64,000 nucleotides of DNA, taken from NCBI RefSeq assembly GCF_900105615.1, contig NZ_LT630003.1, positions 2,666,001-2,730,000 on the forward strand. Direction: 5' to 3'. The translations under genes were made by a program, and so were the position numbers. This stretch comes from Lacrimispora sphenoides JCM 1415 (lineage in GTDB: Bacteria > Bacillota > Clostridia > Lachnospirales > Lachnospiraceae). The notes beneath the pieces were generated by a model, which did not search any database, was not told the DNA's origin, and saw only the letters and a program-made list of their open reading frames with translations. Positions 1 to 64,000 of the stretch are shown piece after piece (within the stretch, counting starts at the first letter, position 1; every line of letters begins with the position of its first letter).

Positions 1-595
1 ATTGCTCTTTAAGCTGTATTAAGGATTCCTCAATTTTGGCCGTTGATATCGGGTCAAGTGCTGAACATGGTCTGTCCAGCAAAATAACTTCCGGCTCAAG
101 AGCCAAAACTCTGGCAATACACAAGCGCTGCTGCTGACCACCGGATAACCTGGCTGCAGGAGTATCCAGCCTATCTTTGACATCATCCCAGAGGGCAGAC
201 ATACGCAGAGCTTTTTCCACTTCCTCTGCCACATCCGCCTTGGATTTCATTCCACCCATACGGGGGCCCAATGCGACATTGTCAAAGATGGACATAGGCA
301 GAGGCGTTGGTACATCAAAGACCATCCCCACCCTGCGGCGCAGTTCTGTCACATTAACATCCGGATCAAAGATGTTTTTCCCTTCTAAAAGTATCTCACC
401 CTCATGACGGGCTCCCACCGTCAAGTCACTTAGACGGTTTAATGTGCGAAGCAATGTTGTTATTCCACTATTGGCTGGACCAAAAACAGCCATAATCCGA
501 TTTTTAGGTATCTCCAGGTTAAGTTCTTTAATAACCTGCTTTTGTTGATAATAGAAGTTTAATCCTTTTATTTCTATTTTTGATTTCTGTGTCAT
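1..595 (-). CDS. Degenerate PstB-like phosphate ABC transporter ATPase (3' end cut by window)
   Basis: The protein is of the PstB type and continues past the window edge. About 198 residues are visible from the ATG at 595, which follows AGAGGTGAAAA. It is the last visible gene of the pst operon, 10 bases after pstA. The Walker A loop near residues 39-47 reads GPANSGITT, so the invariant lysine is isoleucine. The Walker B end reads LLDRPCSALDP near residue 174, so the catalytic glutamate is arginine. The signature LSGGQQQRL near residue 148 is perfect. The other ATPase of the operon shows the reverse pattern. I infer that the two form an asymmetric heterodimer in which this subunit supplies the signature motif to the working site and does not hydrolyse ATP in its own. 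The frame is open with normal codon use, so it is not a pseudogene in the visible part. Confidence 0.85.
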   Translation of the reverse strand, partial: MTQKSKIEIKGLNFYYQQKQVIKELNLEIPKNRIMAVFGPANSGITTLLRTLNRLSDLTVGARHEGEILLEGKNIFDPDVNVTELRRRVGMVFDVPTPLPMSIFDNVALGPRMGGMKSKADVAEEVEKALRMSALWDDVKDRLDTPAARLSGGQQQRLCIARVLALEPEVILLDRPCSALDPISTAKIEESLIQLKEQ

Positions 596-605
596 TTTTC
601 ACCTC

Positions 606-1442
606 TTAACGGCCTTTAGCTATGAATCTATTGACCAGCATATTGAAACCAACATTAAGCAGAAGAATAAGAATAATCAAGAGCGCTGCTGTTCCATAAG
701 CGTTATCCATGGATATTCCCTCCCTCGCCAGTATATAAAAATGTACTGCCATCGTTCGAGTTGGGGAGAAGATTGATGTAGGCATGCGCAATGCAGAGCC
801 TGCTGTTAAAATAACAGCAGCTGTCTCAGCTACACATCGCCCTATACTCAAAATTACTCCATTAACTATTCCGGGGAGTGCTGATGGGAGTACCGTCCTG
901 GTTATTGCCTGCCACTTTGTAAGTCCCAAAGAGAAGCCTACCTCCCGGTATAGCTGCGGCACAGTACGAATCGCCTCTTCTGATGTACGTATGATAGTAG
1001 GCAGAATCATGATAGCCATGGTTAATCCGCCGGACAAAATTGACCATCCCATTTTTAAGTAAATAACAAAGAAGATAAAACCAAAAAGTCCATAAACAAT
1101 GGAGGGTATCCCTGCCAGAGACTCGGCACTGAAACGGATAATGCGGGTGACTCTGCTCTCACGTGTGTACTCCGTAAGGTAGATAGCTGTTCCAATTCCA
1201 AATGGTGTTGCGACAATTACGGCTACTGCAGTCACAATCAAAGTACCGACAATGGAAGAAGAAATACCCCCTGAACGGCCCATATCCCGCGGAATATCTG
1301 TTAAAAACTGCCAGCTGAGCATAGGTATGCCCTTGATTAGTATATGGATAATTATAGAAAAAAGAATTGCAATAACAAGAAGAGCAGCTGTCCAAATCAA
1401 AAATTTTGCTATCTTTTCGGAAGCTTTCGCGTTAATTCTCAT
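606..1442 (-). CDS. pstA: Phosphate ABC transporter permease PstA
   Basis: Inner-membrane permease of the high-affinity phosphate importer, 278 residues with about six hydrophobic segments. The family signature is seen in the central stretch with IPSIVYGLFG and in the cytoplasmic coupling loop SLGLTKWQAITRTVLPSALPGI, which would contact the ATPases. The start at 1442 is preferred over upstream codons because AGAGGTGAGG lies just before it. That leaves 7 bases to the end of pstC, so the two permeases are probably translated together. Its neighbours are pstC upstream and the degenerate ATPase gene downstream. Identification rests on sequence similarity and operon context and is firm. Confidence 0.93.
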   Translation of the reverse strand: MRINAKASEKIAKFLIWTAALLVIAILFSIIIHILIKGIPMLSWQFLTDIPRDMGRSGGISSSIVGTLIVTAVAVIVATPFGIGTAIYLTEYTRESRVTRIIRFSAESLAGIPSIVYGLFGFIFFVIYLKMGWSILSGGLTMAIMILPTIIRTSEEAIRTVPQLYREVGFSLGLTKWQAITRTVLPSALPGIVNGVILSIGRCVAETAAVILTAGSALRMPTSIFSPTRTMAVHFYILAREGISMDNAYGTAALLIILILLLNVGFNMLVNRFIAKGR

Positions 1443-1449
1443 AATGACC

Positions 1450-2295
1450 TCACCTCTTTCGTGTGATGTATTGGGCAGAAGCATTTAAAATCATGATAAT
1501 GACAAACAATACAATACCTGTGGCGAAAAGCGCCTGCTGGTGTTCGCCTGATGCATATCCCATCTCAATACCGATATTCGTGGTCAGTGTCCTGACAGGG
1601 TCAAGAACTGATTCAGGAAGTGCAACAGCATTACCCAGAACCATAATCACCGCCATAGTCTCACCAATTGCCCTGCCTAAACCTAAAATTACGGCGGCAA
1701 CGATACCCGACTTGGCCGCAGGTAACAGCAAGGAACGTATCGTTTGCCATTGTGTCAATCCTAATGCAAGTGCTCCATCCTTATAATGGCGCGGCAGCGC
1801 AAGGAGAGATACTTCGGTGATACTGATGATCGTTGGCAGGATCATAATACCCAAAATGATGGAACCGGCCAATATGCTTAAGCCCGGCCCTCCCAGATAG
1901 TTACGTATCATTGGTACAACGAACAATACTCCCCAGAACCCATATACCACGGAAGGTATGGCAGCCAGCAACTGGATGGCGGGTCTGAATATGTTTCTAA
2001 GTTTTGCAGGAGCAAACTCAGCCAGAAAAATGCTGCAGCAAATGGCGATGGGAACTCCCAGGATTGCTGCTCCTAAAGTGACCGATACAGATCCCACTAT
2101 CATCGGGAAAATGCCATAGGCACCTTGGCTTGGAGCCCATTTCATCCCAAAAACAAAGTTTATTATACCAACCTTGGCAATAATAGGGATACCTTTTATA
2201 AATATAAACACAGTGATTAACGCAAGCACTGATAAAGTCGAAAGAGCAATTAGAAGAAACACACGCTCAGATAATTTTTCTTTAAAATTCTTCAT
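1450..2295 (-). CDS. pstC: Phosphate ABC transporter permease PstC
   Basis: Second transmembrane subunit of the Pst phosphate importer, 281 residues with an N-terminal membrane anchor and further hydrophobic segments. AIPSVVYGFWG and the coupling loop LALGLTQWQTIRSLLLPAAKSGI match PstC. Its ATG overlaps the stop codon of pstS in an ATGA arrangement, so translation of binding protein and permease is coupled. With PstA it forms the membrane channel. Length is near the family norm and nothing is missing. Confidence 0.93.
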   Translation of the reverse strand: MKNFKEKLSERVFLLIALSTLSVLALITVFIFIKGIPIIAKVGIINFVFGMKWAPSQGAYGIFPMIVGSVSVTLGAAILGVPIAICCSIFLAEFAPAKLRNIFRPAIQLLAAIPSVVYGFWGVLFVVPMIRNYLGGPGLSILAGSIILGIMILPTIISITEVSLLALPRHYKDGALALGLTQWQTIRSLLLPAAKSGIVAAVILGLGRAIGETMAVIMVLGNAVALPESVLDPVRTLTTNIGIEMGYASGEHQQALFATGIVLFVIIMILNASAQYITRKR

Positions 2296-3140
2296 TTTCC
2301 TGCCCCCTCTTCTGATGGAATAAGTCCCTCATTGGTCAGTAATTTTTGCCCTTCTGAAGAAAGGGTAAAATCTATGAATTCCCTATTTAACCCAGTCGGC
2401 TCGCCGTCAGTAACAAATAAAAACTGCCTGGATAGTCTATAGCTGCCATTCATTATATTTTCTCGTGTCGCTTCGATGCCATCTAAATGTAAAGCTTTCA
2501 CTTCATCTGTAACCAAACCCAAAGAGATAAATCCTATCGCATTGGGGTCATCCGCAACCAATTGCCGTACCGCCCCATTGGAGTCCTGTACGATAGCTTT
2601 CGGGGTTATCTCTTCTTCCCCCATCAACAGCTCCGCAAAGGCACTTCTTGTACCTGAACCTTCTTCACGCGCTATGATATTGATCTTTGACTTTGTGCCT
2701 CCCAATTGGCTCCAGTCGGTAATTGTAGCAGCGTAAATATCGCGAATCTGATCTGATGTAAGGTCTTGTATCGGATTCCTTGGGTTAACTATTAATACCA
2801 ATCCATCCTTGGCAATTTCTACATTCCACAGATTTTTCTCCTCATCGGTCAATGCTCGGGAGGACATTCCAATATCAGCACTGTGTGTCTTGGTTGCCGT
2901 AATGCCGGCCGAAGATCCTCCACCCTGGATATCAATCACAGCATCTGGATTTAAAGCCATGTACTCTTCTGCCAGAATCTCAGCATAGGGTTGTACGGAA
3001 GTTGAGCCTGCAACAATCGTAGCTGAGCCAGGTGCCTGGCTGCATGCAGTCAGCACACCCATAGAAAGGGTCAATATCACTACGCTGACAGAACCTTTTA
3101 TTCGTCTTAATAATTTGCACGTTACAATCTTTTTCCTCAT
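2292..3140 (-). CDS. pstS: Phosphate-binding lipoprotein PstS
   Basis: Extracellular solute-binding lipoprotein that captures phosphate and delivers it to PstCA. The N-terminus has a basic stretch, a hydrophobic core and the lipobox LTAC at residues 30-33, so the mature protein should be lipid-anchored at Cys33. The phosphate-site loops SSAGI and GSGTRSAF are present. I start it at the ATG at 3140, preceded by GAGAG, rather than the TTG at 3158, which has no ribosome binding site. It overlaps pstC by four bases. The 113 bases between this ATG and the pstB stop hold no clear terminator, so pstB and pstS are probably cotranscribed. Confidence 0.93.
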   Translation of the reverse strand: MRKKIVTCKLLRRIKGSVSVVILTLSMGVLTACSQAPGSATIVAGSTSVQPYAEILAEEYMALNPDAVIDIQGGGSSAGITATKTHSADIGMSSRALTDEEKNLWNVEIAKDGLVLIVNPRNPIQDLTSDQIRDIYAATITDWSQLGGTKSKINIIAREEGSGTRSAFAELLMGEEEITPKAIVQDSNGAVRQLVADDPNAIGFISLGLVTDEVKALHLDGIEATRENIMNGSYRLSRQFLFVTDGEPTGLNREFIDFTLSSEGQKLLTNEGLIPSEEGAGK

Positions 3141-3253
3141 GTCTCTCACAAAAATCAAACATCAAAATCATCAGCTATGATAAAACTCCAATGCTTGATT
3201 TCCTCCATTTCTCAGAATATATTAAAGAACTGCAAGTTCACATTTTAAAATTT

Positions 3254-4051
3254 TTATCCGAACCGACCTGTAATATAGTCCTCGGTGCGTTTATCCTTTG
3301 GATTTGCAAAAATTTCTGCTGTTGGAGCATATTCGACCAATGTCCCCGCTCTATCATGATCCATCATCATAAAAGCAGTCATATGAGATACCCTTGCCGC
3401 TTGTTCCATACTATGAGTTACAATAATGATCGTATATTTTTGCGCCAGTTCCTCCATTAACCCCTCAACTTGCATTGTAGATTCCGGATCAAGAGCACTG
3501 CAGGATTCATCCATTAATAAAACCTCAGGCTCCACAGCCAATGCACGGGCAATACACAGACGCTGCTGCTGGCCCGGAGAAAGATCAAACGCGGATTCTT
3601 TCAGCTTGTCCTTAACTTCGTCCCATAAAGCTACCTGGTTCAAGTTCCTTTCCACAATCTCATCAAGACGGGCTCTTTGCTTTATTCCATGGTGCCTTGG
3701 ACCAAAAGCCATATTATCATACACAGACATAGGAAAGGGATTAGGTTTTTGAAAAACCATTCCAACTCTTTTTTTCAGTGCAACAACATCCATACTTTTA
3801 TCATAGATAGAAACACCATCAAGCATAATTTTTCCCTCTACCCTAACTCCTGGTATCGGGTCATTCATACGATTAAAAAGACGCAGAAGAGAAGATTTAC
3901 CGCATCCCGACGGCCCAATTATGGCTGTAATAGCACATTCCGTAATATCCATTGTGACATTCCTCAGCGCTTGGAAGTTGCCATAAAATAGGTTTACCGC
4001 ATCTGTTTTTATCTTGGCTTTTTGCCCAGATTTTAACATTTGATCATCCAT
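3254..4051 (-). CDS. pstB: Phosphate ABC transporter ATPase PstB (signature motif altered)
   Basis: Cytoplasmic ATPase of the phosphate importer, 265 residues. Walker A is GPSGCGKSS at residues 46-54, Walker B ends [10 protein letters not shown] with the catalytic glutamate present, and the H-loop reads VTHSMEQ. The ABC signature is LSPGQ instead of LSGGQ. In the operon's other ATPase (1-595) the signature is intact and the Walker residues are lost. ABC signatures act in trans across a dimer, so these two changes fit an asymmetric heterodimer with one good and one dead ATP site. It is the first gene of the operon, an unusual place for pstB, and its ATG follows GAGGGTGACGA. A PHO box lies about 140 bases upstream. 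Confidence 0.93.
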
Positions 4052-4152
4052 TCGTCACCCTCGCTAATCGACTCCTTATTAAAACTTTTATAAGAAGCGC
4101 TTATCCTTTATAATATTTTAAACTTCTATCTTCCTATTCACAACAAATATTA

Positions 4153-4217
4153 ATTATACAATAATTAATGATAATTAAAGCATTATCTATGTTAATTATA
4201 GGTAAAATTTGTGTAAA
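4153..4217 (-). promoter_or_regulatory. PHO box and -10 element of the pst operon
   Basis: Read on the minus strand, three hexamers TTTACA, TTTACC and TTAACA stand at 4217-4212, 4206-4201 and 4195-4190, each separated by exactly 5 bases. This is the TT(A/C/T)ACA direct-repeat pattern bound by PhoP in Bacillus-type phosphate regulons. A TATAAT lies 31 bases further on at 4158-4153. The hexamer 17 bases before it (GCTTTA) is a poor -35, as expected for a promoter that needs an activator. Transcription would start near 4146, leaving a leader of roughly 95 bases before pstB. Confidence 0.8.
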
Positions 4218-4444
4218 ATTTTCATCCCCAAAAAGAGACCAACAGGTATGGTAATATAAAATCCTGCCTGCGGGGCACATAAGATACCGATATTCTTCAA
4301 GTATTTTCCGAAGCATTTTTGTAAATAATTCTTCGAACATAATAGCATTTTTTCCTTTATAACTATCTTGTCCATATTTCGGAATATATTTTCATATTCA
4401 TACTGTTCAAATTCCCAAATTTTTGTTTTTATACTATTTTTAGG

Positions 4445-4680
4445 CTAGTTTACAAGGAACTGCACGCGTACCGTTAAACGGGCTGATGACAGCAAAAGGC
4501 GGTATGCACCAGATAAAGTGCATACCGCTGTTTTGTTGTGGAGGAATCCAATGGAGGGAGAGTCAAGGACCGAGTAGCCGCTCGTATTATCCTTGACACT
4601 CCCTCCATCTCCTGCACCCTTCGCCTTAAACCAATAGGGTACAGGTATTTTTATTGAGTTGTGATTTTTATAACAACGCA
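4445..4680. other. Hairpin-rich segment of unknown origin
   Basis: This stretch looks richer in GC than its AT-rich surroundings and holds two strong inverted repeats. The first is GCGGTATGCAC paired with GTGCATACCGC around an 8-base loop (4498-4527), followed by TGTTTTG. The second pairs 4551-4569 with 4590-4608 over 19 bases with one mismatch. A 78-codon minus-strand frame runs through both hairpins but has no ribosome binding site and looks accidental. The rest of 4052-4667 holds the pst promoter and no gene. I suspect a remnant of a mobile element or a structured RNA but cannot name it. Confidence 0.4.
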
Positions 4681-5093
4681 AAATGGGGACTTTCTATAAC
4701 TGATTTCATCTGACATAAGCAAAAAGGGTGTCCGGCAGGGTCAAGCATGACTCTCCAATCATCGGAAAATTGCTCATCTGCGATTGTCGCTCCACAATGA
4801 ATTGCATATTCAACTGCCTTTTCCAAATCATTAACAGCGAAGTCTAAATGCGCCATTTGCTGTTGTGCTTCAGGCTTATCCGGCCAAACAGGCGGTTTAT
4901 ACTCAGGATTCCTTTGAAACGTTATACCAGGATACATCCCCTGCTCCGTTCCCGGAGCTCCTACACATGCCCAATCTTCATTATAAAATGGTATTTCCCA
5001 CTTGAGCAGCGCCGCATAAAACTTTGCTAATTCATAAGGGTCTATGCAATCCACCGTAAATGAGTACATTTTGATTTTCAGTTCATTATCCAT
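4668..5093 (-). CDS. VOC/glyoxalase-like domain protein
   Basis: A 141-residue protein of the vicinal oxygen chelate fold. The start at 5093 is set by GGAGG ten bases upstream. MYSFTVDCIDPYELAKFYAA at the N-terminus and MAHLDFAVNDLEKAVEYAI in the second half are the two beta-alpha-beta-beta-beta modules. VMLDPAGHPFCLC near the end is the usual 'DPxGHPFCL' strand of glyoxalase-like proteins annotated as bleomycin-resistance or dioxygenase-like. The true substrate cannot be told from sequence. It stands alone between the hairpin segment and an ABC-F gene on the same strand, 108 bases beyond the ABC-F stop codon. Confidence 0.75.
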   Translation of the reverse strand: MDNELKIKMYSFTVDCIDPYELAKFYAALLKWEIPFYNEDWACVGAPGTEQGMYPGITFQRNPEYKPPVWPDKPEAQQQMAHLDFAVNDLEKAVEYAIHCGATIADEQFSDDWRVMLDPAGHPFCLCQMKSVIESPHFALL

Positions 5094-5201
5094 AGCGCGA
5101 ATACCTCCAAATAAAGAATTGTTATTTATGGAAAAAAAGTACAACCATCTCCATATGTGCTGGGACAACAGTTCTATACTGCATAATGGAACTTATTGAA
5201 A

Positions 5202-6956
5202 TTATGCCATTGACATTTTCATTTTTTTAATAATCTCTTCTAATGACTCCATCAGAACCTTTGCCATTTCAAATTCGTTCGTCCGAAGCAGCTGCTGAAT
5301 TCTGGTTTCTGTCTCTTTTTTCTTTTGCTCCAGCAGCAGATAGTCTTTGTCAAAATGATTGGCATAAATCATCTGCCGGAATTTGCGGATGCTCATTCTG
5401 CGCACCGTGTTGTTTTCTACCAAAAGCACATAGTCCATACAATTGGCCACCGTATAATAATCATGGGATATCATAAGAATTGCACCTTTGTACTCAGAAA
5501 TCGCCTGTTCTAATGCAATCTGCGCATAAACATCCAAATGCCCCGTCGGTTCATCTAACAGCAGGAAGTTGGCTTTTTCTAATGAGAGCACCGCTAATTG
5601 AAACAAATCCTTTTCTCCACCAGACAATTCACTCACTTTCTGACCAAGCGTCTCTCCTTCAAAACCATATTTTTTTAAATAGTTCTCTATATCACTTTTT
5701 CTATCAAATCCTTTTTCTTCGAAGATTTCAAGCAACGTTATCGTATCGTCATATAATGAGCCAGTAATCTGGGAAAACATGCTGACCTTTGCACTTTCAC
5801 TAATCCTGATCGTGTCTTTCTTATTTTCAAAGACTTCGCATAGCATTGTTGTTTTTCCTGTTCCATTACTCCCCACAATTGCTACATGCTCTGCAGGCTT
5901 CATTTCAAAATTTACATGCTCTAAAAGCTGCTCATCAAACGCAACGCTGTAATCCGTTAATTCCAGAATATTTTCATCTGCCACTTCGTTTTCCAGATCA
6001 AAATATAGTTCCGGCTGTTTGATATCCACGAAAGGAGTCTTTGTTTTTCTTGCTTTCAGCCGGTCCACCAAGGTCTGTCTTGCATGTACGGCTCTTCCAA
6101 GGGATGGGTTGTCCATTTCCGACGCTCTCGCTCTGGATTTCTGTAAAATTCTACTTTGACGGTCAATCTCAGCCTGGTCTGCAGCTGCTGCTTCTTCTAA
6201 ATCAATCTTCGTAGCGAGAAGTTCATAATTATATTCTGTATAGGTTCCATCAAATTCCTGAACATCCATATTTTCCATGTGAAGTATCTTGTTAAAGCAA
6301 TGGTTTAACAAATACCGGTTATGTGTGATAATAAGAAGCGTTCCTTTGTGGGCATTGATCAGATTTCTTAATGCATTCAGATGATTAAAATCCAAAAATA
6401 CATCCGGTTCATCCATAATAAGAAGCCTTGGACTCAGCATCATCTCTCTGATTACCTGAACCAGCTTAAATTCTCCGCCACTCAGACTACTGATTTTCTG
6501 TTCTTCTAACTTTTGCAGATCAGCTAGTTTTAATTGTTTCTTAATATTGATTTCGTGTGACTCTCCATCAATCGCATTCCATTCATCTAACTCTTTTTGA
6601 TATTCCTCGAAAATACTTTCCAGGTCTACAGCAGTTTCCATTTCCTTACAAAGGTCAAATATTTTCTGCTCATGCTTTACAAATTCATCGCTGATATACT
6701 GAAACACGGTCATATCTTCTTTTGGATCTAATTGCGAAAATTGACTGACATATCCGATTCTGCCTGTATTGTCGATTTCTATTTTCCCATCGTACAGATA
6801 CTCTTCGGAGTGCATTATTAAATCGAGTAACGTACTTTTTCCTGTACCATTGGTACCAATCAATGCGCAATGTACATTATCTTCTATTGTAAATGAAACT
6901 TTTTTATATAAATCCTTTTGCGGATATGAGTAGGACAAGTTTTGAACCTTAATCAT
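5202..6956 (-). CDS. ABC-F family ATPase (ribosome-associated, possible antibiotic resistance)
   Basis: A soluble 584-residue protein with two ABC ATPase domains and no membrane segment, the ABC-F architecture of translation factors and ribosome protection proteins. The first domain has GTNGTGKST near residue 35, the signature LSGGE, and a Walker B of IMDEPDVFLD that departs from the usual DEPTNHLD. The second has GSNGTGKTT, LSGGEK and LLDEPTGHLD. The linker holds the charged helices of the P-site tRNA interaction motif. The ATG follows GGAGG by 7 bases. Upstream lie a good promoter, a 10-codon leader frame and a possible hairpin, the layout of drug-inducible ABC-F genes. The subfamily and any drug target remain unassigned. 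Confidence 0.85.
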   Translation of the reverse strand: MIKVQNLSYSYPQKDLYKKVSFTIEDNVHCALIGTNGTGKSTLLDLIMHSEEYLYDGKIEIDNTGRIGYVSQFSQLDPKEDMTVFQYISDEFVKHEQKIFDLCKEMETAVDLESIFEEYQKELDEWNAIDGESHEINIKKQLKLADLQKLEEQKISSLSGGEFKLVQVIREMMLSPRLLIMDEPDVFLDFNHLNALRNLINAHKGTLLIITHNRYLLNHCFNKILHMENMDVQEFDGTYTEYNYELLATKIDLEEAAAADQAEIDRQSRILQKSRARASEMDNPSLGRAVHARQTLVDRLKARKTKTPFVDIKQPELYFDLENEVADENILELTDYSVAFDEQLLEHVNFEMKPAEHVAIVGSNGTGKTTMLCEVFENKKDTIRISESAKVSMFSQITGSLYDDTITLLEIFEEKGFDRKSDIENYLKKYGFEGETLGQKVSELSGGEKDLFQLAVLSLEKANFLLLDEPTGHLDVYAQIALEQAISEYKGAILMISHDYYTVANCMDYVLLVENNTVRRMSIRKFRQMIYANHFDKDYLLLEQKKKETETRIQQLLRTNEFEMAKVLMESLEEIIKKMKMSMA

Positions 6957-6992
6957 GATTACCTCCTATGGTATTTATTTCTGATATAGTTT

Positions 6993-7010
6993 GACACAAA
7001 CTTCACAATG
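6993..7010 (-). repeat. 18-bp direct repeat shared with the 3' end of rlmD
   Basis: GACACAAACTTCACAATG on the plus strand is found again at 30197-30214, inside the last codons of rlmD, in the same orientation. Read on the minus strand it continues an open frame (from about 7064) that ends HCEVCVKLYQK and a stop 15 bases before the ABC-F GGAGG, which looks like an rRNA methyltransferase C-terminus. It may be the far attachment site of an element inserted at the 3' end of rlmD. Confidence 0.6.
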
Positions 7011-7070
7011 TGATGCAACCGTTCTTTTATACTTCGTGTCAAAATCCCACTTTACCCCGCCTACTTTTAA

Positions 7071-7103
7071 TTAAACAAGATTATTAAGTTGTTGCATTGT
7101 CAT
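7071..7103 (-). CDS. Possible 10-residue leader peptide of the ABC-F gene
   Basis: The frame starts 13 bases after the -10 element at 7121-7116 and encodes MTMQQLNNLV. Short leader frames before ABC-F genes are known to sense ribosome stalling. The preceding bases (AAGTGATAAAA) are a poor ribosome binding site, so this is only a candidate. Further on, TTTGACAC and GTGTCAAA (near 7035 and 6992) could pair around the repeat. Confidence 0.3.
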   Translation of the reverse strand: MTMQQLNNLV

Positions 7104-7115
7104 TTTTATCACTTT

Positions 7116-7144
7116 ATTATATCGGCGTTTTGGTGTAACGTCAA
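7116..7144 (-). promoter_or_regulatory. Sigma-A promoter of the ABC-F gene
   Basis: TTGACG (7144-7139) and TATAAT (7121-7116) are separated by exactly 17 bases on the minus strand. Transcription would start near 7110, giving a leader of about 150 bases before the ABC-F ATG at 6956. Confidence 0.75.
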
Positions 7145-7289
7145 GATATGCTGAGATAACCACTATTCAGGCATCTCAAAGTTATAGCTGGTAATTATTA
7201 TTTTCCTAGTGATATAATAACAGCAAAAACAAAGCATCCCAAAATATGAGTGAACCTTCAAACTGATGAAAAATATATAAAATGCCAAA

Positions 7290-7341
7290 TTAAAAACACG
7301 TTCGGTTTTGTCTGTATCCAAAACTATGAACGTGTTTTTAA
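7290..7341 (-). terminator. Intrinsic terminator after the SDR gene
   Basis: A 14-bp perfect stem, TTAAAAACACGTTC with GAACGTGTTTTTAA, is extended by GGTTTTG/CAAAACT. The U-rich run on either strand makes it potentially bidirectional. It lies 62 bases after the stop of the minus-strand SDR gene and separates that operon from the ABC-F promoter. Confidence 0.75.
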
Positions 7342-7403
7342 GATGAGGCCGTCGGAAAATAATTTGCCATATTTTGTACTACTGCCAATTAAAATACTTA
7401 ATT

Positions 7404-8180
7404 CTATACAAGGGCTACGCCGCCATCTACGATTATGAACTGGCCCTGAACATAACTGGAACTATCGCTGGAAAGATAGAGAACTGTACCATTTAATTCC
7501 CCTTTTCTTCCTGGACGTCCTGCCGGGTTCAATGTATTATATTGGTTCAGAAAATTCTCTGACTTAAATAAAGTATCACTCGTCATTTCACTTTCAAAAA
7601 GAGCCGGTCCAATGGCATTCACTGTGATACCATATTTAGCATAGGAAGCTGCCATACCTCTTGTTAAGCCTACCACTGCTGCTTTGGAGGAATTATAGGA
7701 ATGTCTGATAAATACATCAAACTTATCTGCAACAACTGCATTTACGGATGCAATATTAATAATCTTACCATAACCTCTTTCCTTCATCTGCGGAAGTACA
7801 TATTTGCTTGCTAAAAAGATTCCCTTCACATTCGTATCAAAGGATTTATCCCAATCCTCCACTGACATGCTGTCTACACCGCCATGAACAGCAACTCCTG
7901 CATTATTTAACAAAATATCAATGTGACCGAAGGAATCAAGCACTGTTTGCATTGCTGTTTTTACACTTTCCTCATTTGTAACATCACATCCAACTGCTAC
8001 TACCTTTCTGCCTATTTTCTCAATTTCTGCTTTTACTTCGTTTAACTTTTCAATACGTCTTGCCAGTAATGCAACATCTGCTCCTGCTTTTGCATAGGCT
8101 AGTGCGGCATCTGCACCAAGCCCTGAACTAGCTCCTGTTACTACAGCTACTTTTTCAGTTAAATCAAAAAAATTTTCCAT
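7404..8180 (-). CDS. SDR-family NAD(P)-dependent oxidoreductase
   Basis: Classical short-chain dehydrogenase of 258 residues when started at 8180, after GAAAGGATG. The cofactor motif TGASSGLG is at residues 15-22, NNAG marks the core strand, and the catalytic pair is Tyr and Lys in YNSSK with the serine in NIAS. The C-terminus YVQGQFIIVDGG is typical of the family. The gene lies 62 bases after the OYE-decarboxylase fusion on the same strand and before a shared terminator. I infer that both act in one pathway, the SDR on a hydroxyl/keto step. The resemblance to hydroxysteroid or 3-oxoacyl reductases is general, and the substrate is unknown. Confidence 0.85.
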   Translation of the reverse strand: MENFFDLTEKVAVVTGASSGLGADAALAYAKAGADVALLARRIEKLNEVKAEIEKIGRKVVAVGCDVTNEESVKTAMQTVLDSFGHIDILLNNAGVAVHGGVDSMSVEDWDKSFDTNVKGIFLASKYVLPQMKERGYGKIINIASVNAVVADKFDVFIRHSYNSSKAAVVGLTRGMAASYAKYGITVNAIGPALFESEMTSDTLFKSENFLNQYNTLNPAGRPGRKGELNGTVLYLSSDSSSYVQGQFIIVDGGVALV

Positions 8181-8242
8181 ATTTATATACATCCTTTCAC
8201 TTTTATCAATTGAGATCACAAATAATATTCCCAAAAATCGAA

Positions 8243-11056
8243 TTAAATACGGCCTGTTTCCATAAATGCCGTACGGTCATAGCGTCCGGTTAACAAATAT
8301 GGAATTACATCATTGGCTTCTAGTTTTTCTACTAAATTAAGTTTATGTACTAACAAACTGTTCTTTGAATAAGCACCGCCTATTATGGTGTTAACAGGAA
8401 GTTCTGCCCATGGGTCATCAATACTTGATTTTAAATTGAGCGAAACCAATCCCGGCTCCCATGATTGATAATTATATTCGCATTGATTCATAAGCAATGC
8501 TCCGTTCAGGAAATGAGAAACACCGTTTTCATCTGGCATCCGGTCAAAATGGAAATAGAACCCGCCTCCAAATGTCTGCTTACCTGCTGCCGGGAATTGA
8601 TAGAGAGCCGCGGTCAGAGGATTATTATATTCACCTAATTTCATGGTTGCTTCTACAAGCTGTGTTCCTCTTCTCGTTACTCCTGCTGTTACCGTGTCAC
8701 CATTTCTTCTAATGACAAATTCTCCTCCCAGTTTCTTTGGAATACTTCCATTATCACGGCCGCATTGTACTGCCATTTCAGCTCCTGATCCGCCAAGTAC
8801 CAGACCCATCGTATATAAACCAAGTGTCTTACCGTAGGTTGCATAAACCCCCAAAATAGCTTCATAGTAGTCATCTGCAAATGTTGGATTATTCACACGG
8901 CAGATGGACAAGGTAACTACCGGCATAGAAAACGGTTTCAACGGCGGCGGAAGTATCCGCGCAATTGCTGCCGGGTCAGTAAGATAACTGATGTAGAGTC
9001 CCTCCTGATTATCCATTAGAGATATCTTGCCGAAGTTTGGTATTTCATCTTTGGAAACCCGGAAGCTTGGAGCTTTTTGTTTTTCCATAAATAATTCACT
9101 TCCTGCCTCATAACCTGTACGTACTGCAGGTGCGATAGTTCCATCTTTTATGGCACTTCCTATTACCTTCACCTCTGCACCCTTTGCTTCTAATTCAGAA
9201 ACCAAAGATTGATCCGGTCTGAATCCAAGAGAAAGTACGACTGCATCGGCAGATACAATCACTTCTTCATGATCTTCCAATCTCTCCAGTATAATCCTGT
9301 TACATTTTATCTCTTTTAAGGAATGTCCCAGCAAATAATCTGCACCTGATTTAGTAAGTCGTCCACAGACATCAGCTACATTGGTATGGTTCGCATTTGG
9401 AGCAGGCTTATCAAGCATATCAATAATGGTAACCTGATTTCCCTCTTCACAAAGATATTCTGCCGTCTCAAGTCCTGTAAGCCCTGCACCGATCACAGCT
9501 ACTTTTTTCCCTTTTAATGCTGAATTTCCTGACAGCACCGATTCCACCGTAAATACATTGTCACCCATTATTCCGGGGATTTTTCCTGGAATAATGGAGG
9601 CAGAGCCTGTGGCAAGAATGACTGCATCTGGCTTATATTCCATAATCATATCTGCGGTTGCTTCCGTATTTAATTTTACTTCTACTCCAAGCCGTTTCAA
9701 TTCACCGCTATAGTAATCGGCAATCCACTGCATACGTTCCTTTAACGGCGGCTTTTTGGCCAGATTAACGGTTCCTCCAAGTTCACTTTGACGGTCAAGC
9801 AAAGTCACTTTGACTCCACGAAGGGCAAGGGTTTGTGCTGCACACATTCCAGCCGGTCCGCCGCCAACAACAATTGCAGTATGTCCTTTTGTATCGTGAA
9901 CAAGATTCCCATATTTCCGCTCTCTTGCATATCTTGGGTTTAATGCACATTCCGGCGGTAAACCGGCAGCGTTATATTCATTCAGGCTTTCAAAGCAGCG
10001 CAGACAGGAGACACATTTGCGTAACTCACTTTCTCTTCCTTCCTGTACTTTTTTTCCCCACTCTTCATCAGCATTCCAGGTACGTCCCATGGAAATAAAA
10101 TCTACTACCCCTTCTTCCAGGAATTTTTCCGCTACTGCAGGTTCTCTAAATACCGATACACCGATCACAGGAATTTTCACATGACTTTTTACTGCCAAAA
10201 GCATGTCGTGTCTCCAACCCTGTGGGAAAGAAATAGGTTCTATGCAGGTCATGCCTGTTTCATATAATCCACAGCTGGTATCAATAAAATCAATACCTGC
10301 CTGCTCTAAGGCCATGGCAATCTTTATACCATCTTGAATATGGATATACTCTTCTGTTACACCTGTCTTATCCAGAAATTCTTCTACACTTAACCGGACA
10401 CCGATCGGGAAATCCGGGCCACATTCTTTCCGTATTCCATTGATAATTTCAATTATCATTCTTAGACGATTTTCAAAGCTTCCGCCGTATTCGTCTTCCC
10501 TTTTATTTGTATAAGGAGACAAAAACTGATGCAACAGATATCCATGTGCTGCGTGTAATTCCACGCCGTCACAACCTGCTTTTTGAACTCTGACAGCACC
10601 TTCGATAAACTGCAAAATCAATTGTTGTATTTCCTCTATGGTAAGTGCACGTGTCTCCTGTTTTACTAATTTACAAGGAATCGGAGACGGTGCAACTACC
10701 GGCTGTCCGCCAATAAGTGCAGACACCGTTTCACGTCCAGGATGATGCAACTGTATCAATATCTTGCTGCCATGCTTATGTACTGCTTCCGCAAGTTCGG
10801 CCAGTGGTCCGATATGCCTGTCTTTTGTGACTGACAGCTGTCTCATAAGCCCTGCTCCATGCGTATCATTGATACGGGTAATCTCCGGTATGATGATTCC
10901 TGCACCGCCAACCGCTCTTGCTTCGTAAAAAGCAATCATATCTTCAGAAGGCGTTCCATCAAGGTTGGCAAGTCCGCACCCCATTGGAGACATGACCAAA
11001 CGATTCTTAATCGTTACCTTTCCAATTCTTTCCTCTTCAAATAATTTGTTATACAT
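8243..11056 (-). CDS. Old-yellow-enzyme / FAD oxidoreductase / acetoacetate-decarboxylase triple fusion
   Basis: A 937-residue protein with three parts. Residues 1 to about 345 are a BaiCD/dienoyl-CoA-reductase type FMN barrel (QLHHPGRE, DGVELHAAHGYL). A cysteine cluster CVSCLRC plus PPEC near 347-370 should bind a 4Fe-4S cluster. Residues about 385-650 hold FAD and NAD(P) Rossmann motifs (VVGGGPAGMCAA, VIGAGLTGLETAE). From about 660 to the end it matches acetoacetate decarboxylase, including the IPKKLGG lysine pair near 772, where the family's Schiff-base lysine sits. OYE-like enzymes normally end near residue 650-670, so the decarboxylase tail is an added module. The ATG follows GGAGGGGAAAA. 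It is transcribed with the SDR and divergently from a PucR-type regulator. Confidence 0.88.
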   Translation of the reverse strand: MYNKLFEEERIGKVTIKNRLVMSPMGCGLANLDGTPSEDMIAFYEARAVGGAGIIIPEITRINDTHGAGLMRQLSVTKDRHIGPLAELAEAVHKHGSKILIQLHHPGRETVSALIGGQPVVAPSPIPCKLVKQETRALTIEEIQQLILQFIEGAVRVQKAGCDGVELHAAHGYLLHQFLSPYTNKREDEYGGSFENRLRMIIEIINGIRKECGPDFPIGVRLSVEEFLDKTGVTEEYIHIQDGIKIAMALEQAGIDFIDTSCGLYETGMTCIEPISFPQGWRHDMLLAVKSHVKIPVIGVSVFREPAVAEKFLEEGVVDFISMGRTWNADEEWGKKVQEGRESELRKCVSCLRCFESLNEYNAAGLPPECALNPRYARERKYGNLVHDTKGHTAIVVGGGPAGMCAAQTLALRGVKVTLLDRQSELGGTVNLAKKPPLKERMQWIADYYSGELKRLGVEVKLNTEATADMIMEYKPDAVILATGSASIIPGKIPGIMGDNVFTVESVLSGNSALKGKKVAVIGAGLTGLETAEYLCEEGNQVTIIDMLDKPAPNANHTNVADVCGRLTKSGADYLLGHSLKEIKCNRIILERLEDHEEVIVSADAVVLSLGFRPDQSLVSELEAKGAEVKVIGSAIKDGTIAPAVRTGYEAGSELFMEKQKAPSFRVSKDEIPNFGKISLMDNQEGLYISYLTDPAAIARILPPPLKPFSMPVVTLSICRVNNPTFADDYYEAILGVYATYGKTLGLYTMGLVLGGSGAEMAVQCGRDNGSIPKKLGGEFVIRRNGDTVTAGVTRRGTQLVEATMKLGEYNNPLTAALYQFPAAGKQTFGGGFYFHFDRMPDENGVSHFLNGALLMNQCEYNYQSWEPGLVSLNLKSSIDDPWAELPVNTIIGGAYSKNSLLVHKLNLVEKLEANDVIPYLLTGRYDRTAFMETGRI

Positions 11057-11175
11057 TTTTCCCCTCCTATTATGTTCCTATATAAGATTATCTGCATGAA
11101 ACGACAACCTTCATAATGCCATAAGAATACGTTAAAATCAGCAATTTAACAATGTGTACCATGAATGATAAAAAT

Positions 11176-11204
11176 TTGACAATTTGTTCATCGTGCACTA
11201 TAGT
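11176..11204 (+). promoter_or_regulatory. Promoter of the PucR-type regulator
   Basis: TTGACA (11176-11181) and TATAGT (11199-11204) are separated by 17 bases, a near-consensus promoter. It lies after the in-frame start at 11152, which is why the regulator is started at 11248. The facing fusion gene starts at 11056, so the 190-base gap is a divergent control region. Confidence 0.75.
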
Positions 11205-11247
11205 AAAAATATCTTTTAAACAGATCATTTCTAAAATGGGGGAAACT

Positions 11248-12816
11248 ATGAAATTTGCAAAGTTTATAGAAAAAATCTCAGAAGAATATTCAATTGATAT
11301 CCTATCACAAGGAGAAGATTTAGAAATACAGGATGTTGCTTTGATTGACAACAAGCATGATAATACGATTAGGAATACTCTTTACTTTGGTTATGATAAA
11401 CAATTAAAACATGCAGTATCTATTCCATCTCAATGCATAATTGCACGCACGGATTCTGCAGCGATTCCCCTTCCCACTGTGAGTAGTAATATCGCTTTGG
11501 TAGCAGAAGACTCTTTATTTACCATATTCAACGATGCAAAAGCTTTGATTGAAGCGTCTCAAAAAGGAATTTTTGAGGAACTTACTGCTATCGCTGATAA
11601 AACCCATAACATTGAAGCCGTTATTGATGCTGCCTCTGTAAGGCTTGGGAATTCTTTGCTGTTCTGTGATACGAACTTTAAAATCATTGCCTATTCTACA
11701 TCTATCCCTGTCCTCGATCCTCTTTGGATAGAAAATACAAAGAAGGGATACTGCTGTTATGAATTTATCAATGAAGTAAAAGAATTAAAATCCATACGCA
11801 ACGCTTCCCAGACTACAGCCGCCATAGAAGTCACCTGCAACAAATCCCCTTTCCGTAAGTTGAGCAGTAAAGTTTTTCATAATCAAACCCAGATTGGATT
11901 TTTATTGATGATTGAAGGAGAGAACAACTTTCTTCCTTCCCATTTTGAAATGTTAAGTACAATAAGCCATGTTATCAGCTACACCATTTCATACTATAAA
12001 TCGGACTTATTTGAAAAAAACAGCATTTATCATGAAGTATTATATGATATGCTGATCGGAACGCCATCAAAGGATATCATGCCAAGACTGACAGAACTTC
12101 AATTTCCTGCCAAAATGCTGGTTCTATTCATTCATCCTGCAAAATATCCTGGGCAACCGTACTTAAAAAATTTTATATGCAAGAATCTGAAAATACAGAT
12201 TCCCGGTACCCATATTACTTATCATAATAACGGGATTGTTGCGGTTATTCCGTTAAAAGAAGATACTGAAATAGATTTAGAGTCACTGGAAATGTTAAAA
12301 TATTTTTCTAAAAAGGAACACATACGAATGGGAATCAGTAACTCTTTTTCCTGCATTGAAAACTTTGTAAGCCACTATGAACAAGCACATGCAGCATTAG
12401 AATTGGGCCATAAATTAAACCCGGAAGAATTGGTATACCTCTATCAAGATTATCAGATTTATGATTTGTTTTCGGAAGTGAAGAATCCAGATAAATTAGG
12501 GCGGTACTGTCATCCTGCTCTGGCAGTACTCAATCAGTATGACCATGAAAATGGTTCGCAGCTATATAAGACCTTATATGTCTACATAGAAAAGGGGAAT
12601 AACATTAAATTAACTTCGGAAAGTCTATATATCCACCGAAATTCCCTTGTCTACCGTTTAAATCGTATCACGGAAATATGCCGGGTTGATCTTACAGACA
12701 TTAATACGCTTTTCCTGCTTCGGCTTTCTTTTCTTATAGATCGGTATAATGAGCGAAATAATAGCTTCGCAGTTTATCAAAATAATATAATGCCAAACAA
12801 TTTAAAATACTCGTGA
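11248..12816 (+). CDS. PucR/CdaR-family transcriptional regulator
   Basis: A 522-residue regulator started at the ATG preceded by GGGGGAAACT. The N-terminal 100 residues resemble the PucR ligand-domain fold, the middle (about 130-260) looks like a GAF sensor, and a degenerate GGDEF-like region follows. The last 60 residues are the PucR C-terminal helix-turn-helix (LYVYIEKGNNIKLTSE, then YIHRNSLVYRLNRI). Proteins of this family usually activate neighbouring catabolic genes in response to their substrate. The divergent position suggests control of the SDR/OYE-decarboxylase operon. The inducer cannot be guessed from sequence. Confidence 0.85.
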   Translation: MKFAKFIEKISEEYSIDILSQGEDLEIQDVALIDNKHDNTIRNTLYFGYDKQLKHAVSIPSQCIIARTDSAAIPLPTVSSNIALVAEDSLFTIFNDAKALIEASQKGIFEELTAIADKTHNIEAVIDAASVRLGNSLLFCDTNFKIIAYSTSIPVLDPLWIENTKKGYCCYEFINEVKELKSIRNASQTTAAIEVTCNKSPFRKLSSKVFHNQTQIGFLLMIEGENNFLPSHFEMLSTISHVISYTISYYKSDLFEKNSIYHEVLYDMLIGTPSKDIMPRLTELQFPAKMLVLFIHPAKYPGQPYLKNFICKNLKIQIPGTHITYHNNGIVAVIPLKEDTEIDLESLEMLKYFSKKEHIRMGISNSFSCIENFVSHYEQAHAALELGHKLNPEELVYLYQDYQIYDLFSEVKNPDKLGRYCHPALAVLNQYDHENGSQLYKTLYVYIEKGNNIKLTSESLYIHRNSLVYRLNRITEICRVDLTDINTLFLLRLSFLIDRYNERNNSFAVYQNNIMPNNLKYS

Positions 12817-13242
12817 GGGAATGATATCTCTTATCTTCCAAATTAAAATCGCAATAAGAAAGCAAGGTTCCGATTATTATCTTTGCCTTGCTCCCTTAGT
12901 GAACTAAATTTTATTTTATCTTTTGAGATACTAGTGTCTTGTACCTATCCGATTACTAATTTCGCTTCTTATCCGGTTCCAGTGCCCCCGTTGGACGTCT
13001 TCCGATATTCTCATATTTTTTCCGTAAAATAACCAGCAAACAGATATCCTTCTCTCCTTGGAGTTATTATGTCAGTAGTCTGTTGCTAAGCGGCAGAGCT
13101 ACGTTAGGCGCCTAATGATGTAATTGCTCAATCAGCCGGTGAGGATGGACCCTCACCAGCTGACTCTCTATCATGCCATCTACATCATGACTCTTGCTTT
13201 GGCTACCGCCCTCATACAAAAACCATGAAGGGTTATTAAATG
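12817..13242. other. Gene-free 426-base interval
   Basis: No credible reading frame with a ribosome binding site was seen between the regulator and the aldo-keto reductase, which face each other. A weak stem AGCAAGG/CCTTGCT follows the regulator at about 12861-12892 and may end its transcript. The second half is denser in secondary structure and is listed separately. It may be the worn end of a lost gene or insertion sequence. Confidence 0.5.
13104..13188. repeat. Cluster of nested palindromes
   Basis: TTAGGCGCCTAA is a 12-bp perfect palindrome at 13104-13115. Next, ATGATGTA (13115-13122) pairs with TACATCAT (13181-13188). Inside this, TCAGC-GGTGAGG pairs with CCTCACC-GCTGA across 13132-13163 with one mismatch. 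No U-run follows on either strand, so it is not a plain terminator. It resembles the folded end of a mobile element or a structured RNA, but no family is recognised. Confidence 0.45.
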
Positions 13243-14355
13243 TCAAAAAATATCCTTCTTTGCCAATTTATAATCTGCGATTGCTAACTTACGTCTTACG
13301 TCAATGCTGTAAGGACATTCCGGCGTACATTTGCCGCAATCGGTGCAGCTGTCAGCCTTAACCTCCAGTTTGGAATAAAGGTTCATAGCCATATCTCGAT
13401 TGCCAAACCAAAAACGTAGCCGTTCCTTTAAAGCATAATCGGAAGCATTGGTTACGATACCATCCGCCATTTGCCGGTCAAAATAGCCCTCATACAGGAA
13501 GATATCAGTAAGGGGAATGCTCTCTGGACAAATCATACATTTCCCACATTGTCTGCATACATAGGTACCAAGCTCAGGAGAGTTAGTATATATATCCTCC
13601 ATCTCTTCTTCTGACATTGATTTGAATTCATTCGCATAACGTAAATCCGCCTCTAGTAATTCTCTATTATTGATACCTGCAACGACAATGGATACCGGCT
13701 GACTGAAGGCATAACGGAACGCCTGCGGAGCAGAACGCCACAATAGACCGTCTGCTACCGGTTTCATTAAGATAATGGCAGTATTGTTCTTGAGTGCTAA
13801 TGGTAGCAATACCTCTTGTATCTCGGGGAAGTTGAAATGATCATAATAATTAATGGTCGTCATTACAGCCTCAAAAGGATATTCCTTTAATGCACGGATT
13901 AAGACATCGGGTTGCCCATGCATTGAGATTCCTATGTGATGAATGCGGCCTTCCTCTTTCGCTTGCAATGCACCTTCCAATGCCCCGCCGGGAGCAAGGA
14001 TCGCATCCAACTCCTCCATGGTTCCCACAGCATGCATAATGAGAAGATCTACATAATCCGTATTAAGATTATGTAAGCTACGATCTAAGGAGGCTAACAA
14101 TCCATCCTTGTAACGTTCTCCCGACTTTGTTGCCAGAATGAATTCCTTTCTTCTTACTGATACACATTGTCCTATCTTTCTTTCTGACTCACCATCCCCA
14201 TAGCTGGCAGCAGTCTCAATATAATTACCCCCTTCATCCAGATATCGGTTTAATAGATAGTTCGCCTCGCTTACTGGAATTTCCAGCAAATGAAATCCAC
14301 CAAATCCAAGAATTGAAGTGTGTAAACCTGTGTTACCAAATGGCCGTTTTTGCAT
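13243..14355 (-). CDS. Aldo/keto reductase with C-terminal 4Fe-4S ferredoxin-like domain
   Basis: A 370-residue protein. Residues 1 to about 260 form the aldo-keto reductase barrel with catalytic tyrosine in ASYGDGESE, lysine in ATKSG and histidine in LLIMHAV. The position usually held by catalytic aspartate reads glutamate (NYIETA). The C-terminal part has CRQCGKCMICP and CTDCGKCTPECP, two cysteine sets typical of the ferredoxin-like tail of clostridial AKRs. It is probably an NAD(P)H- or ferredoxin-linked oxidoreductase of unknown substrate. It is a single-gene unit, preceded by AAGGTATGGTGATATT. Confidence 0.85.
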   Translation of the reverse strand: MQKRPFGNTGLHTSILGFGGFHLLEIPVSEANYLLNRYLDEGGNYIETAASYGDGESERKIGQCVSVRRKEFILATKSGERYKDGLLASLDRSLHNLNTDYVDLLIMHAVGTMEELDAILAPGGALEGALQAKEEGRIHHIGISMHGQPDVLIRALKEYPFEAVMTTINYYDHFNFPEIQEVLLPLALKNNTAIILMKPVADGLLWRSAPQAFRYAFSQPVSIVVAGINNRELLEADLRYANEFKSMSEEEMEDIYTNSPELGTYVCRQCGKCMICPESIPLTDIFLYEGYFDRQMADGIVTNASDYALKERLRFWFGNRDMAMNLYSKLEVKADSCTDCGKCTPECPYSIDVRRKLAIADYKLAKKDIF

Positions 14356-14492
14356 AATATCACCATACCTTTCTTGTTTCGTATATAGACATCATATATC
14401 CTTGTTTAATTACGTGTCAATATGATAGTATGATAACAGAAAAGATGCCATCCTGCCTCCTTAAAAAATGGTTTGCAAGAACGAAACCTTCA

Positions 14493-15089
14493 TTATATAT
14501 CGGATTCCCGTTGTTCGGCCAGATACATGCCCCAATCTTCAAACTGTTTCGGAATTGAAAATACATCTTTATCATCAATCGTTACTCGATCAGAAGTACC
14601 TGGATGTTTTTCTGAGAAGGTCTCCCAAGCTGAAAGGATATCGTACTTTTTCTTAATATCGTGTGCGCTAAAAAATTCATCGTACTTTTCAATATCCTGG
14701 CTGAAAATTGTAAGCACATTATATTTGCCGAACATAATTTCATCGCCACTTTCATGTCCACCATATCCAAACGAAGAAAGACCATCGTTAAATAAAAGAG
14801 CTCCAACTCTTGATATGATAACCAGTGCTTCATCCAGAGAGCAGCCATCAATGTAATAAATATCTTTATGGAGTTTTTCCACAATGCCTGGACTTATCTC
14901 TGTCTCATCAACAGAAGCCGGAAGCTCAAGAATAAAGAAAAGCGGCTCCTTGTGCATTACAATAAAATGCTGCATCACAGACTCAATACTGTCTATATCG
15001 ATGTTTGCAATTATTTGATTATCCTTAACCATGTATCCCTCTTCCAACTGCTCTGGAAAAGGCACATTACAACCACTTTTTAGTTTCAT
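14493..15089 (-). CDS. Uncharacterised cytoplasmic protein
   Basis: I do not recognise this 198-residue protein. The start at 15089 is chosen because AGAGGA lies eight bases upstream; an upstream in-frame ATG at 15149 lacks a clear ribosome binding site. It is acidic, without signal peptide or membrane segment, and has a glycine-rich centre (SSFGYGGHESGDE). Its size, acidity and lone position resemble immunity-type or SMI1-like proteins, but no motif proves this. It lies 112 bases downstream of the broken YjbR-like start at 15202. Confidence 0.6.
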   Translation of the reverse strand: MKLKSGCNVPFPEQLEEGYMVKDNQIIANIDIDSIESVMQHFIVMHKEPLFFILELPASVDETEISPGIVEKLHKDIYYIDGCSLDEALVIISRVGALLFNDGLSSFGYGGHESGDEIMFGKYNVLTIFSQDIEKYDEFFSAHDIKKKYDILSAWETFSEKHPGTSDRVTIDDKDVFSIPKQFEDWGMYLAEQRESDI

Positions 15090-15201
15090 CTTGCGTTCCT
15101 CTTTAACAGTTTCAAGTATCTTTAATCCAATCCATGTTCGCCACCTCATAATACAATTATAGTGAACGATCTAATGATTTTCCTGTAGTACCGTCTACAA
15201 C

Positions 15202-15246
15202 CTAGAAATTAAGGCAATATGCTAATACCTCTTCTCTGGTTTTCAT
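15202..15246 (-). pseudogene. Vestigial start of a MmcQ/YjbR-like gene
   Basis: Fourteen codons (MKTREEVLAYCLNF then TAG) follow AGAGGTTGTC, 14 bases after the yaaA stop. The sequence matches the N-terminus of MmcQ/YjbR DNA-binding-like proteins, after which nothing of the family remains. It looks like the stump left when the rest of the gene was deleted. Confidence 0.5.
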
Positions 15247-15260
15247 GACAACCTCTCATC

Positions 15261-16001
15261 TCACATTATAAATACGTATTTTGAATTGCTGGAAAGCTCC
15301 TTGGAATAAGCAAACCCTAACCCCTGAAAATCCTTGAGGCCATTCAGATCAGAAATATTATTCTCTGCCATGAACCGCACCATATCACCGCGAGCCATCT
15401 TCGATATTGTTCCCTTTTGCTTCACTTTCCCTTCCACTAGCTCACCAAACTCAATCGTAATAAATCGATCCTTCGGTGTGATATATTTCTCGATGCATTG
15501 TGAGTATTCCTTCGAAGCCAAGTTAATGATAATTCTGTCATCGTCCACTAGACTATGATACAACCGGTCTCCCCAGAAATCATATAAATCTTTACAATCA
15601 TTCACGGATAGCTTCGCCTGCATTTCTAGTCGATATGGCGTTACCCCATCAAAGGGCCTAAGTACTCCATAGAAGCCTGACAGAATCCGCAAATGATCTG
15701 ATAGGTACGTAAGTGCCCTGGTTGTAAGCACTTTCGGAGCCATATGCTGATACTGCAAGCCTTCATATGCTATTACTGCCGGTGTCAGTCTACGCATCAA
15801 AGCCATATCTTTGTAGCGCTTATAGTTTAATTCTGCTAATTTATCATTGCATTTCCACAATGCTTTTCCCTCTGATAAGGACAAGGACTGCATTTCATGC
15901 ATCAATATTATAGCATCATTAATAAATTCGGGCATTCCAGTAACCTCAATGGAATCCGTATCCTCATTCATCTTCTTTGCAGGAGAAACTATTATCTTCA
16001 T
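15261..16001 (-). CDS. yaaA: Peroxide stress protein YaaA
   Basis: A 246-residue protein with the full UPF0246/DUF328 pattern: MKIIVSPAKKM at the N-terminus, LSGFYGVLRPFDGVTPYRLEM in the middle and KGTISKMARGDMVRFM near the C-terminus. In E. coli YaaA limits free iron and oxidative DNA damage under hydrogen peroxide. Its ATG lies 3 bases after the stop of the peroxiredoxin gene bcp, so the two are almost certainly translated from one message. That fits a common role in peroxide defence in an anaerobe. Confidence 0.95.
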   Translation of the reverse strand: MKIIVSPAKKMNEDTDSIEVTGMPEFINDAIILMHEMQSLSLSEGKALWKCNDKLAELNYKRYKDMALMRRLTPAVIAYEGLQYQHMAPKVLTTRALTYLSDHLRILSGFYGVLRPFDGVTPYRLEMQAKLSVNDCKDLYDFWGDRLYHSLVDDDRIIINLASKEYSQCIEKYITPKDRFITIEFGELVEGKVKQKGTISKMARGDMVRFMAENNISDLNGLKDFQGLGFAYSKELSSNSKYVFIM

Positions 16002-16004
16002 ATC

Positions 16005-16457
16005 CTAAAACAGCGCCAGCATTTGTGCCGGATTCTCCTCTGCCTTCACTTTACCAAAGGCTTTTACAATTACCCCATCTTCATCGATGAGATATGTGGT
16101 TCGAACCACTCCCATGCTAACCTTACCATAATTCATTTTTTCCTGCCAGACATCATATGCCTGAATACAGGTAAGTTCCGTATCAGAAAGCAATGTAAAT
16201 GGTAGTCCATACTTTTCCTCGAACTTTTTATGAGATGCCACACTGTCCTTACTCACCCCAAGAACCACAGCTCCCTTTTCCTGAAACTGCGGATACAACT
16301 CTCCAAAGCTGCAAGCCTGCTTGGTGCAGCCCGGAGTATTGTCCTTTGGATAGAAATATAAAATAACCTTCCTACCCTTGTACTCCTCCAACGTGTGCAT
16401 CAATCCATTCTGATCCAGCAATGAAAATGCTGGTGCTTTTATTCCTGGCTCTAACAT
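16005..16457 (-). CDS. bcp: Thiol peroxidase Bcp (AhpC/PrxQ family)
   Basis: A 150-residue peroxiredoxin. The active site reads PKDNTPGCTKQAC with peroxidatic cysteine in GCT and a possible resolving cysteine five residues later, the arrangement of PrxQ/Bcp proteins with an intrahelical disulfide. RTTYLIDEDGVIVKAF is the conserved C-terminal strand. It reduces peroxides using thioredoxin in the cytoplasm. It is the first gene of a two-gene unit with yaaA. Confidence 0.95.
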   Translation of the reverse strand: MLEPGIKAPAFSLLDQNGLMHTLEEYKGRKVILYFYPKDNTPGCTKQACSFGELYPQFQEKGAVVLGVSKDSVASHKKFEEKYGLPFTLLSDTELTCIQAYDVWQEKMNYGKVSMGVVRTTYLIDEDGVIVKAFGKVKAEENPAQMLALF

Positions 16458-16555
16458 GATCTGACCTCCTGGTTCTTATGTTAAGCTTAAAATCTTTCTA
16501 TTCCGCTTTTTTAGTATTCATTTCACTATTACAACTTCCATCAATGCCTATACTT

Positions 16556-16966
16556 CTATATCACTATGCCATCGCAGTGGTCGATTTCATGTTGTATAAT
16601 CTGTGCAATCCATCCGGAAAACTTCTGGCACTGTTTATTGAAATTCAAATCCTGAAACTCCACCTCGATATCCTTATATCTGGTGGTCTTGCGAACTCCA
16701 ATCAAAGAAAGACAGCCTTCCTCCGTATCGTACGCACCAGACTTCTTTATAATCACTGGATTAATCATAGCAATATTAGCAAAACCCATACTCACTGCTA
16801 TTATTCTTTTCTTGACACCAATCATGTTAGCCGCCATTCCTACACAGCCTGCTTCATTCGCTTTTAAAGTATCAAGCAAATCCTGAACCACCTGCTTGTC
16901 CGCTTCCGTTGCCGGTTCTGACTTCTGATTCAGGAAGACGACATCCTTCATTACTTGTCTAATCAT
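16556..16966 (-). CDS. def: Peptide deformylase-like protein with altered motif 1
   Basis: A short (136-residue) member of the polypeptide deformylase family, which removes formyl groups from nascent N-termini. The metal site is complete: EEGCLS supplies cysteine and QHEIDH the two histidines and catalytic glutamate. Motif 1, normally GxGLAAxQ, reads GMAANM, so the active-site glutamine is methionine. Such variants occur in clostridial paralogs and may have reduced or different activity. It is a lone gene ending 98 bases before bcp. Whether it is the cell's main deformylase cannot be told from this window. Confidence 0.85.
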   Translation of the reverse strand: MIRQVMKDVVFLNQKSEPATEADKQVVQDLLDTLKANEAGCVGMAANMIGVKKRIIAVSMGFANIAMINPVIIKKSGAYDTEEGCLSLIGVRKTTRYKDIEVEFQDLNFNKQCQKFSGWIAQIIQHEIDHCDGIVI

Positions 16967-17141
16967 TACAAACCTTCTTTCATTTACTCAAGATAGTTGT
17001 ATTTCAGAGCATTCTTCTCACAAGACATTAACGCATATTTCCCCTACGGTACAATTACGCTAATGCCTTTCTTTATTTACTGTATTGTTTACTTATCCGT
17101 TTTAATATGTCTAATTGGCATAACTTTTCTGTACTTCTTCC

Positions 17142-17213
17142 TCAGGCTTTCTGCAACAGAGTTTTTACCTCAACATGTGTTGATGCTGTAAAAAGGATTC
17201 CCGAAAGACGCAG
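17142..17213 (-). pseudogene. Fragment resembling an rRNA methyltransferase C-terminus, with 19-bp repeat
   Basis: A 23-codon open tail ends TASTHVEVKTLLQKA and a stop, the H-x-E pattern found at the end of RlmD/TrmA-type m5U methyltransferases. There is no start codon and no gene body upstream. Positions 17173-17191 (ACATGTGTTGATGCTGTAA on the plus strand) recur exactly at 21489-21507 in a second tail of the same kind. Confidence 0.4.
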
Positions 17214-17227
17214 TTAGTCCTTGATAG

Positions 17228-18066
17228 TCAAACTTTTGTTTCTGTTTCTTTTAGCGAAATTCCTTTTTTGCTTTTCCAGGCGATTCGTCCGTTAATGCTG
17301 TATCCCACCACAATAGCTGCCGCTAAGGATGAACTACTAAATGACCAATCTTGTGTAAACGTAAAATTTTGATCAACAATACTCTTATCTAATAATTGTT
17401 GACGCTTATTTAAGATTGATTGCGATAATGATGAAGCTACCGACTGCGCAATGGTGGAACCTTTTAAAACAGCAAATCCATCGGATGTTGGTTTTCCAAA
17501 AGCTTTAATACCAGAACGATCTTGTAAAAGAAAAACTGGTTCACTTTTCCATTGTGAGGTTCCTACAGAAGGTTCTAAGACCTTATGGCCTAATACGCTC
17601 AAAATCAAACGCATATTATCAATAAACTCCTCCATCTCAGCTTGGTCCATTTCAGATATGGATGATTCAGATGGTTATTTAAATTTAAGATTTCATACCT
17701 TTTACTTTTTTTAGCAAGCAAATACAAATGATTTTCCAAATATTTTATATGGGCCTTGTTAAGGTTATTGTCTTTACTAATAAAAACAACGCATTCTGTC
17801 CAAAAATCTTTTTCTGCAACATGCTGCTTAATGCGGTTAATAATGTTTTCAGCTTCTCCAATGTAAACTTGTTTACTATCTGTATTATCATCATTTCCAA
17901 ACAGAAAATAAACTCCTGTATTGCTTAGGTCTTCTCTATCTCCACAAGCATTTACGTATGTACGCGGAATTTTATAAGCCTTTCCTGTCCAATTAGAAAG
18001 TTCACTTACCCATCTCCCCTCTGCGACTCCATCTATTAAAAATTGACGAATTGTTTTCCCCCGCAT
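17228..18066 (-). pseudogene. GIY-YIG nuclease-family protein with DUF4357, broken by a frameshift
   Basis: The 5' part, started at 18066 after AAAGGAG, encodes the usual front of this family (RGKTIRQFLIDG, LSNWTGKAYKIPR) and a GIY-YIG domain (TGVYFLFG, KQVYIGEAENIINRIKQH). The 3' part in another frame (17228-17650) encodes the DUF4357-like end (GFAVLKGSTIAQS, then SSSSLAAAIVVGYSINGRIAWKS). One base appears to be missing near 17655. Adding it joins NHLNHP to ISEMDQAEMEEF in a continuous protein of about 278 residues. The family is common in defence islands. It is either a real single-base decay event or a sequencing error. Confidence 0.7.
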
Positions 18067-18142
18067 AATCATTTCTCCTTTGCCATCGTTATATACCTTA
18101 AAACCATATCTACTTTCAAACCATCTTCTATTATTAGGATCA

Positions 18143-18421
18143 TCAAAAAATATTGCATACACTCTGGTTTGTTTTATATAATGTGTTGAGTTCAGAATTA
18201 AAATAATCTCGATTATTCATTCCTACAATAGAATTAGATTTTATATTTGGAAGCTTAATTTCTATTATATCAGCATATCCATCGACACACAAAATAAAAA
18301 AGTCAGGTTTAATATTATCTTTCTATTTACTTAGCCATTCAAAAAGAACAACTTCATATACACCAGTTCCCATAAATCCCATGTTCAAAATAATAGTACT
18401 ATTAAGTTTCTCTTCAATCAT
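18143..18421 (-). pseudogene. Remnant of a Shedu-like (DUF4263) nuclease
   Basis: A 92-codon frame, with one internal TAG near 18325, begins 3 bases after the helicase stop codon. After the stop it reads KPDFFILCVDGYADIIEIKL and later NRDYFNSELNTL, the PD-(D/E)xK core and following helix of DUF4263 proteins, the nuclease of the Shedu anti-phage system. Most of the usual 350-400 residues is missing. With the neighbouring GIY-YIG pseudogene it suggests a decayed defence locus. Assignment is by eye only. Confidence 0.5.
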
Positions 18422-18424
18422 ATC

Positions 18425-20386
18425 TCATTCCAGCCCTTCTATCCCCCTAATCACCGCTCCAAAAGGCAGTGCACCCATCACAACTTTTTCCCAAGGTGTT
18501 CCTACAACAAAATCTAAGACAACGATTGCTCCTTTATCTTCCTCTGTTCTAATTAACCGTCCACAACCTTGTTTTAATTTAAGTCCCATCTCAGGATAAT
18601 CAACTGTTATGGCGGGATCTAATCCTTGTTCTCTTGCCTCTTTACGTTGTACTTCAATGAGAGGATCTAGAGCTGGGAAAGGCAGCTGCCAGACGATTAG
18701 CAAGGTTAATGCATCACCTGGTACATCGATTCCTTCCCAAAAATTTGCACCAATCAATACCGAGAATTCCTCCTCTTTAAACCTTCGTACAAGGTGCCCT
18801 CTCTCCCCTTTATCTTCCCACAGAATATCAAATGGAAATTGATATCCTTCCAATCTCTTTCTGATTTTACGAACTTCCTCCATCGAATTGGTAAGTACGA
18901 GAGCTCGTCCCTCATTATTATTTAATAGGGATACTAATTTTTCTATGCCGTGGGTAGACTTTGCTTCTAAACTGTGTGAGGACTGTGGTAAGTAGACAAC
19001 AACTTGTTTTTCTAAATCAAAAGGACTTTCCACCGTAGATTTGGAAGGTTCCTTTAATCCAAGCGTTCGTATAAAATAATCAAAATCCCCTTCATTACTT
19101 AACGTTGCTGAGGTAAATATCACTGGTAATTCCTTCTGAAATAAATGTCGGTTTAACATCTCATTTAAATTCCTAGGAACAACCCAAAAACTACCATCCC
19201 CTCTATCAACCCAAGCTATCATATCTGTACTGTTATTTCTACAGAATCTGTCTAGTGCCATTATGGATCTTTCAATTTGCCCTTCATATGCTTGTATTTG
19301 GTTTGCGGATAATGACTCTATATATAGTTCTTGCTCAATCTGCATCTCTAGATGAAAGTGATCTAATGTCTTTCGAAATACTTTAGCCGTCTTTTGCAAC
19401 GTCTCATTCATCCGAATGGATAGTCTTTCTGAGCTTTCTGCTATTATCACAGACCTATTTAATTTTTCAAAAAAGTCATAAGAAGCCTGTTCCATCGCAG
19501 CTGTTACTGAAACCAATGAATCTCTTGCTCCCTGTATTTCCCCAAGGGTGAAGATTATATTGTCAATCTCCTCCTTGTTTATTTGTTGTCCTGCTTGCAT
19601 GGCTGCTGGAAGCAGTATTTTATGCCCTTCATCGAAAATAACTGCAGAATAATTTGGAAGTATCGGCAATTGTCCATTCGCTAATCGTTCTTCCCTTGTC
19701 CATAAGTCATTAAAAAATGTTTCATGATCTACAATAATTAAATCTCTCGCAAGTCTATAATATTCTCTTGCCTTAACAAGTTTGCAATATCCACGGTTCA
19801 TGCAAATATCGCACGACATAGACTCATTCCAACCAATCCTCTTCCAAATACGATCTGGTACGGTAGATATTTCTGAGCGTTCACCTAATTTTGTTTTATT
19901 TAACCACTGATTAATCTCATCCGACATCATATCGAATTCTTCTAAATTTTCATTTACTCGAACATCGCATATATACTGACGTGAGTCTTTTGCTATCCTA
20001 GCATCTATCTCTAATCCAAGTAACCTAGAAAGGGTTTTAATATCCCCAGTGTCACCAGCAAGTTGTTCTTGAAGTGCTGTATTAGCACACGCAATCACTA
20101 CAGGTTTTCCGCTAAACCTAGCATAGGGAATTGCTGATAATAAATAAGCAAATGTTTTGCCTGTTCCAAGTCCTGCTTCCGCTAAGTGAACTTTTTTGCT
20201 GCAAACAGCATCAGCTATCTGAAAAGCTGTAAATATTTGTTCGTCCCGAACTTCGTATCCATGCTCAGGAAGGATATCATACAAAACGTCACCAATCCAT
20301 TCAACTAATTTAACTTGAAAATCTTCTCTATTACTATAATCAAAGGGCTCTTTTACCCTTGTGTTAATTGTACACAATGCACACAT
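18425..20386 (-). CDS. DinG/XPD-like ATP-dependent DNA helicase
   Basis: A 653-residue superfamily 2 helicase. Walker A is EAGLGTGKTF near residue 72, Walker B is DEGH (a DEAH variant), and the conserved C-terminal motifs are PVIFTSATLSNEGDF, GANFWEGIDVPG and QGCGRLIRTEEDKG. Four cysteines (YIC near residue 140, then CDIC and YC) fit the FeS cluster of the XPD/DinG family. Proteins of this kind unwind damaged or structured DNA. Its stop is followed at once by the Shedu-like remnant, so it may once have belonged to that locus. It is not clearly the housekeeping DinG, which often carries an exonuclease domain in Firmicutes. Confidence 0.87.
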   Translation of the reverse strand: MCALCTINTRVKEPFDYSNREDFQVKLVEWIGDVLYDILPEHGYEVRDEQIFTAFQIADAVCSKKVHLAEAGLGTGKTFAYLLSAIPYARFSGKPVVIACANTALQEQLAGDTGDIKTLSRLLGLEIDARIAKDSRQYICDVRVNENLEEFDMMSDEINQWLNKTKLGERSEISTVPDRIWKRIGWNESMSCDICMNRGYCKLVKAREYYRLARDLIIVDHETFFNDLWTREERLANGQLPILPNYSAVIFDEGHKILLPAAMQAGQQINKEEIDNIIFTLGEIQGARDSLVSVTAAMEQASYDFFEKLNRSVIIAESSERLSIRMNETLQKTAKVFRKTLDHFHLEMQIEQELYIESLSANQIQAYEGQIERSIMALDRFCRNNSTDMIAWVDRGDGSFWVVPRNLNEMLNRHLFQKELPVIFTSATLSNEGDFDYFIRTLGLKEPSKSTVESPFDLEKQVVVYLPQSSHSLEAKSTHGIEKLVSLLNNNEGRALVLTNSMEEVRKIRKRLEGYQFPFDILWEDKGERGHLVRRFKEEEFSVLIGANFWEGIDVPGDALTLLIVWQLPFPALDPLIEVQRKEAREQGLDPAITVDYPEMGLKLKQGCGRLIRTEEDKGAIVVLDFVVGTPWEKVVMGALPFGAVIRGIEGLE

Positions 20387-20451
20387 GTTTCTTTTTCTCC
20401 TATAATGCCAAACTTATGCCTTTTTGTATTACTAACAGCTTTAACGAACTT

Positions 20452-20489
20452 AATCCTCTATCCCCCCTGTTAAAAGGAGATAGAGGATT
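20452..20489. terminator. Hairpin between small gene and helicase
   Basis: AATCCTCTATC pairs with GATAGAGGATT in an 11-bp perfect stem with a 16-base loop. The plus-strand tail is ATTTATTTTAAA and the minus-strand tail has no U-run. It may attenuate transcription from the small gene into the helicase. Confidence 0.4.
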
Positions 20490-20503
20490 ATTTATTTTAA
20501 ACA

Positions 20504-20665
20504 CTATCGGGATATTTTCTTAGTTCTTTCTGAATCAGTCCCGATATTCTTATGTCTCTGTTGAACTTTTCCGACACCAATCTTTTTTTCACCATAGAAG
20601 AAATTACTTTGAGATTTCTTCTCCTCTAATAATTGTTTCATTTTATCCATATCTTTCATTGACAT
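20504..20665 (-). CDS. Small hydrophilic protein, 53 residues
   Basis: The frame starts with ATG preceded by GGAGGAATATAAA, a strong ribosome binding site. It encodes a lysine-rich, acidic/basic peptide (MSMKDMDKMKQLLEEKKSQ at the front, ending KKISR) without membrane segment or cysteine. I do not recognise it. The helical front and basic tail could bind nucleic acid or a partner protein. It precedes the helicase on the same strand, with a hairpin between. Confidence 0.55.
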   Translation of the reverse strand: MSMKDMDKMKQLLEEKKSQSNFFYGEKKIGVGKVQQRHKNIGTDSERTKKISR

Positions 20666-20849
20666 TTTATATTCCTCCATTTAATTATTATTCAACCGTT
20701 TACCCCTGTTTACTATTGGCAAAGCCAATTGCTCAACATTACAAACTGAAATTCTTCAAGCTTATGTTTGAAATCTTGTCATGAATACTAATATTATTTA
20801 AATTAGAGTGCGCAAACATAGAGCCTTTGTGATGGAGCGAATTTCCGAT

Positions 20850-21266
20850 CTACATTTCGCTCGTACTGCCTATCTCTAGTAGATTCCCCTCCGGATCGGC
20901 AACGTAAAAGTTGCGGTTGCCGAAGGAAAAGGTTATGGGTTCTCCAGTTGGAAATTGCACGCCCAGCTTCAATAGTCGCTCATATTCCGCATCCACATCG
21001 GCAAAACAGGGCAACCAAAGGGCAATTTCAAATGTCTGATTGATTCCTTTTGGAGGAACGTAGCTCTCCCCAATTGCCTGCACGAATGCTTTCCTGCTAT
21101 ACATGAACAAGGATAGTTCACCGCTTGCCGTTTCAAACTCTGCGAAATCCCCACCATTCCATTGAGTATGAAAGCCCAATGTATCTCTGTAAAATCGAAC
21201 CATGCTGTCCATGTTGCCAGCTAATAGACATGCGCCTACTCTTACATCTTTTCCGTTCAATGTCAT
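20850..21266 (-). CDS. VOC/glyoxalase-family protein
   Basis: A 138-residue vicinal-oxygen-chelate protein with two modules: VGACLLAGNMDSMVRFYRDT at the front and NQTFEIALWLPCFADVDAEYER in the middle. FYVADPEGNLLEIG at the end carries the metal-site glutamate typical of glyoxalase/dioxygenase folds. The substrate is unknown. The 5' half and the upstream region are duplicated at 25933-26345, where the gene is cut short. That gives this intact copy as the likely source. Confidence 0.8.
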   Translation of the reverse strand: MTLNGKDVRVGACLLAGNMDSMVRFYRDTLGFHTQWNGGDFAEFETASGELSLFMYSRKAFVQAIGESYVPPKGINQTFEIALWLPCFADVDAEYERLLKLGVQFPTGEPITFSFGNRNFYVADPEGNLLEIGSTSEM

Positions 21267-21417
21267 CCCTCTCCTCTATAATCCCATAATTAATTGTTTA
21301 GGATAAATTATTTTACTTTCTACGGAATTCAAACCCTTTGCCAAAACATTCATTTTACTTGTCCCACCACGGTACTCGAAAACATATTTTACTCTGATCC
21401 ACTACAAAAACACACCT
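21068..21417 (-). repeat. Segmental duplication, copy 1
   Basis: This stretch holds the first 66 codons of the VOC gene and about 150 bases upstream. It is nearly identical to 25933-26345, which carries an extra block of some 65 bases in the upstream part (about 26187-26250). Only a few substitutions separate the copies in the coding part, so the duplication is recent. Confidence 0.8.
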
Positions 21418-21529
21418 ACATATCCTGTCCAAATTTCCGAATCCCTTTGACTTCCTGGGCTATCCACTCCAGCAGAACCACTATTTCGACATGTGTTGAT
21501 GCTGTAATACAGATTTTAAAAAAACGCAT
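21416..21529 (-). pseudogene. Second methyltransferase-like tail, with 19-bp repeat
   Basis: A 37-codon frame contains ITASTHVEIVVLLEW and continues to a TAG at 21416. HVE followed by a hydrophobic strand is the C-terminal motif of RlmD/TrmA-type methyltransferases. The 19 bases at 21489-21507 match 17173-17191 exactly. No upstream gene body or ribosome binding site is present. Confidence 0.35.
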
Positions 21530-21564
21530 TTTGCCCTTGGCGTAGACATTATATAGATTAATAC

Positions 21565-21795
21565 TTATAGAAAAAAGATACCCGTTGCAGCCTTGAGCTT
21601 ATCTACTTGCATTTCCTTATTACTCCAATGGGTTACCAACCAATTTAATGACTCCTGCAAAGATGCAACTGTTTTTGTTTCAATCACACACCTGCAATGA
21701 TTGCGCCTGGCAATTTTAAGCTTTTCAAGTAAATTAATAATTCTTTCACCGAGAATTAGGTGATAATTTTTCTGTATTACTGACAGTTCTCCCAT
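21565..21795 (-). CDS. Possible small protein overlapping the ABC-F stop
   Basis: A 76-codon frame starts 19 bases inside the end of the ABC-F gene. It is predicted helical (ERIINLLEKLKIARRN) with a tryptophan-rich second half. No ribosome binding site precedes it, but the overlap could allow coupled translation. I recognise no family and give it low weight. Confidence 0.3.
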   Translation of the reverse strand: MGELSVIQKNYHLILGERIINLLEKLKIARRNHCRCVIETKTVASLQESLNWLVTHWSNKEMQVDKLKAATGIFFL

Positions 21796-23849
21796 TTATC
21801 ATAAACGAAATCCAGTTCTTTTTCCATAGTTTCTTTTTTTAAGAATAGTTCCTGTAAATATTCGAAATTGGAATTATTATTATTTATCTCTTGTTCCAAT
21901 GCTTTTAATGCAGCTTCTATGGCTTCAATCTCATTCTCAAGAATATTTGACTTTTGCGTATTCAACTTCCTGGATTTGTTATCCGTTCTGCTGTATTGAT
22001 TCACTTCTACCCCAATGGAAGACTTCTTTTCATATGGCTTTTGGGGCTGTTCCTTCTTATAACGCTTATCATCTTCATAAACCTTTAACAGGTTGCTTAG
22101 ACCCCTGGCCTTTTCGTTTGACTGGTCCTCAAATTTTCCCGCCTTTTGCAATTCTTCCTGATAATACGTATAATCTCCCGGATAAGTAATAAGATGATTA
22201 TTTTCAAATGACATGATTTTACCTGCAACTTTATTTATAAAATACCGGTCATGGGATACAAATAACAGGGTTCCTTCAAATGCGGTTAAAGCTTCCTCCA
22301 GCACTTCCCTGGAATCTATATCCAAGTGATTGGTAGGCTCATCCAGAATCATAAAATTCACTTTTTCAAAGGTTAAAGAACATAACCTTAACCGGCTCTT
22401 CTCCCCACCGGATAAGAATCTTATTTTCTTATGGACATCGTCTTTAAAGAATAATACTCTTGCTAGCTGGTTTCTGGCAGCTTCATAAGTAATATTGTGA
22501 AGACCAGAAAAGTACTCAAGTATGGTCTGGTCTTCATCTTCAAAAACAACCTGTTGAGGGAGATAACCGATTTTAACCTGAGCACCAATTTTTACCGTAC
22601 CGTAATCTGGTTTTAATTCTTCTAATATCAGCTTAAGCAGGGTAGATTTGCCGCAGCCGTTTTTCCCGATAATGCAGGCACTATCCTGATAATAAACTTT
22701 CATATCAATGTCTTTTAGTAATACCGTATCACCAAAACTTTTACTTAAGTGCTTGGTTTCTAATACCATTTTTCCGGAACGGTTTGTGCTATCCTGATTA
22801 AGGCGCACCTTCCTGCCTTCAAGGACCGGTTTATCCAATACTTCAATCTTTTCCAGACGTTTTTCCAATTCCTTTGCCCGTTTAAACATCGTTTCACTGT
22901 CTCTCATATTTCCCCAGATACGGTAACGCTCAATCTGTTTTTCCATCTGTTCGATCTTTTTCTGCTGGTTGATATAATTCCTATAGTCAATTAAGAACCG
23001 TCTCTCTTTTTCCAGTACATAATAACTATAATTCCCCATGTAAATATTAGCCCGGTTAAACTCTAACTCCACGATTTTCATAGCAACATTATCCAGAAAA
23101 TATCTGTCATGGGATATAATTAGAACAGAACCTTTATAATCCTTTAAAAAGCTCTCCAGCCATTCTGTGGTTTCTAAGTCCAGATGGTTGGTAGGTTCGT
23201 CAAGAAGCAGAATATCTGGCTCCTCAAGAAGTATCTTCGCCAAAATCACTCTGGTTTTTTCTCCGCCGCTTAAACTTTGAAATGGCAGTTGCTTTAAAAT
23301 ATCATTAATTTTAAGTCCCTCTGTAATCTTGTTAATCTTCGTTTCCAGCTCATATCCTCCGGCTATCTCATACTCCTCCGTGAGCCGTCCGTAACTTAAC
23401 AGTGCTTTTTCAAGCTTCTCACCCGAAGAAGTCTGTAACACCCCTTCAAGCTCTGATAACCGTCTCTTCAAATCAAAGACTTTTTGAAAAGCCATGCGGA
23501 TTACATCAATCGCTTTGGTATCCTCATTGTAAACAGGTATCTGATTTAAATACCCTACCTTAATCCCTTTACGAAGATTTACCTCTCCTGCCTGATAATC
23601 TTCTGAAACCTCCTCCCCATACGAAGCTTCCCCAACCTGCACTTGCCCGGTATCCTCAAACCACCCTTGTAAATTTAAGTTACTTTCCTTAAACCTGCCC
23701 ATAATTATCTTCATAATTGTAGTCTTCCCACACCCATTCTTACCAATTAATCCAATCCTCTCCCCAGTTTTCACCTCAAAGCATATCGTTTCAAATATCT
23801 TGTTGGCTCCATAAAATTTCGTTAAATTATTAATACTTAATTCTATCAT
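21777..23849 (-). CDS. ABC-F family ATPase with C-terminal coiled coil (Uup/EttA type)
   Basis: A 690-residue soluble double-ABC protein. Domain 1 has GKNGCGKTT near residue 36, LSGGEKTR and LLDEPTNHLD; domain 2 has GKNGCGKST, LSGGEKSR and ILDEPTNHLD. All catalytic residues are in place. An extra stretch of about 35 residues (roughly 55-90) separates Walker A from the Q-loop of domain 1. The linker is long and charged, and the end (about 600-690) is a lysine/glutamate-rich coiled coil. Such proteins act on the ribosome, some as antibiotic resistance factors. The leader upstream has a promoter, a 46-codon frame and an intrinsic terminator, strong signs of induction by attenuation. Confidence 0.9.
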   Translation of the reverse strand: MIELSINNLTKFYGANKIFETICFEVKTGERIGLIGKNGCGKTTIMKIIMGRFKESNLNLQGWFEDTGQVQVGEASYGEEVSEDYQAGEVNLRKGIKVGYLNQIPVYNEDTKAIDVIRMAFQKVFDLKRRLSELEGVLQTSSGEKLEKALLSYGRLTEEYEIAGGYELETKINKITEGLKINDILKQLPFQSLSGGEKTRVILAKILLEEPDILLLDEPTNHLDLETTEWLESFLKDYKGSVLIISHDRYFLDNVAMKIVELEFNRANIYMGNYSYYVLEKERRFLIDYRNYINQQKKIEQMEKQIERYRIWGNMRDSETMFKRAKELEKRLEKIEVLDKPVLEGRKVRLNQDSTNRSGKMVLETKHLSKSFGDTVLLKDIDMKVYYQDSACIIGKNGCGKSTLLKLILEELKPDYGTVKIGAQVKIGYLPQQVVFEDEDQTILEYFSGLHNITYEAARNQLARVLFFKDDVHKKIRFLSGGEKSRLRLCSLTFEKVNFMILDEPTNHLDIDSREVLEEALTAFEGTLLFVSHDRYFINKVAGKIMSFENNHLITYPGDYTYYQEELQKAGKFEDQSNEKARGLSNLLKVYEDDKRYKKEQPQKPYEKKSSIGVEVNQYSRTDNKSRKLNTQKSNILENEIEAIEAALKALEQEINNNNSNFEYLQELFLKKETMEKELDFVYDKWENCQ

Positions 23850-23911
23850 GACTCTACCTGACCTTTCTTATAATTAAACTCTGCCTTTACCCTTTACTTA
23901 AAAATGAACGC

Positions 23912-23941
23912 AAAAAACCCAAAGCCAATAAGCTTTGGGTT
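23912..23941 (-). terminator. Intrinsic terminator inside the ABC-F leader (attenuator candidate)
   Basis: On the minus strand AACCCAAAGC pairs with GCTTTGGGTT (10 bp, 6-base loop) and is followed directly by a run of six T. It lies 35 bases after the leader frame and 63 bases before the ABC-F ATG, so it would stop transcription before the gene unless prevented. Confidence 0.8.
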
Positions 23942-23976
23942 GCTAATTTTAATTATCACCGTAATAACAAATGATA

Positions 23977-24117
23977 TTAATCTGAATACTCCAAAAACCT
24001 TATATGGTTAACTTTGATTCTATTAAATTTGGACGCACTTCTAGCCTTAACTTGAAATATTGCGATCATAATAGATTCCAATTTTACCCATTTAAGTATC
24101 GAGTTCATATTTGTCAT
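23977..24117 (-). CDS. 46-residue leader peptide upstream of the ABC-F gene
   Basis: The frame begins at an ATG preceded by AGGAAAGG, about 29 bases after the predicted transcription start. It encodes a basic peptide beginning MTNMNSILKWVKLE and ending RFLEYSD. It ends 35 bases before an intrinsic terminator. Leader frames in this position let drug-stalled ribosomes change RNA folding and release the downstream ABC-F gene. The peptide itself matches nothing I know, so the regulatory reading rests on layout. Confidence 0.6.
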   Translation of the reverse strand: MTNMNSILKWVKLESIMIAIFQVKARSASKFNRIKVNHIRFLEYSD

Positions 24118-24152
24118 TACCTTTCCTAGTTTAAAGATACTATATTTCCTTT

Positions 24153-24181
24153 ATAATAAGCGAAAACACATATTCCGTCAA
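24153..24181 (-). promoter_or_regulatory. Sigma-A promoter of the leader/ABC-F transcript
   Basis: TTGACG (24181-24176) and TATTAT (24158-24153) are 17 bases apart on the minus strand. The predicted start near 24146 gives a leader of about 300 bases containing the 46-codon frame and the terminator. Confidence 0.7.
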
Positions 24182-24368
24182 GGTGTTTTTCTGGTTTTTT
24201 CTGTTCTATACATGGGGGGCAATATATGGTATTAATAAAACAAATATAAAGCAAAAGTCTATTAAGATACTTCATATTCCCCCACGCTTAATTCTCCAAT
24301 GACTCACCGTGATACTATTTCTGTTGTTTGAACTAACCATTCCGAGTTTAAAATTAATAAGCGGAATA

Positions 24369-25229
24369 CTATAATCCTTGAAGCCAATTTTCACAAAGTT
24401 TTGGCCAGATTGATACCGTAGGTTCATCCTCACCTAATCCTAAACCATGGGGACCTTGGGAGAATATATGTAAATCAAATGGTAGATTTAGCTCATTTAG
24501 CGCTTGAGCAAAAAGTAAGTTTTGACGCTGAAAATTCCAGTGATCGGTCGCTGTAATCCATAGAAAAGTCGGTGGTGTCTTCGCTGTAACATATTTATGA
24601 TTTGAAGTAAAGTCTATAAATTCCTCCACTGTAATATCTTTTGTTAATAGAGAATCTGGCGGCAATTTTTCCTTAGAAAATGGGGATGTCTCAGCATAAC
24701 ATAAAATGATCGCATTAAGTTTAGAACTCGTTTGATCAATCGGATCGTTAAAATCTGGTTCTCCCAAAAGCATCGACATAATTTGCGCATTTCGGCTATC
24801 CGGTTCTGTAATTCCATTATCAAAACGAGTTCCTACAAAAGCGGTGAGATAACCGCCCGCTGAAAATCCTATCATGCCGATCCGTTCCGGATCAATATTA
24901 AATTCTAGGGCATGATACCGAATATACCTAACAGCTCGTACTGCATCTTTGGTTGACGTAAATGGAGTAAAAGGAGCAACCCGATAATTTAAAACAAAAG
25001 CATTTATTTCTATTTGATTTAGCCATTTTGCAATTGGTTTTCCTTCATTAGACGCTCTAATTTGAAATGATCCGCCCGGGCAAACAATAATTGCAGGGCG
25101 GGGTTTCTCCCCTTTTAATAAATAAGGGGTTAGGGTAGGTAACCCTTCGTTATTCAAGTCCCCAATAGTAGAAATTAAGTCGGCATCAGGAACATTTTTT
25201 TCCCAAAGCTTTATATCTTTTAATCCCAT
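24369..25229 (-). CDS. Alpha/beta-hydrolase, acetyl-xylan-esterase/BD-FAE-like
   Basis: A 286-residue alpha/beta hydrolase without signal peptide. The nucleophile elbow is GFSAGG near residue 124, the oxyanion region reads CPGGSF (HGG-like), and the acid and histidine are likely in TATDHW and QGPHGLGL. The family includes esterases that remove acetyl groups from plant polysaccharides or act on small esters. The ATG follows GGGGGG and lies 4 bases after the stop of a small cysteine-containing frame. No terminator was seen between its end and the ABC-F promoter 188 bases beyond. Confidence 0.82.
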   Translation of the reverse strand: MGLKDIKLWEKNVPDADLISTIGDLNNEGLPTLTPYLLKGEKPRPAIIVCPGGSFQIRASNEGKPIAKWLNQIEINAFVLNYRVAPFTPFTSTKDAVRAVRYIRYHALEFNIDPERIGMIGFSAGGYLTAFVGTRFDNGITEPDSRNAQIMSMLLGEPDFNDPIDQTSSKLNAIILCYAETSPFSKEKLPPDSLLTKDITVEEFIDFTSNHKYVTAKTPPTFLWITATDHWNFQRQNLLFAQALNELNLPFDLHIFSQGPHGLGLGEDEPTVSIWPKLCENWLQGL

Positions 25230-25233
25230 GATA

Positions 25234-25371
25234 TTATCCCCCCATTTTATTCTGCGACTCGGATGACCCCGGCTTTTCGCAATATATCATATAACGTTCT
25301 ACATTGCCGATGTGACTTAAAGCTGCATAAGGTTTCATGCAGTTCAAGCAAGGTATGGTATTTATTTCCAT
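25234..25371 (-). CDS. Small zinc-ribbon-like protein, 45 residues
   Basis: The frame starts at an ATG preceded by GGAGAATAAT and ends 4 bases before the esterase ATG. It has CLNC near residue 8 and a further cysteine in IYCEKPG, a possible metal-binding knuckle, and no membrane segment. The good ribosome binding site and tight coupling to the esterase argue that it is real. I do not recognise the family. Confidence 0.5.
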   Translation of the reverse strand: MEINTIPCLNCMKPYAALSHIGNVERYMIYCEKPGSSESQNKMGG

Positions 25372-25492
25372 ATTATTCTCCAATCTCCACAACTTTATCT
25401 CTAATTGATGTTAATTAATTTATTTTCTATTCCAACGTTTTAAGTAACCTATTTTACCACAGGTATCACTTCCCATATTTTTGATAAGAAAA

Positions 25493-25747
25493 TTATACCA
25501 CCTGGTAGAAGCAATCAGATACCTCAAAAATCATTGAGAAATAAGAATGTGCTATTAAAAGAGAATGTGCCATTTCGAATTTTCTACACAGTACAAATAT
25601 AAAAGCATCTTTGATTACTTCAAAGTTCCCCGCTGTTAGATATTTCCTCGGCTGTTTTAATTCCTCTACTGCATTGGGTACGTCAACTTCTGCTTTTTTC
25701 TCTATTTTTCCAACAGATATATTCCCATCGTCCTCGCCAAACTCCAC
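25493..25747 (-). pseudogene. Gene fragment without a proper start
   Basis: An open frame of about 84 codons has protein-like composition at its front (VEFGEDDGNISVGKIEKKAE, then EELKQPRKYLTAGNFEV) but no ATG and no ribosome binding site, only a GTG at 25747. The frame is open for a further 11 codons upstream to a stop. It looks like the interior of a larger lost gene. No family was recognised. The flanks, 25372-25492 and 25748-25810, hold nothing I can name. Confidence 0.35.
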
Positions 25748-25810
25748 AGTTACGTTAATAAGTGTGCACAGAGGTCATACACATATTTTCATAAGATAAT
25801 GAAAACTAAA

Positions 25811-25851
25811 AAAACAGACTCCCAGAACATTCTGTAAAAATTCTGGGAGTC
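25811..25851 (-). terminator. Intrinsic terminator after the truncated VOC copy
   Basis: GACTCCCAGAA pairs with TTCTGGGAGTC (11 bp, perfect) and is followed on the minus strand by TGTTTTTTTAG. A closely similar stem, ACTCCCAGAA with TTCCGGGAGT, ends another minus-strand transcript at 29945-29979. Confidence 0.75.
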
Positions 25852-25926
25852 AATACTTCTTCAATTAATTTATTGTAGCTACCTTTTATTTTACTATATA
25901 GAGGCTATAGCGTACATTATCGTTTG

Positions 25927-26130
25927 TTATTTCCCAATTGCCTGCACGAATGCTTTCCTGCTATACATGAACAAGGATAGTTCACCGCTTGCCGTTTCAA
26001 ACTCTGCGAAATCCCCACCATTCCATTGAGTATCAAAGCCCAATGTATCTCTGTAAAATCGAACCATGCTGTCCATGTTGCCAGCTAATAGGCATGCGCC
26101 TACTCTTACATCTTTTCCGTTCAATGTCAT
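25927..26130 (-). pseudogene. Truncated duplicate of the VOC gene
   Basis: The first 66 codons match the VOC gene at 20850-21266 with a single visible amino-acid change (FHT to FDT), then the frame ends at once in GK and a stop where the duplicated block breaks off. Only the first half of the fold is present, so it cannot make a complete VOC protein. Confidence 0.8.
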
Positions 26131-26345
26131 CCATCTCCTCGATAATCACATAATTAATTGTTTAGGATAATTAATTTTACTTTCTATCCCTAAAGCTAAT
26201 TCACAAATTCAGATTTATCTCTCAGATACAAAACAAAAGTACTTATTTAACGGAATTCAACCCCTTTGCCAAAACGTTCATTCTCCTTAACCCACCACAG
26301 TACCCGGAATCATATTTTACTCTGATCCACTATAAAAACACACCT
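25933..26345 (-). repeat. Segmental duplication, copy 2
   Basis: Counterpart of 21068-21417. It includes the same upstream sequence but with an insertion of about 65 bases near 26187-26250. The break at 25933 lies in CCCAATTG, shared by both copies. Confidence 0.8.
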
Positions 26346-26696
26346 TATATCTTTAAAAATCTTAGTTTTTTTCATATCAGATCTGTATCAATTTCGTAGA
26401 CTAAGACAATTTTTTTATTTTATACAGTTTACTTATTTTTCTGAAAGATCTCGAAACACAATTTACATGTCTTGAAATTATAAAAGAAAGATGCCATTTG
26501 AGGCTAATACTATCTTTATTACACAAAAATTTTCTTGAATTTTTTAGTGTTCAGATTAATCAATTATCAATAACTTATATATAATTAATAATAAGGATTC
26601 ATTATCTTTTATTGTATAATTTCAAGCAGAACTGCTATTGTATTGCCTATATCTGCCTTGATAAAATATTTTTTACTGCTTTCTGCACTAAGATTC
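26131..26696. other. AT-rich gene-free interval
   Basis: Apart from the upstream part of the duplicated VOC segment (to 26345) I see no gene, ribosome binding site or strong terminator. Long A/T runs dominate. It separates the helicase stop codon from the VOC remnant. Confidence 0.5.
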
Positions 26697-29690
26697 TTAT
26701 AAAACAGGTATTTTAACATTCCTTCTTAAAATTCCAGATGGCTTATTGCTACCAGCATCAAATATATTGATATCACCAAACACCAAAAAACTGTCTTTTG
26801 CCCGTGATACTGCCACATTCAACATATTAGGCCCATTATCAAAGAAAAAGTTTCTTCCATTTTGGCTTGAGTCATATACCGATGAAAAAATAATTACATT
26901 CCTCTCTGCGCCTTGAAGGGAATGAACTGTTCCAACAGTTATGTCCTTTATTTCTAATTGCTTAAGCTCTGATCTTATAAGTCTCCCCTGATATGAAAAT
27001 GGTGTGACTACACCAATAATAGTTTTAATATCTTGCTTTCTTTTTTTCTTATCCTTTTCTGAATAAAATTGTTCAAGTTTATCTCTATTATCCCTTATCC
27101 ACATCGCAATTGCCTCAGCTTCTTTCTTGTTTCCCCAGCTGCCTCCAAATTGTGCTGCCTTGCCTTTAATGTCCCTATATCCCATATGTGGCAAAGGCAT
27201 ACCGGACTCATTTTCCCTTTGGGGCTCAAGTCTGCCCTTATATGCAAGCTCATTACAATATGCAATAATATCGCTAAAACACCTTCTATGCTCAGACAGA
27301 AACATCCCTCTCTCAGCCGTATACTTTTGATATTTACTTGCTCTCTGGGCAATTTTCATCACACTTCCACAAGAGGCGGCCATACCACTTTTTAAAAATG
27401 TATCTATTTCGCTATCGCTGTCAGAGCTGATAATCTGATGTCTTTTCAGGTTACCGATATCTATGCGTTCGTTGATACTCCAGACCGGTTCAATTTGGAG
27501 AGCATCTCCCACAACAATAGATTTTTTTGCCAGTGAAAATACAGCCCCAGCAATTTCAGCAGGTACCTGTCCAGCTTCATCGATGATAAGCAGATCTATA
27601 AAGTCATACAATGGTTGTTCATTTCCCCTCCATGCTGTGAAAAACTTTGGTATCATATAAAACGTTGAAACAATGCATGGTGTCAGCTTAGCATATCTAT
27701 ACCATTTCCTTTTCAAATTTTCCTTGTTTACAGTTTCTTTGTAATCGTTGTTGATTTGTTCCATCATCTGGATCAGCCACCTGCATTCCCAGTAGTGCGT
27801 TGCAATTTTAAAAGCCTTATATCTTAAATTCATATCAATATATCTCAACAAACTATATAAGTCTTCAATTTCCTTTTTTATACCGTTATCTATATTGTTC
27901 TCTTTCTTCTCCCACTCCATTTCATTTTTATTTATCCAGGACCAAAAGCTATTCTTCAGATTTTTCAGCTCACTATTATCACTCTCTACATTTTTCAAGT
28001 GATCCTCGTAATCCTTTTTCTGAACAAACAATTTATTCTTTTTGTCATCTATAAAGTTTAGTATATCAACCTGGCTTGAAAAATCAGCCACTATCTTAAA
28101 ATCGGTTGAATTATGGTAACGCCTGTTTCTTAACATAATTCTATTCTTTACAGGAGGTAAAAATGAAAGCAAAGACAATAGCCAGTGCTGCGTATCAAAG
28201 TGCTGAAGCCATCCATTCTCGATTACCTTTATATCATCAATTTTACTATTAAGGTTTTTTATCTCAAGTTTTTTCTGTTCTAAGTACGTTTCTATTCCAC
28301 CGTATCCAGCATAGAAGCTGGAAATCTTTTCTTTATATTCCGTATACTTTGTGAACAAGTGAATTCCTTCCTCAATTTTTAACACAGTATCCTTCAAATC
28401 GTCATGTAAAAATTTCAAACAGACAGAGAGATTTGATAGTTCTTTTTGAGCATATTTAGAGCAATTTGATATAAAATACTCTAGATTATCTTTAACATAC
28501 TTTGAATCTTCAACTTTTTCAGGAAATGGCCCTCTATTTTTCGCTGAACAATCCGCTACCTGAAATTTAGTCTTGGTTTTCTTGATGTTTTCCTGAGAAG
28601 GGCAATACAAACCATAGCTATTGATACCATTCAGCCATCTGCCTGCTAAAAGTGAAGCTTCAGGTTCATCAATTTTACCGAAGCTGTCAATGATATTAGT
28701 AACCGCTTGATTATTTGCTGAAGCAGCGACAATAACAGGAGGTTCTGTTTCTTGCAATGCTGCGTCTACCCACAACGATGCAACCACACTTTGTAAAAGA
28801 GTAGTTTTTCCTGTTCCAGGAGGACCATTTACAGCCAGCATCTGTCCAGCCCCTATTGTAAGAGTGTGATGCATTGATTGTCGTTGGGAAACCGATAGCG
28901 AAAAATTATAATTCATCTGACCTAAGTGTTTTTTACAGATTTCCATTTCACCAGCGTAATCCAACAATGGAAACAGTTGCTCGTCAACAATATTTGCATA
29001 TCGTTTCAGTAATAAAGGAACCTGATTGTCTCTAATAATATTGTCATACAAACTTATTATATTTTTAGTTGCTCCCTGCACTGGTGATTCCACAACTATG
29101 TATGCATGGGAATCAATTTCGTAATTCTCAATCGTATACTCATCAAAAGGAGACTTTATCACATGTTCAAACATACTTTTGCTATATTCCCAAACGGCAC
29201 TCCAGCCATTCTCCTGCTTAAACAACTGTTTGTGTATTGTCAGATATTCATCAACATCTGCGACACACCCCACTGTAATTGTTTTACCAAAGCTTGGTTC
29301 AAGCAGATCCCTTGGTATCCAAGGAAAACTGTCTGTTTTAGGTAGAAGTCTTCCACTTTTTGATATAACTGCCGGAATCCAGAGCGGTGTAATTATCTGT
29401 TCAAAAGTATCGTTTTCGGAACCATGCTCCACCTTTGCCATGGCTTTTATAGGACAAATTAGTACATTGACAAAATCCTTCGTAGCATCTTCACCATTGC
29501 AGTCTTCCTTTTTAATCCTGAAGGCCTCACTAAATAATTTATCCGTTATGCAAGCATCAATGAATCCAGCCTGGACATCATTTTGGGGAATTGTAAAAGC
29601 AGCCTCCAGCTTTTTTGCATCTATATTCATCCTTGCGGCATCTGCAAGGCTATTCCTCCAGTACTTAATTAAATTGTATTCATTGCTCAT
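26697..29690 (-). CDS. Large SF1 (UPF1/DNA2-like) AAA helicase
   Basis: A 997-residue protein whose first ~260 residues are unassigned. Walker A is GPPGTGKTTLL near residue 293. An insertion of about 300 residues with helical, lysine-rich composition follows. The remaining motifs are LLIIDEAGQVPAEIAG, VVGDALQIEPVW, LSEHRRC, VVTPFSYQGRLI, GTVHSLQGAERNVIIFSS and LNVAVSRAK, the order of UPF1/DNA2-type superfamily 1 helicases. The role is unknown. Such lone large helicases are frequent in accessory islands, sometimes in phage defence, and it sits near two nuclease remnants. It forms its own transcription unit. Confidence 0.85.
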   Translation of the reverse strand: MSNEYNLIKYWRNSLADAARMNIDAKKLEAAFTIPQNDVQAGFIDACITDKLFSEAFRIKKEDCNGEDATKDFVNVLICPIKAMAKVEHGSENDTFEQIITPLWIPAVISKSGRLLPKTDSFPWIPRDLLEPSFGKTITVGCVADVDEYLTIHKQLFKQENGWSAVWEYSKSMFEHVIKSPFDEYTIENYEIDSHAYIVVESPVQGATKNIISLYDNIIRDNQVPLLLKRYANIVDEQLFPLLDYAGEMEICKKHLGQMNYNFSLSVSQRQSMHHTLTIGAGQMLAVNGPPGTGKTTLLQSVVASLWVDAALQETEPPVIVAASANNQAVTNIIDSFGKIDEPEASLLAGRWLNGINSYGLYCPSQENIKKTKTKFQVADCSAKNRGPFPEKVEDSKYVKDNLEYFISNCSKYAQKELSNLSVCLKFLHDDLKDTVLKIEEGIHLFTKYTEYKEKISSFYAGYGGIETYLEQKKLEIKNLNSKIDDIKVIENGWLQHFDTQHWLLSLLSFLPPVKNRIMLRNRRYHNSTDFKIVADFSSQVDILNFIDDKKNKLFVQKKDYEDHLKNVESDNSELKNLKNSFWSWINKNEMEWEKKENNIDNGIKKEIEDLYSLLRYIDMNLRYKAFKIATHYWECRWLIQMMEQINNDYKETVNKENLKRKWYRYAKLTPCIVSTFYMIPKFFTAWRGNEQPLYDFIDLLIIDEAGQVPAEIAGAVFSLAKKSIVVGDALQIEPVWSINERIDIGNLKRHQIISSDSDSEIDTFLKSGMAASCGSVMKIAQRASKYQKYTAERGMFLSEHRRCFSDIIAYCNELAYKGRLEPQRENESGMPLPHMGYRDIKGKAAQFGGSWGNKKEAEAIAMWIRDNRDKLEQFYSEKDKKKRKQDIKTIIGVVTPFSYQGRLIRSELKQLEIKDITVGTVHSLQGAERNVIIFSSVYDSSQNGRNFFFDNGPNMLNVAVSRAKDSFLVFGDINIFDAGSNKPSGILRRNVKIPVL

Positions 29691-30163
29691 TAGTTCAAAA
29701 CTCCTGTCTATATGTAATTACAAACTTTACAATTAATAAATAGCTATTAATCCGTTTATTCTTAAATGTCTGCGTATCATCAATACTCTTCTTCCTTTTA
29801 TCTTTAATCAATTATGAATCTGATAAATCCTCCCTCAAAACTCGGTTCATATACAACGCTTCTCATTTCCACTATATTTTTTATATTTTTAATAGATTCT
29901 ATAATTTCTCTAGGAATTTCAATTTATAATCTCTTAAAAAATAAACTCCCAGAATTATTTATAATATAATTCCGGGAGTCATATTCTTATTGATGTGCGA
30001 TATATTCACTTGATTTTACCATTTTATCTTTCAATAAGTTCATTGTTTTACTTTTATTATTCTAATTCTCTATAATCAACCCGAAAAAATCAGACATATG
30101 TTAGTAAATTTTTATTATCTACCAAGTTATTACAATTTTACCATATTATAGGAAAAAGGGCTA
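29691..30163. other. Interval with a possible gene fragment
   Basis: A minus-strand frame of about 38 codons (29804-29920) reads like the end of a protein (EIPREIIESIKNIKNIVEM, then YEPSFEGGFIRFIID) but has no start and is preceded by a stop; ACT-like domains end similarly. The terminator at 29945-29979 lies before it. Nothing else is evident here. Confidence 0.3.
29935..29979 (-). terminator. Intrinsic terminator downstream of rlmD
   Basis: A 14-bp stem with one mismatch (29945-29958 with 29966-29979) is followed on the minus strand by TTATTTTTTAAG. It is the first terminator after the rlmD stop at 30164. Confidence 0.65.
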
Positions 30164-32305
30164 TTATATATATCTAGTTTTTGTTCGACATATTTCGACA
30201 CAAACTTCACAATGCTCCGTCGCCGGAAACAAATCAACCCCCCAGCCCATTTTCGCCTCATACCCTTTCTTTCTAAAATACTCCAAATCTCTTGCCAGCG
30301 TCTCCGGCCCGCAAGACACATAAACAACCCTTTCCGGTTTCATTTTCGCCAGAGAATCAATAAATTCCTCCGTGCTCCCACTCCTAGGCGGATCCATAAA
30401 CACAACATCAACATGCTCTCCGTCTTCCGCCATACTCACCATAAATTTCCCTGCATCATTACAGAAGAACTTGACATTCTTAATACCGTTGATCTTGGCA
30501 TTTTCCACTGCATCCCTTACAGCATCCCGGTTTAGCTCAACCCCAATAACTTCCTTTGCATACTTGCTGGCAACAATACCTATGGTACCAATCCCGCAAT
30601 AAGCATCAACTACCCGCTCTTTGCCAGTAAGTCCTGCGGCCTCAATGGCCTTATTATAGAGAATCTCCGTCTGCACCGGATTTACCTGATAAAAAGATTT
30701 AGAAGAAATATGGAAACGGCAGCCACACAGAATGTCCTCGATGTATCCTTTCCCATACAGCACATGTTCTTTATCTCCCAGCACCATGCTTGTTTCCCTG
30801 CCGTTAACATTCTGTATAATTGTAGTAATCTCCGGATGCTTCTCTCTCAGCGCTTTCACAAAATTATTCTTAGAAGGAAAAATCGGTGAGGCGGTTACCA
30901 GAACAACCATGATATCTCCTGTGGCAAATCCCCTTCGTATCAGTACGTGGCGCAATAATCCATACCCGGTATCCTCATCATAGGTACGTATCTTAAAGGA
31001 TTTCAACATACCTCTAATAGTCCCGATAATCTCATCCGCCTTCTGGTCCTCGATCATACAGTTCTCTACCGGAACAACTCTATGGGAGTTCACCTCATAT
31101 ACGCCTGAGACTGGATTGCCTTTTTTGTCATGGTCAAATACTGCATGAACCTTATTGCGATAATGATAAGGATTCTCCATACCAATAATCGGTGTAACGT
31201 GGCAATATGGCTTCAACAATTTTTCAAGATATTTCTGTTTCTGTTCCAACTGTTTTTCATATGGCATGTCCAAAAGCTGACAACCTCCGCATTTACGTGA
31301 TACAGAACACTTGGATAATGATTTTTTTTCTCTTCCGCTTGTCCTATTAGGCATATCTTCACTATGCCCTTTCTTACTGCCAAAACTATTGCCATTCCTA
31401 CTGTTGTTCCTACTGCCGGCACTATTGCCGTTCCTGCCACTGTTCCTGCTATCAGTGCTATAGCCATTCCTACCACTGTCCCTGCTGTCTACGCTATAGC
31501 TGTTCCTACCGCTGTTCCTGCTGTCAGTGCTATTGCCATTCCTACCGCTGTTCCTGCTGTCAGTGCTATTGCCATTCCTACCGCCGTTCCTGCTGTCAGT
31601 GCTATTGCCATTCTTACCTCTGTTCCTGCTGCCGGAGCTATTGCCATTCCTACCGTTGTTTCTGCTATCGGTCTTACTGCCACTCCTGCCGCCCGCATTG
31701 TTGCCGTTCCTGCTGTCGAAGTTGTTGCTGTTCCAACCGCCGTTCCTACTATCGGCCTTTCTGCCGCTTCTGCTGTCAATGCTGTTGCTACTCCTACCAC
31801 CGTTCCTACTATCGGCCTTACTGTCAATGCTGTTGTTACTCCTACCACCGGCCCCACTATCGGCCTTTCTGCCGCTTCTGCTGCCGATGCTGTTACTGCC
31901 CCTACTACCTGCTCTACTATCGGTCTTACTGTAGTTCCTGCTGTCAGTACTATTGTCGTTCCTACCGCTATTCCTATTATCGTTCTTACTACCGTTCCTG
32001 CTGCCGATGCTGTCACCATACCTACTAACGTTCCTACTATCAGCCCTACTATCGTTTTTACTGTCGCTCCTGCCACCGATGCTACTACCGCCCCTGCTAC
32101 CGTTCCTACTATCAGCCCTACTATCGTTTTTACTGTCGCTCCTGCCACCGATGCCACTTCCGCCCTTACTGCCATTCCTACTATCGTTCTTACTACCGCT
32201 CCAGCCGCTTTCCTTCCCCTTTTGTCCCTCTATCTTCCTATTATCACTGCCTTTTGCCATTCTATCACTTCTGAATTTCTCTTTCTTCAACCGGTTATCT
32301 ATCAT
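30164..32305 (-). CDS. rlmD: 23S rRNA m5U methyltransferase (RlmD/RlmCD type) with long repeat-encoded N-terminus
   Basis: Of 713 residues, only the part after about 330 is enzyme. It has an FeS site KCSVSRKCGGC with a further cysteine in VENCMIED, the SAM site VVDAYCGIGTIGI, MDPPRSG and the catalytic loop VYVSCGPETLARDL. The first ~315 residues are a low-complexity Ser/Asn/Arg/Gly/Asp tract built on a 12-residue unit such as NGNSTDSRNSGR. Normal family members are 400-470 residues. The enzyme methylates uridines of 23S rRNA. The tail is disordered and arginine-rich and may bind RNA. The C-terminus (EHCEVCVEICRTKTRYI) differs from usual endings and contains an 18-bp repeat found again at 6993. 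I keep the ATG at 32305, although its ribosome binding site is distant. Confidence 0.88.
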   Translation of the reverse strand: MIDNRLKKEKFRSDRMAKGSDNRKIEGQKGKESGWSGSKNDSRNGSKGGSGIGGRSDSKNDSRADSRNGSRGGSSIGGRSDSKNDSRADSRNVSRYGDSIGSRNGSKNDNRNSGRNDNSTDSRNYSKTDSRAGSRGSNSIGSRSGRKADSGAGGRSNNSIDSKADSRNGGRSSNSIDSRSGRKADSRNGGWNSNNFDSRNGNNAGGRSGSKTDSRNNGRNGNSSGSRNRGKNGNSTDSRNGGRNGNSTDSRNSGRNGNSTDSRNSGRNSYSVDSRDSGRNGYSTDSRNSGRNGNSAGSRNNSRNGNSFGSKKGHSEDMPNRTSGREKKSLSKCSVSRKCGGCQLLDMPYEKQLEQKQKYLEKLLKPYCHVTPIIGMENPYHYRNKVHAVFDHDKKGNPVSGVYEVNSHRVVPVENCMIEDQKADEIIGTIRGMLKSFKIRTYDEDTGYGLLRHVLIRRGFATGDIMVVLVTASPIFPSKNNFVKALREKHPEITTIIQNVNGRETSMVLGDKEHVLYGKGYIEDILCGCRFHISSKSFYQVNPVQTEILYNKAIEAAGLTGKERVVDAYCGIGTIGIVASKYAKEVIGVELNRDAVRDAVENAKINGIKNVKFFCNDAGKFMVSMAEDGEHVDVVFMDPPRSGSTEEFIDSLAKMKPERVVYVSCGPETLARDLEYFRKKGYEAKMGWGVDLFPATEHCEVCVEICRTKTRYI
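30197..30214 (-). repeat. 18-bp direct repeat in the rlmD 3' end
   Basis: GACACAAACTTCACAATG is identical to 6993-7010 and in the same orientation. It covers the HCEVCV codons of rlmD. The 23.2 kb between the copies is AT-rich accessory DNA. Confidence 0.6.
31370..32200 (-). repeat. In-frame minisatellite (36-bp unit) within rlmD
   Basis: On the plus strand units of the form ctgtcagtgctattgccatt follow one another with a 36-base period, cleanest at 31430-31640 and more diverged towards 32200. Because the period is a multiple of three all frames stay open, which produces long false reading frames on the opposite strand and in another minus frame. Confidence 0.9.
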
Positions 32306-32549
32306 TTATGCAATCTACCCTTCCTCTTTTTAAACTCACCTATCTTTAACTCTTCCTATTATTAAACTCTTTCAAATCTTTAATCCATTTCTATTTTAAT
32401 CCTTTTACACAATAAAATCCCGGCCTCCTCCAAAAACATTTCCAATCCTACCTTTCCGCCGGGCCTTTAGCTTCCATTTTTATTCACACCTATTATAATA
32501 CATCTCCACCGCCAAAACCACTAAATACTTTCACTCATTCAAGAAATAC

Positions 32550-32577
32550 TTGAATTATTTTCCCTCTCATATATAAT
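32550..32577 (+). promoter_or_regulatory. Promoter of the prolyl-tRNA editing gene
   Basis: TTGAAT (32550-32555) and TATAAT (32572-32577) are 16 bases apart, and the gene starts 33 bases downstream with AAAGGAT as ribosome binding site. The rest of the 304-base gap to rlmD holds a diffuse CCCGGC/GCCGGG inverted repeat and no gene. Confidence 0.65.
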
Positions 32578-32609
32578 AAATCATAAAAAGACAAAAGGAT
32601 GTGCAACTC

Positions 32610-33191
32610 ATGGTTCATACAAACGAAGCCTTTTACCTGGATGAAACCCTTTATAACGGGCGTCCCAATGATCAAACCGGGCGTCTTCCCAAGGAAATCC
32701 GCACCTATGACCTACTGGAAAAATTAAATATATCCTATCAACGGGTAGATCACTCCCCACTTCCCACCATAGAAGCCTGCCGGGAGGTTGATGCACTGTT
32801 AGAAATGGAAATCTGCAAAAATTTATTTCTCCGCAATGCTCAGAAAACTGATTTCTATCTCCTGCTGCTGCCCGGCGGAAAGAAATTCCGTACTGCTGCC
32901 CTTTCTAAGCAAATCGGCTCCGCCAGACTCTCTTTTGCAGAACCGGAATTCATGGAAGAATTCCTGGACATCACCCCCGGCTCTGTTTCGGTCATTGGTC
33001 TTATGAACGATAAAAAACGCCGTGTCAGGCTGCTGATCGACAAGGATGTGCTATCTCAAGAATTCTTTGGCTGCCATCCCTGCATCAATACTTCCAGCCT
33101 AAAGTTTAAAACTGCGGATCTTCTGGACAAGTTTCTCCCGGCAATCCAATGTGAATACACTCTGGTAGATTTACCCACCGAGCAGGAATAA
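32610..33191 (+). CDS. Prolyl-tRNA editing domain protein (YbaK/ProX family)
   Basis: A 193-residue free-standing editing protein of the PrdX/ProXp-ala type that hydrolyses mischarged alanyl-tRNA(Pro). The start at 32610 is set by AAAGGAT nine bases upstream. YQRVDHSPLPTIEACREVD, KNLFLRN, LPGGKKFRTAALSKQIGS and SVIGLMNDKKRRVRLLIDKD follow the family in order, and the conserved lysine is in GGKKFR. It is a single gene with its own promoter and a strong terminator. Choice between Ala- and Cys-tRNA(Pro) editing cannot be settled by eye. Confidence 0.88.
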   Translation: MVHTNEAFYLDETLYNGRPNDQTGRLPKEIRTYDLLEKLNISYQRVDHSPLPTIEACREVDALLEMEICKNLFLRNAQKTDFYLLLLPGGKKFRTAALSKQIGSARLSFAEPEFMEEFLDITPGSVSVIGLMNDKKRRVRLLIDKDVLSQEFFGCHPCINTSSLKFKTADLLDKFLPAIQCEYTLVDLPTEQE

Positions 33192-33203
33192 CAAATCAAA
33201 AAT

Positions 33204-33239
33204 AAAATGGGACAGGATTAACATCTCCTGCCCCATTTT
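33204..33239 (+). terminator. Intrinsic terminator, proline editing gene / diguanylate cyclase
   Basis: AAAATGGGACAGGA pairs with TCCTGCCCCATTTT (14 bp, one mismatch). The A/T ends let it act on both strands, between two converging genes. Confidence 0.75.
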
Positions 33240-33303
33240 ACCTTTCCATTCTATATAATCCACCACCATAATCCCTAAACCATCAACTATCAACCATTAA
33301 CCA

Positions 33304-34188
33304 TCAATCATCATAAAAAAAAGCAATCCGGTTTTTTCCAGCCTGTTTTGCTTGATACATGGCCTGGTCTGCTTTGGAAAACAGCTTTTGATAATCCTCT
33401 CCGCGCTTTCCGGTGCTGGGAGCAATTCCAATGCTGACAGAAATGGACCACTTTTCTTCCGGTATGATCTTTTCTACTCGATCCAACAGATTGTCCGCCC
33501 TTTCCTGGACGTCATCTTTTGTTGTAAAAACTACAAACTCATCTCCGCCTGCCCTGCCCACCAGATCCGGATCCGGATAAATATCACAGAGCATTCCGCC
33601 TACCTGCATCAAGATCCGGTCGCCGGCCAGATGGCCGAAGCAGTCATTGATTTCTTTGAAATTATCTATATCGATCATGCAGAGCCAGCCCGATCCACCG
33701 GACTTTAATTTCTCTTCTACCCGGTATTTAAAGGCCATTTTATTGTATAAACCGGTGAGTCCATCCTTTAAGGACTGTAGTAACAGCTGCTCTTCCCTCG
33801 CCTTCAGTCCGGTAATATCCTGAAGCTTTCCAATAAGCTTGACCGGGCTTTCTGTCTGATCCTCCCATTGGGCAGTCAGCTTGCAACTGCACCAGTGATA
33901 TGGTTCCCCCGATTTCCCCAGACAAAATTCAAACGAACGGATTTCACCAACCTGGGGGGCATTGCTTCTATGCTTAATAAGAATACGTTCAAAATTTAAC
34001 AAATCTATCTGTCCTTTTGCGTTTGGTGACAGATATAACCTCTCATCTACATAAGAATACTCAAATAAAACCGTATCTTTAAATAAGTTTATGTTTCTGT
34101 ACAATTGCTCCGTCTCATCATAACGGAAGAACTCATGCTCGTTCACCGAATTCCACCTTTCGAACCGCCTTCCTGAATTACCTGCCAT
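33304..34188 (-). CDS. Diguanylate cyclase with N-terminal PAS-like domain
   Basis: A 294-residue soluble protein. Residues 20-130 look like a PAS sensor (ending KLIGKLQDITGLKAREEQ) and the rest is a GGDEF domain starting DGLTGLYNK, with an intact active site AGGDEFV. No RxxD inhibitory site is seen five residues before GGDEF, so product feedback by that route is unlikely. It should make cyclic di-GMP in response to a cytoplasmic signal. The ATG follows GGGGGAAGGATC. It is a monocistronic unit facing the editing gene. Confidence 0.88.
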   Translation of the reverse strand: MAGNSGRRFERWNSVNEHEFFRYDETEQLYRNINLFKDTVLFEYSYVDERLYLSPNAKGQIDLLNFERILIKHRSNAPQVGEIRSFEFCLGKSGEPYHWCSCKLTAQWEDQTESPVKLIGKLQDITGLKAREEQLLLQSLKDGLTGLYNKMAFKYRVEEKLKSGGSGWLCMIDIDNFKEINDCFGHLAGDRILMQVGGMLCDIYPDPDLVGRAGGDEFVVFTTKDDVQERADNLLDRVEKIIPEEKWSISVSIGIAPSTGKRGEDYQKLFSKADQAMYQAKQAGKNRIAFFYDD

Positions 34189-34359
34189 GATCCTTCCCCC
34201 TGTACCTGCCGGAATCCTTCATCCTGCTTCTTTTCCATTCGTATATGGTATATGATAACGCTTTTCATCCGTATATGCAACCTGTTTTTCTGCCATTATT
34301 ACGCATACAATACGTAGCATCTGCACAGAATATCCTTTATGATTAACCTAGAGGTGATA

Positions 34360-34701
34360 ATGTTGGATGAACAGTTTGTCAGGAATCGAATCACGGAGCT
34401 TCGCTTGAAAAAAAATATCTCAGAATATCAAATGAGCCTGGATTTGGGAAAAAATAAGAGCTATATCCAGGGGATTTCTTCAGGACGTTCCATGCCATCT
34501 ATGAAACAATTTTTTGAAATCTGCGATTATCTTGAAATTACTCCCATAGAATTTTTTAAAACGGAAAGAAAAGAACAGCCTCTTTTAAGGGAAGCCGCTG
34601 CGTTGATGAGAAACTTAAGCAAAGAAGATCTGGAAGCGGTTTTTCCCATATTATTGCGGCTTAAAGCAAACGCGGACAATCAAAAACAGGCAGAACCGTA
34701 A
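34360..34701 (+). CDS. XRE-family helix-turn-helix regulator
   Basis: A 113-residue protein started at the ATG preceded by GAGGTGATA. The HTH_3 domain covers residues 5-60 (RITELRLKKNISEYQMSLDL, SYIQGISSGRSMPSMKQF, FFEICDYLEITPIEFF). A helical tail follows that may dimerise. It has no partner gene and its target is unknown. Confidence 0.85.
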   Translation: MLDEQFVRNRITELRLKKNISEYQMSLDLGKNKSYIQGISSGRSMPSMKQFFEICDYLEITPIEFFKTERKEQPLLREAAALMRNLSKEDLEAVFPILLRLKANADNQKQAEP

Positions 34702-34715
34702 TCTACGGTTCTGCC
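34689..34715. terminator. Bidirectional intrinsic terminator
   Basis: GGCAGAACCGTA pairs perfectly with TACGGTTCTGCC around a 3-base loop. The stem overlaps the stop codon of the XRE gene and is followed by TAATTATTTTG. The aminopeptidase gene ends 13 bases beyond on the other strand. Confidence 0.75.
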
Positions 34716-34727
34716 TAATTATTTTGT

Positions 34728-36515
34728 TTAAATAGTTCTTGTATTCTCTTTCAGCCACAGTGCTTCCTCTCCTGTAACATACGGGGAAAGAGCTTCATAA
34801 ACGGCTTTGTGATAATTATTTAACAGCTTCACATCATGTTCGGTCATAATGGATTGATCAATGGCTTCCAGATCAATGGGAACCATGGTCAGGAATTCAA
34901 ATTCCATAAATTGTCCATACTCATTCTCTTCTGCCTTCTTACTAACAATCAGATTCTCTGTACGGACGCCGTGGCTGCCCTCAATATATACTCCAGGCTC
35001 GTCGGAAGTAATCATGCCTTCCTCCAGAACACTATTATCCTGACGCTCCGGTACCATGCGCCACCGGATCCCATTGGGGCGCTCATGGACATTAAGCAGG
35101 TATCCTACTCCATGACCGGTCCCATGGTCATAATTAATGCCACGGCTCCAGAACGGCTCCCTTGCTACATAGTCCAGGGTCAGTCCCCGGCAACCGTAAA
35201 GGAATTTCACAGCTCCCAGGCGCAGCATGCTGATGACAGTAAGAGTAAAATGCTCTCTCTCTTTCTCTGTCAGCGGCCCTACCGCAATGGTCCTGGTCAC
35301 ATCAGTCGTTCCTTCATAATACTGTCCGCCTGAATCCACCAGATAAAGTCCCCTGGGTTCTATCTTTACATCACTTTCCGCTGTAGCCTTATAATGGCAC
35401 ATCGCTGCATTGGCTCCATAGGCGGAAATCGTATCAAAGCTCAGTCCCAGATTCCCTTCCTGTTCGGAACGCAGATGATCCAGATGCTCCTGGGCGCTTA
35501 CCTCTGTGATCGTTTCTTTTCCCACATTCTGCTTCAGCCAGTAGATGAATTTTACCATGGCTACGCCATCCTTGATATGAGCTTTTCTCATATTTTCCAC
35601 TTCCACCGGATTCTTCATGGCTTTTGAAAGGGCGGTGGGGTTCATTTTATCAATGATGCTGTTGGAGCTGTCAAGATTTTTTACTATGGCATAATTGGTC
35701 TTACCTGTTTCTACAAGAACCTTCTGATCTCTTAACTGGGAAACTACTGTATAAATGTCATTGTAAGGGCAAATTGTTACGGAAAGATCCTTAAAGTAAG
35801 CTTTCACTTCAGCCTTTAACACCTTTTCGTTGATGAAAAGATAAAAACGGTCCAGGGTTATCATTGCATAGGAAAGAACTACCGGATTGCATTCCACATC
35901 ATTTCCCCGGATATTTAAAAGCCATGCAATGTCATCCAGAGTTGTCAGGATATGAATGGTTGCCTTTTCCTTCTTCATCTGGCTTCTCAATTCTTCTATT
36001 TTCAGTGCAGAAGTTTTTCCGCTATACTTTTCCTCAAGGATCCATACCGGTTCCGCAGACTGTTTAGGGCGTTCTTTCCACAAAACATCCACCAGGTCTT
36101 CCTGATAGGCCAGGGTCACATGTTTTTCCGCCAGTAGCTTTTCTAAATCCTGCCCCAGCTGGCAGTTTACCACCCGTCCGTCAAATCCCAGACAGCCGCC
36201 TTCCGGAAGTACCTGATCCAGATATTCCCCAATCTCAGGAACTCCAGGCTGTCCCATTCTCTCCAGGGTGATTCCGGTCCCCTCAAGCTGCTTGCCTGCC
36301 TGTACAAAATAACGGCCATCGGTCCATAAACCTGCTTCATCCTTCGTAATTACAGCCGTACCAGCTGAACCGCTGAATCCGGTTATAAATTCTCTGCATT
36401 TAAAATATTCTCCCACATACTCGGATTCATGAAAATCCGAGGTTGGAATCATGTAAGCATCCATATGATGCTCAGCCATCAGTTTTCTTAACTGTTCCAG
36501 TCTTTCCTGAATCAT
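34728..36515 (-). CDS. Xaa-Pro aminopeptidase (M24B, aminopeptidase P)
   Basis: A 595-residue three-domain creatinase-fold peptidase that removes N-terminal residues before proline. Two N-terminal creatinase-like domains precede the M24 domain. Metal ligands are seen in LVDSGGQYYEGTTDVTRT (two aspartates), HGTGHGVGYLLNVHE (histidine), TSDEPGVYIEG and the final TEN stretch. The length matches eukaryote-like and clostridial APP. Its ATG overlaps the lpdA stop by four bases, so it is the third gene of an operon with the HAD phosphatase and lpdA. Confidence 0.93.
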   Translation of the reverse strand: MIQERLEQLRKLMAEHHMDAYMIPTSDFHESEYVGEYFKCREFITGFSGSAGTAVITKDEAGLWTDGRYFVQAGKQLEGTGITLERMGQPGVPEIGEYLDQVLPEGGCLGFDGRVVNCQLGQDLEKLLAEKHVTLAYQEDLVDVLWKERPKQSAEPVWILEEKYSGKTSALKIEELRSQMKKEKATIHILTTLDDIAWLLNIRGNDVECNPVVLSYAMITLDRFYLFINEKVLKAEVKAYFKDLSVTICPYNDIYTVVSQLRDQKVLVETGKTNYAIVKNLDSSNSIIDKMNPTALSKAMKNPVEVENMRKAHIKDGVAMVKFIYWLKQNVGKETITEVSAQEHLDHLRSEQEGNLGLSFDTISAYGANAAMCHYKATAESDVKIEPRGLYLVDSGGQYYEGTTDVTRTIAVGPLTEKEREHFTLTVISMLRLGAVKFLYGCRGLTLDYVAREPFWSRGINYDHGTGHGVGYLLNVHERPNGIRWRMVPERQDNSVLEEGMITSDEPGVYIEGSHGVRTENLIVSKKAEENEYGQFMEFEFLTMVPIDLEAIDQSIMTEHDVKLLNNYHKAVYEALSPYVTGEEALWLKENTRTI

Positions 36516-37945
36516 CGCTTTATCTCTCCTTTGGTTTCATAATAATTTTCTATAGCAGACCCAATTCCTTCACTGTAGGTAGGATGGGCGCGCATGGCAA
36601 GCATAAGCTGTTCTGCTGTCAGGCCGTTCGCAATAGCCGTCGCCATCTCACTGATCATATCGGTTGCCCTGGGGCATACGATCTGGGCTCCCACGAGAGT
36701 ACCGGAATATTCTTCAAATACCAGATGGATAAACCCATTCTGCTCTCTGGCTATAATGGATTTTCCGTTTCCGCTCATGGAGTAGCGTCCGCATCTCACC
36801 TTCATGCTGCAGGCGATAGCCGCCTCCCTGGTAAGCCCTACGGAGGCGATTTCCGGTTCTGTGTAAATGCAGCTCGGTACCACAGGAAGCTTGACAAACA
36901 TACCGTTTGGTACCACAGAAAGCCGGGTGGTATGTTCAACTCCTGCAATCTTTTCTATTACATAGGTCCCCTGGGCGGCCGCCACATGGGCAAGCTTGAT
37001 ATCAGCTGCCACATCGCCGATGGCATAAATCCCTGGCTCACTGGTTCTGAATTCTGTATCTACTTTCAGACGGTCATTTTCCATCTCAAGATTCACATCC
37101 GGTCCCATCAGTCCATCCAGATAAGGAGCCCGACCCGCTGCCATGAGGACCTGTCCGGAACGGATGGTTTGTTCCTCTCCATTTACTTCAAAGATGCAAG
37201 TCAGCCCCTGATTGGATTCCTCCCGGATTTCCTTAACATCTGCCCTGCAATGGATCGCGATTCCTTTTCTTTTAAGTTCCTCTTCCAGGGCCTGGGAGAC
37301 TTCAGAATCCATAGGCCCTAGTAAATGAGCTTTGTTCTCCAATATAGTCACATGGGAACAGAGGGCACTGAAAATAGTAGCAAATTCCACTCCGATCACC
37401 CCGCCTCCAATGATCGTGAGACGGTCGTAATTCCATGTATCAGAAGCTAACAGGCGGTCACTGGTCAGAACCCCGGAAAGGTCCGCTCCAGGAATCTTTA
37501 ACATCACCGGTTTTGCCCCGGTGGCAATGATGATGTGATCCGCTTCATAATAATCCTTGCCTTCCAGGCCGTTCACCTCTATGGTCCGCCCTCGGCGTAT
37601 GGTTGCTGTCCCGCAGATGATAGCGATTCCTGCTGCTTTAACAAGCTCCTCCACTTCCTTGCGATATGCTTTTACAGAACGTTTTTTATAATTCTGCATC
37701 TTTTTAAAATCAAAAGAAATAAAATCTGTGGACACCCCGAATTCATCGCTGTTTTGAAGAGATTCAAATATACTGGAGGCATGAAGCAGGGCCTTTGTAG
37801 GAATGCAGCCTTTGTTAATACAGGTTCCTCCCAGTCTTTCCTTCTCCACAATGGCGGTCTTAAGTCCCAGACCGGCGGCTTTTAAAGCAGCTGTATATCC
37901 GCCTGGCCCTCCGCCGATCACAAGTATATCGTAATGTTCTGCCAT
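36512..37945 (-). CDS. lpdA: Dihydrolipoamide dehydrogenase
   Basis: A 477-residue flavin disulfide reductase. FAD binding is at GGGPGG (11-16), the redox disulfide is Cys42-Cys47 in GGTCINKGCIPTK, NAD binding is in GGGVIGVEFA, and the interface motif AHPTYSEGI supplies the catalytic histidine-glutamate pair. It would oxidise lipoyl groups of 2-oxoacid dehydrogenase or glycine cleavage complexes, but none of those genes is present here. It is flanked without gaps by the HAD phosphatase gene (2-base gap) and the aminopeptidase gene (overlap). Confidence 0.93.
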   Translation of the reverse strand: MAEHYDILVIGGGPGGYTAALKAAGLGLKTAIVEKERLGGTCINKGCIPTKALLHASSIFESLQNSDEFGVSTDFISFDFKKMQNYKKRSVKAYRKEVEELVKAAGIAIICGTATIRRGRTIEVNGLEGKDYYEADHIIIATGAKPVMLKIPGADLSGVLTSDRLLASDTWNYDRLTIIGGGVIGVEFATIFSALCSHVTILENKAHLLGPMDSEVSQALEEELKRKGIAIHCRADVKEIREESNQGLTCIFEVNGEEQTIRSGQVLMAAGRAPYLDGLMGPDVNLEMENDRLKVDTEFRTSEPGIYAIGDVAADIKLAHVAAAQGTYVIEKIAGVEHTTRLSVVPNGMFVKLPVVPSCIYTEPEIASVGLTREAAIACSMKVRCGRYSMSGNGKSIIAREQNGFIHLVFEEYSGTLVGAQIVCPRATDMISEMATAIANGLTAEQLMLAMRAHPTYSEGIGSAIENYYETKGEIKR

Positions 37946-37947
37946 TT

Positions 37948-38739
37948 TTAGTCCTCCTGCCGGATCATTCCAAAATGTAGGCAGGCATTTTTAATTCCCT
38001 CTTGATCAATAGGATCCGTGACGTAATCGGCTGCTTTCTTTAATTCAGTCATGGCATTGCCCATGGCAATTCCCTTGCCTGCTATTTTAATGATATCGTA
38101 GTCATTCATGCTGTCTCCAAATGCTATTGTATCCGAAAGAGGTATTTTATAATATTCACAGAGCCTCATCAGGCCCATGGCTTTTGAAGCCTTCCGTTCC
38201 ACCACATCTGCTCCCCGTTTATCAGCAAACATATGTACATGGATTTCCGGAAATTCCTCCTCCATGGCTTTTGCTCCTGCCTCATCTCCAATATAGGCCA
38301 TGGTCCTCACTTCAAGCTCCACAAGCTTTCCTGGATCTTCAAATCTTCTTCCGCATTCTCCCCAAAGCGTTGCATCATGCCTTTTTACCACTTCAGGATT
38401 AACATAATAGTCCCATTCCCCAACTGTAGTTCCAACGCTGTATGGAGTTTTCTCAGTATAAGCCAGAATATTTCTCAGCAGTACCTTATCAAAGGTATGT
38501 TCATAAATGACCTTATCCCCCACAGTTACCTTCGTCCCATTGAGATGAATGATCGCATCCGGTCTTACCTGATCCCGGATGGCAGTGCTGAAAATAGAAT
38601 CCATGTCTCTGCCTGTTGCCAGTACGATGGTATAATTTTCTCTCAACTTTTCTATGGTTTCCAAGGCACTGGCAGGAATTGTCCAGTCTTTATGGTCCAG
38701 CAGTGTCATATCTACATCAAAGCTTACAATTGGCTTCAT
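37948..38739 (-). CDS. HAD-superfamily Cof-type phosphatase
   Basis: A 263-residue class IIB haloacid-dehalogenase hydrolase. The nucleophile motif is FDVDMTLLD at residues 6-14, motif II is VLATGR, and motif IV is FGDSMNDYDII. The C2 cap between residues 80 and 180 is of the Cof type. These enzymes remove phosphate from sugar phosphates or flavin precursors. It is the first gene of the unit with lpdA and aminopeptidase P, and its start is close to the tRNA-Pro promoter region, transcribed away from it. Confidence 0.88.
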   Translation of the reverse strand: MKPIVSFDVDMTLLDHKDWTIPASALETIEKLRENYTIVLATGRDMDSIFSTAIRDQVRPDAIIHLNGTKVTVGDKVIYEHTFDKVLLRNILAYTEKTPYSVGTTVGEWDYYVNPEVVKRHDATLWGECGRRFEDPGKLVELEVRTMAYIGDEAGAKAMEEEFPEIHVHMFADKRGADVVERKASKAMGLMRLCEYYKIPLSDTIAFGDSMNDYDIIKIAGKGIAMGNAMTELKKAADYVTDPIDQEGIKNACLHFGMIRQED

Positions 38740-38820
38740 CTATCTTCACCTGTTTTTCTTCCTAAATAATCGTCTCCTTACCATAATATATTAAATTTGA
38801 AAATTTTTCAAGAAATATAC

Positions 38821-38849
38821 TTTACCAATCGGAAACTTTCTGCTATAAT
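38821..38849 (+). promoter_or_regulatory. Promoter of tRNA-Pro
   Basis: TTTACC (38821-38826) and TATAAT (38844-38849) are 17 bases apart and lie 19 bases before the tRNA. Confidence 0.65.
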
Positions 38850-38868
38850 ACCATATGTGTCAAGAAAA

Positions 38869-38942
38869 CGGAGTATGGCGTAGCTTGGTAGCGCGCTCGG
38901 CTGGGGGCCGAGAGGTCGCAGGTTCAAATCCTGTTACTCCGA
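38869..38942 (+). tRNA. tRNA-Pro (anticodon GGG)
   Basis: The 74 bases fold as a complete cloverleaf: acceptor CGGAGTA/TACTCCG, anticodon stem CTCGG/CCGAG with loop CTGGGGG (anticodon GGG), and T arm GCAGGTTCAAATCCTGT. The 3' CCA is not encoded. A terminator follows within 20 bases. Confidence 0.95.
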
Positions 38943-38960
38943 TTGACAATATACTTAAGA

Positions 38961-39003
38961 ATGCCGGTTTTCCTTATTATTATAAGGTTTCCGGTATTTT
39001 TTT
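38961..39003 (+). terminator. Intrinsic terminator after tRNA-Pro
   Basis: ATGCCGGTTTTCCTTA pairs imperfectly with TATAAGGTTTCCGGTAT and is followed by a run of seven T. Confidence 0.75.
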
Positions 39004-39085
39004 GTATCATGATTGCGCATAATACCTGCTCCTCTCCCTAAGGCTCTATGCCGCAATTGGTTTATAAAATCAGGAGGTGTATTTT

Positions 39086-39724
39086 ATGAGTTATCAATAT
39101 CTTGACATGGAACATTATGAGCGAAAAGATCAATTTAACCTTTTCCGCAATTTCGCTTACCCATACGTAGGTATGACTGTAAATTTGGACATTACATATT
39201 TCATGAGCGCTATTAAAGAAAAAGAACTGCCCTTCTATTTGACTTTCCTTTATGCGTCCGCTCAGGCAGCCAACTCTATCCCGGAATTCCGCCGCCGCAT
39301 TCATGGAGACGGAATCATTGAATATGACCATTGTATCCCTTCCTATACTCTGGCCCTAGAAGACGAAAACTATTGTTACTGCACCGCAGACGACCGGCTG
39401 CCCTTTGACGCTTATCTTAAGGATGGAAAGCAGCGGCAGGAAATGGCCAGACAGTCCCAGTCTCTTTCGGACGGGAAAGACGAGGATCAGCTCTTCTACT
39501 TTTCCAGCATTCCATGGGTGAGCTATACGTCTATCATTCAACCGGTTCCGATTCCTGCTGACAGCAATCCCCGTATTACCTGGGGTAAGTATTTCAAATC
39601 AGAGGGAAGCTTAAAGGTACCGGTAACAATCCTGGCCAATCATGCCCTCATGGATGGATTCCATATATCAAAGTTTTTTATGGAGCTTCAAAGCAGGTGT
39701 GATCACCTGGATTGGCTGCAGTAA
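39086..39724 (+). CDS. Chloramphenicol acetyltransferase-like protein
   Basis: A 212-residue protein of the CAT fold, started at the ATG preceded by AGGAGGTG seven bases upstream. The catalytic histidine motif HHxxxDG appears as NHALMDGFHISKFF near residue 187. The front (ERKDQFNLFRNFAYPY) and FYLTFLYASAQAANSIPEFRRRI are typical of type A CATs. Known resistance CATs have HH before xxxDG, while here the first position is asparagine. Housekeeping CAT-like proteins of clostridia often lack strong drug activity, so resistance is not assured. It lies alone between two tRNA genes. Confidence 0.85.
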   Translation: MSYQYLDMEHYERKDQFNLFRNFAYPYVGMTVNLDITYFMSAIKEKELPFYLTFLYASAQAANSIPEFRRRIHGDGIIEYDHCIPSYTLALEDENYCYCTADDRLPFDAYLKDGKQRQEMARQSQSLSDGKDEDQLFYFSSIPWVSYTSIIQPVPIPADSNPRITWGKYFKSEGSLKVPVTILANHALMDGFHISKFFMELQSRCDHLDWLQ

Positions 39725-39752
39725 AATCTTTAAATTTATAGAAGAATTTCGC

Positions 39753-39781
39753 TTGCCTTTTTTCAGGTTTTCAGTTACAAT
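39753..39781 (+). promoter_or_regulatory. Promoter of tRNA-Val
   Basis: TTGCCT (39753-39758) and TACAAT (39776-39781) are 17 bases apart, 8 bases before the tRNA. Confidence 0.6.
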
Positions 39782-39789
39782 GCTCCTAT

Positions 39790-39862
39790 GGAGACATAGC
39801 TCAGCTGGGAGAGCATTTGCTTGACGTGTAAAGGGTCGCAGGTTCGAGCCCTGTTGTCTCCA
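39790..39862 (+). tRNA. tRNA-Val (anticodon GAC)
   Basis: Seventy-three bases form a cloverleaf: acceptor GGAGACA/TGTCTCC, D arm GCTCAGCTGGGAGAGC, anticodon stem TTTGC/GTAAA with one G-T pair and loop TTGACGT (anticodon GAC), and T arm GCAGGTTCGAGCCCTGT. CCA is not encoded. The DNA after it is AT-rich, but I found no copy of its 3' end downstream that would mark an insertion. Confidence 0.93.
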
Positions 39863-40043
39863 TTATTTATTACCCTGGTAGATGCAAGATTTCATTGTAT
39901 ATACTGGGGTCTTATTTTTTTAATGTTGATCATAAATGCTCCTTCCGGCCTTCCTGGTATTAAAATAAACCATTTCAGGGACTGGTTTAAAAGGTTCATT
40001 TCTATATTAAAATTTGTTGTTAGTGATAATTATTTGCCATTTA

Positions 40044-40073
40044 TTAAGGGAACTTATTAAAAAGTTCCCTTAA
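40044..40073. terminator. Hairpin between tRNA-Val and the GNAT gene
   Basis: TTAAGGGAACTT pairs perfectly with AAGTTCCCTTAA around a 6-base loop. It lies 30 bases after the stop of the minus-strand acetyltransferase and can act for both directions. The rest of 39863-40043 holds nothing recognisable. Confidence 0.65.
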
Positions 40074-40103
40074 TTTAAAACATACAATAAATTGGAATAA
40101 TAG

Positions 40104-40556
40104 TTATCCTAAGATCCATTCAAAGATACACTTTTGTCGCTCTCCACTTTCGTACATCTCATTATATGGTGGTAAATTTACTATTTCTTTAAGTTTAAGA
40201 CCTGCCTTCTCGCAAGTTTTTCGAGATGGAAAGTTGTCTGGATTGCATGTTATAATAAGCCTATCCATCCCATGGGCAATCGCTACATTTTTGATGATTT
40301 TACACGCCTTTGAAGCATAACTGTTTCCTCGATAACCTTCTTTAATCATATAGCCAATATGCCCCCCGTAGTATAAGTTTTCATTGTTCCCGATCCGAAT
40401 GTCAATAGTACCTATGCTATCGTCTGATTTATGTAATGTAATTTTGTATTTATATGCCGGTACATAACCCTTTTCCTCATTAGATGGAGATTTTTCTTCA
40501 ATCTTTAAATCAATTTCTCCATCGGTTAAATAATCAAAATCCTTGAACTCAAACAT
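40104..40556 (-). CDS. GNAT-family N-acetyltransferase
   Basis: A 150-residue acetyltransferase. The acetyl-CoA binding strand-loop reads GYMIKEGYRGNSYASKACKI (motif A, R/QxxGxG/A variant RGNSYA) and the later NFPSRKTCEKAGLKLKE is motif B. The closest feel is the RimJ/RimL type acting on amino groups of proteins or small molecules. The ATG follows GGGGG. It is a lone minus-strand gene. Confidence 0.85.
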   Translation of the reverse strand: MFEFKDFDYLTDGEIDLKIEEKSPSNEEKGYVPAYKYKITLHKSDDSIGTIDIRIGNNENLYYGGHIGYMIKEGYRGNSYASKACKIIKNVAIAHGMDRLIITCNPDNFPSRKTCEKAGLKLKEIVNLPPYNEMYESGERQKCIFEWILG

Positions 40557-40949
40557 ATATATTCCCCCTTAACTGGATACACAAATATATTTCATGTAAT
40601 TATACATCATCTAGTTTCATAATTCAAATTATTAAAATTCCTTTCTTTGAATGAATAAGCAGTTTATAAGGGATGCGTTACTTTATGTCTGATTAGAGTA
40701 ATAACATGCGAAAAGAGCTAGCCACTACCATCTATTGACCGCTTAACTTCTCCTATACCTATTTCAAATATGAATCCTAAGGCTAACATCACGATAAGAC
40801 TTATAACATTGTGGTATGATTGAGTGGTGAAATTTATGACTTTGTTACATGAACCAAATCAAAAAAGAGCATTGGCAAACAAGCGGACAACTTATTTATT
40901 ATATAGAATGAAAGCATAGTAAATAATAATATATAACGGAGGTTTTATT
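40557..40949. other. Gene-free divergent interval
   Basis: It lies between the GNAT gene and the AraC-type regulator, which point away from each other. TTGGCA (about 40874) and an AT-rich TATTTATTATATAGAA stretch before 40912 may be the regulator's promoter. No other feature was seen. Confidence 0.4.
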
Positions 40950-41870
40950 ATGCACGCATGGGAATCAATCCAAAAGGTACTTGATTACATTGAAGACAAT
41001 TTAGCGCAAAGCCATTCGCCTGAAGAACTTTCAAGGGTTGCCGCTCTTTCGCCGTTCTATTTTCAACGACTATTTACCCGCCTTGTGAAGCGTCCTGTAA
41101 ATGAGTACATTAAAATGCGAAGACTTGCAAGAGCATGTGAAACGCTCGGTGATAAGAGCAGGCGCATACTGGATATTGCCCTTGAATATGGATTTCATAG
41201 CCATGAGCATTTTACAAAAACATTCAAAAGCGCATTTGGAATTACTCCAGAGGAATACCGCAATAATCCTGTTCGGTTGAATCAGATTATAAAGCCTGAT
41301 TTATTGCTTGGCTATACAATGATTGACGAAAATGTGCCGCTGATTACAGACAGCATCGTTTTGGAAATATCGCGCAAAACAATAGTTGTTCCAGAACGAT
41401 ACATTGGTTTTTCTGCGCCGGTTTCGATATCACAGCAAACCCCGCTGGGAGATACAACCGGCATTGATGTGCCCGGCCTGTTGTGGGATAAATTTCATAA
41501 ACAAAAAGAGGAAATAAAGGGGCTTGTGCCAAACGGAAAAGAGTTTGCCGCTTCTTCATTCGGTAATAATGAAGATGGTACTTTTACCTATTTTGTGGGG
41601 GCTTCTGCAATTCCTGGCACAACTGCATATAATGATTTAGTGACTTGGGAACTTCCGGCCGCCGAATATATCGTGTGTTCTTTTGAAGCGGAGAGTTTTG
41701 AAGAATTGATAACTTCAGCATTAGATAAAAGCATGAATTATTTGTTTCGCATTTGGCTTCCAAAGCACAATTTATCAACGCAGCCATTTTCAGCAGAAAA
41801 ATATATAAGTTTAAATCCCCAAATGTGTAAGATGGAATTATGGGTGATACCCGTACCAATTACAGATTAA
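40950..41870 (+). CDS. AraC-family regulator with GyrI-like effector domain
   Basis: A 306-residue protein. Residues 5-105 carry the two helix-turn-helix units of AraC/MarA (SPEELSRVAALSPFYFQRLF and RRILDIALEYGFHSHEHFTK). Residues about 120-306 are a GyrI/Rob-type small-molecule-binding domain (GTFTYFVGA, ending MELWVIPV). Such proteins sense hydrophobic drugs or stress compounds. The DUF3788 gene follows after 16 bases and is probably cotranscribed. The ATG follows GGAGG by seven bases. Confidence 0.9.
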   Translation: MHAWESIQKVLDYIEDNLAQSHSPEELSRVAALSPFYFQRLFTRLVKRPVNEYIKMRRLARACETLGDKSRRILDIALEYGFHSHEHFTKTFKSAFGITPEEYRNNPVRLNQIIKPDLLLGYTMIDENVPLITDSIVLEISRKTIVVPERYIGFSAPVSISQQTPLGDTTGIDVPGLLWDKFHKQKEEIKGLVPNGKEFAASSFGNNEDGTFTYFVGASAIPGTTAYNDLVTWELPAAEYIVCSFEAESFEELITSALDKSMNYLFRIWLPKHNLSTQPFSAEKYISLNPQMCKMELWVIPVPITD

Positions 41871-41886
41871 AAAAGCAGGTGATACT

Positions 41887-42327
41887 ATGTTGTGGAGTGA
41901 ATTGTTTAGTAGCGGACATGAACCATTAGATAAAGAAATAAGGGAATTTGTCGATACTCCTTTATGGGATAATCTGGCTGATCATTTACAGCAGACATAC
42001 AATGCAAAATCGAAATTGTTTTATAGCGGTTGCTCTATGGATCAAGATTTCTGGAAAGGCTGGAATGTAAAATACAAAAAAGGCGGAAAAGCATTGTGTA
42101 CACTATACCCAAAACAAGGGTATTTCGTAGCCCTCGTGAATGTGGGGGCAAAAGAATCCCCCGAAGCTGACCTGCTAATTCCCCTTTGCGATGAGTACAC
42201 ACAAGATTTATATATTCAGACCAAATCTGGGACTAGCGGTAAATCGTTGGCGATAAACGTAACAAGTGAAAACATATTGTGTGATGTAAAGGAATTGATT
42301 GCGCTGCGAGCCGGCCGTGTTCAATAG
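41887..42327 (+). CDS. DUF3788 family protein
   Basis: A 146-residue soluble protein. FYSGCSMDQDFWKGWNVKYKKGGKALCTLYPKQGYF is the conserved core of DUF3788, a fold distantly like the effector domains that accompany AraC/GyrI regulators. Function is unknown. It starts 16 bases after the regulator stop with AGGTGATACT as ribosome binding site, so it likely works with it. Confidence 0.8.
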   Translation: MLWSELFSSGHEPLDKEIREFVDTPLWDNLADHLQQTYNAKSKLFYSGCSMDQDFWKGWNVKYKKGGKALCTLYPKQGYFVALVNVGAKESPEADLLIPLCDEYTQDLYIQTKSGTSGKSLAINVTSENILCDVKELIALRAGRVQ

Positions 42328-42415
42328 ACCGTTTCTTGCAGCTATGAAATAATTTAGTAAAAAAGGTAAGATCTAAAATGTTACACGATAGCAGCGGTAG
42401 AGGGAGTCGCTTAAA

Positions 42416-42934
42416 ATGAATGCATTTCTATTAATAATACCTATCTTTCTCATAAGGTTCGGCTTGTTAAAAATGATAAATAAAGACGCGTTAAGCCGTG
42501 CCGCATTCTTTGCCCCATTAGAGGGCTGCGAAAAGGCTGCCTACCTCTTTTACCAGTTTTCAAACGCTTTTATTATCTTATATTCACTTTTTTTGAAAAT
42601 CCAGACCAAACCGCCATTGTTTTTTACCGCCTTGTTTATCTATCTCTTAGGTATCAGTGTTCTAATAATTGCCACTGTTAACTTTGCAAAACCTGGGCAA
42701 AGCGGAATAAATACAAACGGAATATATAAAATTTCCCGTAACCCTATGTATATCGGTTATTTCATATATTTCTCAAGCTGTGTATTGTTAACACATTCTA
42801 TTCTGCTGCTTATATCCCTGCTTGTTTTTCAAATATCTGCACACTGGATTATACTTTCCGAAGAACGATGGTGCATCAACAAATTTGGGAAAGAGTATGT
42901 AAACTACATGAGTAAGGTTAAACGGTATATCTAA
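42416..42934 (+). CDS. Isoprenylcysteine carboxyl methyltransferase-like membrane protein
   Basis: A 172-residue integral membrane protein with about five hydrophobic segments. The C-terminal half has the ICMT/PEMT pattern: GINTNGIYKISRNPMYIGYF, then SEERWCINKFGKEYVNYMSK. Bacterial members methylate small thiols, lipids or unknown acceptors. The ATG follows GGGAG. It lies in the same direction as the regulator and NHEJ genes, with 88- and 106-base gaps, and no functional link to them is evident. Confidence 0.8.
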   Translation: MNAFLLIIPIFLIRFGLLKMINKDALSRAAFFAPLEGCEKAAYLFYQFSNAFIILYSLFLKIQTKPPLFFTALFIYLLGISVLIIATVNFAKPGQSGINTNGIYKISRNPMYIGYFIYFSSCVLLTHSILLLISLLVFQISAHWIILSEERWCINKFGKEYVNYMSKVKRYI

Positions 42935-43040
42935 TCAAACCCTTCCGCCAGCCAACGATCAATAGTACATTGGTTAATTTTAAATAACCATTGCATAATA
43001 TCCTCGTTTTTTCAAACAATAGCAAAAAGGAGGCGATCTC

Positions 43041-43817
43041 ATGGCCATAGCTCATAAAAGTGCAATAAGCGTAGGTTTACTTTATATACCGGTGGGATTA
43101 TACAAAACAACAAAAGATATATCAGTAAGTTTCAATCAACTCTGTAAAGATACCCACGAACGAGTAAGACAAAAGAAAATATGCCCTTCATGCAATAAAG
43201 AAGTAACAAGCGATGAAATTATAAAGGGTTATGAATACGAAAAGGGTAAGTATGTGACTTTCACGGAAGATGAACTGGAAAAAATAAAAACAAAGAAAGA
43301 CAAGACAATACACATAGAACATTTTGCAATGTTGTCTGATGTAGATCAAATATTTTATGAAAAAAATTATTATGTTGTCCCAGAACCTGGAGCGGAAAAA
43401 GCATTCGAACTATTAAGACAGGCAATGTTAGCCCAGGAAAAAGTGGGAATTGCAAAAACCGTCCTGGGTACAACAGAAAGTCTTATCGTATTATATCCAA
43501 CAAACGAAGGAATCATTGCAAAAACTCTTTATTATCAGGCCGAAATACAGGCGGTGCCCGTAGCATCAGCAAAAGTAGAGGTCAGCGATCCAGAAGTTGA
43601 AATGGCAAAGACAATGATTGACTCTATGACATCTGCTTTTGACCCAGGTTTATATCATGATGAATATCAGGAAAAACTTCGGCAAGCAATTGAATCTAAA
43701 ATTGCCGGAAAAGAGATAGTAAATGTTGACAAAGAGAGTCCAAACAACATCATCGATTTGATGGAAGCGATGAAGAAGACAGTTGAAATGACAAAGAGTA
43801 ACAAAGGGCTGGCATAA
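43041..43817 (+). CDS. ku: Ku homolog, non-homologous end-joining
   Basis: A 258-residue bacterial Ku, which binds DNA ends as a homodimer and recruits the ligase. It matches from MAIAHKSAISVGLLYIPVGLY through CKDTHERVRQKKICPSC and GYEYEKGKYVTFTEDEL to the C-terminal helix region. The length and lack of a long basic tail fit the minimal Ku of Firmicutes. AGGAGG precedes the ATG. Its TAA overlaps the ligase ATG (TAATG), so both are made together. Confidence 0.95.
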   Translation: MAIAHKSAISVGLLYIPVGLYKTTKDISVSFNQLCKDTHERVRQKKICPSCNKEVTSDEIIKGYEYEKGKYVTFTEDELEKIKTKKDKTIHIEHFAMLSDVDQIFYEKNYYVVPEPGAEKAFELLRQAMLAQEKVGIAKTVLGTTESLIVLYPTNEGIIAKTLYYQAEIQAVPVASAKVEVSDPEVEMAKTMIDSMTSAFDPGLYHDEYQEKLRQAIESKIAGKEIVNVDKESPNNIIDLMEAMKKTVEMTKSNKGLA

Positions 43818-44740
43818 TGGATATTTTTGAAAGCAGGAATGTAAGCCCGATGCTGATTTCGGAAATGGTAGAACCATTTGATTCCCCAAATTTTATCTAC
43901 GAGATAAAATGGGACGGGATCAGGACTTTGTCTTTTTTGGACACAAATACAGATATGAGAAACAAGAGAAACAAACTCATGATTCCCATATTCCCAGAGC
44001 TGGAAAGTCTTTATAGACAGGTTAAAACGAAATGCATTATTGACCACGAGCTGCTTGTACTCAAAAATGGCATCCCTGATTTCTATGAGGTGCAAAAACG
44101 AGCGTTGATGAGTAATTCATTTAAAATAAAATTAGCCGCCGATAAATATCCGGCCAGTGTCATCGCTTATGACATCTTATACTATAAAGATAAGGATATT
44201 ACTATGCTCCCCTTAATGGAGAGAAAAAAATATCTTACTGATGTTGTAATTGAAAATGATCTAATCTCCGTTTCAAGATTTATAGAAAATGATGGAATAA
44301 AATTATTTGAACTTGTTAAAGAAAAAGGTCTCGAAGGAACCGTTGCAAAAAGAAAAGACAGTCTTTATTGGCAAGGCAAGCGAACCAAAGACTGGGTAAA
44401 ATGCAAAATAATGTCCACAGACGATTGTGTGATCTGCGGATACATTCCGAAAGAAAATAATATGACCAGCCTGGTTCTTGGCCAATACGATGATGATTTA
44501 CTTGTATATAAGGGTCATGTTACACTCGGTGTAAGCTTAAGAATATTAAAAGAGCATAAATATAAAGTGATCGATTACTCCCCTTTCGGTTATGTACCAC
44601 CAGGAAACGATGATTGTGTTTGGCTGGCCCCGGAACTCGTTTGTATCGTGGAATCAATGCCTACTGAAAAAGAAGGCTTTAGGCAGCCTGTTTTCAAAGG
44701 TATACGAGATGATAAGCCAGCCATGGAATGTAAGGTATAA
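43817..44740 (+). CDS. ligD: ATP-dependent DNA ligase (LigD ligase-domain type)
   Basis: A 307-residue ligase consisting of the adenylation and OB-fold domains only. The nucleophile motif is EIKWDGIR near residue 31, motif III is SVIAYDILYY, motif IV is LEGTVAKRKDSLY, and motif V is DWVKCKI. There is no polymerase or phosphoesterase domain, unlike the three-domain LigD of Mycobacterium or Pseudomonas. Coupled to ku, it forms a minimal end-joining system, useful for repairing breaks during spore dormancy. A strong terminator follows. Confidence 0.93.
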   Translation: MDIFESRNVSPMLISEMVEPFDSPNFIYEIKWDGIRTLSFLDTNTDMRNKRNKLMIPIFPELESLYRQVKTKCIIDHELLVLKNGIPDFYEVQKRALMSNSFKIKLAADKYPASVIAYDILYYKDKDITMLPLMERKKYLTDVVIENDLISVSRFIENDGIKLFELVKEKGLEGTVAKRKDSLYWQGKRTKDWVKCKIMSTDDCVICGYIPKENNMTSLVLGQYDDDLLVYKGHVTLGVSLRILKEHKYKVIDYSPFGYVPPGNDDCVWLAPELVCIVESMPTEKEGFRQPVFKGIRDDKPAMECKV

Positions 44741-44741
44741 A

Positions 44742-44780
44742 AGGTGGGCCCGGAAATCCGAAGCCCACCTATTTATTTTA
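44742..44780 (+). terminator. Intrinsic terminator after the ligase gene
   Basis: AGGTGGGC pairs with GCCCACCT around a 13-base loop, followed by ATTTATTTTA. Confidence 0.75.
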
Positions 44781-44960
44781 CTCTATCACAGCCTCCCCCC
44801 TGAATTCCGTAATATCTTTAGGGCTCTCTTTAGGCTTCACCTATATAGTTGCTATAACAATCATATACAGCTTTTCAAAGTTCATAATTCTTTGTTATCC
44901 TTGATGTCACATATTGTAAATGATATAATGGCTTTATCACAAAAACAGGAGGTAACGCAT

Positions 44961-45233
44961 ATGGAATTCACTTACGATTCAAACCAGATCGCTCTCTATC
45001 ATTCCGATAACAACTTACTTGCCGAGGTTACTTTTCCAGCAGTTGACCAGAATACCGTAAATATCAATCATACCTATGTAGATGATTCTCTCAGAGGTCA
45101 GGGTGTGGCAGGACAACTTATGGAGGCCGTAGCAAAACAATTACGGTCCGAAAATAAAAAAGCCATCCTGACATGCTCCTATGCGATTAAATGGTTCGAA
45201 AAACATCCTGAGTATAATGATTTGGTTAAATAG
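44961..45233 (+). CDS. Small GNAT-like N-acetyltransferase (YidJ/YjdJ type)
   Basis: A 90-residue protein. The start at 44961 is fixed by AGGAGG before it; the longer open frame upstream overlaps the ligase gene and is spurious. NTVNINHTYVDDSLRGQGVA followed by GQLMEAVAKQLRSENKKAIL and CSYAIKWFEKHPEY is the whole acetyl-CoA-binding core of this short GNAT class (PF14542). The substrate is unknown. Confidence 0.88.
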   Translation: MEFTYDSNQIALYHSDNNLLAEVTFPAVDQNTVNINHTYVDDSLRGQGVAGQLMEAVAKQLRSENKKAILTCSYAIKWFEKHPEYNDLVK

Positions 45234-45390
45234 CCCTTCTGCGGCTTTTTCACCTCTTTAAATCCCTGCTTTCCTTTTAGATATAACCAGCTTTTGCCAG
45301 GTGTACTGTCTTTGCATTCTCAAAAAATACCAGTGTACTTCATCCAAAAACTGATGTAAGATATTTAAAAATGCTAAAGAGGTACATACG

Positions 45391-45555
45391 ATGCTTAATT
45401 CAAATAATAGGGACAAATCCTATCAAGACTGTCTGACGCTGGGACTCAGTCTGGGTCTGATCTTCGCTGCTGTTATAAACAATTTGGGAATAGGGTTAAT
45501 CATGGGGATATCTTTAAGCTTATTATTTCGCAAAAGCTACTTTCAGAAACATTAA
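45391..45555 (+). CDS. Small membrane protein, 54 residues
   Basis: The frame starts at an ATG preceded by AAAGAGGTACATACG. After a hydrophilic front (MLNSNNRDKSYQDC) it has one long hydrophobic glycine-rich stretch of about 32 residues (GLSLGLIFAAVINNLGIGLI then MGISLSLLF) and a basic end (RKSYFQKH). That is the pattern of a one- or two-pass helical-hairpin membrane peptide. No family is recognised. Confidence 0.6.
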   Translation: MLNSNNRDKSYQDCLTLGLSLGLIFAAVINNLGIGLIMGISLSLLFRKSYFQKH

Positions 45556-46027
45556 ATTACATATAGCAAAATTCAATAATTTTCTCCGTTGTCTCATTTT
45601 ATGGCTTATAACATCTGCAAACGATCACCAAATTCCGGCTCCGGCTGGTCACAACTTTATAGTAATATACAAAATTCTTTAATTTGCGTCATAAAACAAA
45701 TTTGTTTCCGTTAGTATATATGTAACAACATGGGGCGGAAGTTCTCCTTTGCTCTGCTTCCGCCCTTCCCTTTTTACGCGTACTTTCAGCTTGTTCACAT
45801 AATCGGTATAAGTACATATATTAATATTACAGAACGACTTATCAAAGCAGCAGCAGAAAGAGGCAATAACAACTCTCAGCCGCCGCCCTACCAATGACAG
45901 ATAACTCATTTTGGTTATGTCTTCTTTTCTAATGCTTCTGATGAGAGTCCTGTAAAACTGCCCGATCATAAATATGAAACCTCAAAGGGGAGGAAACCAT
46001 GGCATCTGGTTTCCACCCCTTTTAAGA
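45556..46027. other. Interval with hairpins and a palindrome
   Basis: AAACAAATTTGTTT is a 14-bp palindrome at 45694-45707. GGGCGGAAG/CTTCCGCCC (45733-45775) is followed on the plus strand by TTCCCTTTTTAC and may be a terminator. A second strong stem, 45984-46023, pairs AAAGGGG-GGAAACCA with TGGTTTCC-CCCCTTT just beyond the stop of the small minus-strand gene and probably terminates it. A 96-codon minus frame through the first hairpin has no ribosome binding site and is not called. Confidence 0.45.
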
Positions 46028-46180
46028 TTAATCCGACCTTCTTTTTGTATTTGGTCCCATGCCTTCCCGGCGGGAATTATGCGTCTGATTCTGATTTTCC
46101 GGCTTGCCCTTTTCTGACATGCCGTGATTCATTTCACTTTTATTTTTCTGGGAAAGCTTTTCCTGGTTATTCTTCTCCAT
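46028..46180 (-). CDS. Small hydrophilic protein, 50 residues
   Basis: The start at 46180 has GAGG eight bases upstream; an ATG two codons earlier is too close to it. The peptide is rich in Lys, Asn, Gln, Glu and Arg (MEKNNQEKLSQKNKSEMNHG at the front, RREGMGPNTKRRSD at the end), with no hydrophobic core, and is probably disordered. Similar short basic-acidic peptides of spore formers are sometimes spore proteins, but I cannot assign a family. Confidence 0.5.
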   Translation of the reverse strand: MEKNNQEKLSQKNKSEMNHGMSEKGKPENQNQTHNSRREGMGPNTKRRSD

Positions 46181-46291
46181 TTCCATCACCTCACCAATAG
46201 TATGGTCTGCCGATATAAGATTTATGTAAAAACAGTGTTCTTACGCATAATACAATCCACTGCTGCGCATCATAAAAATGAGGTGATGAAT

Positions 46292-46438
46292 ATGTCATAT
46301 ATAGCTCCTGCAGTCCAGGCCAAATTCGAGACTCTTTCCATCGACTTAAAAAATGAAATCCTGGAGCGAAACGTACAAATTAACACCATTTACGATTTGA
46401 TCCATATTTTGGAGGAAATTGTAAACGAAGGAAGTTGA
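46292..46438 (+). CDS. Small helical protein, 48 residues
   Basis: The ATG at 46292 follows GAGGTGATGAAT. The product is helical and acidic (MSYIAPAVQAKFETLSIDLK, ending ILEEIVNEGS), with no cysteine or membrane segment. I have the impression of seeing near-identical peptides in related Lachnospiraceae but know no function. A terminator follows within 15 bases. Confidence 0.65.
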   Translation: MSYIAPAVQAKFETLSIDLKNEILERNVQINTIYDLIHILEEIVNEGS

Positions 46439-46450
46439 TTATTTTCCAAG

Positions 46451-46493
46451 AAAAACAGTCACAAGCCGGAATTGGCCTTATGGCTGTTTTTTT
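46451..46493 (+). terminator. Intrinsic terminator after the small helical gene
   Basis: AAAACAG pairs with CTGTTTT, and the inner CACAAG/CTTATG and GCC/GGC pairs extend the stem. The hairpin ends in a run of T to 46493. Confidence 0.65.
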
Positions 46494-46522
46494 AATGCAA
46501 AATCCAAAGATTCATAGAAAAG

Positions 46523-46547
46523 GGGCCGGACACATAGGATCCGACCC
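46523..46547 (-). terminator. Intrinsic terminator after the Cys-repeat gene
   Basis: On the minus strand GGGTCGGA pairs with TCCGGCCC (one G-T pair), followed by CCTTTTC. It lies 21 bases after the stop of the secreted protein gene. Confidence 0.5.
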
Positions 46548-46567
46548 ATTAAAAAACGTAAAAATAA

Positions 46568-46966
46568 TTATCTCCAATATCCGTAAGATGACTTGCACTG
46601 ACGGCTATTGTTTGTGGTTGCACCCTTAGTCTTAGAACAAGAGCTGCTGTTCTTGCTGTTGGAACAGTTACCGCCAGAACAGGTAGCTCCCTTTGTGCAA
46701 GTGGAACCGTTGGAGCAGTTGGAACCATTGGCGCAGTTGGAACCAGTAGTACAGTCCGTACCGTTGCTGCAGCTATTACCGTTGCCGCTGTTGCAGCCAA
46801 GTTTGCTTAAGATGCTGTTAAGATCCCCAGACTGTCCAAAACAGTTTGAAAGGTTAATGCAATTGCTTGTTGACACCGAGCAGGTTGCTGCCTGAGCGGT
46901 CATTGGAACACCTGCTACAGTAAGTACGGTTGCTGCTGCTAAAACGAATACTGGTAATTTTCTCAT
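46568..46966 (-). CDS. Secreted cysteine-rich repeat protein
   Basis: A 132-residue protein with a classical signal peptide (MRKLPVFVLAAATVLTVAG, cleavage likely after AQA at residue 26). The mature part has 13 cysteines. Between about residues 64 and 94 six of them are spaced exactly six apart in units such as C-ANGSN, C-SNGST and C-TKGAT. A regular Cys/Asn/Gly/Ser/Thr hexad resembles a disulfide-braced beta-solenoid, but no family is recognised. The end is basic and aromatic (QCKSSYGYWR). AAGGAGG precedes the ATG. It is a single gene and its partner is unknown. Confidence 0.75.
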   Translation of the reverse strand: MRKLPVFVLAAATVLTVAGVPMTAQAATCSVSTSNCINLSNCFGQSGDLNSILSKLGCNSGNGNSCSNGTDCTTGSNCANGSNCSNGSTCTKGATCSGGNCSNSKNSSSCSKTKGATTNNSRQCKSSYGYWR

Positions 46967-47065
46967 GGTAATATCCTCCTTATTTGTTACGTAATTATTA
47001 CATTTCTGTTACAAAATGTATCTTAACATACAGGAAATGGAATTTCACTAGGAGAAAATTGGCAA

Positions 47066-47950
47066 TTATCCTCTATTTTCCAGCTGATATTCATTGATAG
47101 CCAGCTTTAGGGCTCCCATGATTCCCTGATTATCATTTAAGCTGGGAAGAACGATGTAATGCTCAATGTCCTCAAGCTCTTTTGTCTTGATATATCCGGC
47201 TAACTGGCGCTTCACTTCTTCTCTTACCAAAGGCATTATATGTTCCTGATGCATGACTCCTCCGCCCAGAATAATGCGCTGAGGAGAAAGAATCATAATA
47301 TAATCCACCAGAGCCTGAGCGATGTAATATGCTTCTAATTCCCACACTTCTTTCCGGTCAGCCAGCTCTGCGCCCTTCTTTCCCCACCGGGCTTCTATGG
47401 CAGGTCCTGAGGCCAGGCCTTCCATACATGTCTTGTGATAAGGACATTTTCCCTCATAGTCGTCATCCGGATGCTTTGCCAGCAGCAAATGCCCTCCTTC
47501 CGGATGCAGCATGCCGTGAAGCAGCATTCCATTGGTGATGATTCCTGCCCCGACACCGGTTCCGATGGTGATATACATACTGTTTTCCAGGCCCTTTGTA
47601 ATCCCCCAGGTAGCTTCCCCCAAAGCAGAGCCATTCACATCTGTGTCAAATCCAACCGGGACATTTAGGGCTTCTTTTAAGACTCCTACAATGTTATAGT
47701 TGGCCCAGGCAAGCTTTGGAGTGGTAGTGATATAGCCATAGGTCTCCGAATTCCTGTTTAAGTCAATTGGGCCGAAACAGCCGATTCCCAGGGCTTCTAT
47801 TTCCTTATCTTTAAAATACTCAATAAGCTTCGGCACGGTGATCTCCGGTGTCTCAGTAGGTATGGAAACGCGCTCAATAATCTCACCGTTTTCGTTACCT
47901 ATGGCACAAACCATCTTTGTTCCGCCTGCCTCTAATGCTCCAAGTCTCAT
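47066..47950 (-). CDS. ROK-family sugar kinase (fructokinase-like)
   Basis: A 294-residue ROK kinase, started at 47950 with AGGAGG nine bases upstream. The ATP loop reads LGALEAGGTKMVCAIG, the catalytic region GFDTDVNGSALGE, and the zinc site HPEGGHLLLAKHP followed by KCPYHKTCMEGLASGPA. EAGGTK and the CPYH zinc loop are typical of ScrK/GmuE-type fructokinases. It lies 16 bases after manA, so the two probably convert fructose and mannose 6-phosphate into the glycolytic pool. Glucose or another hexose as substrate cannot be excluded. Confidence 0.88.
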   Translation of the reverse strand: MRLGALEAGGTKMVCAIGNENGEIIERVSIPTETPEITVPKLIEYFKDKEIEALGIGCFGPIDLNRNSETYGYITTTPKLAWANYNIVGVLKEALNVPVGFDTDVNGSALGEATWGITKGLENSMYITIGTGVGAGIITNGMLLHGMLHPEGGHLLLAKHPDDDYEGKCPYHKTCMEGLASGPAIEARWGKKGAELADRKEVWELEAYYIAQALVDYIMILSPQRIILGGGVMHQEHIMPLVREEVKRQLAGYIKTKELEDIEHYIVLPSLNDNQGIMGALKLAINEYQLENRG

Positions 47951-47966
47951 ATTCATTTGCCTCCTT

Positions 47967-48899
47967 TTACTCTGGATTGGAACAGATGATAGACATCTTT
48001 CCCTCAAATCTGCACTCTCCGCTTTTGGCCGGTACGATGAAATGTTGTCCTGCCTCCAAAGGAATCCCGTTTACCGATCCTTTTCCGCTTATCACGCTTA
48101 CATTGGTAAAATAATTTCCGAACTCTTTTGTAAAGACTCCGTCAATATCATATTTATCTACGGAGTAAAACTTGCAGGTCACTAAATGCGTATGCACTGC
48201 GCCTGGTACTTTCTCTGTTTTCGGAACAGCCTGTTCTTCCTCAAAAGGCGCTCTTATATTAGCAATGCTCTGCTCCACATGAAGCTGCCTTGGTTTCCCA
48301 TCGGATAAACGGTCATAGTCATATACTCGGTACGTGATATCACTGCTCTGCTGAGTCTCCAATACCAGAGTCCCACCCTTGATGGCATGCAGACAGCCAG
48401 GCTCGATCTGGAAAAAGTCTCCTTTTTTGATTGGAACAGTCCGGATAAATTCATTCCACCGGTGCTCCCGTATCATGGCTTCCATCTCTTCCCGGTCCCT
48501 GGCATGATGGCCGATCGCAATCTCAGTTCCCGGCTCACAATCCAGAATATACCAGCACTCCGTTTTTCCAAGGGAGCCGTTTTCATGGATTTTCGCATAT
48601 AAATCATCGGGATGAACCTGGATACTTAAATCTTTTTTCGCATCAATAATCTTAACCAAAAGGGGAAACTTGTCTCCGGGATAATTCCCGAATATCTCCG
48701 GTTTCTCCTTCCACAGGCCGCTAAGCCGCCTGCCGTCATAGATACCCCCTGCAATTTTACATTCCCCGTTCTCATGGGCGCTGATCGCCCAGCATTCTCC
48801 GGTAGTATCGCTTGGTATCTCGTAGCCAAATACATCCCGAAGTCTGGTACCTCCCCAGATGGCCTCCATAAACACAGGCTCCAGAAACAAAAGTTCCAT
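47967..48899 (-). CDS. manA: Mannose-6-phosphate isomerase, class I
   Basis: A 310-residue cupin-fold isomerase interconverting mannose 6-phosphate and fructose 6-phosphate. Zinc ligands are visible in QVHPDD, KTECWYIL and the later GCLHAIKGG. SDITYRVYDYDR is a hallmark of the Firmicute class. The C-terminal lid domain is of normal length. It is the first gene of a pair with the ROK kinase. Confidence 0.94.
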   Translation of the reverse strand: MELLFLEPVFMEAIWGGTRLRDVFGYEIPSDTTGECWAISAHENGECKIAGGIYDGRRLSGLWKEKPEIFGNYPGDKFPLLVKIIDAKKDLSIQVHPDDLYAKIHENGSLGKTECWYILDCEPGTEIAIGHHARDREEMEAMIREHRWNEFIRTVPIKKGDFFQIEPGCLHAIKGGTLVLETQQSSDITYRVYDYDRLSDGKPRQLHVEQSIANIRAPFEEEQAVPKTEKVPGAVHTHLVTCKFYSVDKYDIDGVFTKEFGNYFTNVSVISGKGSVNGIPLEAGQHFIVPAKSGECRFEGKMSIICSNPE

Positions 48900-49052
48900 C
48901 TGTTTTCCTCCTTATGAGTGATTAATGAACACTGCCTATATTTTACCTGAATAAATGGAAAAGGAAAAGAGGTATTTCTATTTTTTCTCAAGAATGCCAG
49001 AATTAGAAACAAAGAATCTGCAAAGCTATAAGGGAATGTTCGGTTTATGAAA

Positions 49053-49097
49053 AAAAGTGCCGGAATGACCGTCCTCCGGATTCATTCTGACACTTTT
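49053..49097 (-). terminator. Intrinsic terminator after the discoidin-like gene
   Basis: AAAAGTG-CGGAATGA pairs with TCATTCTG-CACTTTT across 49053-49097 with one mismatch. On the minus strand it runs into TTTTTTTC, 18 bases after the stop of the 49116 gene. Confidence 0.75.
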
Positions 49098-49115
49098 CCT
49101 TCCATATTTACATTC

Positions 49116-49910
49116 TTATTTAGAATCTTTTCCGTATATCTCAATCTGAGTAAGTGCTGGAAATGGGGAAGGATCATCTGCTTTTATCAGATCGCTTAAC
49201 TTCACCCATGTGATATTCTTTCTTTCCAAAGAAAACAGATGAGGCTTTACGCTCTTTTCCATTTCCACTACCTCTTCCGTTCCATCGGAAAACGTAAGCT
49301 TTGCTTTTACCCACCAGTTATCGTGCGGGAAATCTGCGCGTGTATACAATACAATCTTATCAAAATCTACAGGGCGCCCAAAGTCCAGGGTCATTTCCGC
49401 ATCATCCTGACGGTTGATTCCCCAGGATTCATAAGGCCATGCACCGTGGGATTCGTTGGCGAGAACACCATCAATGGCATTGCGTGCCGCAAACACCGCT
49501 TCTCCTCTGGTTTCCACATTGGCAAAAGCATGAGGGAAACAGCCTGTATCTCCGTGCTGGTCCATGACATTCTTTGCCAGGTTCCTGTAAATGTCTGCCT
49601 CATAGTCAAAGGCTTCCCGAATGGTCAGATAATGACGCTCCCCTGTAAAGGCTTCCGGGTTATAGGAAATCTTTTTCTCACCAAAGGGTATGGTATAAAC
49701 TACTTCCTCCTTTGTCAGATAAACAAAGGATTCATCCATGCAGTCATCAATGCGTACCACATAATGTGCACCTGTTTTATCTGTTGTGAATACGATGGCA
49801 TCTCCTTCTGCGTATTCTCCTTCAAACACGAGGATTGCCTGATCCTCTCCCAATACGGATGCCTTTACTTCACCATTCTGGTTTCTTATAGCTATTGATA
49901 CATTCGCCAT
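49116..49910 (-). CDS. Uncharacterised protein with F5/8 (discoidin)-like carbohydrate-binding domain
   Basis: A 264-residue protein without signal peptide. The second half (about residues 115-260) resembles a discoidin/F5-8 type C domain: ARNAIDGVLANESHGAWPYE, then DDAEMTLDFGRPVDFDKIVL and a beta-rich end. The first half is a beta-rich region of unknown type. It starts 2 bases after the GntR regulator stop and lies in the gluconate-type SDR unit, so it may bind or act on a sugar-acid polymer fragment. I cannot name an enzyme activity. Confidence 0.65.
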   Translation of the reverse strand: MANVSIAIRNQNGEVKASVLGEDQAILVFEGEYAEGDAIVFTTDKTGAHYVVRIDDCMDESFVYLTKEEVVYTIPFGEKKISYNPEAFTGERHYLTIREAFDYEADIYRNLAKNVMDQHGDTGCFPHAFANVETRGEAVFAARNAIDGVLANESHGAWPYESWGINRQDDAEMTLDFGRPVDFDKIVLYTRADFPHDNWWVKAKLTFSDGTEEVVEMEKSVKPHLFSLERKNITWVKLSDLIKADDPSPFPALTQIEIYGKDSK

Positions 49911-49912
49911 GA

Positions 49913-50614
49913 TCAGTCCTCCTGCTCTTCCTGCTCAAAATAGTCTTTATATTCTACTTCAATCTGATACTTCATTCTCTTCATACTGTAATACAGATGT
50001 TCTCTGAGGGACCGCTCCAGGCCATCGATGTCTTTTTTCTCCAGCAGTTCAAAAAGCTCTGTGTGCTCCCTGATGATTCTGGTAAAATCCGTCTCAGTCA
50101 CAAAGTCAAGCATACGGAATCTTGTATAATGTAACTGTTGGGCCTGTATCATATCCCAAAGTTTTTGTTTGCCGGTAGCCTGATACCAAATGGCATGCAT
50201 CTGCGCATCCATACGGTAAAATTGCTCCGGTTCAAATCCCTTTTCCTGAATCAGAGCCTGCTGCTTGCGGATCAGATACCGGACTTCTTCCATCCAGAGA
50301 GGCGTCGCCATATTCACAAAATCCCGCATGACCATGGTTTCCACCGCAACACGCATGTATATCATCTGCTTAATCGTATCCAGATTCAAAAGCGTTACCT
50401 GTGTGCCGGAATACGGCACCGAATTGACAAAGCCCTGTTCCTGAAGCCTTCTTACCGCTTCCCTGACAGGCGTCCGGGATACGCCAAACCGTTCACAGAT
50501 TTCATTTTCGCTGATGATCTGTCCGGGCTTTAATTCCAGGTCCAGAATCTCCTGCTTTAACGTTTCAAACACCAACTCACCGCGGTTTTTATAGGTTTTG
50601 GTCTTTCCTTCCAT
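49913..50614 (-). CDS. GntR-family regulator, FadR subfamily
   Basis: A 233-residue regulator. The winged helix covers residues 8-75 (ISENEICERFGVSRTPVREAVRRLQEQGFV is its core, shown by the SRTPVREAVRRL helix). The C-terminal FCD domain holds the metal/ligand site (YRMDAQMHAIWYQATGK). Such proteins often repress sugar-acid genes. It lies after the SDR gene and before the discoidin-like gene, with hairpins in the upstream gap. TTGTATACAA in the SDR promoter is its likely operator. Confidence 0.9.
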   Translation of the reverse strand: MEGKTKTYKNRGELVFETLKQEILDLELKPGQIISENEICERFGVSRTPVREAVRRLQEQGFVNSVPYSGTQVTLLNLDTIKQMIYMRVAVETMVMRDFVNMATPLWMEEVRYLIRKQQALIQEKGFEPEQFYRMDAQMHAIWYQATGKQKLWDMIQAQQLHYTRFRMLDFVTETDFTRIIREHTELFELLEKKDIDGLERSLREHLYYSMKRMKYQIEVEYKDYFEQEEQED

Positions 50615-50644
50615 TGAACCCTCTCCGTCCTCTATATTAGGCCT

Positions 50645-50731
50645 GTTAAAAAATATGCCATGACCTCCGCCCTGAAAGCAGACATCATGGTCATATTTTT
50701 AACACCAGAGCCGGCCGGGAAAAAAGGCCGG
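50645..50731 (-). terminator. Two hairpins between the SDR and GntR genes
   Basis: GTTAAAAAATATG-CATGA pairs with TCATG-CATATTTTTAAC (50645-50703), and CCGGCC pairs with GGCCGG (50711-716 with 50726-731) around AAAAAA-containing loops. They should reduce read-through from the SDR gene into the regulator. Confidence 0.6.
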
Positions 50732-50754
50732 ATCTGATTACTGAAACCTGACTA

Positions 50755-51558
50755 TTACTGTGGCTGTTTGCCAATGTAAGCTAAGATACCGCCGTCTACG
50801 TACAGGATATGTCCGTTGACAAAGTTGGAAGCGTCAGAGGAAAGGAATACTGCAGGACCTGAAAGATCCTCTGCTTCTCCCCAGCGTCCTGCCGGAGTCT
50901 TAGAAATAATGAACTGGTCAAATGGATGTCTGGAACCATCCGCCTGAGTCTCGCGCAGCGGTGCTGTCTGAGGAGTTGCGATGTAACCAGGTCCAATGCC
51001 GTTACACTGAATGTTGAATTCACCGTACTCAGATGCAATGTTCTTTGTCAGCATCTTAAGTCCGCCCTTTGCAGCTGCATATGCGGATACGGTCTCACGG
51101 CCAAGTTCGGACATCATAGAGCAGATGTTGATGATCTTTCCGTGGCCTTTTTTAATCATGGACGGAATAACAGCCTTAGCAACGATAAATGGAGCGTTCA
51201 AATCAACGTCAATTACCTGTCTGAACTGTTCGGCGGTCATATCGCACATAGGGATACGCTTGATAATGCCTGCATTGTTTACCAGGATGTCGATCACGCC
51301 GACCTCCTTCTCGATCTGAGCTACCATAGCATTTACGCCATTTTCATCGGTAACGTCACATACATAACCATGAGCCTTAATTCCCTCTTCCTTATATGCG
51401 GCAATTCCCTTATCAACTAATTCCTGCTTGATATCATTAAAAACAATAGTTGCGCCTGCTGCTGCAAGACCTTTTGCAATGGCAAATCCAATGCCATAGG
51501 AAGCACCTGTAACTAATGCAACTTTTCCATCAAGGGAAAACTGGTTTGCTAAATTCAT
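50755..51558 (-). CDS. Gluconate 5-dehydrogenase / KduD-type SDR
   Basis: A 267-residue short-chain dehydrogenase. The cofactor motif is TGASYGIG (residues 17-24), NNAGIIKRIPMCDMTAEQF is the stretch typical of gluconate 5-dehydrogenases and KduD, and the active site is YAAAK with serine in NICS. The end reads GHILYVDGGILAYIG. It would reduce a keto-sugar acid such as 5-ketogluconate or 2-keto-3-deoxy derivatives. It heads the GntR-regulated unit and its own promoter carries palindromic operators. IdnO and KduD cannot be distinguished with certainty here. Confidence 0.87.
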   Translation of the reverse strand: MNLANQFSLDGKVALVTGASYGIGFAIAKGLAAAGATIVFNDIKQELVDKGIAAYKEEGIKAHGYVCDVTDENGVNAMVAQIEKEVGVIDILVNNAGIIKRIPMCDMTAEQFRQVIDVDLNAPFIVAKAVIPSMIKKGHGKIINICSMMSELGRETVSAYAAAKGGLKMLTKNIASEYGEFNIQCNGIGPGYIATPQTAPLRETQADGSRHPFDQFIISKTPAGRWGEAEDLSGPAVFLSSDASNFVNGHILYVDGGILAYIGKQPQ

Positions 51559-51638
51559 GATTCAATCTCTCCTTTACTTATTATTTGGGGTCAGTTATTT
51601 CATCTTATCTGTGTTTCGATATGTATCCAAACTATAAA

Positions 51639-51680
51639 ATTTGTATACAAATCTAACACCTTGTATATATGCTAGCATAT
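51639..51680 (-). promoter_or_regulatory. Operator palindromes upstream of the SDR/GntR unit
   Basis: ATTTGTATACAAAT (51639-51652) is a perfect 14-bp palindrome containing TTGTATACAA, a FadR-type GntR site. ATATGCTAGCATAT (51667-51680) is a second perfect palindrome 14 bases away. On the minus strand TATAGT follows the first palindrome at 51637-51632, so the operator would sit in the promoter core. The rest of 51681-51798 holds nothing else. Confidence 0.65.
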
Positions 51681-51798
51681 CCCTACTCTTTTTTCAATGT
51701 ACATATTTAACAAACAATGACACTTTTATTTATCTATAATTTTCCAAGCACCACTTTCTTGTCCAGGCACCGGCCTGTCATCCCCTTTAACAACGAAG

Positions 51799-51833
51799 AA
51801 AATCCCGGTTTTCCTAAAGAAAACCGGGATTTT
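51799..51833 (-). terminator. Intrinsic terminator after nrdD
   Basis: AAAATCCCGGTTTTC pairs perfectly with GAAAACCGGGATTTT (15 bp, 5-base loop), with T-rich ends, 57 bases after the nrdD stop. Confidence 0.85.
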
Positions 51834-51890
51834 GATCATGAAATCCTTCTCACTATGTAGGTTCGGCTTCTGATTTCAATCTTCCAACTT

Positions 51891-53963
51891 TCAGTCTTCC
51901 AACTTCATCATTTTCCGATTTTTAAACTCCTGGAGTTTTCCTTCATTCCAGTCATGTACGGGACGGTAATATCCGGCGATCCGGCTGTATACGTCTGTCT
52001 GTTTCCCGCATTTCGGACAGGTTTCCTCTCTTCCGGAAAGATATCCGCAGGTCTGGCAGATGGAATACACCGGTGTAAAGGTCATATATGGAATATCGTA
52101 ATTCTCCGCCATCTTCCTCAAAGAGTCCCGAATCTTCTTCCAGTCTTCTGCTTCCTGTTCCATGTAGACGGAAAATACGTTGCCGGCCGTATAAAGAGGC
52201 TGGACAGTATTCTGGTTTTCAAGAACTTCTTTAAGTGTTCCTCCAAAATCAGAGGGAAGCTTGGTGCTGTTGGTATAATAAGGAACATCTCCTGCACTTC
52301 CGCCTGTCTTAATCTCCGGAAATTCCTTCCTGTCGATCATTGCCAGACGGTACGCTGCCGATTCCGCCGGAGTCGCTTCCAGGCAGTACAAATCTCCATA
52401 CTCCAGCTGATAACCGATCAGCTTCTTTTTTAAATGCATCAGCACATCTGCCGCGAAATCTCTTGTCCTTTGAGAATGCATTCCGGATTTAAGCCAGGAA
52501 GCGTTAAGCCCTGCCTCGTTCATTCCAATCACGCCTATGGAAGAAAAATGGTTTTCTAAGTTTTCCAGATAACAGGCCGTGTAAGGATAAAGCCCATTCT
52601 TTAAAAGTCTGCCGATGACATCCCGTTTAATCTTCAAGGATCTGGCCGCAATATCCGCCACCTGATCCAGACGTTTGTAAAAATCCGATTCATCGGTGGC
52701 TAAATATCCGATTCGGGAAAGATTTATGGTGACCACACCAATGGACCCGGTATTCTCTCCATAACCGAAGAACCCCCCTGCCTTATTGCGCAGCTTCGTA
52801 AGATCCGGAGTCACGCCATGATAGGAGATCCTCACATCCCCCGGTACCTGGCCGCCCCTGATATAGTTGGAAAAGTAAGGTGTTCCATAATGAGATGCTA
52901 AAGTAAACAAAAGTCGGTTATTCTCAGTGTCCGACCAGTCAAAATCCTCAGACAGTCCATAAACCGGAATCGGATACTGAAATCCCATACCGCCTGCATC
53001 TCCGGCCAGCATGGTTTCTAAAAACGCCCGGTTTATCATATCCATCTCGGTCTGGCAGTCCCCATAGGTAAAGTCCATCCGCCGCCCCCCGACAATGGCC
53101 TTTTCCTCTCTCATATCCTCAGGAACCGTTAAATCCAGAGAAATATGGGAAAACGGTGCCTGAGTTCCCCAGCGGCTTGGCGTATTGACTCCAAACACAA
53201 AAGCCTCCATGCATTTTTTAACCTTGTCATAGGAAAGACCATCAGCCCTGACAAAGGGCGCCAGGTATGTATCAAAGGATGAAAAGGACTGGGAAGCAGC
53301 CCATTCATTTTGCATAATTCCGAGAAAATTAACCATCTGATTGCAAAGAGTAGCCAGATGTTTTGCCGGAGAGGCTGTAATCTTTCCGGTAATCCCACCA
53401 AGTCCGTCCAGCAGAAGCTTTTTTAAAGACCAGCCGCAGCTGTATCCTGTTAACATGGAAAGGTCATGGATATGGATATCACCTCTGTGGTATGCTTCAG
53501 CGATCTCTTTATCGTAAATTTCAGAAAGCCAGTAGTTTGCCGTCACCGCTCCGGAATTGTTAAGGATCAGGCCTCCCACGGAATAGGTGACCGTGGAATT
53601 CTCCTTTACATGCCAATCCTCTACCTTTACGTAGTTATCCACCACATCCTTATAATCAAGAGTGGTTGCTCCCAGGCTCCTGATCTTTTCTCTCTGCTTC
53701 CGATACAGGATATAGGCCTTTGCCACATCTGTATATCCAGTCTCTTCCAGCACCTTTTCCACGCTGTCCTGGATATCCTCCACAGCAATCAGCCCCTCCT
53801 TCATCTTATCCTTAAAATCAGAGGCAACCCTTAAGGCCAGCAATTCCACAATGCTATCCGTATAATACTTTTCGGTTGCAGTAAATGCCTTTTTCATGGC
53901 TTCCTTGACCTTTGATAAATCAAAGTCCGCTTCCGCGCCATCCCTTTTCATAACCATTAACAT
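51891..53963 (-). CDS. nrdD: Anaerobic ribonucleoside-triphosphate reductase, class III
   Basis: A 690-residue glycyl-radical enzyme that makes deoxyribonucleotides without oxygen. An ATP-cone regulatory domain occupies about residues 1-95. The zinc site near the end is CQTCGYLSGREETCPKCG. The radical loop reads SRIAGYYRPV with the radical glycine near 664. AGGAGAAGGACTAAC precedes the ATG. The activating enzyme gene nrdG, usually next to it, is absent from the window. Instead it follows an FtsA-like gene by 22 bases. The presence of this enzyme supports an anaerobic host. Confidence 0.96.
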   Translation of the reverse strand: MLMVMKRDGAEADFDLSKVKEAMKKAFTATEKYYTDSIVELLALRVASDFKDKMKEGLIAVEDIQDSVEKVLEETGYTDVAKAYILYRKQREKIRSLGATTLDYKDVVDNYVKVEDWHVKENSTVTYSVGGLILNNSGAVTANYWLSEIYDKEIAEAYHRGDIHIHDLSMLTGYSCGWSLKKLLLDGLGGITGKITASPAKHLATLCNQMVNFLGIMQNEWAASQSFSSFDTYLAPFVRADGLSYDKVKKCMEAFVFGVNTPSRWGTQAPFSHISLDLTVPEDMREEKAIVGGRRMDFTYGDCQTEMDMINRAFLETMLAGDAGGMGFQYPIPVYGLSEDFDWSDTENNRLLFTLASHYGTPYFSNYIRGGQVPGDVRISYHGVTPDLTKLRNKAGGFFGYGENTGSIGVVTINLSRIGYLATDESDFYKRLDQVADIAARSLKIKRDVIGRLLKNGLYPYTACYLENLENHFSSIGVIGMNEAGLNASWLKSGMHSQRTRDFAADVLMHLKKKLIGYQLEYGDLYCLEATPAESAAYRLAMIDRKEFPEIKTGGSAGDVPYYTNSTKLPSDFGGTLKEVLENQNTVQPLYTAGNVFSVYMEQEAEDWKKIRDSLRKMAENYDIPYMTFTPVYSICQTCGYLSGREETCPKCGKQTDVYSRIAGYYRPVHDWNEGKLQEFKNRKMMKLED

Positions 53964-53985
53964 GTTAGTCCTTCTCCTTTAAATC

Positions 53986-55920
53986 CTATTTGACCTGATA
54001 GATCATGATTTGGTCCCTGCTATGTAATTCCTGCTGAAAATATCCGCTTTCCCCATTTACCTCTAATACCACCTGTCCGGTTACGTTTTTAAAATCCAGT
54101 CCGGAATATTCCAGCATGTCCATCAGATAATAGGGCCGATGATCCGGCTTTAAGGGAAGAGTCAGGGGGTTGTTATTCAGAAAGAACGTGATTTTCCCCT
54201 TACTCTCACGGCTCTTTTCTCCCTGTTTATTACCTGTCTGACGGTCTTGATCTGTACCGGAGGACGACTTATGTAGGCCGGAATCGGCTTCCTCCGGCTC
54301 TTCCTTTATTTCAGCTGCCGTTGTTTCTATTACAATGCTGTCACCGGATTCCAGGGGCACATCTGCCTTCGCCTCTTCGCCGTTTACCAGAACGTTGTTT
54401 CCTTTTCCAAGCTCTGCCACGTCGGAGAGCATAGCGGAAGCGTTTTTTCCGCGGGTGGCAGGGATGAATACGATCCAGTCCTCCGTATGTACCGGATCAG
54501 AAAGCTGAGTTTTTTCTCCATTGAGTGTTAAGACAGACGGTTCCGCTTTCTCTCCATAAAAGACCGTTCTTTTTCCATTGACACTCACCACCAGATTCTG
54601 ACCGGAACGCCCGATCATATCCTGATAATTATATCCGTTCATCATCAGCACATCCATAACAGTAAAGCTGCCGTTTCGAAAGAGCTTGGCCGGCCTGTCA
54701 TTTAATATGACGCGGAAGCTGTCATTGACAATGCTGAAGCCTGCAGAAATAACGATACCGAGAGGAGTTGCAAATTCCGGATTCTCAAGGTCATACTCAT
54801 CGGAATAGGCATTGATTTTAAAATTGTTTCCTGCAATGGCAACCCGTTTGGGGTCAATCTTTAAATGCTCTACAATCCCCTCTTTTAAACCGGAGAGCCT
54901 GCTTCCTCCCCCTGCCAGGAATACGGCCGACGGCATCCCGCCGTTTACCTCCAGGATTTTTGCTGATATTTCCTCGCAAAGCCTGGAAGACGCTTCTTTG
55001 ATGCACTCAAAGATGGAATCCCGCGTGATTACTTGTTCAAATCCCAGGATATCCGTAAAATGAAGTTCAGCCCCTTCGTCAATCTCTGACTTTATCTTTT
55101 CCGCGGTATCAAAATCAACCAGATACTCCTTCATAATGGTTTCTGTGATCTCGTCACCGGCAAGTATGGCCATGGTATAGCCGGTCACACAGCCATCCCT
55201 GCAGACTGCAATGTCCGAGGTTCCTGCTCCTATATCCACCATTGCCAGGTTCAGCAGGCGGATATTCTGAGGGATAGCAGCGTTGATGGCGGCAATGGGC
55301 TCCAAAGTAAGGCTCGCTACCTCCAGGCCGATTTTATTCATGGCCGCATAAAGGCTTTCCACCACCTCTGTAGGAAGAAAGGTTGCTATAATATCGGCTT
55401 TCAGAACTCGTCCATGATGATCGATCAGATTGGATATCATGTAGTTATCCAGGTAATAGCGGCTTACCGTATATCCAACCAGGTAAAACTGCCGGTCCGA
55501 ATCCTTGTCTTCTCTATTCATAAATAATTTTTCTGCTTCGCTGATTGCACCTGCCTCCAGGCGGCTGACAGATTCTATATCGATCTTCTGAGGTCTGGAA
55601 AGCTCCATCTCATAGGTCACGCTTTCAGTCCTCAGCGCTCTTCCGGCGGCAGCTACAGAGACCTTGTCAAGCCTGCACCCAAGCTTTTTCTCCAGCCTGT
55701 CCTTGACCTGGCCAGCGATCTTTGCCACCTGGTCGATATCCTCGATCTGGCCGTCAATCATCGCCCGTTTTGTGTGCTCGGCTCTCTCTATGGCAACGAT
55801 ATGAATTCTGTCCCCGTCAGGCATGCCCACCATACCGATGATGCTCCGGGTTCCAATATCCAGAGCGAAAACAGCCTGATCCGGAAGTGTGTCTGTCAAA
55901 ATACTATGTCTGTTATCCAT
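53986..55920 (-). CDS. FtsA/PilM-like actin-fold ATPase with C-terminal extension
   Basis: A 644-residue protein. The first ~400 residues are an actin-fold ATPase of FtsA/PilM type: FALDIGTRSIIGMVG at the front, an SHS2-like insert (VSVAAAGRALRTESVTYEME), MVDIGAGTSDIAV and FLAGGGSRLSGLKEGI. The rest holds beta-rich segments near 425-520 and 580-644 that resemble beta-grasp modules, with a charged linker between. Classical FtsA is about 420 residues and ends in a membrane helix, which is lacking here. Its partner and role are unknown. It has its own promoter and is followed by nrdD after 22 bases. Confidence 0.8.
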   Translation of the reverse strand: MDNRHSILTDTLPDQAVFALDIGTRSIIGMVGMPDGDRIHIVAIERAEHTKRAMIDGQIEDIDQVAKIAGQVKDRLEKKLGCRLDKVSVAAAGRALRTESVTYEMELSRPQKIDIESVSRLEAGAISEAEKLFMNREDKDSDRQFYLVGYTVSRYYLDNYMISNLIDHHGRVLKADIIATFLPTEVVESLYAAMNKIGLEVASLTLEPIAAINAAIPQNIRLLNLAMVDIGAGTSDIAVCRDGCVTGYTMAILAGDEITETIMKEYLVDFDTAEKIKSEIDEGAELHFTDILGFEQVITRDSIFECIKEASSRLCEEISAKILEVNGGMPSAVFLAGGGSRLSGLKEGIVEHLKIDPKRVAIAGNNFKINAYSDEYDLENPEFATPLGIVISAGFSIVNDSFRVILNDRPAKLFRNGSFTVMDVLMMNGYNYQDMIGRSGQNLVVSVNGKRTVFYGEKAEPSVLTLNGEKTQLSDPVHTEDWIVFIPATRGKNASAMLSDVAELGKGNNVLVNGEEAKADVPLESGDSIVIETTAAEIKEEPEEADSGLHKSSSGTDQDRQTGNKQGEKSRESKGKITFFLNNNPLTLPLKPDHRPYYLMDMLEYSGLDFKNVTGQVVLEVNGESGYFQQELHSRDQIMIYQVK

Positions 55921-55955
55921 AAATAATGCCCCATTCTCTTGTATATTTGTCTTTT

Positions 55956-55984
55956 ATTCTACTAGTATAAACAGCCTCCGTCAA
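55956..55984 (-). promoter_or_regulatory. Promoter of the FtsA-like/nrdD unit
   Basis: TTGACG (55984-55979) and TAGAAT (55961-55956) are 17 bases apart on the minus strand, 36 bases before the ATG. No NrdR-type box was recognised next to it. Confidence 0.7.
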
Positions 55985-56031
55985 TCGAATAAAGGAAAAT
56001 TTTGGAGTAAAAGCATGTAAATTGATACAAT

Positions 56032-56074
56032 AAAACAGACCGCAGCTTAAGGACTTACGCTGCGGCCTGTTTTT
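56032..56074 (-). terminator. Intrinsic terminator after cotJC
   Basis: AAAACAG-CCGCAGC pairs with GCTGCGG-CTGTTTT (one mismatch), ending in TTTTATTG on the minus strand, directly after the cotJC stop. Confidence 0.8.
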
Positions 56075-56075
56075 A

Positions 56076-56684
56076 TCAGCACTGATCTCTAATATCAAAG
56101 CTTGGATTGAATGCATAGAAATTTCTGCTGTCCAGATTATCCTGGGTGATTCTTAAAGCTTCCCCAAACCTCTGGAAATGAACGATTTCCCGTTGTCTCA
56201 AGAATCGAATCGGATCACAGATTTCTGGATCAGTAATAACACGAAGAATGTTATCGTAAGTACTCCTTGCTTTCTGCTCTGCTGCCATATCCTCCACAAG
56301 ATCGGTAATCGGATCTCCCTTAGACTGGAATTGGGTGGCAGTAAACGGGACTCCACCGGCAGACTGAGGCCAGATGCCTGTTGTATGGTCAATGTAGTAA
56401 GGACCAAACCCTGATTCTACAACCTGTTCCGGTGTTAAATTTCTTGTCAGCTGGTGAACAATGGTTGCTACGATCTCAAGATGTGCTAACTCCTCCGTTC
56501 CGATATCCGTAAGAACTCCTTTACATTCTTTATAAGGCATGGCATAGCGTTGGGAAAGATAACGCATGGAAGCTCCCATTTCTCCATCTGGGCCGCCATA
56601 CTGGCTGATAATAAAGGAAGCAATCTTGGGGTTGGGAGTCGTAATATTTACCGGATACTGTAATCTCTTTTCATACCTCCACAT
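56076..56684 (-). CDS. cotJC: Spore coat protein CotJC, manganese-catalase family
   Basis: A 202-residue protein of the Mn-catalase/ferritin-like fold, started at 56684 after AAGGAGAGTG. MWRYEKRLQYPVNITTPNPK at the front and the metal-ligand glutamates in GTEELAHLE, AEQKARSTYDN and REIVHFQRF match CotJC. It is placed in the inner coat in Bacillus and may break down peroxide. Its ATG overlaps the cotJB stop (TAATG). Confidence 0.94.
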   Translation of the reverse strand: MWRYEKRLQYPVNITTPNPKIASFIISQYGGPDGEMGASMRYLSQRYAMPYKECKGVLTDIGTEELAHLEIVATIVHQLTRNLTPEQVVESGFGPYYIDHTTGIWPQSAGGVPFTATQFQSKGDPITDLVEDMAAEQKARSTYDNILRVITDPEICDPIRFLRQREIVHFQRFGEALRITQDNLDSRNFYAFNPSFDIRDQC

Positions 56685-56950
56685 TAGCCGCACTCTCCTT
56701 CCCATGGCCATGGATCATTGATCCAGGTCCAGTAATTCTCATCCATGACTCCATCAACCATCAGAGGGCCGCACTGCTCCTCATAAGCCTGCATTGCCTG
56801 CTGCCGCATATCTGCTACATAAAAGTAATAATTTAATGCTTCCTGATCATCTGGATGGGTGTCAAGAAACAAAACCACATCATCCATTGCAAAGCTAGCT
56901 TCATATACCTGCTTTAACAGCATGTCGCAATCAACATTATAACCCATCAT
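56684..56950 (-). CDS. cotJB: Spore coat protein CotJB
   Basis: An 88-residue protein with the family pattern ASFAMDDVVLFLDTHPDDQEALNYY and the Trp-rich end WTWINDPWPWEGECG. It starts at an ATG that overlaps the cotJA stop by one base. In Bacillus CotJB is needed for assembly of the CotJ complex. The length is normal. Confidence 0.93.
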   Translation of the reverse strand: MMGYNVDCDMLLKQVYEASFAMDDVVLFLDTHPDDQEALNYYFYVADMRQQAMQAYEEQCGPLMVDGVMDENYWTWINDPWPWEGECG

Positions 56951-58080
56951 CACTGGCACCCCCCCATAATAAATGGTTTAAACAGATCCGGGAAGATGGT
57001 TCCCATGCTCATGGCAGTATCTAACGGATACAATTCCTGCCAGCACTGCCATGGTACATATGCCATTCCAACTGGAAACTGGTCAATATTTTCGGCTGGG
57101 CAAGGAGCCGGTGCGGGCTTGCTGGGACGCATGGCAGGTGCTGTGCATGTCGGCATTTCAGGGCACTTCACAAATGCGGGACTTGTTGCCATATTCGGAC
57201 ATTTCATAGGCGCCATTGCTTCCTTCTCTTTTTCTGGGCATTGAATCGGCATGACACATACCGGCATACAATTCTCTGGCATTGTACGGGCTGGCATTGT
57301 ACGGGCCGGCATCTCCCAGCATTTCTCTGGCATGCATTTCTCACGGGCCGGCATCTCCCTGCATTTCTCTGGCATGCATTTCTCATGGGCTGGCATCACT
57401 CTGCATTTCTCCGGCATGCATTTCTCCGGCATCGGGCAAGCTGGCATCTCCCTGCATTTTTCTGGCATGCATTTTTCTGGCATGCATTTCTCACGGGCTG
57501 GCATCTCCCTGCATTTCTCCGGCATGCATTTCTCATGGGCTGGCATCACTCTGCATTTTTCCGGCATGCATTTTTCTGGCATCGGGCAGGTTGGCATCAC
57601 TCTGCATTTTTCCGGCATACATTTTTCTGGCATCGGGCAAGCTGGCATCTCTCTGCATTTTTCCGGCATGCATTTCTCAGGCATCGGGCAGGCTGGCATT
57701 ACTCTGCATTTCTCAGGCATGCATTTCTCAGGCATCGTACGGGCTGGCATCTCCCTGCTTTTTTCCGGCATTGGGCATAACAGCATTGGCTGGCAATTCA
57801 TCGGCATAGGTGCTGCCTCAGATTCACCTCTTGTTTCCGAACATCTTGGTCTTTTTGGCGGCATCCAAGGGCCGGAACCTGAGGCCATATCCTGCTGTTT
57901 CATAAGTATGGGATCAGTCCCATTTTCTGCGGACTTTGCCGGACCCGAACCAAGCGGCATGTCAGGGCGAATCACCGTACCAGGACTTACAGACATATCA
58001 AGCCCCATGGCATATTCCCAGCCGGCCGAGCCGGTGCCGGTCATATATTCAGGACACCATTGCTTCGTATAAAAATCCAT
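56950..58080 (-). CDS. cotJA: CotJA-domain spore coat protein with large MPEKC repeat insertion
   Basis: A 376-residue protein; ordinary CotJA has about 80 residues. The last ~50 residues are the CotJA domain (FPVGMAYVPWQCWQELYPLD then TIFPDLFKPFI). Before it, residues about 100-275 contain fifteen exact MPEKC motifs in units such as CREMPACPMPEK, rich in Met, Pro, Cys, Glu and Lys. The N-terminus is acidic without a signal peptide. The repeat could bind soft metals or cross-link the coat through disulfides. It heads the cotJ operon (A-B-C with overlapping codons). A mother-cell sigma-E promoter is expected, but I could not pick it out in the short gap upstream. Confidence 0.87.
   Translation of the reverse strand: MDFYTKQWCPEYMTGTGSAGWEYAMGLDMSVSPGTVIRPDMPLGSGPAKSAENGTDPILMKQQDMASGSGPWMPPKRPRCSETRGESEAAPMPMNCQPMLLCPMPEKSREMPARTMPEKCMPEKCRVMPACPMPEKCMPEKCREMPACPMPEKCMPEKCRVMPTCPMPEKCMPEKCRVMPAHEKCMPEKCREMPAREKCMPEKCMPEKCREMPACPMPEKCMPEKCRVMPAHEKCMPEKCREMPAREKCMPEKCWEMPARTMPARTMPENCMPVCVMPIQCPEKEKEAMAPMKCPNMATSPAFVKCPEMPTCTAPAMRPSKPAPAPCPAENIDQFPVGMAYVPWQCWQELYPLDTAMSMGTIFPDLFKPFIMGGCQ
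57250..57780 (-). repeat. In-frame repeat tract of cotJA
   Basis: Units built on ggcatgcatttctc(t/c)ggcat on the plus strand recur with periods of 42-51 bases. Many are nearly identical in sequence, a sign of recent expansion and likely length variation between strains. Confidence 0.85.
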
Positions 58081-58119
58081 AGGATGTATGACTCCTTTCG
58101 CTATTGAAAGTTTCTAATA

Positions 58120-59454
58120 TCAATCTATGAAAGGAATACTCTGTTGTGCAGGGCCTGCTGAAATTTTTCCATTAATTTCAAAGGAAGATCCATGGCATGG
58201 ACATTCCCAGCGCTTGTCATACCGGTTCCATACCAGACGGCATCCCATATGGGGACAGTTTACGGCTCCCGGCATGGTTCCGGCTGAAAGTCCCTTCACT
58301 GATTGCATGCCATGGGAAACCAGTGTGCCCGCGGCCGCCTTCAGATGATGCCTTCTGGGAGAAAATACTTCATCATAGGGTGTTTTCCTTCCTGTTATCT
58401 GAGTGCTCAGTATCTTTGCTGCCACCATGGAGGAACTCATGCCCCATTTTCCAAAGCCTGTAGCAACATACCAATCCGGCCTTAGGGCAGAAAACGGCCC
58501 GATATAGGGAATTCCGTCTAAAGTCATACAATCCTGGGCCGTCCATCTTCTGATTTCCTTTGCTTCCGGAAACAGATGTTCCCCTGCCCGTTTCATCGTG
58601 GTAAAGGGACTTTCCTTTGGCGCCTTTCCGGTCCTGTGGCTTCCATATCCCAATAAAAGCTTATCACCGGCATTCCGAAAGGAATATGCCCTTTCGTCAA
58701 TTCCAATATACATGCCTTTTAAAGATGTAACAGGCTCAAGCTCCAGAACGTAGCTTTTCTCCTGATACATTTTGGCAAAATAAAATCCAGGGATATTAAC
58801 AAAAGGATAATGAGAGGCAAATACTACTTTTTCTGCCTTTACCACCCCTTTATCCGTCACGACTTCATGCCCCTGAACCTTGAGAACCTTTGTCCGCTCA
58901 AAAATCGTAAGCCCTGCAGATATATCTCTTAGAAATTCCAGAGGATGAAACTGGGCCTGTCCGGTAAAACGAACCGCTCCATGCACAGGAAACGGAAGTC
59001 CGGTCTCCCTGACAAAAGAAGCCGGAAGCCCAAGTCTTGCAGCCCACTCCGCCTCTCTTGAAAGCACCTCTGACTCCTGAACCGAATATAGATATGCATC
59101 CGTTTGCTCATAATGGCACTGTATGGAATAACGTCTAATGAGTTTTCCGTACTCTTCCACCGCCAGCTGGTTTGCCTTTCCATACAGCCTTGCCGTTTCT
59201 ACCCCAATCGTTCGTGCCAGCTTTTCATAAATCAGATTATGCTGGGAAGTGATTTTCGCCGTTGTATATCCCGTCTGCCCGCTTCCTATGCGGTCTGCCT
59301 CCAGCACCACCACATGAAGACCGTGCCTTTGCAAATAAAAGGCAGTAAGGATTCCTGCCATTCCAGCTCCTATTACTACCACCTCTGTCCGTTTGTTTCC
59401 TGTCAATGGATTCCTGCCAGGGATTCTGGTTGATTCTGTCCAGATTGATTTCAT
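58120..59454 (-). CDS. FAD-dependent oxidoreductase with C-terminal Rieske 2Fe-2S domain
   Basis: A 444-residue protein started at 59454, seven bases after AGAGGTG. Residues 15-350 are a DAO-type FAD oxidoreductase (VVVIGAGMAGILTAFYL, then IGSGQTGYTTAKIT, and YVATGFGKWGMSSSM). The last 60 residues are a Rieske domain with CPHMGC and CPCHGS as cluster ligands. The family is widespread in spore formers and may act on amines or glycine-like compounds, but the substrate is unproven. It ends 39 bases before cotJA, so the two could be cotranscribed late in sporulation. Confidence 0.9.
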   Translation of the reverse strand: MKSIWTESTRIPGRNPLTGNKRTEVVVIGAGMAGILTAFYLQRHGLHVVVLEADRIGSGQTGYTTAKITSQHNLIYEKLARTIGVETARLYGKANQLAVEEYGKLIRRYSIQCHYEQTDAYLYSVQESEVLSREAEWAARLGLPASFVRETGLPFPVHGAVRFTGQAQFHPLEFLRDISAGLTIFERTKVLKVQGHEVVTDKGVVKAEKVVFASHYPFVNIPGFYFAKMYQEKSYVLELEPVTSLKGMYIGIDERAYSFRNAGDKLLLGYGSHRTGKAPKESPFTTMKRAGEHLFPEAKEIRRWTAQDCMTLDGIPYIGPFSALRPDWYVATGFGKWGMSSSMVAAKILSTQITGRKTPYDEVFSPRRHHLKAAAGTLVSHGMQSVKGLSAGTMPGAVNCPHMGCRLVWNRYDKRWECPCHGSSFEINGKISAGPAQQSIPFID

Positions 59455-59628
59455 TCTTTCCACCTCTTGCCTTTATAGCTAACATTTTTAAAAAAAGTTT
59501 TTCTTATCCTTATTATTCTCTCTATTTCCTGTTTAATGCCTGTTTTCTCTCTTCCAATTATTTCTTGATTTCACTATGCTTTTATAATACAATAAAATCA
59601 AATGGCCGATAAAAGGGAGGAAATCCAT

Positions 59629-61011
59629 ATGAATTGGTTTAGAAAAAAAACAGCTCTGCCCCTTCAAACAGAGACAGAGACCAAAAGCCAGGTAATAGAA
59701 GATACTTTATTAGAGAGCAAACCGGAACGAGAAGCCTGTTTAAAGCATCTGAGCCTGGTAATGAGCTCTATGGAACGGGGCGCTGTGCTAAAGCTTCACA
59801 TAGAGAATTTTAAACGGCTAAACCAGGTATTTGGTTATGAATACTGTGAAAACCTTCTGGAACAGATCCTTACCTATTTAAAAGAAGTGACAGGAAAAGA
59901 AGTCTACCATTATATTGGTGTGGAATATATCATCATACTGGAACAATATACCCAGGGACAGGCTTATGAGCTTGCTGAGACGATTGCCGGTAGGTTTGAC
60001 CATGTCTGGAAAGTCAGCGGTACCGACTGCTTATGTTCCGCACAGATGGGCATCTGCACCTATCCCGGACACGCCGCTTCTCCGGACCAGATGTTAAAGT
60101 GTCTGGATCTGGCCGTTATAAAGGCGGAAGACGGAGGTCCAAATCAGGCGGTCGTCTTTGACAGCGTTTTGCAGAAACAGCTGCAGCGGCGCCAGACCAT
60201 TGCTCTTTATCTAAAGACAGCCCTGAAAAAAAAAGAGGTGGAGGTTCGTTACCGCCCTACTCTTCAAATTGATACGGGGACCTTTACCCGGGCAGAGCTT
60301 TATATGCGCATCTTTATTAAAGGCCTTGGGATGATCGGAGCCAGCGAATTTCTTCCTGTTGCAGAGGATTCCGGGCAGATCCGGGCCATTGAATATTATG
60401 CGCTGGAAAAAGCAGCCCAGTGCATCCACGGGCTGCTGGAAGCTGGCTGCGAATTTGAATCCATTGCTCTTCCCATTTCTCCCGTTCTTTTTTTACAGGA
60501 AGATTTCCTTGACGAAGTGAAGCGCATGATGGATATCTATCACATACCTGAGGGAAAGCTTGCCCTGGAGATCCAGGAAAGTGCCCTGACCATGGCTTAT
60601 TTAAACATCAACGTGACCCTTCAGCAATTGCAGGAAATGGGCGTGGAGATCATCCTCAATGAATTCGGTTCCGGCCACTCCGGAATCTCCTCAATTCTGG
60701 AGCTTCCAGTGGATACCTTAAAGCTTGAGCGCCTGTTCGTATGGCAGCTTGAGACGAATCCAAGGTCCCGGTCCGTCATTGAAGGGCTGGTCCGGATGGC
60801 AAGAGATCTTGATATGACCATCATTGCCGAAGGCGTGGAAACGGAAAACCAGAACCAAATACTTTCGGAAGCCGGCTGCAATTATCAGCAGGGGTTTTAC
60901 TATTCTCCTACCCTGGAAAAAGGCACTTTGTTAAAAATCCTCGGCACTTCCTTAACAAAGTCCCATCAGCTCTTAGCAGAGGAAAAGGAAAAAATGGGGA
61001 AACTAAACTAA
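59629..61011 (+). CDS. Degenerate GGDEF-EAL protein
   Basis: A 460-residue protein started at the ATG preceded by GGGAGG. Residues 45-185 align with a GGDEF domain, but the active site reads GVEYI. Residues 200-440 align with EAL, but key residues are changed: EAL is ELY in RAELYMRI, the DDFG loop is NEFG, and KxD is KLE. EGVET is retained. Neither synthase nor phosphodiesterase activity is expected. It may bind cyclic di-GMP or another nucleotide as a receptor, or act through protein contacts. It diverges from the FAD-Rieske gene. Confidence 0.85.
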   Translation: MNWFRKKTALPLQTETETKSQVIEDTLLESKPEREACLKHLSLVMSSMERGAVLKLHIENFKRLNQVFGYEYCENLLEQILTYLKEVTGKEVYHYIGVEYIIILEQYTQGQAYELAETIAGRFDHVWKVSGTDCLCSAQMGICTYPGHAASPDQMLKCLDLAVIKAEDGGPNQAVVFDSVLQKQLQRRQTIALYLKTALKKKEVEVRYRPTLQIDTGTFTRAELYMRIFIKGLGMIGASEFLPVAEDSGQIRAIEYYALEKAAQCIHGLLEAGCEFESIALPISPVLFLQEDFLDEVKRMMDIYHIPEGKLALEIQESALTMAYLNINVTLQQLQEMGVEIILNEFGSGHSGISSILELPVDTLKLERLFVWQLETNPRSRSVIEGLVRMARDLDMTIIAEGVETENQNQILSEAGCNYQQGFYYSPTLEKGTLLKILGTSLTKSHQLLAEEKEKMGKLN

Positions 61012-61083
61012 TCTTCCAGTAGAAACTCAGAAAAATTCAGTAATATTACATAAACAGCGGCATACAGGAAGGAGAAACTCCAT

Positions 61084-61998
61084 ATGACCAAATCCGCATA
61101 CTACCAACGGCCCGAAGACCATTCCTTCCAGGGCAGACAAGTGGAAGGCCTGTTAGAAAACGTTGAATATTCCCTTAATTCCAATATCCGTATCTGGCAT
61201 AACATTCAAATGGAAGGATACGCGCCTCACCAGCATAGTGCACTGGAAATTCTCATACCCGTGGAATGTGACTATACCGTCATCATCAACAAAAAATCCT
61301 TCACCTTACATCCGGGCGACATTCTCTTTATCCCCCGCTTTTCCATCCATGAGATCCTTCCGGCTACCAGCGGTTCCCGCTTCATTTATATGTTCAACAT
61401 GGAACCACTGTCCAGTTTTTACGATTCCTCCTTTTTGGATGTGGTTCTGTTAGAACCTTGCCTTATGAACAAGCAAAACCATAGCCGGATTTATGAACGG
61501 ATCTATTCCGGTTTCATGGAGATCAACGACATCTATTTTCCAGGCGGGATCTTTTGGGAATATTCTATTTATGCGATCCTGATCAACATCTTAACGACAA
61601 TCGGCGGAGAGTACTATCATGCCCTCTCCGCCAATTCACAAACCTCTCAAGAAAAACATTATGAGTATTACCAGAAGTTCACAGGCCTTTTGTCCTACAT
61701 TGACGCCCATTACGGGGAGAACTTAACGTTAGAAAAAATGGCCGCCCACATAGGCTTTTCCAAATACCATTTTTCCCGCCTGTTTAAAGAACATACCAAC
61801 TCTACTTTTTATGACTATTTAAGCCGCAAACGCATTCAGGCGGCTCAGGAAATGTTATTGACCGGCGAATCGATCACCTCAATCGCCTTCCAAACCGGAT
61901 TCAACAATCCGGCCTCCTTTAGCCGGTGCTTTAAGAAGTATACAAAATACAATCCCACCGAGTTTCGCAGCCTATTTTCCCTTTCGTCTATCCCTTAA
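61084..61998 (+). CDS. AraC-family regulator with cupin sensor, next to a sugar transporter
   Basis: A 304-residue protein. The first ~150 residues are a cupin sensor (APHQHSALEILIPVECDY, FTLHPGDILFIP). The C-terminal 100 residues are the AraC double helix-turn-helix (LEKMAAHIGFSKYHFSRLF, then ITSIAFQTGFNNPASFSRCF). Its end overlaps the end of the convergent permease gene by 11 bases. It probably controls the sugar ABC transporter facing it. AAGGAG precedes the ATG. Confidence 0.9.
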   Translation: MTKSAYYQRPEDHSFQGRQVEGLLENVEYSLNSNIRIWHNIQMEGYAPHQHSALEILIPVECDYTVIINKKSFTLHPGDILFIPRFSIHEILPATSGSRFIYMFNMEPLSSFYDSSFLDVVLLEPCLMNKQNHSRIYERIYSGFMEINDIYFPGGIFWEYSIYAILINILTTIGGEYYHALSANSQTSQEKHYEYYQKFTGLLSYIDAHYGENLTLEKMAAHIGFSKYHFSRLFKEHTNSTFYDYLSRKRIQAAQEMLLTGESITSIAFQTGFNNPASFSRCFKKYTKYNPTEFRSLFSLSSIP

Positions 61999-62830
61999 CG
62001 CCACCTAAAGCAACACCGGAAATTATGTAACGGGAAAGAAGCAGATAAACCACAATCAGGGGCAGCACCGTCAAAGCCAGCCCCATATAAACAGAGCCAT
62101 ATTCTGTCTTATAAATATCCCCGCGAAGCAGGCTTACCATAATGGGCATGGTATACTTCTTCTGATCCGTCAAAAGCACCAGAGGGGTAAACAAGTTGTT
62201 CCAGCTGGACACAAAGCAGAAGATCGCCTGTGTTGCAATGGCCGGTTTCATAATCGGCATAGCAATCCGGTTAAAGATATAGAACTCCCCTGCCCCATCA
62301 ATGCGGGCAGCCTGAATGATTTCCAGTGACAAAGAAGGCAGCATATACTGCCTCATAAAGAACACCATAGCAGGAGAGGCAATAGCCGGTAATATGAGCA
62401 TGAGGAAATTGTTCGTCATATGAATCCGGTAAACCATCTGGTAGAAACCGATCATCGTAATCTGGGCCGGAACCATCATAATTGCCATGATAAAGCTGAA
62501 AAATGGTTTGCGGAATCTCCAGTTGTACACCACCAGCCCGTATGCGGTCATGTTGGAAAAATACACCGCACAAAGAGTTGCTCCTGTGGAAATGATAAGG
62601 GAATTCAAAAAACCATTGGCAGGATTAAAACTTTTTCCCAACAAAATAGCTATATTCTTCATCATATAAGTAGAAGGAAGAAGCGAAATTGCGTGTTGCT
62701 GTATCTGTACCGTAGAACGGGTGGCATTGATCACCATAATGTAAAACGGGGCAATGCTTAAAATTGCAAGGAAAATGCATACCACGTAAATAATGACTTT
62801 CAATATCAATGAGCTGCGCTTTTTATTCAT
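61988..62830 (-). CDS. Carbohydrate ABC transporter permease (MalG type)
   Basis: A 280-residue inner-membrane permease with six hydrophobic segments. The EAA coupling loop reads AARIDGAGEFYIFNRIAMPI, and the opening PFYIMVINATRS and end LLLSRYIISGVALGGVKG are typical of CUT1 family MalG proteins. It overlaps the first permease gene by 8 bases. No ATPase gene is visible; CUT1 systems often use a shared MsmX-type ATPase. Confidence 0.92.
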   Translation of the reverse strand: MNKKRSSLILKVIIYVVCIFLAILSIAPFYIMVINATRSTVQIQQHAISLLPSTYMMKNIAILLGKSFNPANGFLNSLIISTGATLCAVYFSNMTAYGLVVYNWRFRKPFFSFIMAIMMVPAQITMIGFYQMVYRIHMTNNFLMLILPAIASPAMVFFMRQYMLPSLSLEIIQAARIDGAGEFYIFNRIAMPIMKPAIATQAIFCFVSSWNNLFTPLVLLTDQKKYTMPIMVSLLRGDIYKTEYGSVYMGLALTVLPLIVVYLLLSRYIISGVALGGVKG

Positions 62831-63806
62831 GTGATTTCCTCCGTTCCTTCTGCATTTTCCTATATTCCCGTTCCTGCTGTTTGGTCAGCTTCTCCAATTC
62901 TGCTTCGTCCTTATCCCTCATTGCAAAAAACAAAATTGCAGATGCAGCGCAAATGATCACAAACATGATCATACTGGCGGCGGAAGCCCGATTGTATAAG
63001 TAACTGCCGCTAAAGGCCTGATTATAGATAAATACGCTGGTGGTTAAAGTGGCATTGTCCGGTCCGCCAAGTAAAAACAGTTTCGGAATATCGAACATCT
63101 GTAAGCCACCGATCAAACTGGTCACCAATGTAAACAGCAGAATGGTCCTTAAGTTAGGAATCGTGATATAGAAAAAGGTCTGAATCCGGTTTGCCCCATC
63201 TACCTCTGCGGATTCAAAGATTTCAGGACTGATTCCCAGTACGCCGGATATCAAAATAATCATGGTATAGCCATACCACGTCCAGAACTGAATAAATGAT
63301 ACGCTTCCCCTTGCCACGGCTTTGTTGACCTGAAAATTAATTGGCTGGTCCGTAATCCCTAAGGTCATTAAAATATCATTGACCGGTCCCATGGGATAGC
63401 CGATAAGGGCGTTGAACAGAATGGCGACGGTAGCTGCAGTGATAATGTTTGGCATATAAAACAATACCTTAAACAGTCCTTTTCCTTTGATGTGATTCCG
63501 GTTATCCGTAAACCACGCCGTTAAAAGCAGGGCCAGACCTATCTGAGGGATAAAGTTGCATATCCACATGCCTAAAGTGTTCCGAAATGACTTCTGGAAC
63601 GAGGGATTTGCCAATATGTTCTTAAAGTTTAAAAATGGATCGTCCGCCAGAAAATGAAACTTTACCGTACCCAATCCTTTACAATCCGTAAATCCAATAA
63701 CAGTAGTAAAAATAATCGGATATAAAGTGAAAATAAGAAATGCAATGGTAAAGGGCAGACAGAATATGTATCCCCATTTCGCATAACCAGAATGTTTTCG
63801 TTTCAT
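62823..63806 (-). CDS. Carbohydrate ABC transporter permease (MalF type)
   Basis: A 327-residue permease, started at 63806 because GGAGGAACTTAC precedes it. The EAA loop reads FESAEVDGANRIQTFFYITI. The last 50 residues form a lysine/glutamate-rich cytoplasmic tail with a coiled-coil look (DEAELEKLTKQQEREYRKMQ). It is the partner of the MalG-type permease and follows the solute-binding protein gene. Confidence 0.92.
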   Translation of the reverse strand: MKRKHSGYAKWGYIFCLPFTIAFLIFTLYPIIFTTVIGFTDCKGLGTVKFHFLADDPFLNFKNILANPSFQKSFRNTLGMWICNFIPQIGLALLLTAWFTDNRNHIKGKGLFKVLFYMPNIITAATVAILFNALIGYPMGPVNDILMTLGITDQPINFQVNKAVARGSVSFIQFWTWYGYTMIILISGVLGISPEIFESAEVDGANRIQTFFYITIPNLRTILLFTLVTSLIGGLQMFDIPKLFLLGGPDNATLTTSVFIYNQAFSGSYLYNRASAASMIMFVIICAASAILFFAMRDKDEAELEKLTKQQEREYRKMQKERRKSHE

Positions 63807-63878
63807 GTAAGTTCCTCCATTCAACGCAATCGGGCGGACAAGAAGAAAGAGCCTCCCCTCCTGCCCGCTCAAAATTAT

Positions 63879-64000
63879 TTATTCAACGGTGATATCCAGA
63901 TTATCTGCTACCTGCTGTTTGAAATCCTTAATCGCCTGTTCTCTGCTCTTGTTTCCTGCGGTGTATTCCCGTACCTGATCTCTCCAATACATGTTAATGG
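63879..64000 (-). CDS. Extracellular solute-binding protein, C-terminal end (cut by window)
   Basis: Forty codons of an open frame ending at 63879 read INMYWRDQVREYTAGNKSRE and end with a helix and ITVE. This is the usual end of CUT1 sugar-binding proteins, just upstream of the two permease genes. The bulk of the gene is beyond the window, so the sugar cannot be inferred. Confidence 0.75.
   Translation of the reverse strand, partial: INMYWRDQVREYTAGNKSREQAIKDFKQQVADNLDITVE

What the first reader, a model, noticed from the sequence alone, without database searches (positions are those of the whole stretch)
1..4051. Complementary half-broken Pst ATPases: an asymmetric phosphate importer
Seen: the first ATPase has intact Walker A, Walker B and H-loop but the signature LSPGQ. 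The second has the intact signature LSGGQ but GPANSGITT (lysine lost) and LLDRPCSALDP (catalytic glutamate lost). Known: an ABC dimer builds each ATP site from the Walker motifs of one subunit and the signature of the other. The two gene products thus make one complete and one wholly dead site, as in CFTR or TM287/288, but in an importer whose E. coli and Bacillus models are not described this way. Losses that match across two genes argue for co-evolution, not decay.
Basis: partly seen in the sequence, partly recalled or inferred. Interest (0 to 1): 0.9.

Follow-up and report, generated by a model that had tools for sequence, protein, structure and literature searches.

The report
One-sided phosphate importer ATPase pair
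A bacterial phosphate importer has two different motor proteins whose missing parts are complementary, so together they should form one working ATP site and one dead one; the same lopsided design recurs in relatives from other bacterial phyla, which points to an evolved feature and not gene decay.

Summary
Of the 120 listed PstB2 relatives 119 keep LSGGQ; of the 120 listed PstB1 relatives none has LSGGQ, yet all keep the Walker, Q and H residues. Both genes are under purifying selection. Complementary pairs occur in 51 of 134 pst loci examined (mostly fetched by likeness to PstB2), from Bacillota, Chloroflexota and Aminicenantota; PstB2-type proteins form one branch (support 97 without motif columns). 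Best reading: an obligate heterodimer with one consensus and one degenerate ATP site, mechanistically like Pdr5. Degenerate sites are known in fused importer ATPases (RbsA, NupO); ten library searches listed no report for Pst. The genome also has an ordinary pst operon. Not tested: the dimer, ATP binding, stoichiometry. Against: two genomes have a PstB2 type without an altered partner, one has the converse, and covariation across the dead site holds only in Chloroflexota.

The parts
3254..4051 (-). pstB1, 265 aa: intact Walker A/Q/Walker B/D/H, signature LSPGQ
   Evidence: NCBIfam TIGR00972 385.5 bits against cut-off 343.2
3569..3583 (-). degenerate signature LSPGQ of PstB1 (aa 157-161)
   Evidence: 0 of 120 listed relatives have LSGGQ
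3890..3916 (-). intact Walker [10 protein letters not shown] of PstB1 (aa 46-54)
   Evidence: GPSGCGKS[ST] in 120 of 120 listed relatives
3503..3520 (-). intact Walker B LLMDES of PstB1 (aa 178-183)
   Evidence: DES in 120 of 120 listed relatives
2292..3158 (-). pstS, phosphate-binding protein (likely start 3140, probable lipoprotein)
   Evidence: TIGR02136 229.5 bits over cut-off 206.6; start and lipoprotein reading are my own
1450..2295 (-). pstC permease
   Evidence: TIGR02138 298.7 bits over cut-off 196.45
606..1484 (-). pstA permease (likely start 1442)
   Evidence: TIGR00974 285.4 bits over cut-off 193.45; start is my reading
1..595 (-). pstB2, first 198 of 253 codons; the gene ends 167 bases outside the window and is followed there by phoU (L001:9136-9798)
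   Evidence: TIGR00972 341.8 bits, just under the 343.2 cut-off
455..481 (-). degenerate Walker A GPANSGITT of PstB2 (K45 to I)
134..148 (-). intact signature LSGGQ of PstB2 (aa 150-154)
68..82 (-). degenerate Walker B LLDRP of PstB2 (E175 to R)

Best explanation
The operon encodes a Pst phosphate importer whose ATPase is an obligate PstB1-PstB2 heterodimer under the PstC-PstA permease. Walker A, Q-loop, Walker B and H-loop of PstB1 meet LSGGQ of PstB2 to make the only hydrolytic site; the Walker face of PstB2 and LSPGQ of PstB1 make a degenerate site that does not hydrolyse ATP and acts as a structural hinge. Shown here: the motif losses, their conservation, complementarity, operon linkage, purifying selection and phylogeny. 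Inferred: heterodimer assembly, single-site chemistry, and hence probably one ATP hydrolysed per cycle. The fold of PstB2 as an intact ABC ATPase is predicted, not solved.
For: Complementary motifs. Listed PstB2 relatives: LSGGQ 119 of 120, Walker A Lys absent 120 of 120, Q-loop Asp/Glu 120 of 120, Walker B Arg/Lys 119 of 120; listed PstB1 relatives: Walker A, Q, Walker B and H intact 120 of 120, LSGGQ 0 of 120, 19 signature variants. Parsimony changes on a 151-protein tree: PstB1 type (40) 0 at Walker A Lys, Q, Walker B D/E, D-loop D and H, but 11, 15, 3 and 9 at signature positions 2-5; PstB2 type (55) 0 at signature 2-5 but 9, 7, 6 and 1 at Lys, Gln, Glu and His; canonical (56) 0 at all of these. 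Gene order B1-S-C-A-B2 in 22 of 22 clade loci where B1 was read in full, one with phoU after B1. dN/dS 0.029-0.122 for B1 and 0.030-0.121 for B2 against 7 relatives, synonymous sites near saturation in several. 51 of 51 loci with a PstB2 type and a second pstB are complementary. PstB2 type is one branch, SH-aLRT 100 with and 97 without motif columns; PstB1 type as one clade is not rejected, p-AU 0.979. In Chloroflexota, loss of the catalytic Glu in PstB2 goes with loss of the signature Ser in PstB1 in 9 of 9 pairs, against 1 of 22 where Glu is kept. PstB2 model pLDDT 93.9, nearest solved fold E. coli PstB.
Against: No complex was modelled and I know of no biochemistry. A further PstB match besides the pair is found in 24 of 30 clade genomes and in this genome, so mixed dimers cannot be excluded. 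Exceptions: G370 (PstB2 type, no PstB1 type found), G717 (PstB2 type; the three other PstB read all LSGGQ), G757 (a PstB1 type LVEGQ beside a PstB with K, Q, E, H and LSGGQ kept); G663 undetermined. The Glu-Ser covariation does not hold elsewhere: 17 of 23 Bacillota-type pairs keep the Ser although Glu is lost, and 2 of 6 Aminicenantota-type pairs lose the Ser although Glu is kept. One of 120 PstB2 relatives has Glu at Walker B and one LSGCQ. The three classes were defined by the motifs, so zeros within a class are partly built in, although no protein fell outside them. The review says MgATP affinity of degenerate sites can be comparable to that of consensus sites, so loss of binding is not a given.
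Confidence: 0.88

Rival explanations
1. PstB2 is a regulatory pseudo-ATPase (for example a PhoU docking or signalling subunit) outside the transport dimer; PstB1 alone drives transport as a homodimer.
For: phoU follows pstB2 in this operon and in 21 of the 27 clade loci. Pseudo-enzymes often become regulators (general knowledge).
Against: A PstB1 homodimer would carry two altered signatures. Conservation of LSGGQ in PstB2 (119 of 120) has no obvious purpose unless it faces a partner's ATP, and PstB1's signature varies as if it faced none. In L017 phoU lies after B1, not beside B2.
Confidence: 0.05
2. PstB1 and/or PstB2 work mainly by mixing with the canonical PstB of the second pst operon.
For: That PstB is in the same genome, and a counterpart by identity is in 24 of the 25 genomes searched in the genus. 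G370 has a PstB2 type with only a canonical PstB elsewhere.
Against: At E <= 1e-55 six of 30 clade genomes (G664, G666, G669, G675, G677, G683) show the asymmetric pair and no other PstB (completeness unknown, so weak). Eleven of 25 genomes of the genus keep a canonical-like PstB without PstB2. Mixing does not explain why the losses in B1 and B2 are complementary.
Confidence: 0.04
3. Gene decay or sequencing error.
For: K to I is a single-base difference.
Against: State conserved in the 120 listed relatives, dN/dS 0.03-0.12, confident intact fold, preserved operon.
Confidence: 0.01

Closest known systems
E. coli PstSCAB (PDB 9k3s, 9k3x; 9k3y shares the PstB sequence)
   Same: Same subunits; PstB2 is 51% identical to its PstB with TM-score 0.90-0.94; operon genes match Pst families
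   Different: There one PstB sequence with (recalled) two equivalent canonical sites; here two different subunits and one predicted site. Only database rows were seen, no paper on these structures (one search found none)
Tandem pstB1-pstB2 of Enterococcus faecalis (PMC12096839; abstract, passages and Discussion read)
   Same: Two pstB genes in one pst-phoU operon with non-equivalent roles
   Different: Both are reported with all motifs and are adjacent; excess PstB2 replaces PstB1 there, which the present arrangement should not allow
Pdr5, yeast exporter (PMC7756269; passages and the Pdr5 section read)
   Same: One site altered in several motifs at once: Walker A Lys to Cys, Walker B Glu to Asn, partner signature LNVEQ
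   Different: Exporter, full-length single chain, H-loop His also lost; an analogy of mechanism, not of descent
RbsA and NupO of Bacillus subtilis (PMC11466899; passages read)
   Same: Importers with a degenerate site: second Walker A without Lys, non-canonical signature
   Different: Two ATPase domains fused in one chain, type II importers in that paper
TM287/288-, TmrAB- and CFTR-type degenerate-site proteins (PMC7756269; passages read)
   Same: One consensus and one degenerate site in a heterodimer or full-length protein
   Different: Not importers; in the human ones the commonest changes are the signature and Glu to Asp

Membership tests
Pst phosphate importer | PstB family (TIGR00972) | tested here: met
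   PstB1 385.5 bits, over the cut-off 343.2. PstB2 341.8, marginally under it, so the strict cut-off is met by PstB1 only; TIGR00972 is still PstB2's best family
Pst phosphate importer | PstS, PstC, PstA and PhoU partners in one operon | tested here: met
   All over NCBIfam cut-offs (PstS by the subfamily model TIGR02136); order B1-S-C-A-B2-phoU
Pst phosphate importer | Phosphate as the substrate | not testable with these tools
   Only family membership of PstS supports it
ABC transporter with a degenerate ATP site | Catalytic Glu of Walker B missing in one subunit | tested here: met
   E175R; Arg/Lys in 119 of 120 listed relatives
ABC transporter with a degenerate ATP site | Non-canonical signature in the opposite subunit | tested here: met
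   LSPGQ; 0 of 120 listed relatives LSGGQ
ABC transporter with a degenerate ATP site | The other site fully consensus | tested here: met
   PstB1 Walker A/Q/Walker B/H and PstB2 LSGGQ intact
ABC transporter with a degenerate ATP site | The two subunits form a heterodimer | not testable with these tools
   The structure tool takes one chain; inferred from complementarity
Pdr5-like sites | H-loop His lost, and membership of that exporter family | tested here: not met
   His kept in PstB2; among 55 PstB2-type proteins in the tree set His in 50 and Asn in 5; PstB2's best family is PstB

The most novel reading that the evidence does not exclude
An old family of single-site phosphate importers spanning three phyla, in which one PstB lineage was turned once into a non-catalytic subunit and then eroded in parallel. 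In the Bacillota type the dead pocket is rebuilt as a nucleotide-free latch: Q-loop Asp/Glu and Walker B Arg occur together (31 of 31; 118 of 120) and may form a salt bridge in place of Mg-ATP. Such a pump would import one phosphate per single ATP.
Probability: 0.3. Interest if true: 0.85.

Novelty: new variant of a known kind. Interest (0 to 1): 0.7.

Why it matters
Whether an ABC importer needs one or two ATP hydrolyses per substrate is an old question, usually attacked with engineered mixed dimers (recalled). Here nature appears to have built the one-site importer itself, with graded forms in one clade: Q-loop loss alone, Q-loop plus Glu, and Q-loop plus Glu plus Lys. That offers ready-made proteins with which to measure ATP cost per phosphate and to ask what a degenerate site does in an importer. 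It also warns that genes named PstB can be catalytically dead partners, which matters for annotation and for reading operons with two pstB genes.

Tried and rejected
Random decay and sequencing error were rejected. I asked whether all two-pstB loci are like this: no, five other two-pstB loci in my set are canonical in both genes and E. faecalis is reported with all motifs in both. Three of those five (L120-L122) were picked from the top-scoring rows, which favours canonical genes, and two of the three come from one genus, so this is an existence proof and not a rate.

I first thought the asymmetry was confined to Lacrimispora and relatives (3 of 391 genomes of the class); the half-broken pairs in L077, L047 and L054 led to the other two groups. 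The TIGR00972 census gave no usable count of pairs, because only the best matches are listed. Co-assembly could not be modelled (one chain per job). The quick tree showed the PstB1 type as three clades; the constrained search found a better tree with them together, so three origins are not supported, nor is one origin proven. The Glu-Ser covariation seen in Chloroflexota was tested on the other groups and does not hold there. Locus L029 looked like a PstB2 without partner, but its contig carries no pstC or pstS before pstA and unrelated phage-like frames, and the genome has a PstB1 type (LAIGR) on another contig. L132/L170 was checked and is a different, canonical-type operon.
Full report
WHAT IS THERE. 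The window lies in a 5.30-Mb single-contig genome whose nearest named relatives are Lacrimispora. On the minus strand the genes run pstB1 (4051-3254), pstS (3158-2292), pstC (2295-1450), pstA (1484-606), pstB2 (595 and on) and, outside the window, phoU. PstC, PstA, PstS, PhoU and PstB1 pass their NCBIfam cut-offs; PstB2 scores 341.8 against 343.2. The same genome has a second, ordinary operon pstS-C-A-B-phoU, with (by my reading of the ORFs) a response regulator and sensor kinase nearby; its PstB has [30 protein letters not shown] and IVTHN.

THE MOTIFS. PstB1: [32 protein letters not shown]. PstB2: GPANSGITT, FDVP, LSGGQ, LLDRP, SALD, APHT. Each ATP site of an ABC dimer is a composite of motifs from both subunits (review PMC7756269, passages). 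So the heterodimer has one site with everything (B1 Walker face, B2 LSGGQ) and one with Lys, Gln and Glu gone on one side and the signature altered on the other. Either homodimer lacks a full site.

CONSERVATION AND SELECTION. Each protein search scored about 8000 candidates and listed the best 120. Listed relatives of PstB2: Walker A Lys absent in 120 (Ile 118, Val 1, Thr 1), Q-loop Asp/Glu in 120, Walker B Arg 118, Lys 1, Glu 1, LSGGQ in 119 and LSGCQ in 1; one protein also has a canonical H-loop motif. Listed relatives of PstB1: Walker A, Q-loop, Walker B DES and H-loop intact in 120, LSGGQ in 0, with 19 seven-residue signature variants (LSPGQQQ 45, LAPGQQQ 24 and LAPGEQQ 23 the commonest). 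Many in each list are close to one another. Pairwise dN/dS against seven relatives is 0.029-0.122 for B1 and 0.030-0.121 for B2; several dS values exceed 1. The predicted PstB2 fold is confident (mean pLDDT 93.9, pTM 0.91) and nearest to E. coli PstB (TM-score 0.90-0.94, 51% identity).

DISTRIBUTION. In the window's genus 14 of 25 genomes, own included, carry PstB2 at 91% identity or more; B1 passes the threshold in 13 and in the fourteenth (G016) it runs off the contig. In the class sample 3 of 391 genomes carry the type (own, G026, G370); the other 11 matches are canonical. In the scan of species genomes 27 of the 80 kept loci are of this type, 22 with B1 read in full. Those 22 have the order B1-S-C-A-B2, L017 with phoU after B1; L006 has a B1 fragment at the contig edge; L012, L026 and L028 are cut by the contig start; L029 has no pstC or pstS before pstA on its contig. 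The patchy spread suggests horizontal transfer (inference).

Beyond this clade, L077 (Anaerolineales), L047 and L054 (Saccharicenans; Aminicenantota in NCBI, within Acidobacteriota in GTDB as I recall) had a milder form. In the class of L077, 37 of 80 genomes have a relative of its PstB2-type protein at 59% identity or more; I read 30 of the 37, all of PstB2 type. In the phylum of L047, 119 genomes searched, six have a match at 57% or more; five were read and are of PstB2 type, one (G796) was not read, and two at 56% that were read are canonical.

GRADED LOSS. I classed PstB proteins by motif: canonical (all intact), PstB2 type (SGGQ kept, Q-loop Gln lost), PstB1 type (all intact except the signature), other. 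Of 192 proteins none fell in 'other'. The 67 PstB2-type proteins have Ala 36, Asp 25 or Glu 6 in the Q-loop; Walker A Lys is kept in 34; Walker B Glu is kept in 28, with Arg 31, Asn 7, Ala 1. The Aminicenantota type also has Asn for the H-loop His. The 51 PstB1-type proteins have 22 different five-residue signatures, LSLGQ 15 and LSPGQ 12 the commonest.

PAIRING. Among 134 pst loci with a readable PstB, 51 hold a PstB1 type and a PstB2 type (23 Bacillota type, 22 Chloroflexota type, 6 Aminicenantota type; own locus included, some loci near-identical; two hold a third, canonical gene), 16 a PstB2 type alone, 5 two canonical genes, 62 one canonical gene; one 209-aa fragment was dropped. Most loci were fetched because they resemble PstB2, so these are not population frequencies. 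Of the 16 lone PstB2 loci, L083 is the window's own (partner known); L006 has the partner cut at a contig edge; in eleven (L026 and L084, which appear to be one genome, L028, L029, L100, L101, L114, L116, L125, L126, L131) a PstB1 type lies elsewhere in the genome; L012 is undetermined; for L085 (G370) and L098 (G717) none was found, the PstB proteins read elsewhere in those genomes being LSGGQ.

REVERSE CONTROL. I searched the 43 Anaerolineae genomes without a close PstB2. 38 had a match; one locus was read in each of 30 of them (31 PstB proteins): 28 have LSGGQ and 3 do not. Of those three, G705 has a PstB2 type on the same contig, cut by the contig end, and G713 has one directly upstream, frameshifted (its Walker B reads LLDNP). 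G757 has none: its LVEGQ gene lies beside a PstB with K, Q, E, H and LSGGQ kept, and another contig has one with SQRP and LSAGQ.

CROSS-SUBUNIT COVARIATION. In Chloroflexota the signature Ser of PstB1 is replaced in 9 of 9 pairs where PstB2 has lost the catalytic Glu (L115, L123, L124, G689, G695, G696, G713, G731, G739) and in 1 of 22 where Glu is kept (G717 left out as having no pair). Both residues would line the same dead site though they sit in different proteins. Two cautions: the eight Glu-less proteins that are in the tree form one subclade (support 80), so this is few events; and the rule fails elsewhere, since 17 of 23 Bacillota-type pairs keep Ser with Glu lost and 2 of 6 Aminicenantota-type pairs lose Ser with Glu kept.

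PHYLOGENY. On 151 proteins (192 thinned at 93% identity) the PstB2 type is one side of one branch, SH-aLRT 100 with and 97 without the 44 motif columns. PstB1 types fall in three clades in the quick tree, but a tree holding them together is 87.9 log units better and not rejected (p-AU 0.979). The simplest history is one old split into a catalytic and a non-catalytic subunit, then step-wise erosion; one origin of PstB1 is not proven. Change counts: signature positions 2-5 change 11, 15, 3 and 9 times in PstB1 and never in PstB2; Lys, Gln, Glu and His change 9, 7, 6 and 1 times in PstB2 and never in PstB1. The classes were defined on these motifs, but no protein was discarded for them.

MECHANISM. 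Best reading (0.88): obligate heterodimer, one hydrolytic site, one degenerate hinge. Whether the dead site binds nucleotide is open: the review says affinity of degenerate sites for MgATP can be comparable, but in Pdr5 Lys became Cys, and here Ile with Arg in place of Glu. In the Bacillota type Asp/Glu in the Q-loop goes with Arg in Walker B in 31 of 31 and in 118 of the 120 listed relatives, and Ala in the Q-loop never occurs with Arg; a salt bridge replacing Mg-ATP is a guess from this single split in the tree. One ATP per phosphate follows only if the dead site never hydrolyses.

KNOWN OR NEW. Degenerate sites are standard in exporters (PMC7756269, passages and one section) and noted in the fused ATPases RbsA and NupO (PMC11466899, passages); that paper lists B. 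subtilis PstBA/PstBB as a mixed pair, with no remark on degeneracy in the passages I saw. Healy et al. 2025 (PMC12096839; abstract, passages, Discussion) call tandem pstB genes unstudied and report the motifs in both E. faecalis proteins. Ten searches of the open-access library (some lists were cut) gave no listed title or abstract that describes a degenerate or complementary PstB pair; subscription papers and preprints are not covered. I therefore file it as a new variant of a known kind.

Noticed in passing
   Followed up: partly
G662 (L011's genome) C1:3327669-3328429: The canonical pstB is split into two frames here, so the asymmetric pair may be its only intact Pst ATPase; could be an assembly error (pstC and pstA of L011 are split too).
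   Followed up: no
L029: pstA-pstB2 sit beside unrelated, phage-like frames; the contig may be chimeric.
   Followed up: partly
L020: A MAG labelled Treponema carries the Bacillota-type operon: mis-binning or transfer between phyla.
   Followed up: no
L211 and L212 (unnamed Anaerolineae genome G757): A PstB1 type with LVEGQ next to an inverted pstB with GPSLSGKSS and LSGGQ, and a third pstB with SQRP and LSAGQ: these do not fit the pattern.
   Followed up: partly
one search list, counted: Among the PstB2 relatives one has LLMDEPCSALDP and one has MVTHNMQQ in place of the degenerate motifs, perhaps one and the same chimeric or gene-converted sequence (not checked).
   Followed up: no
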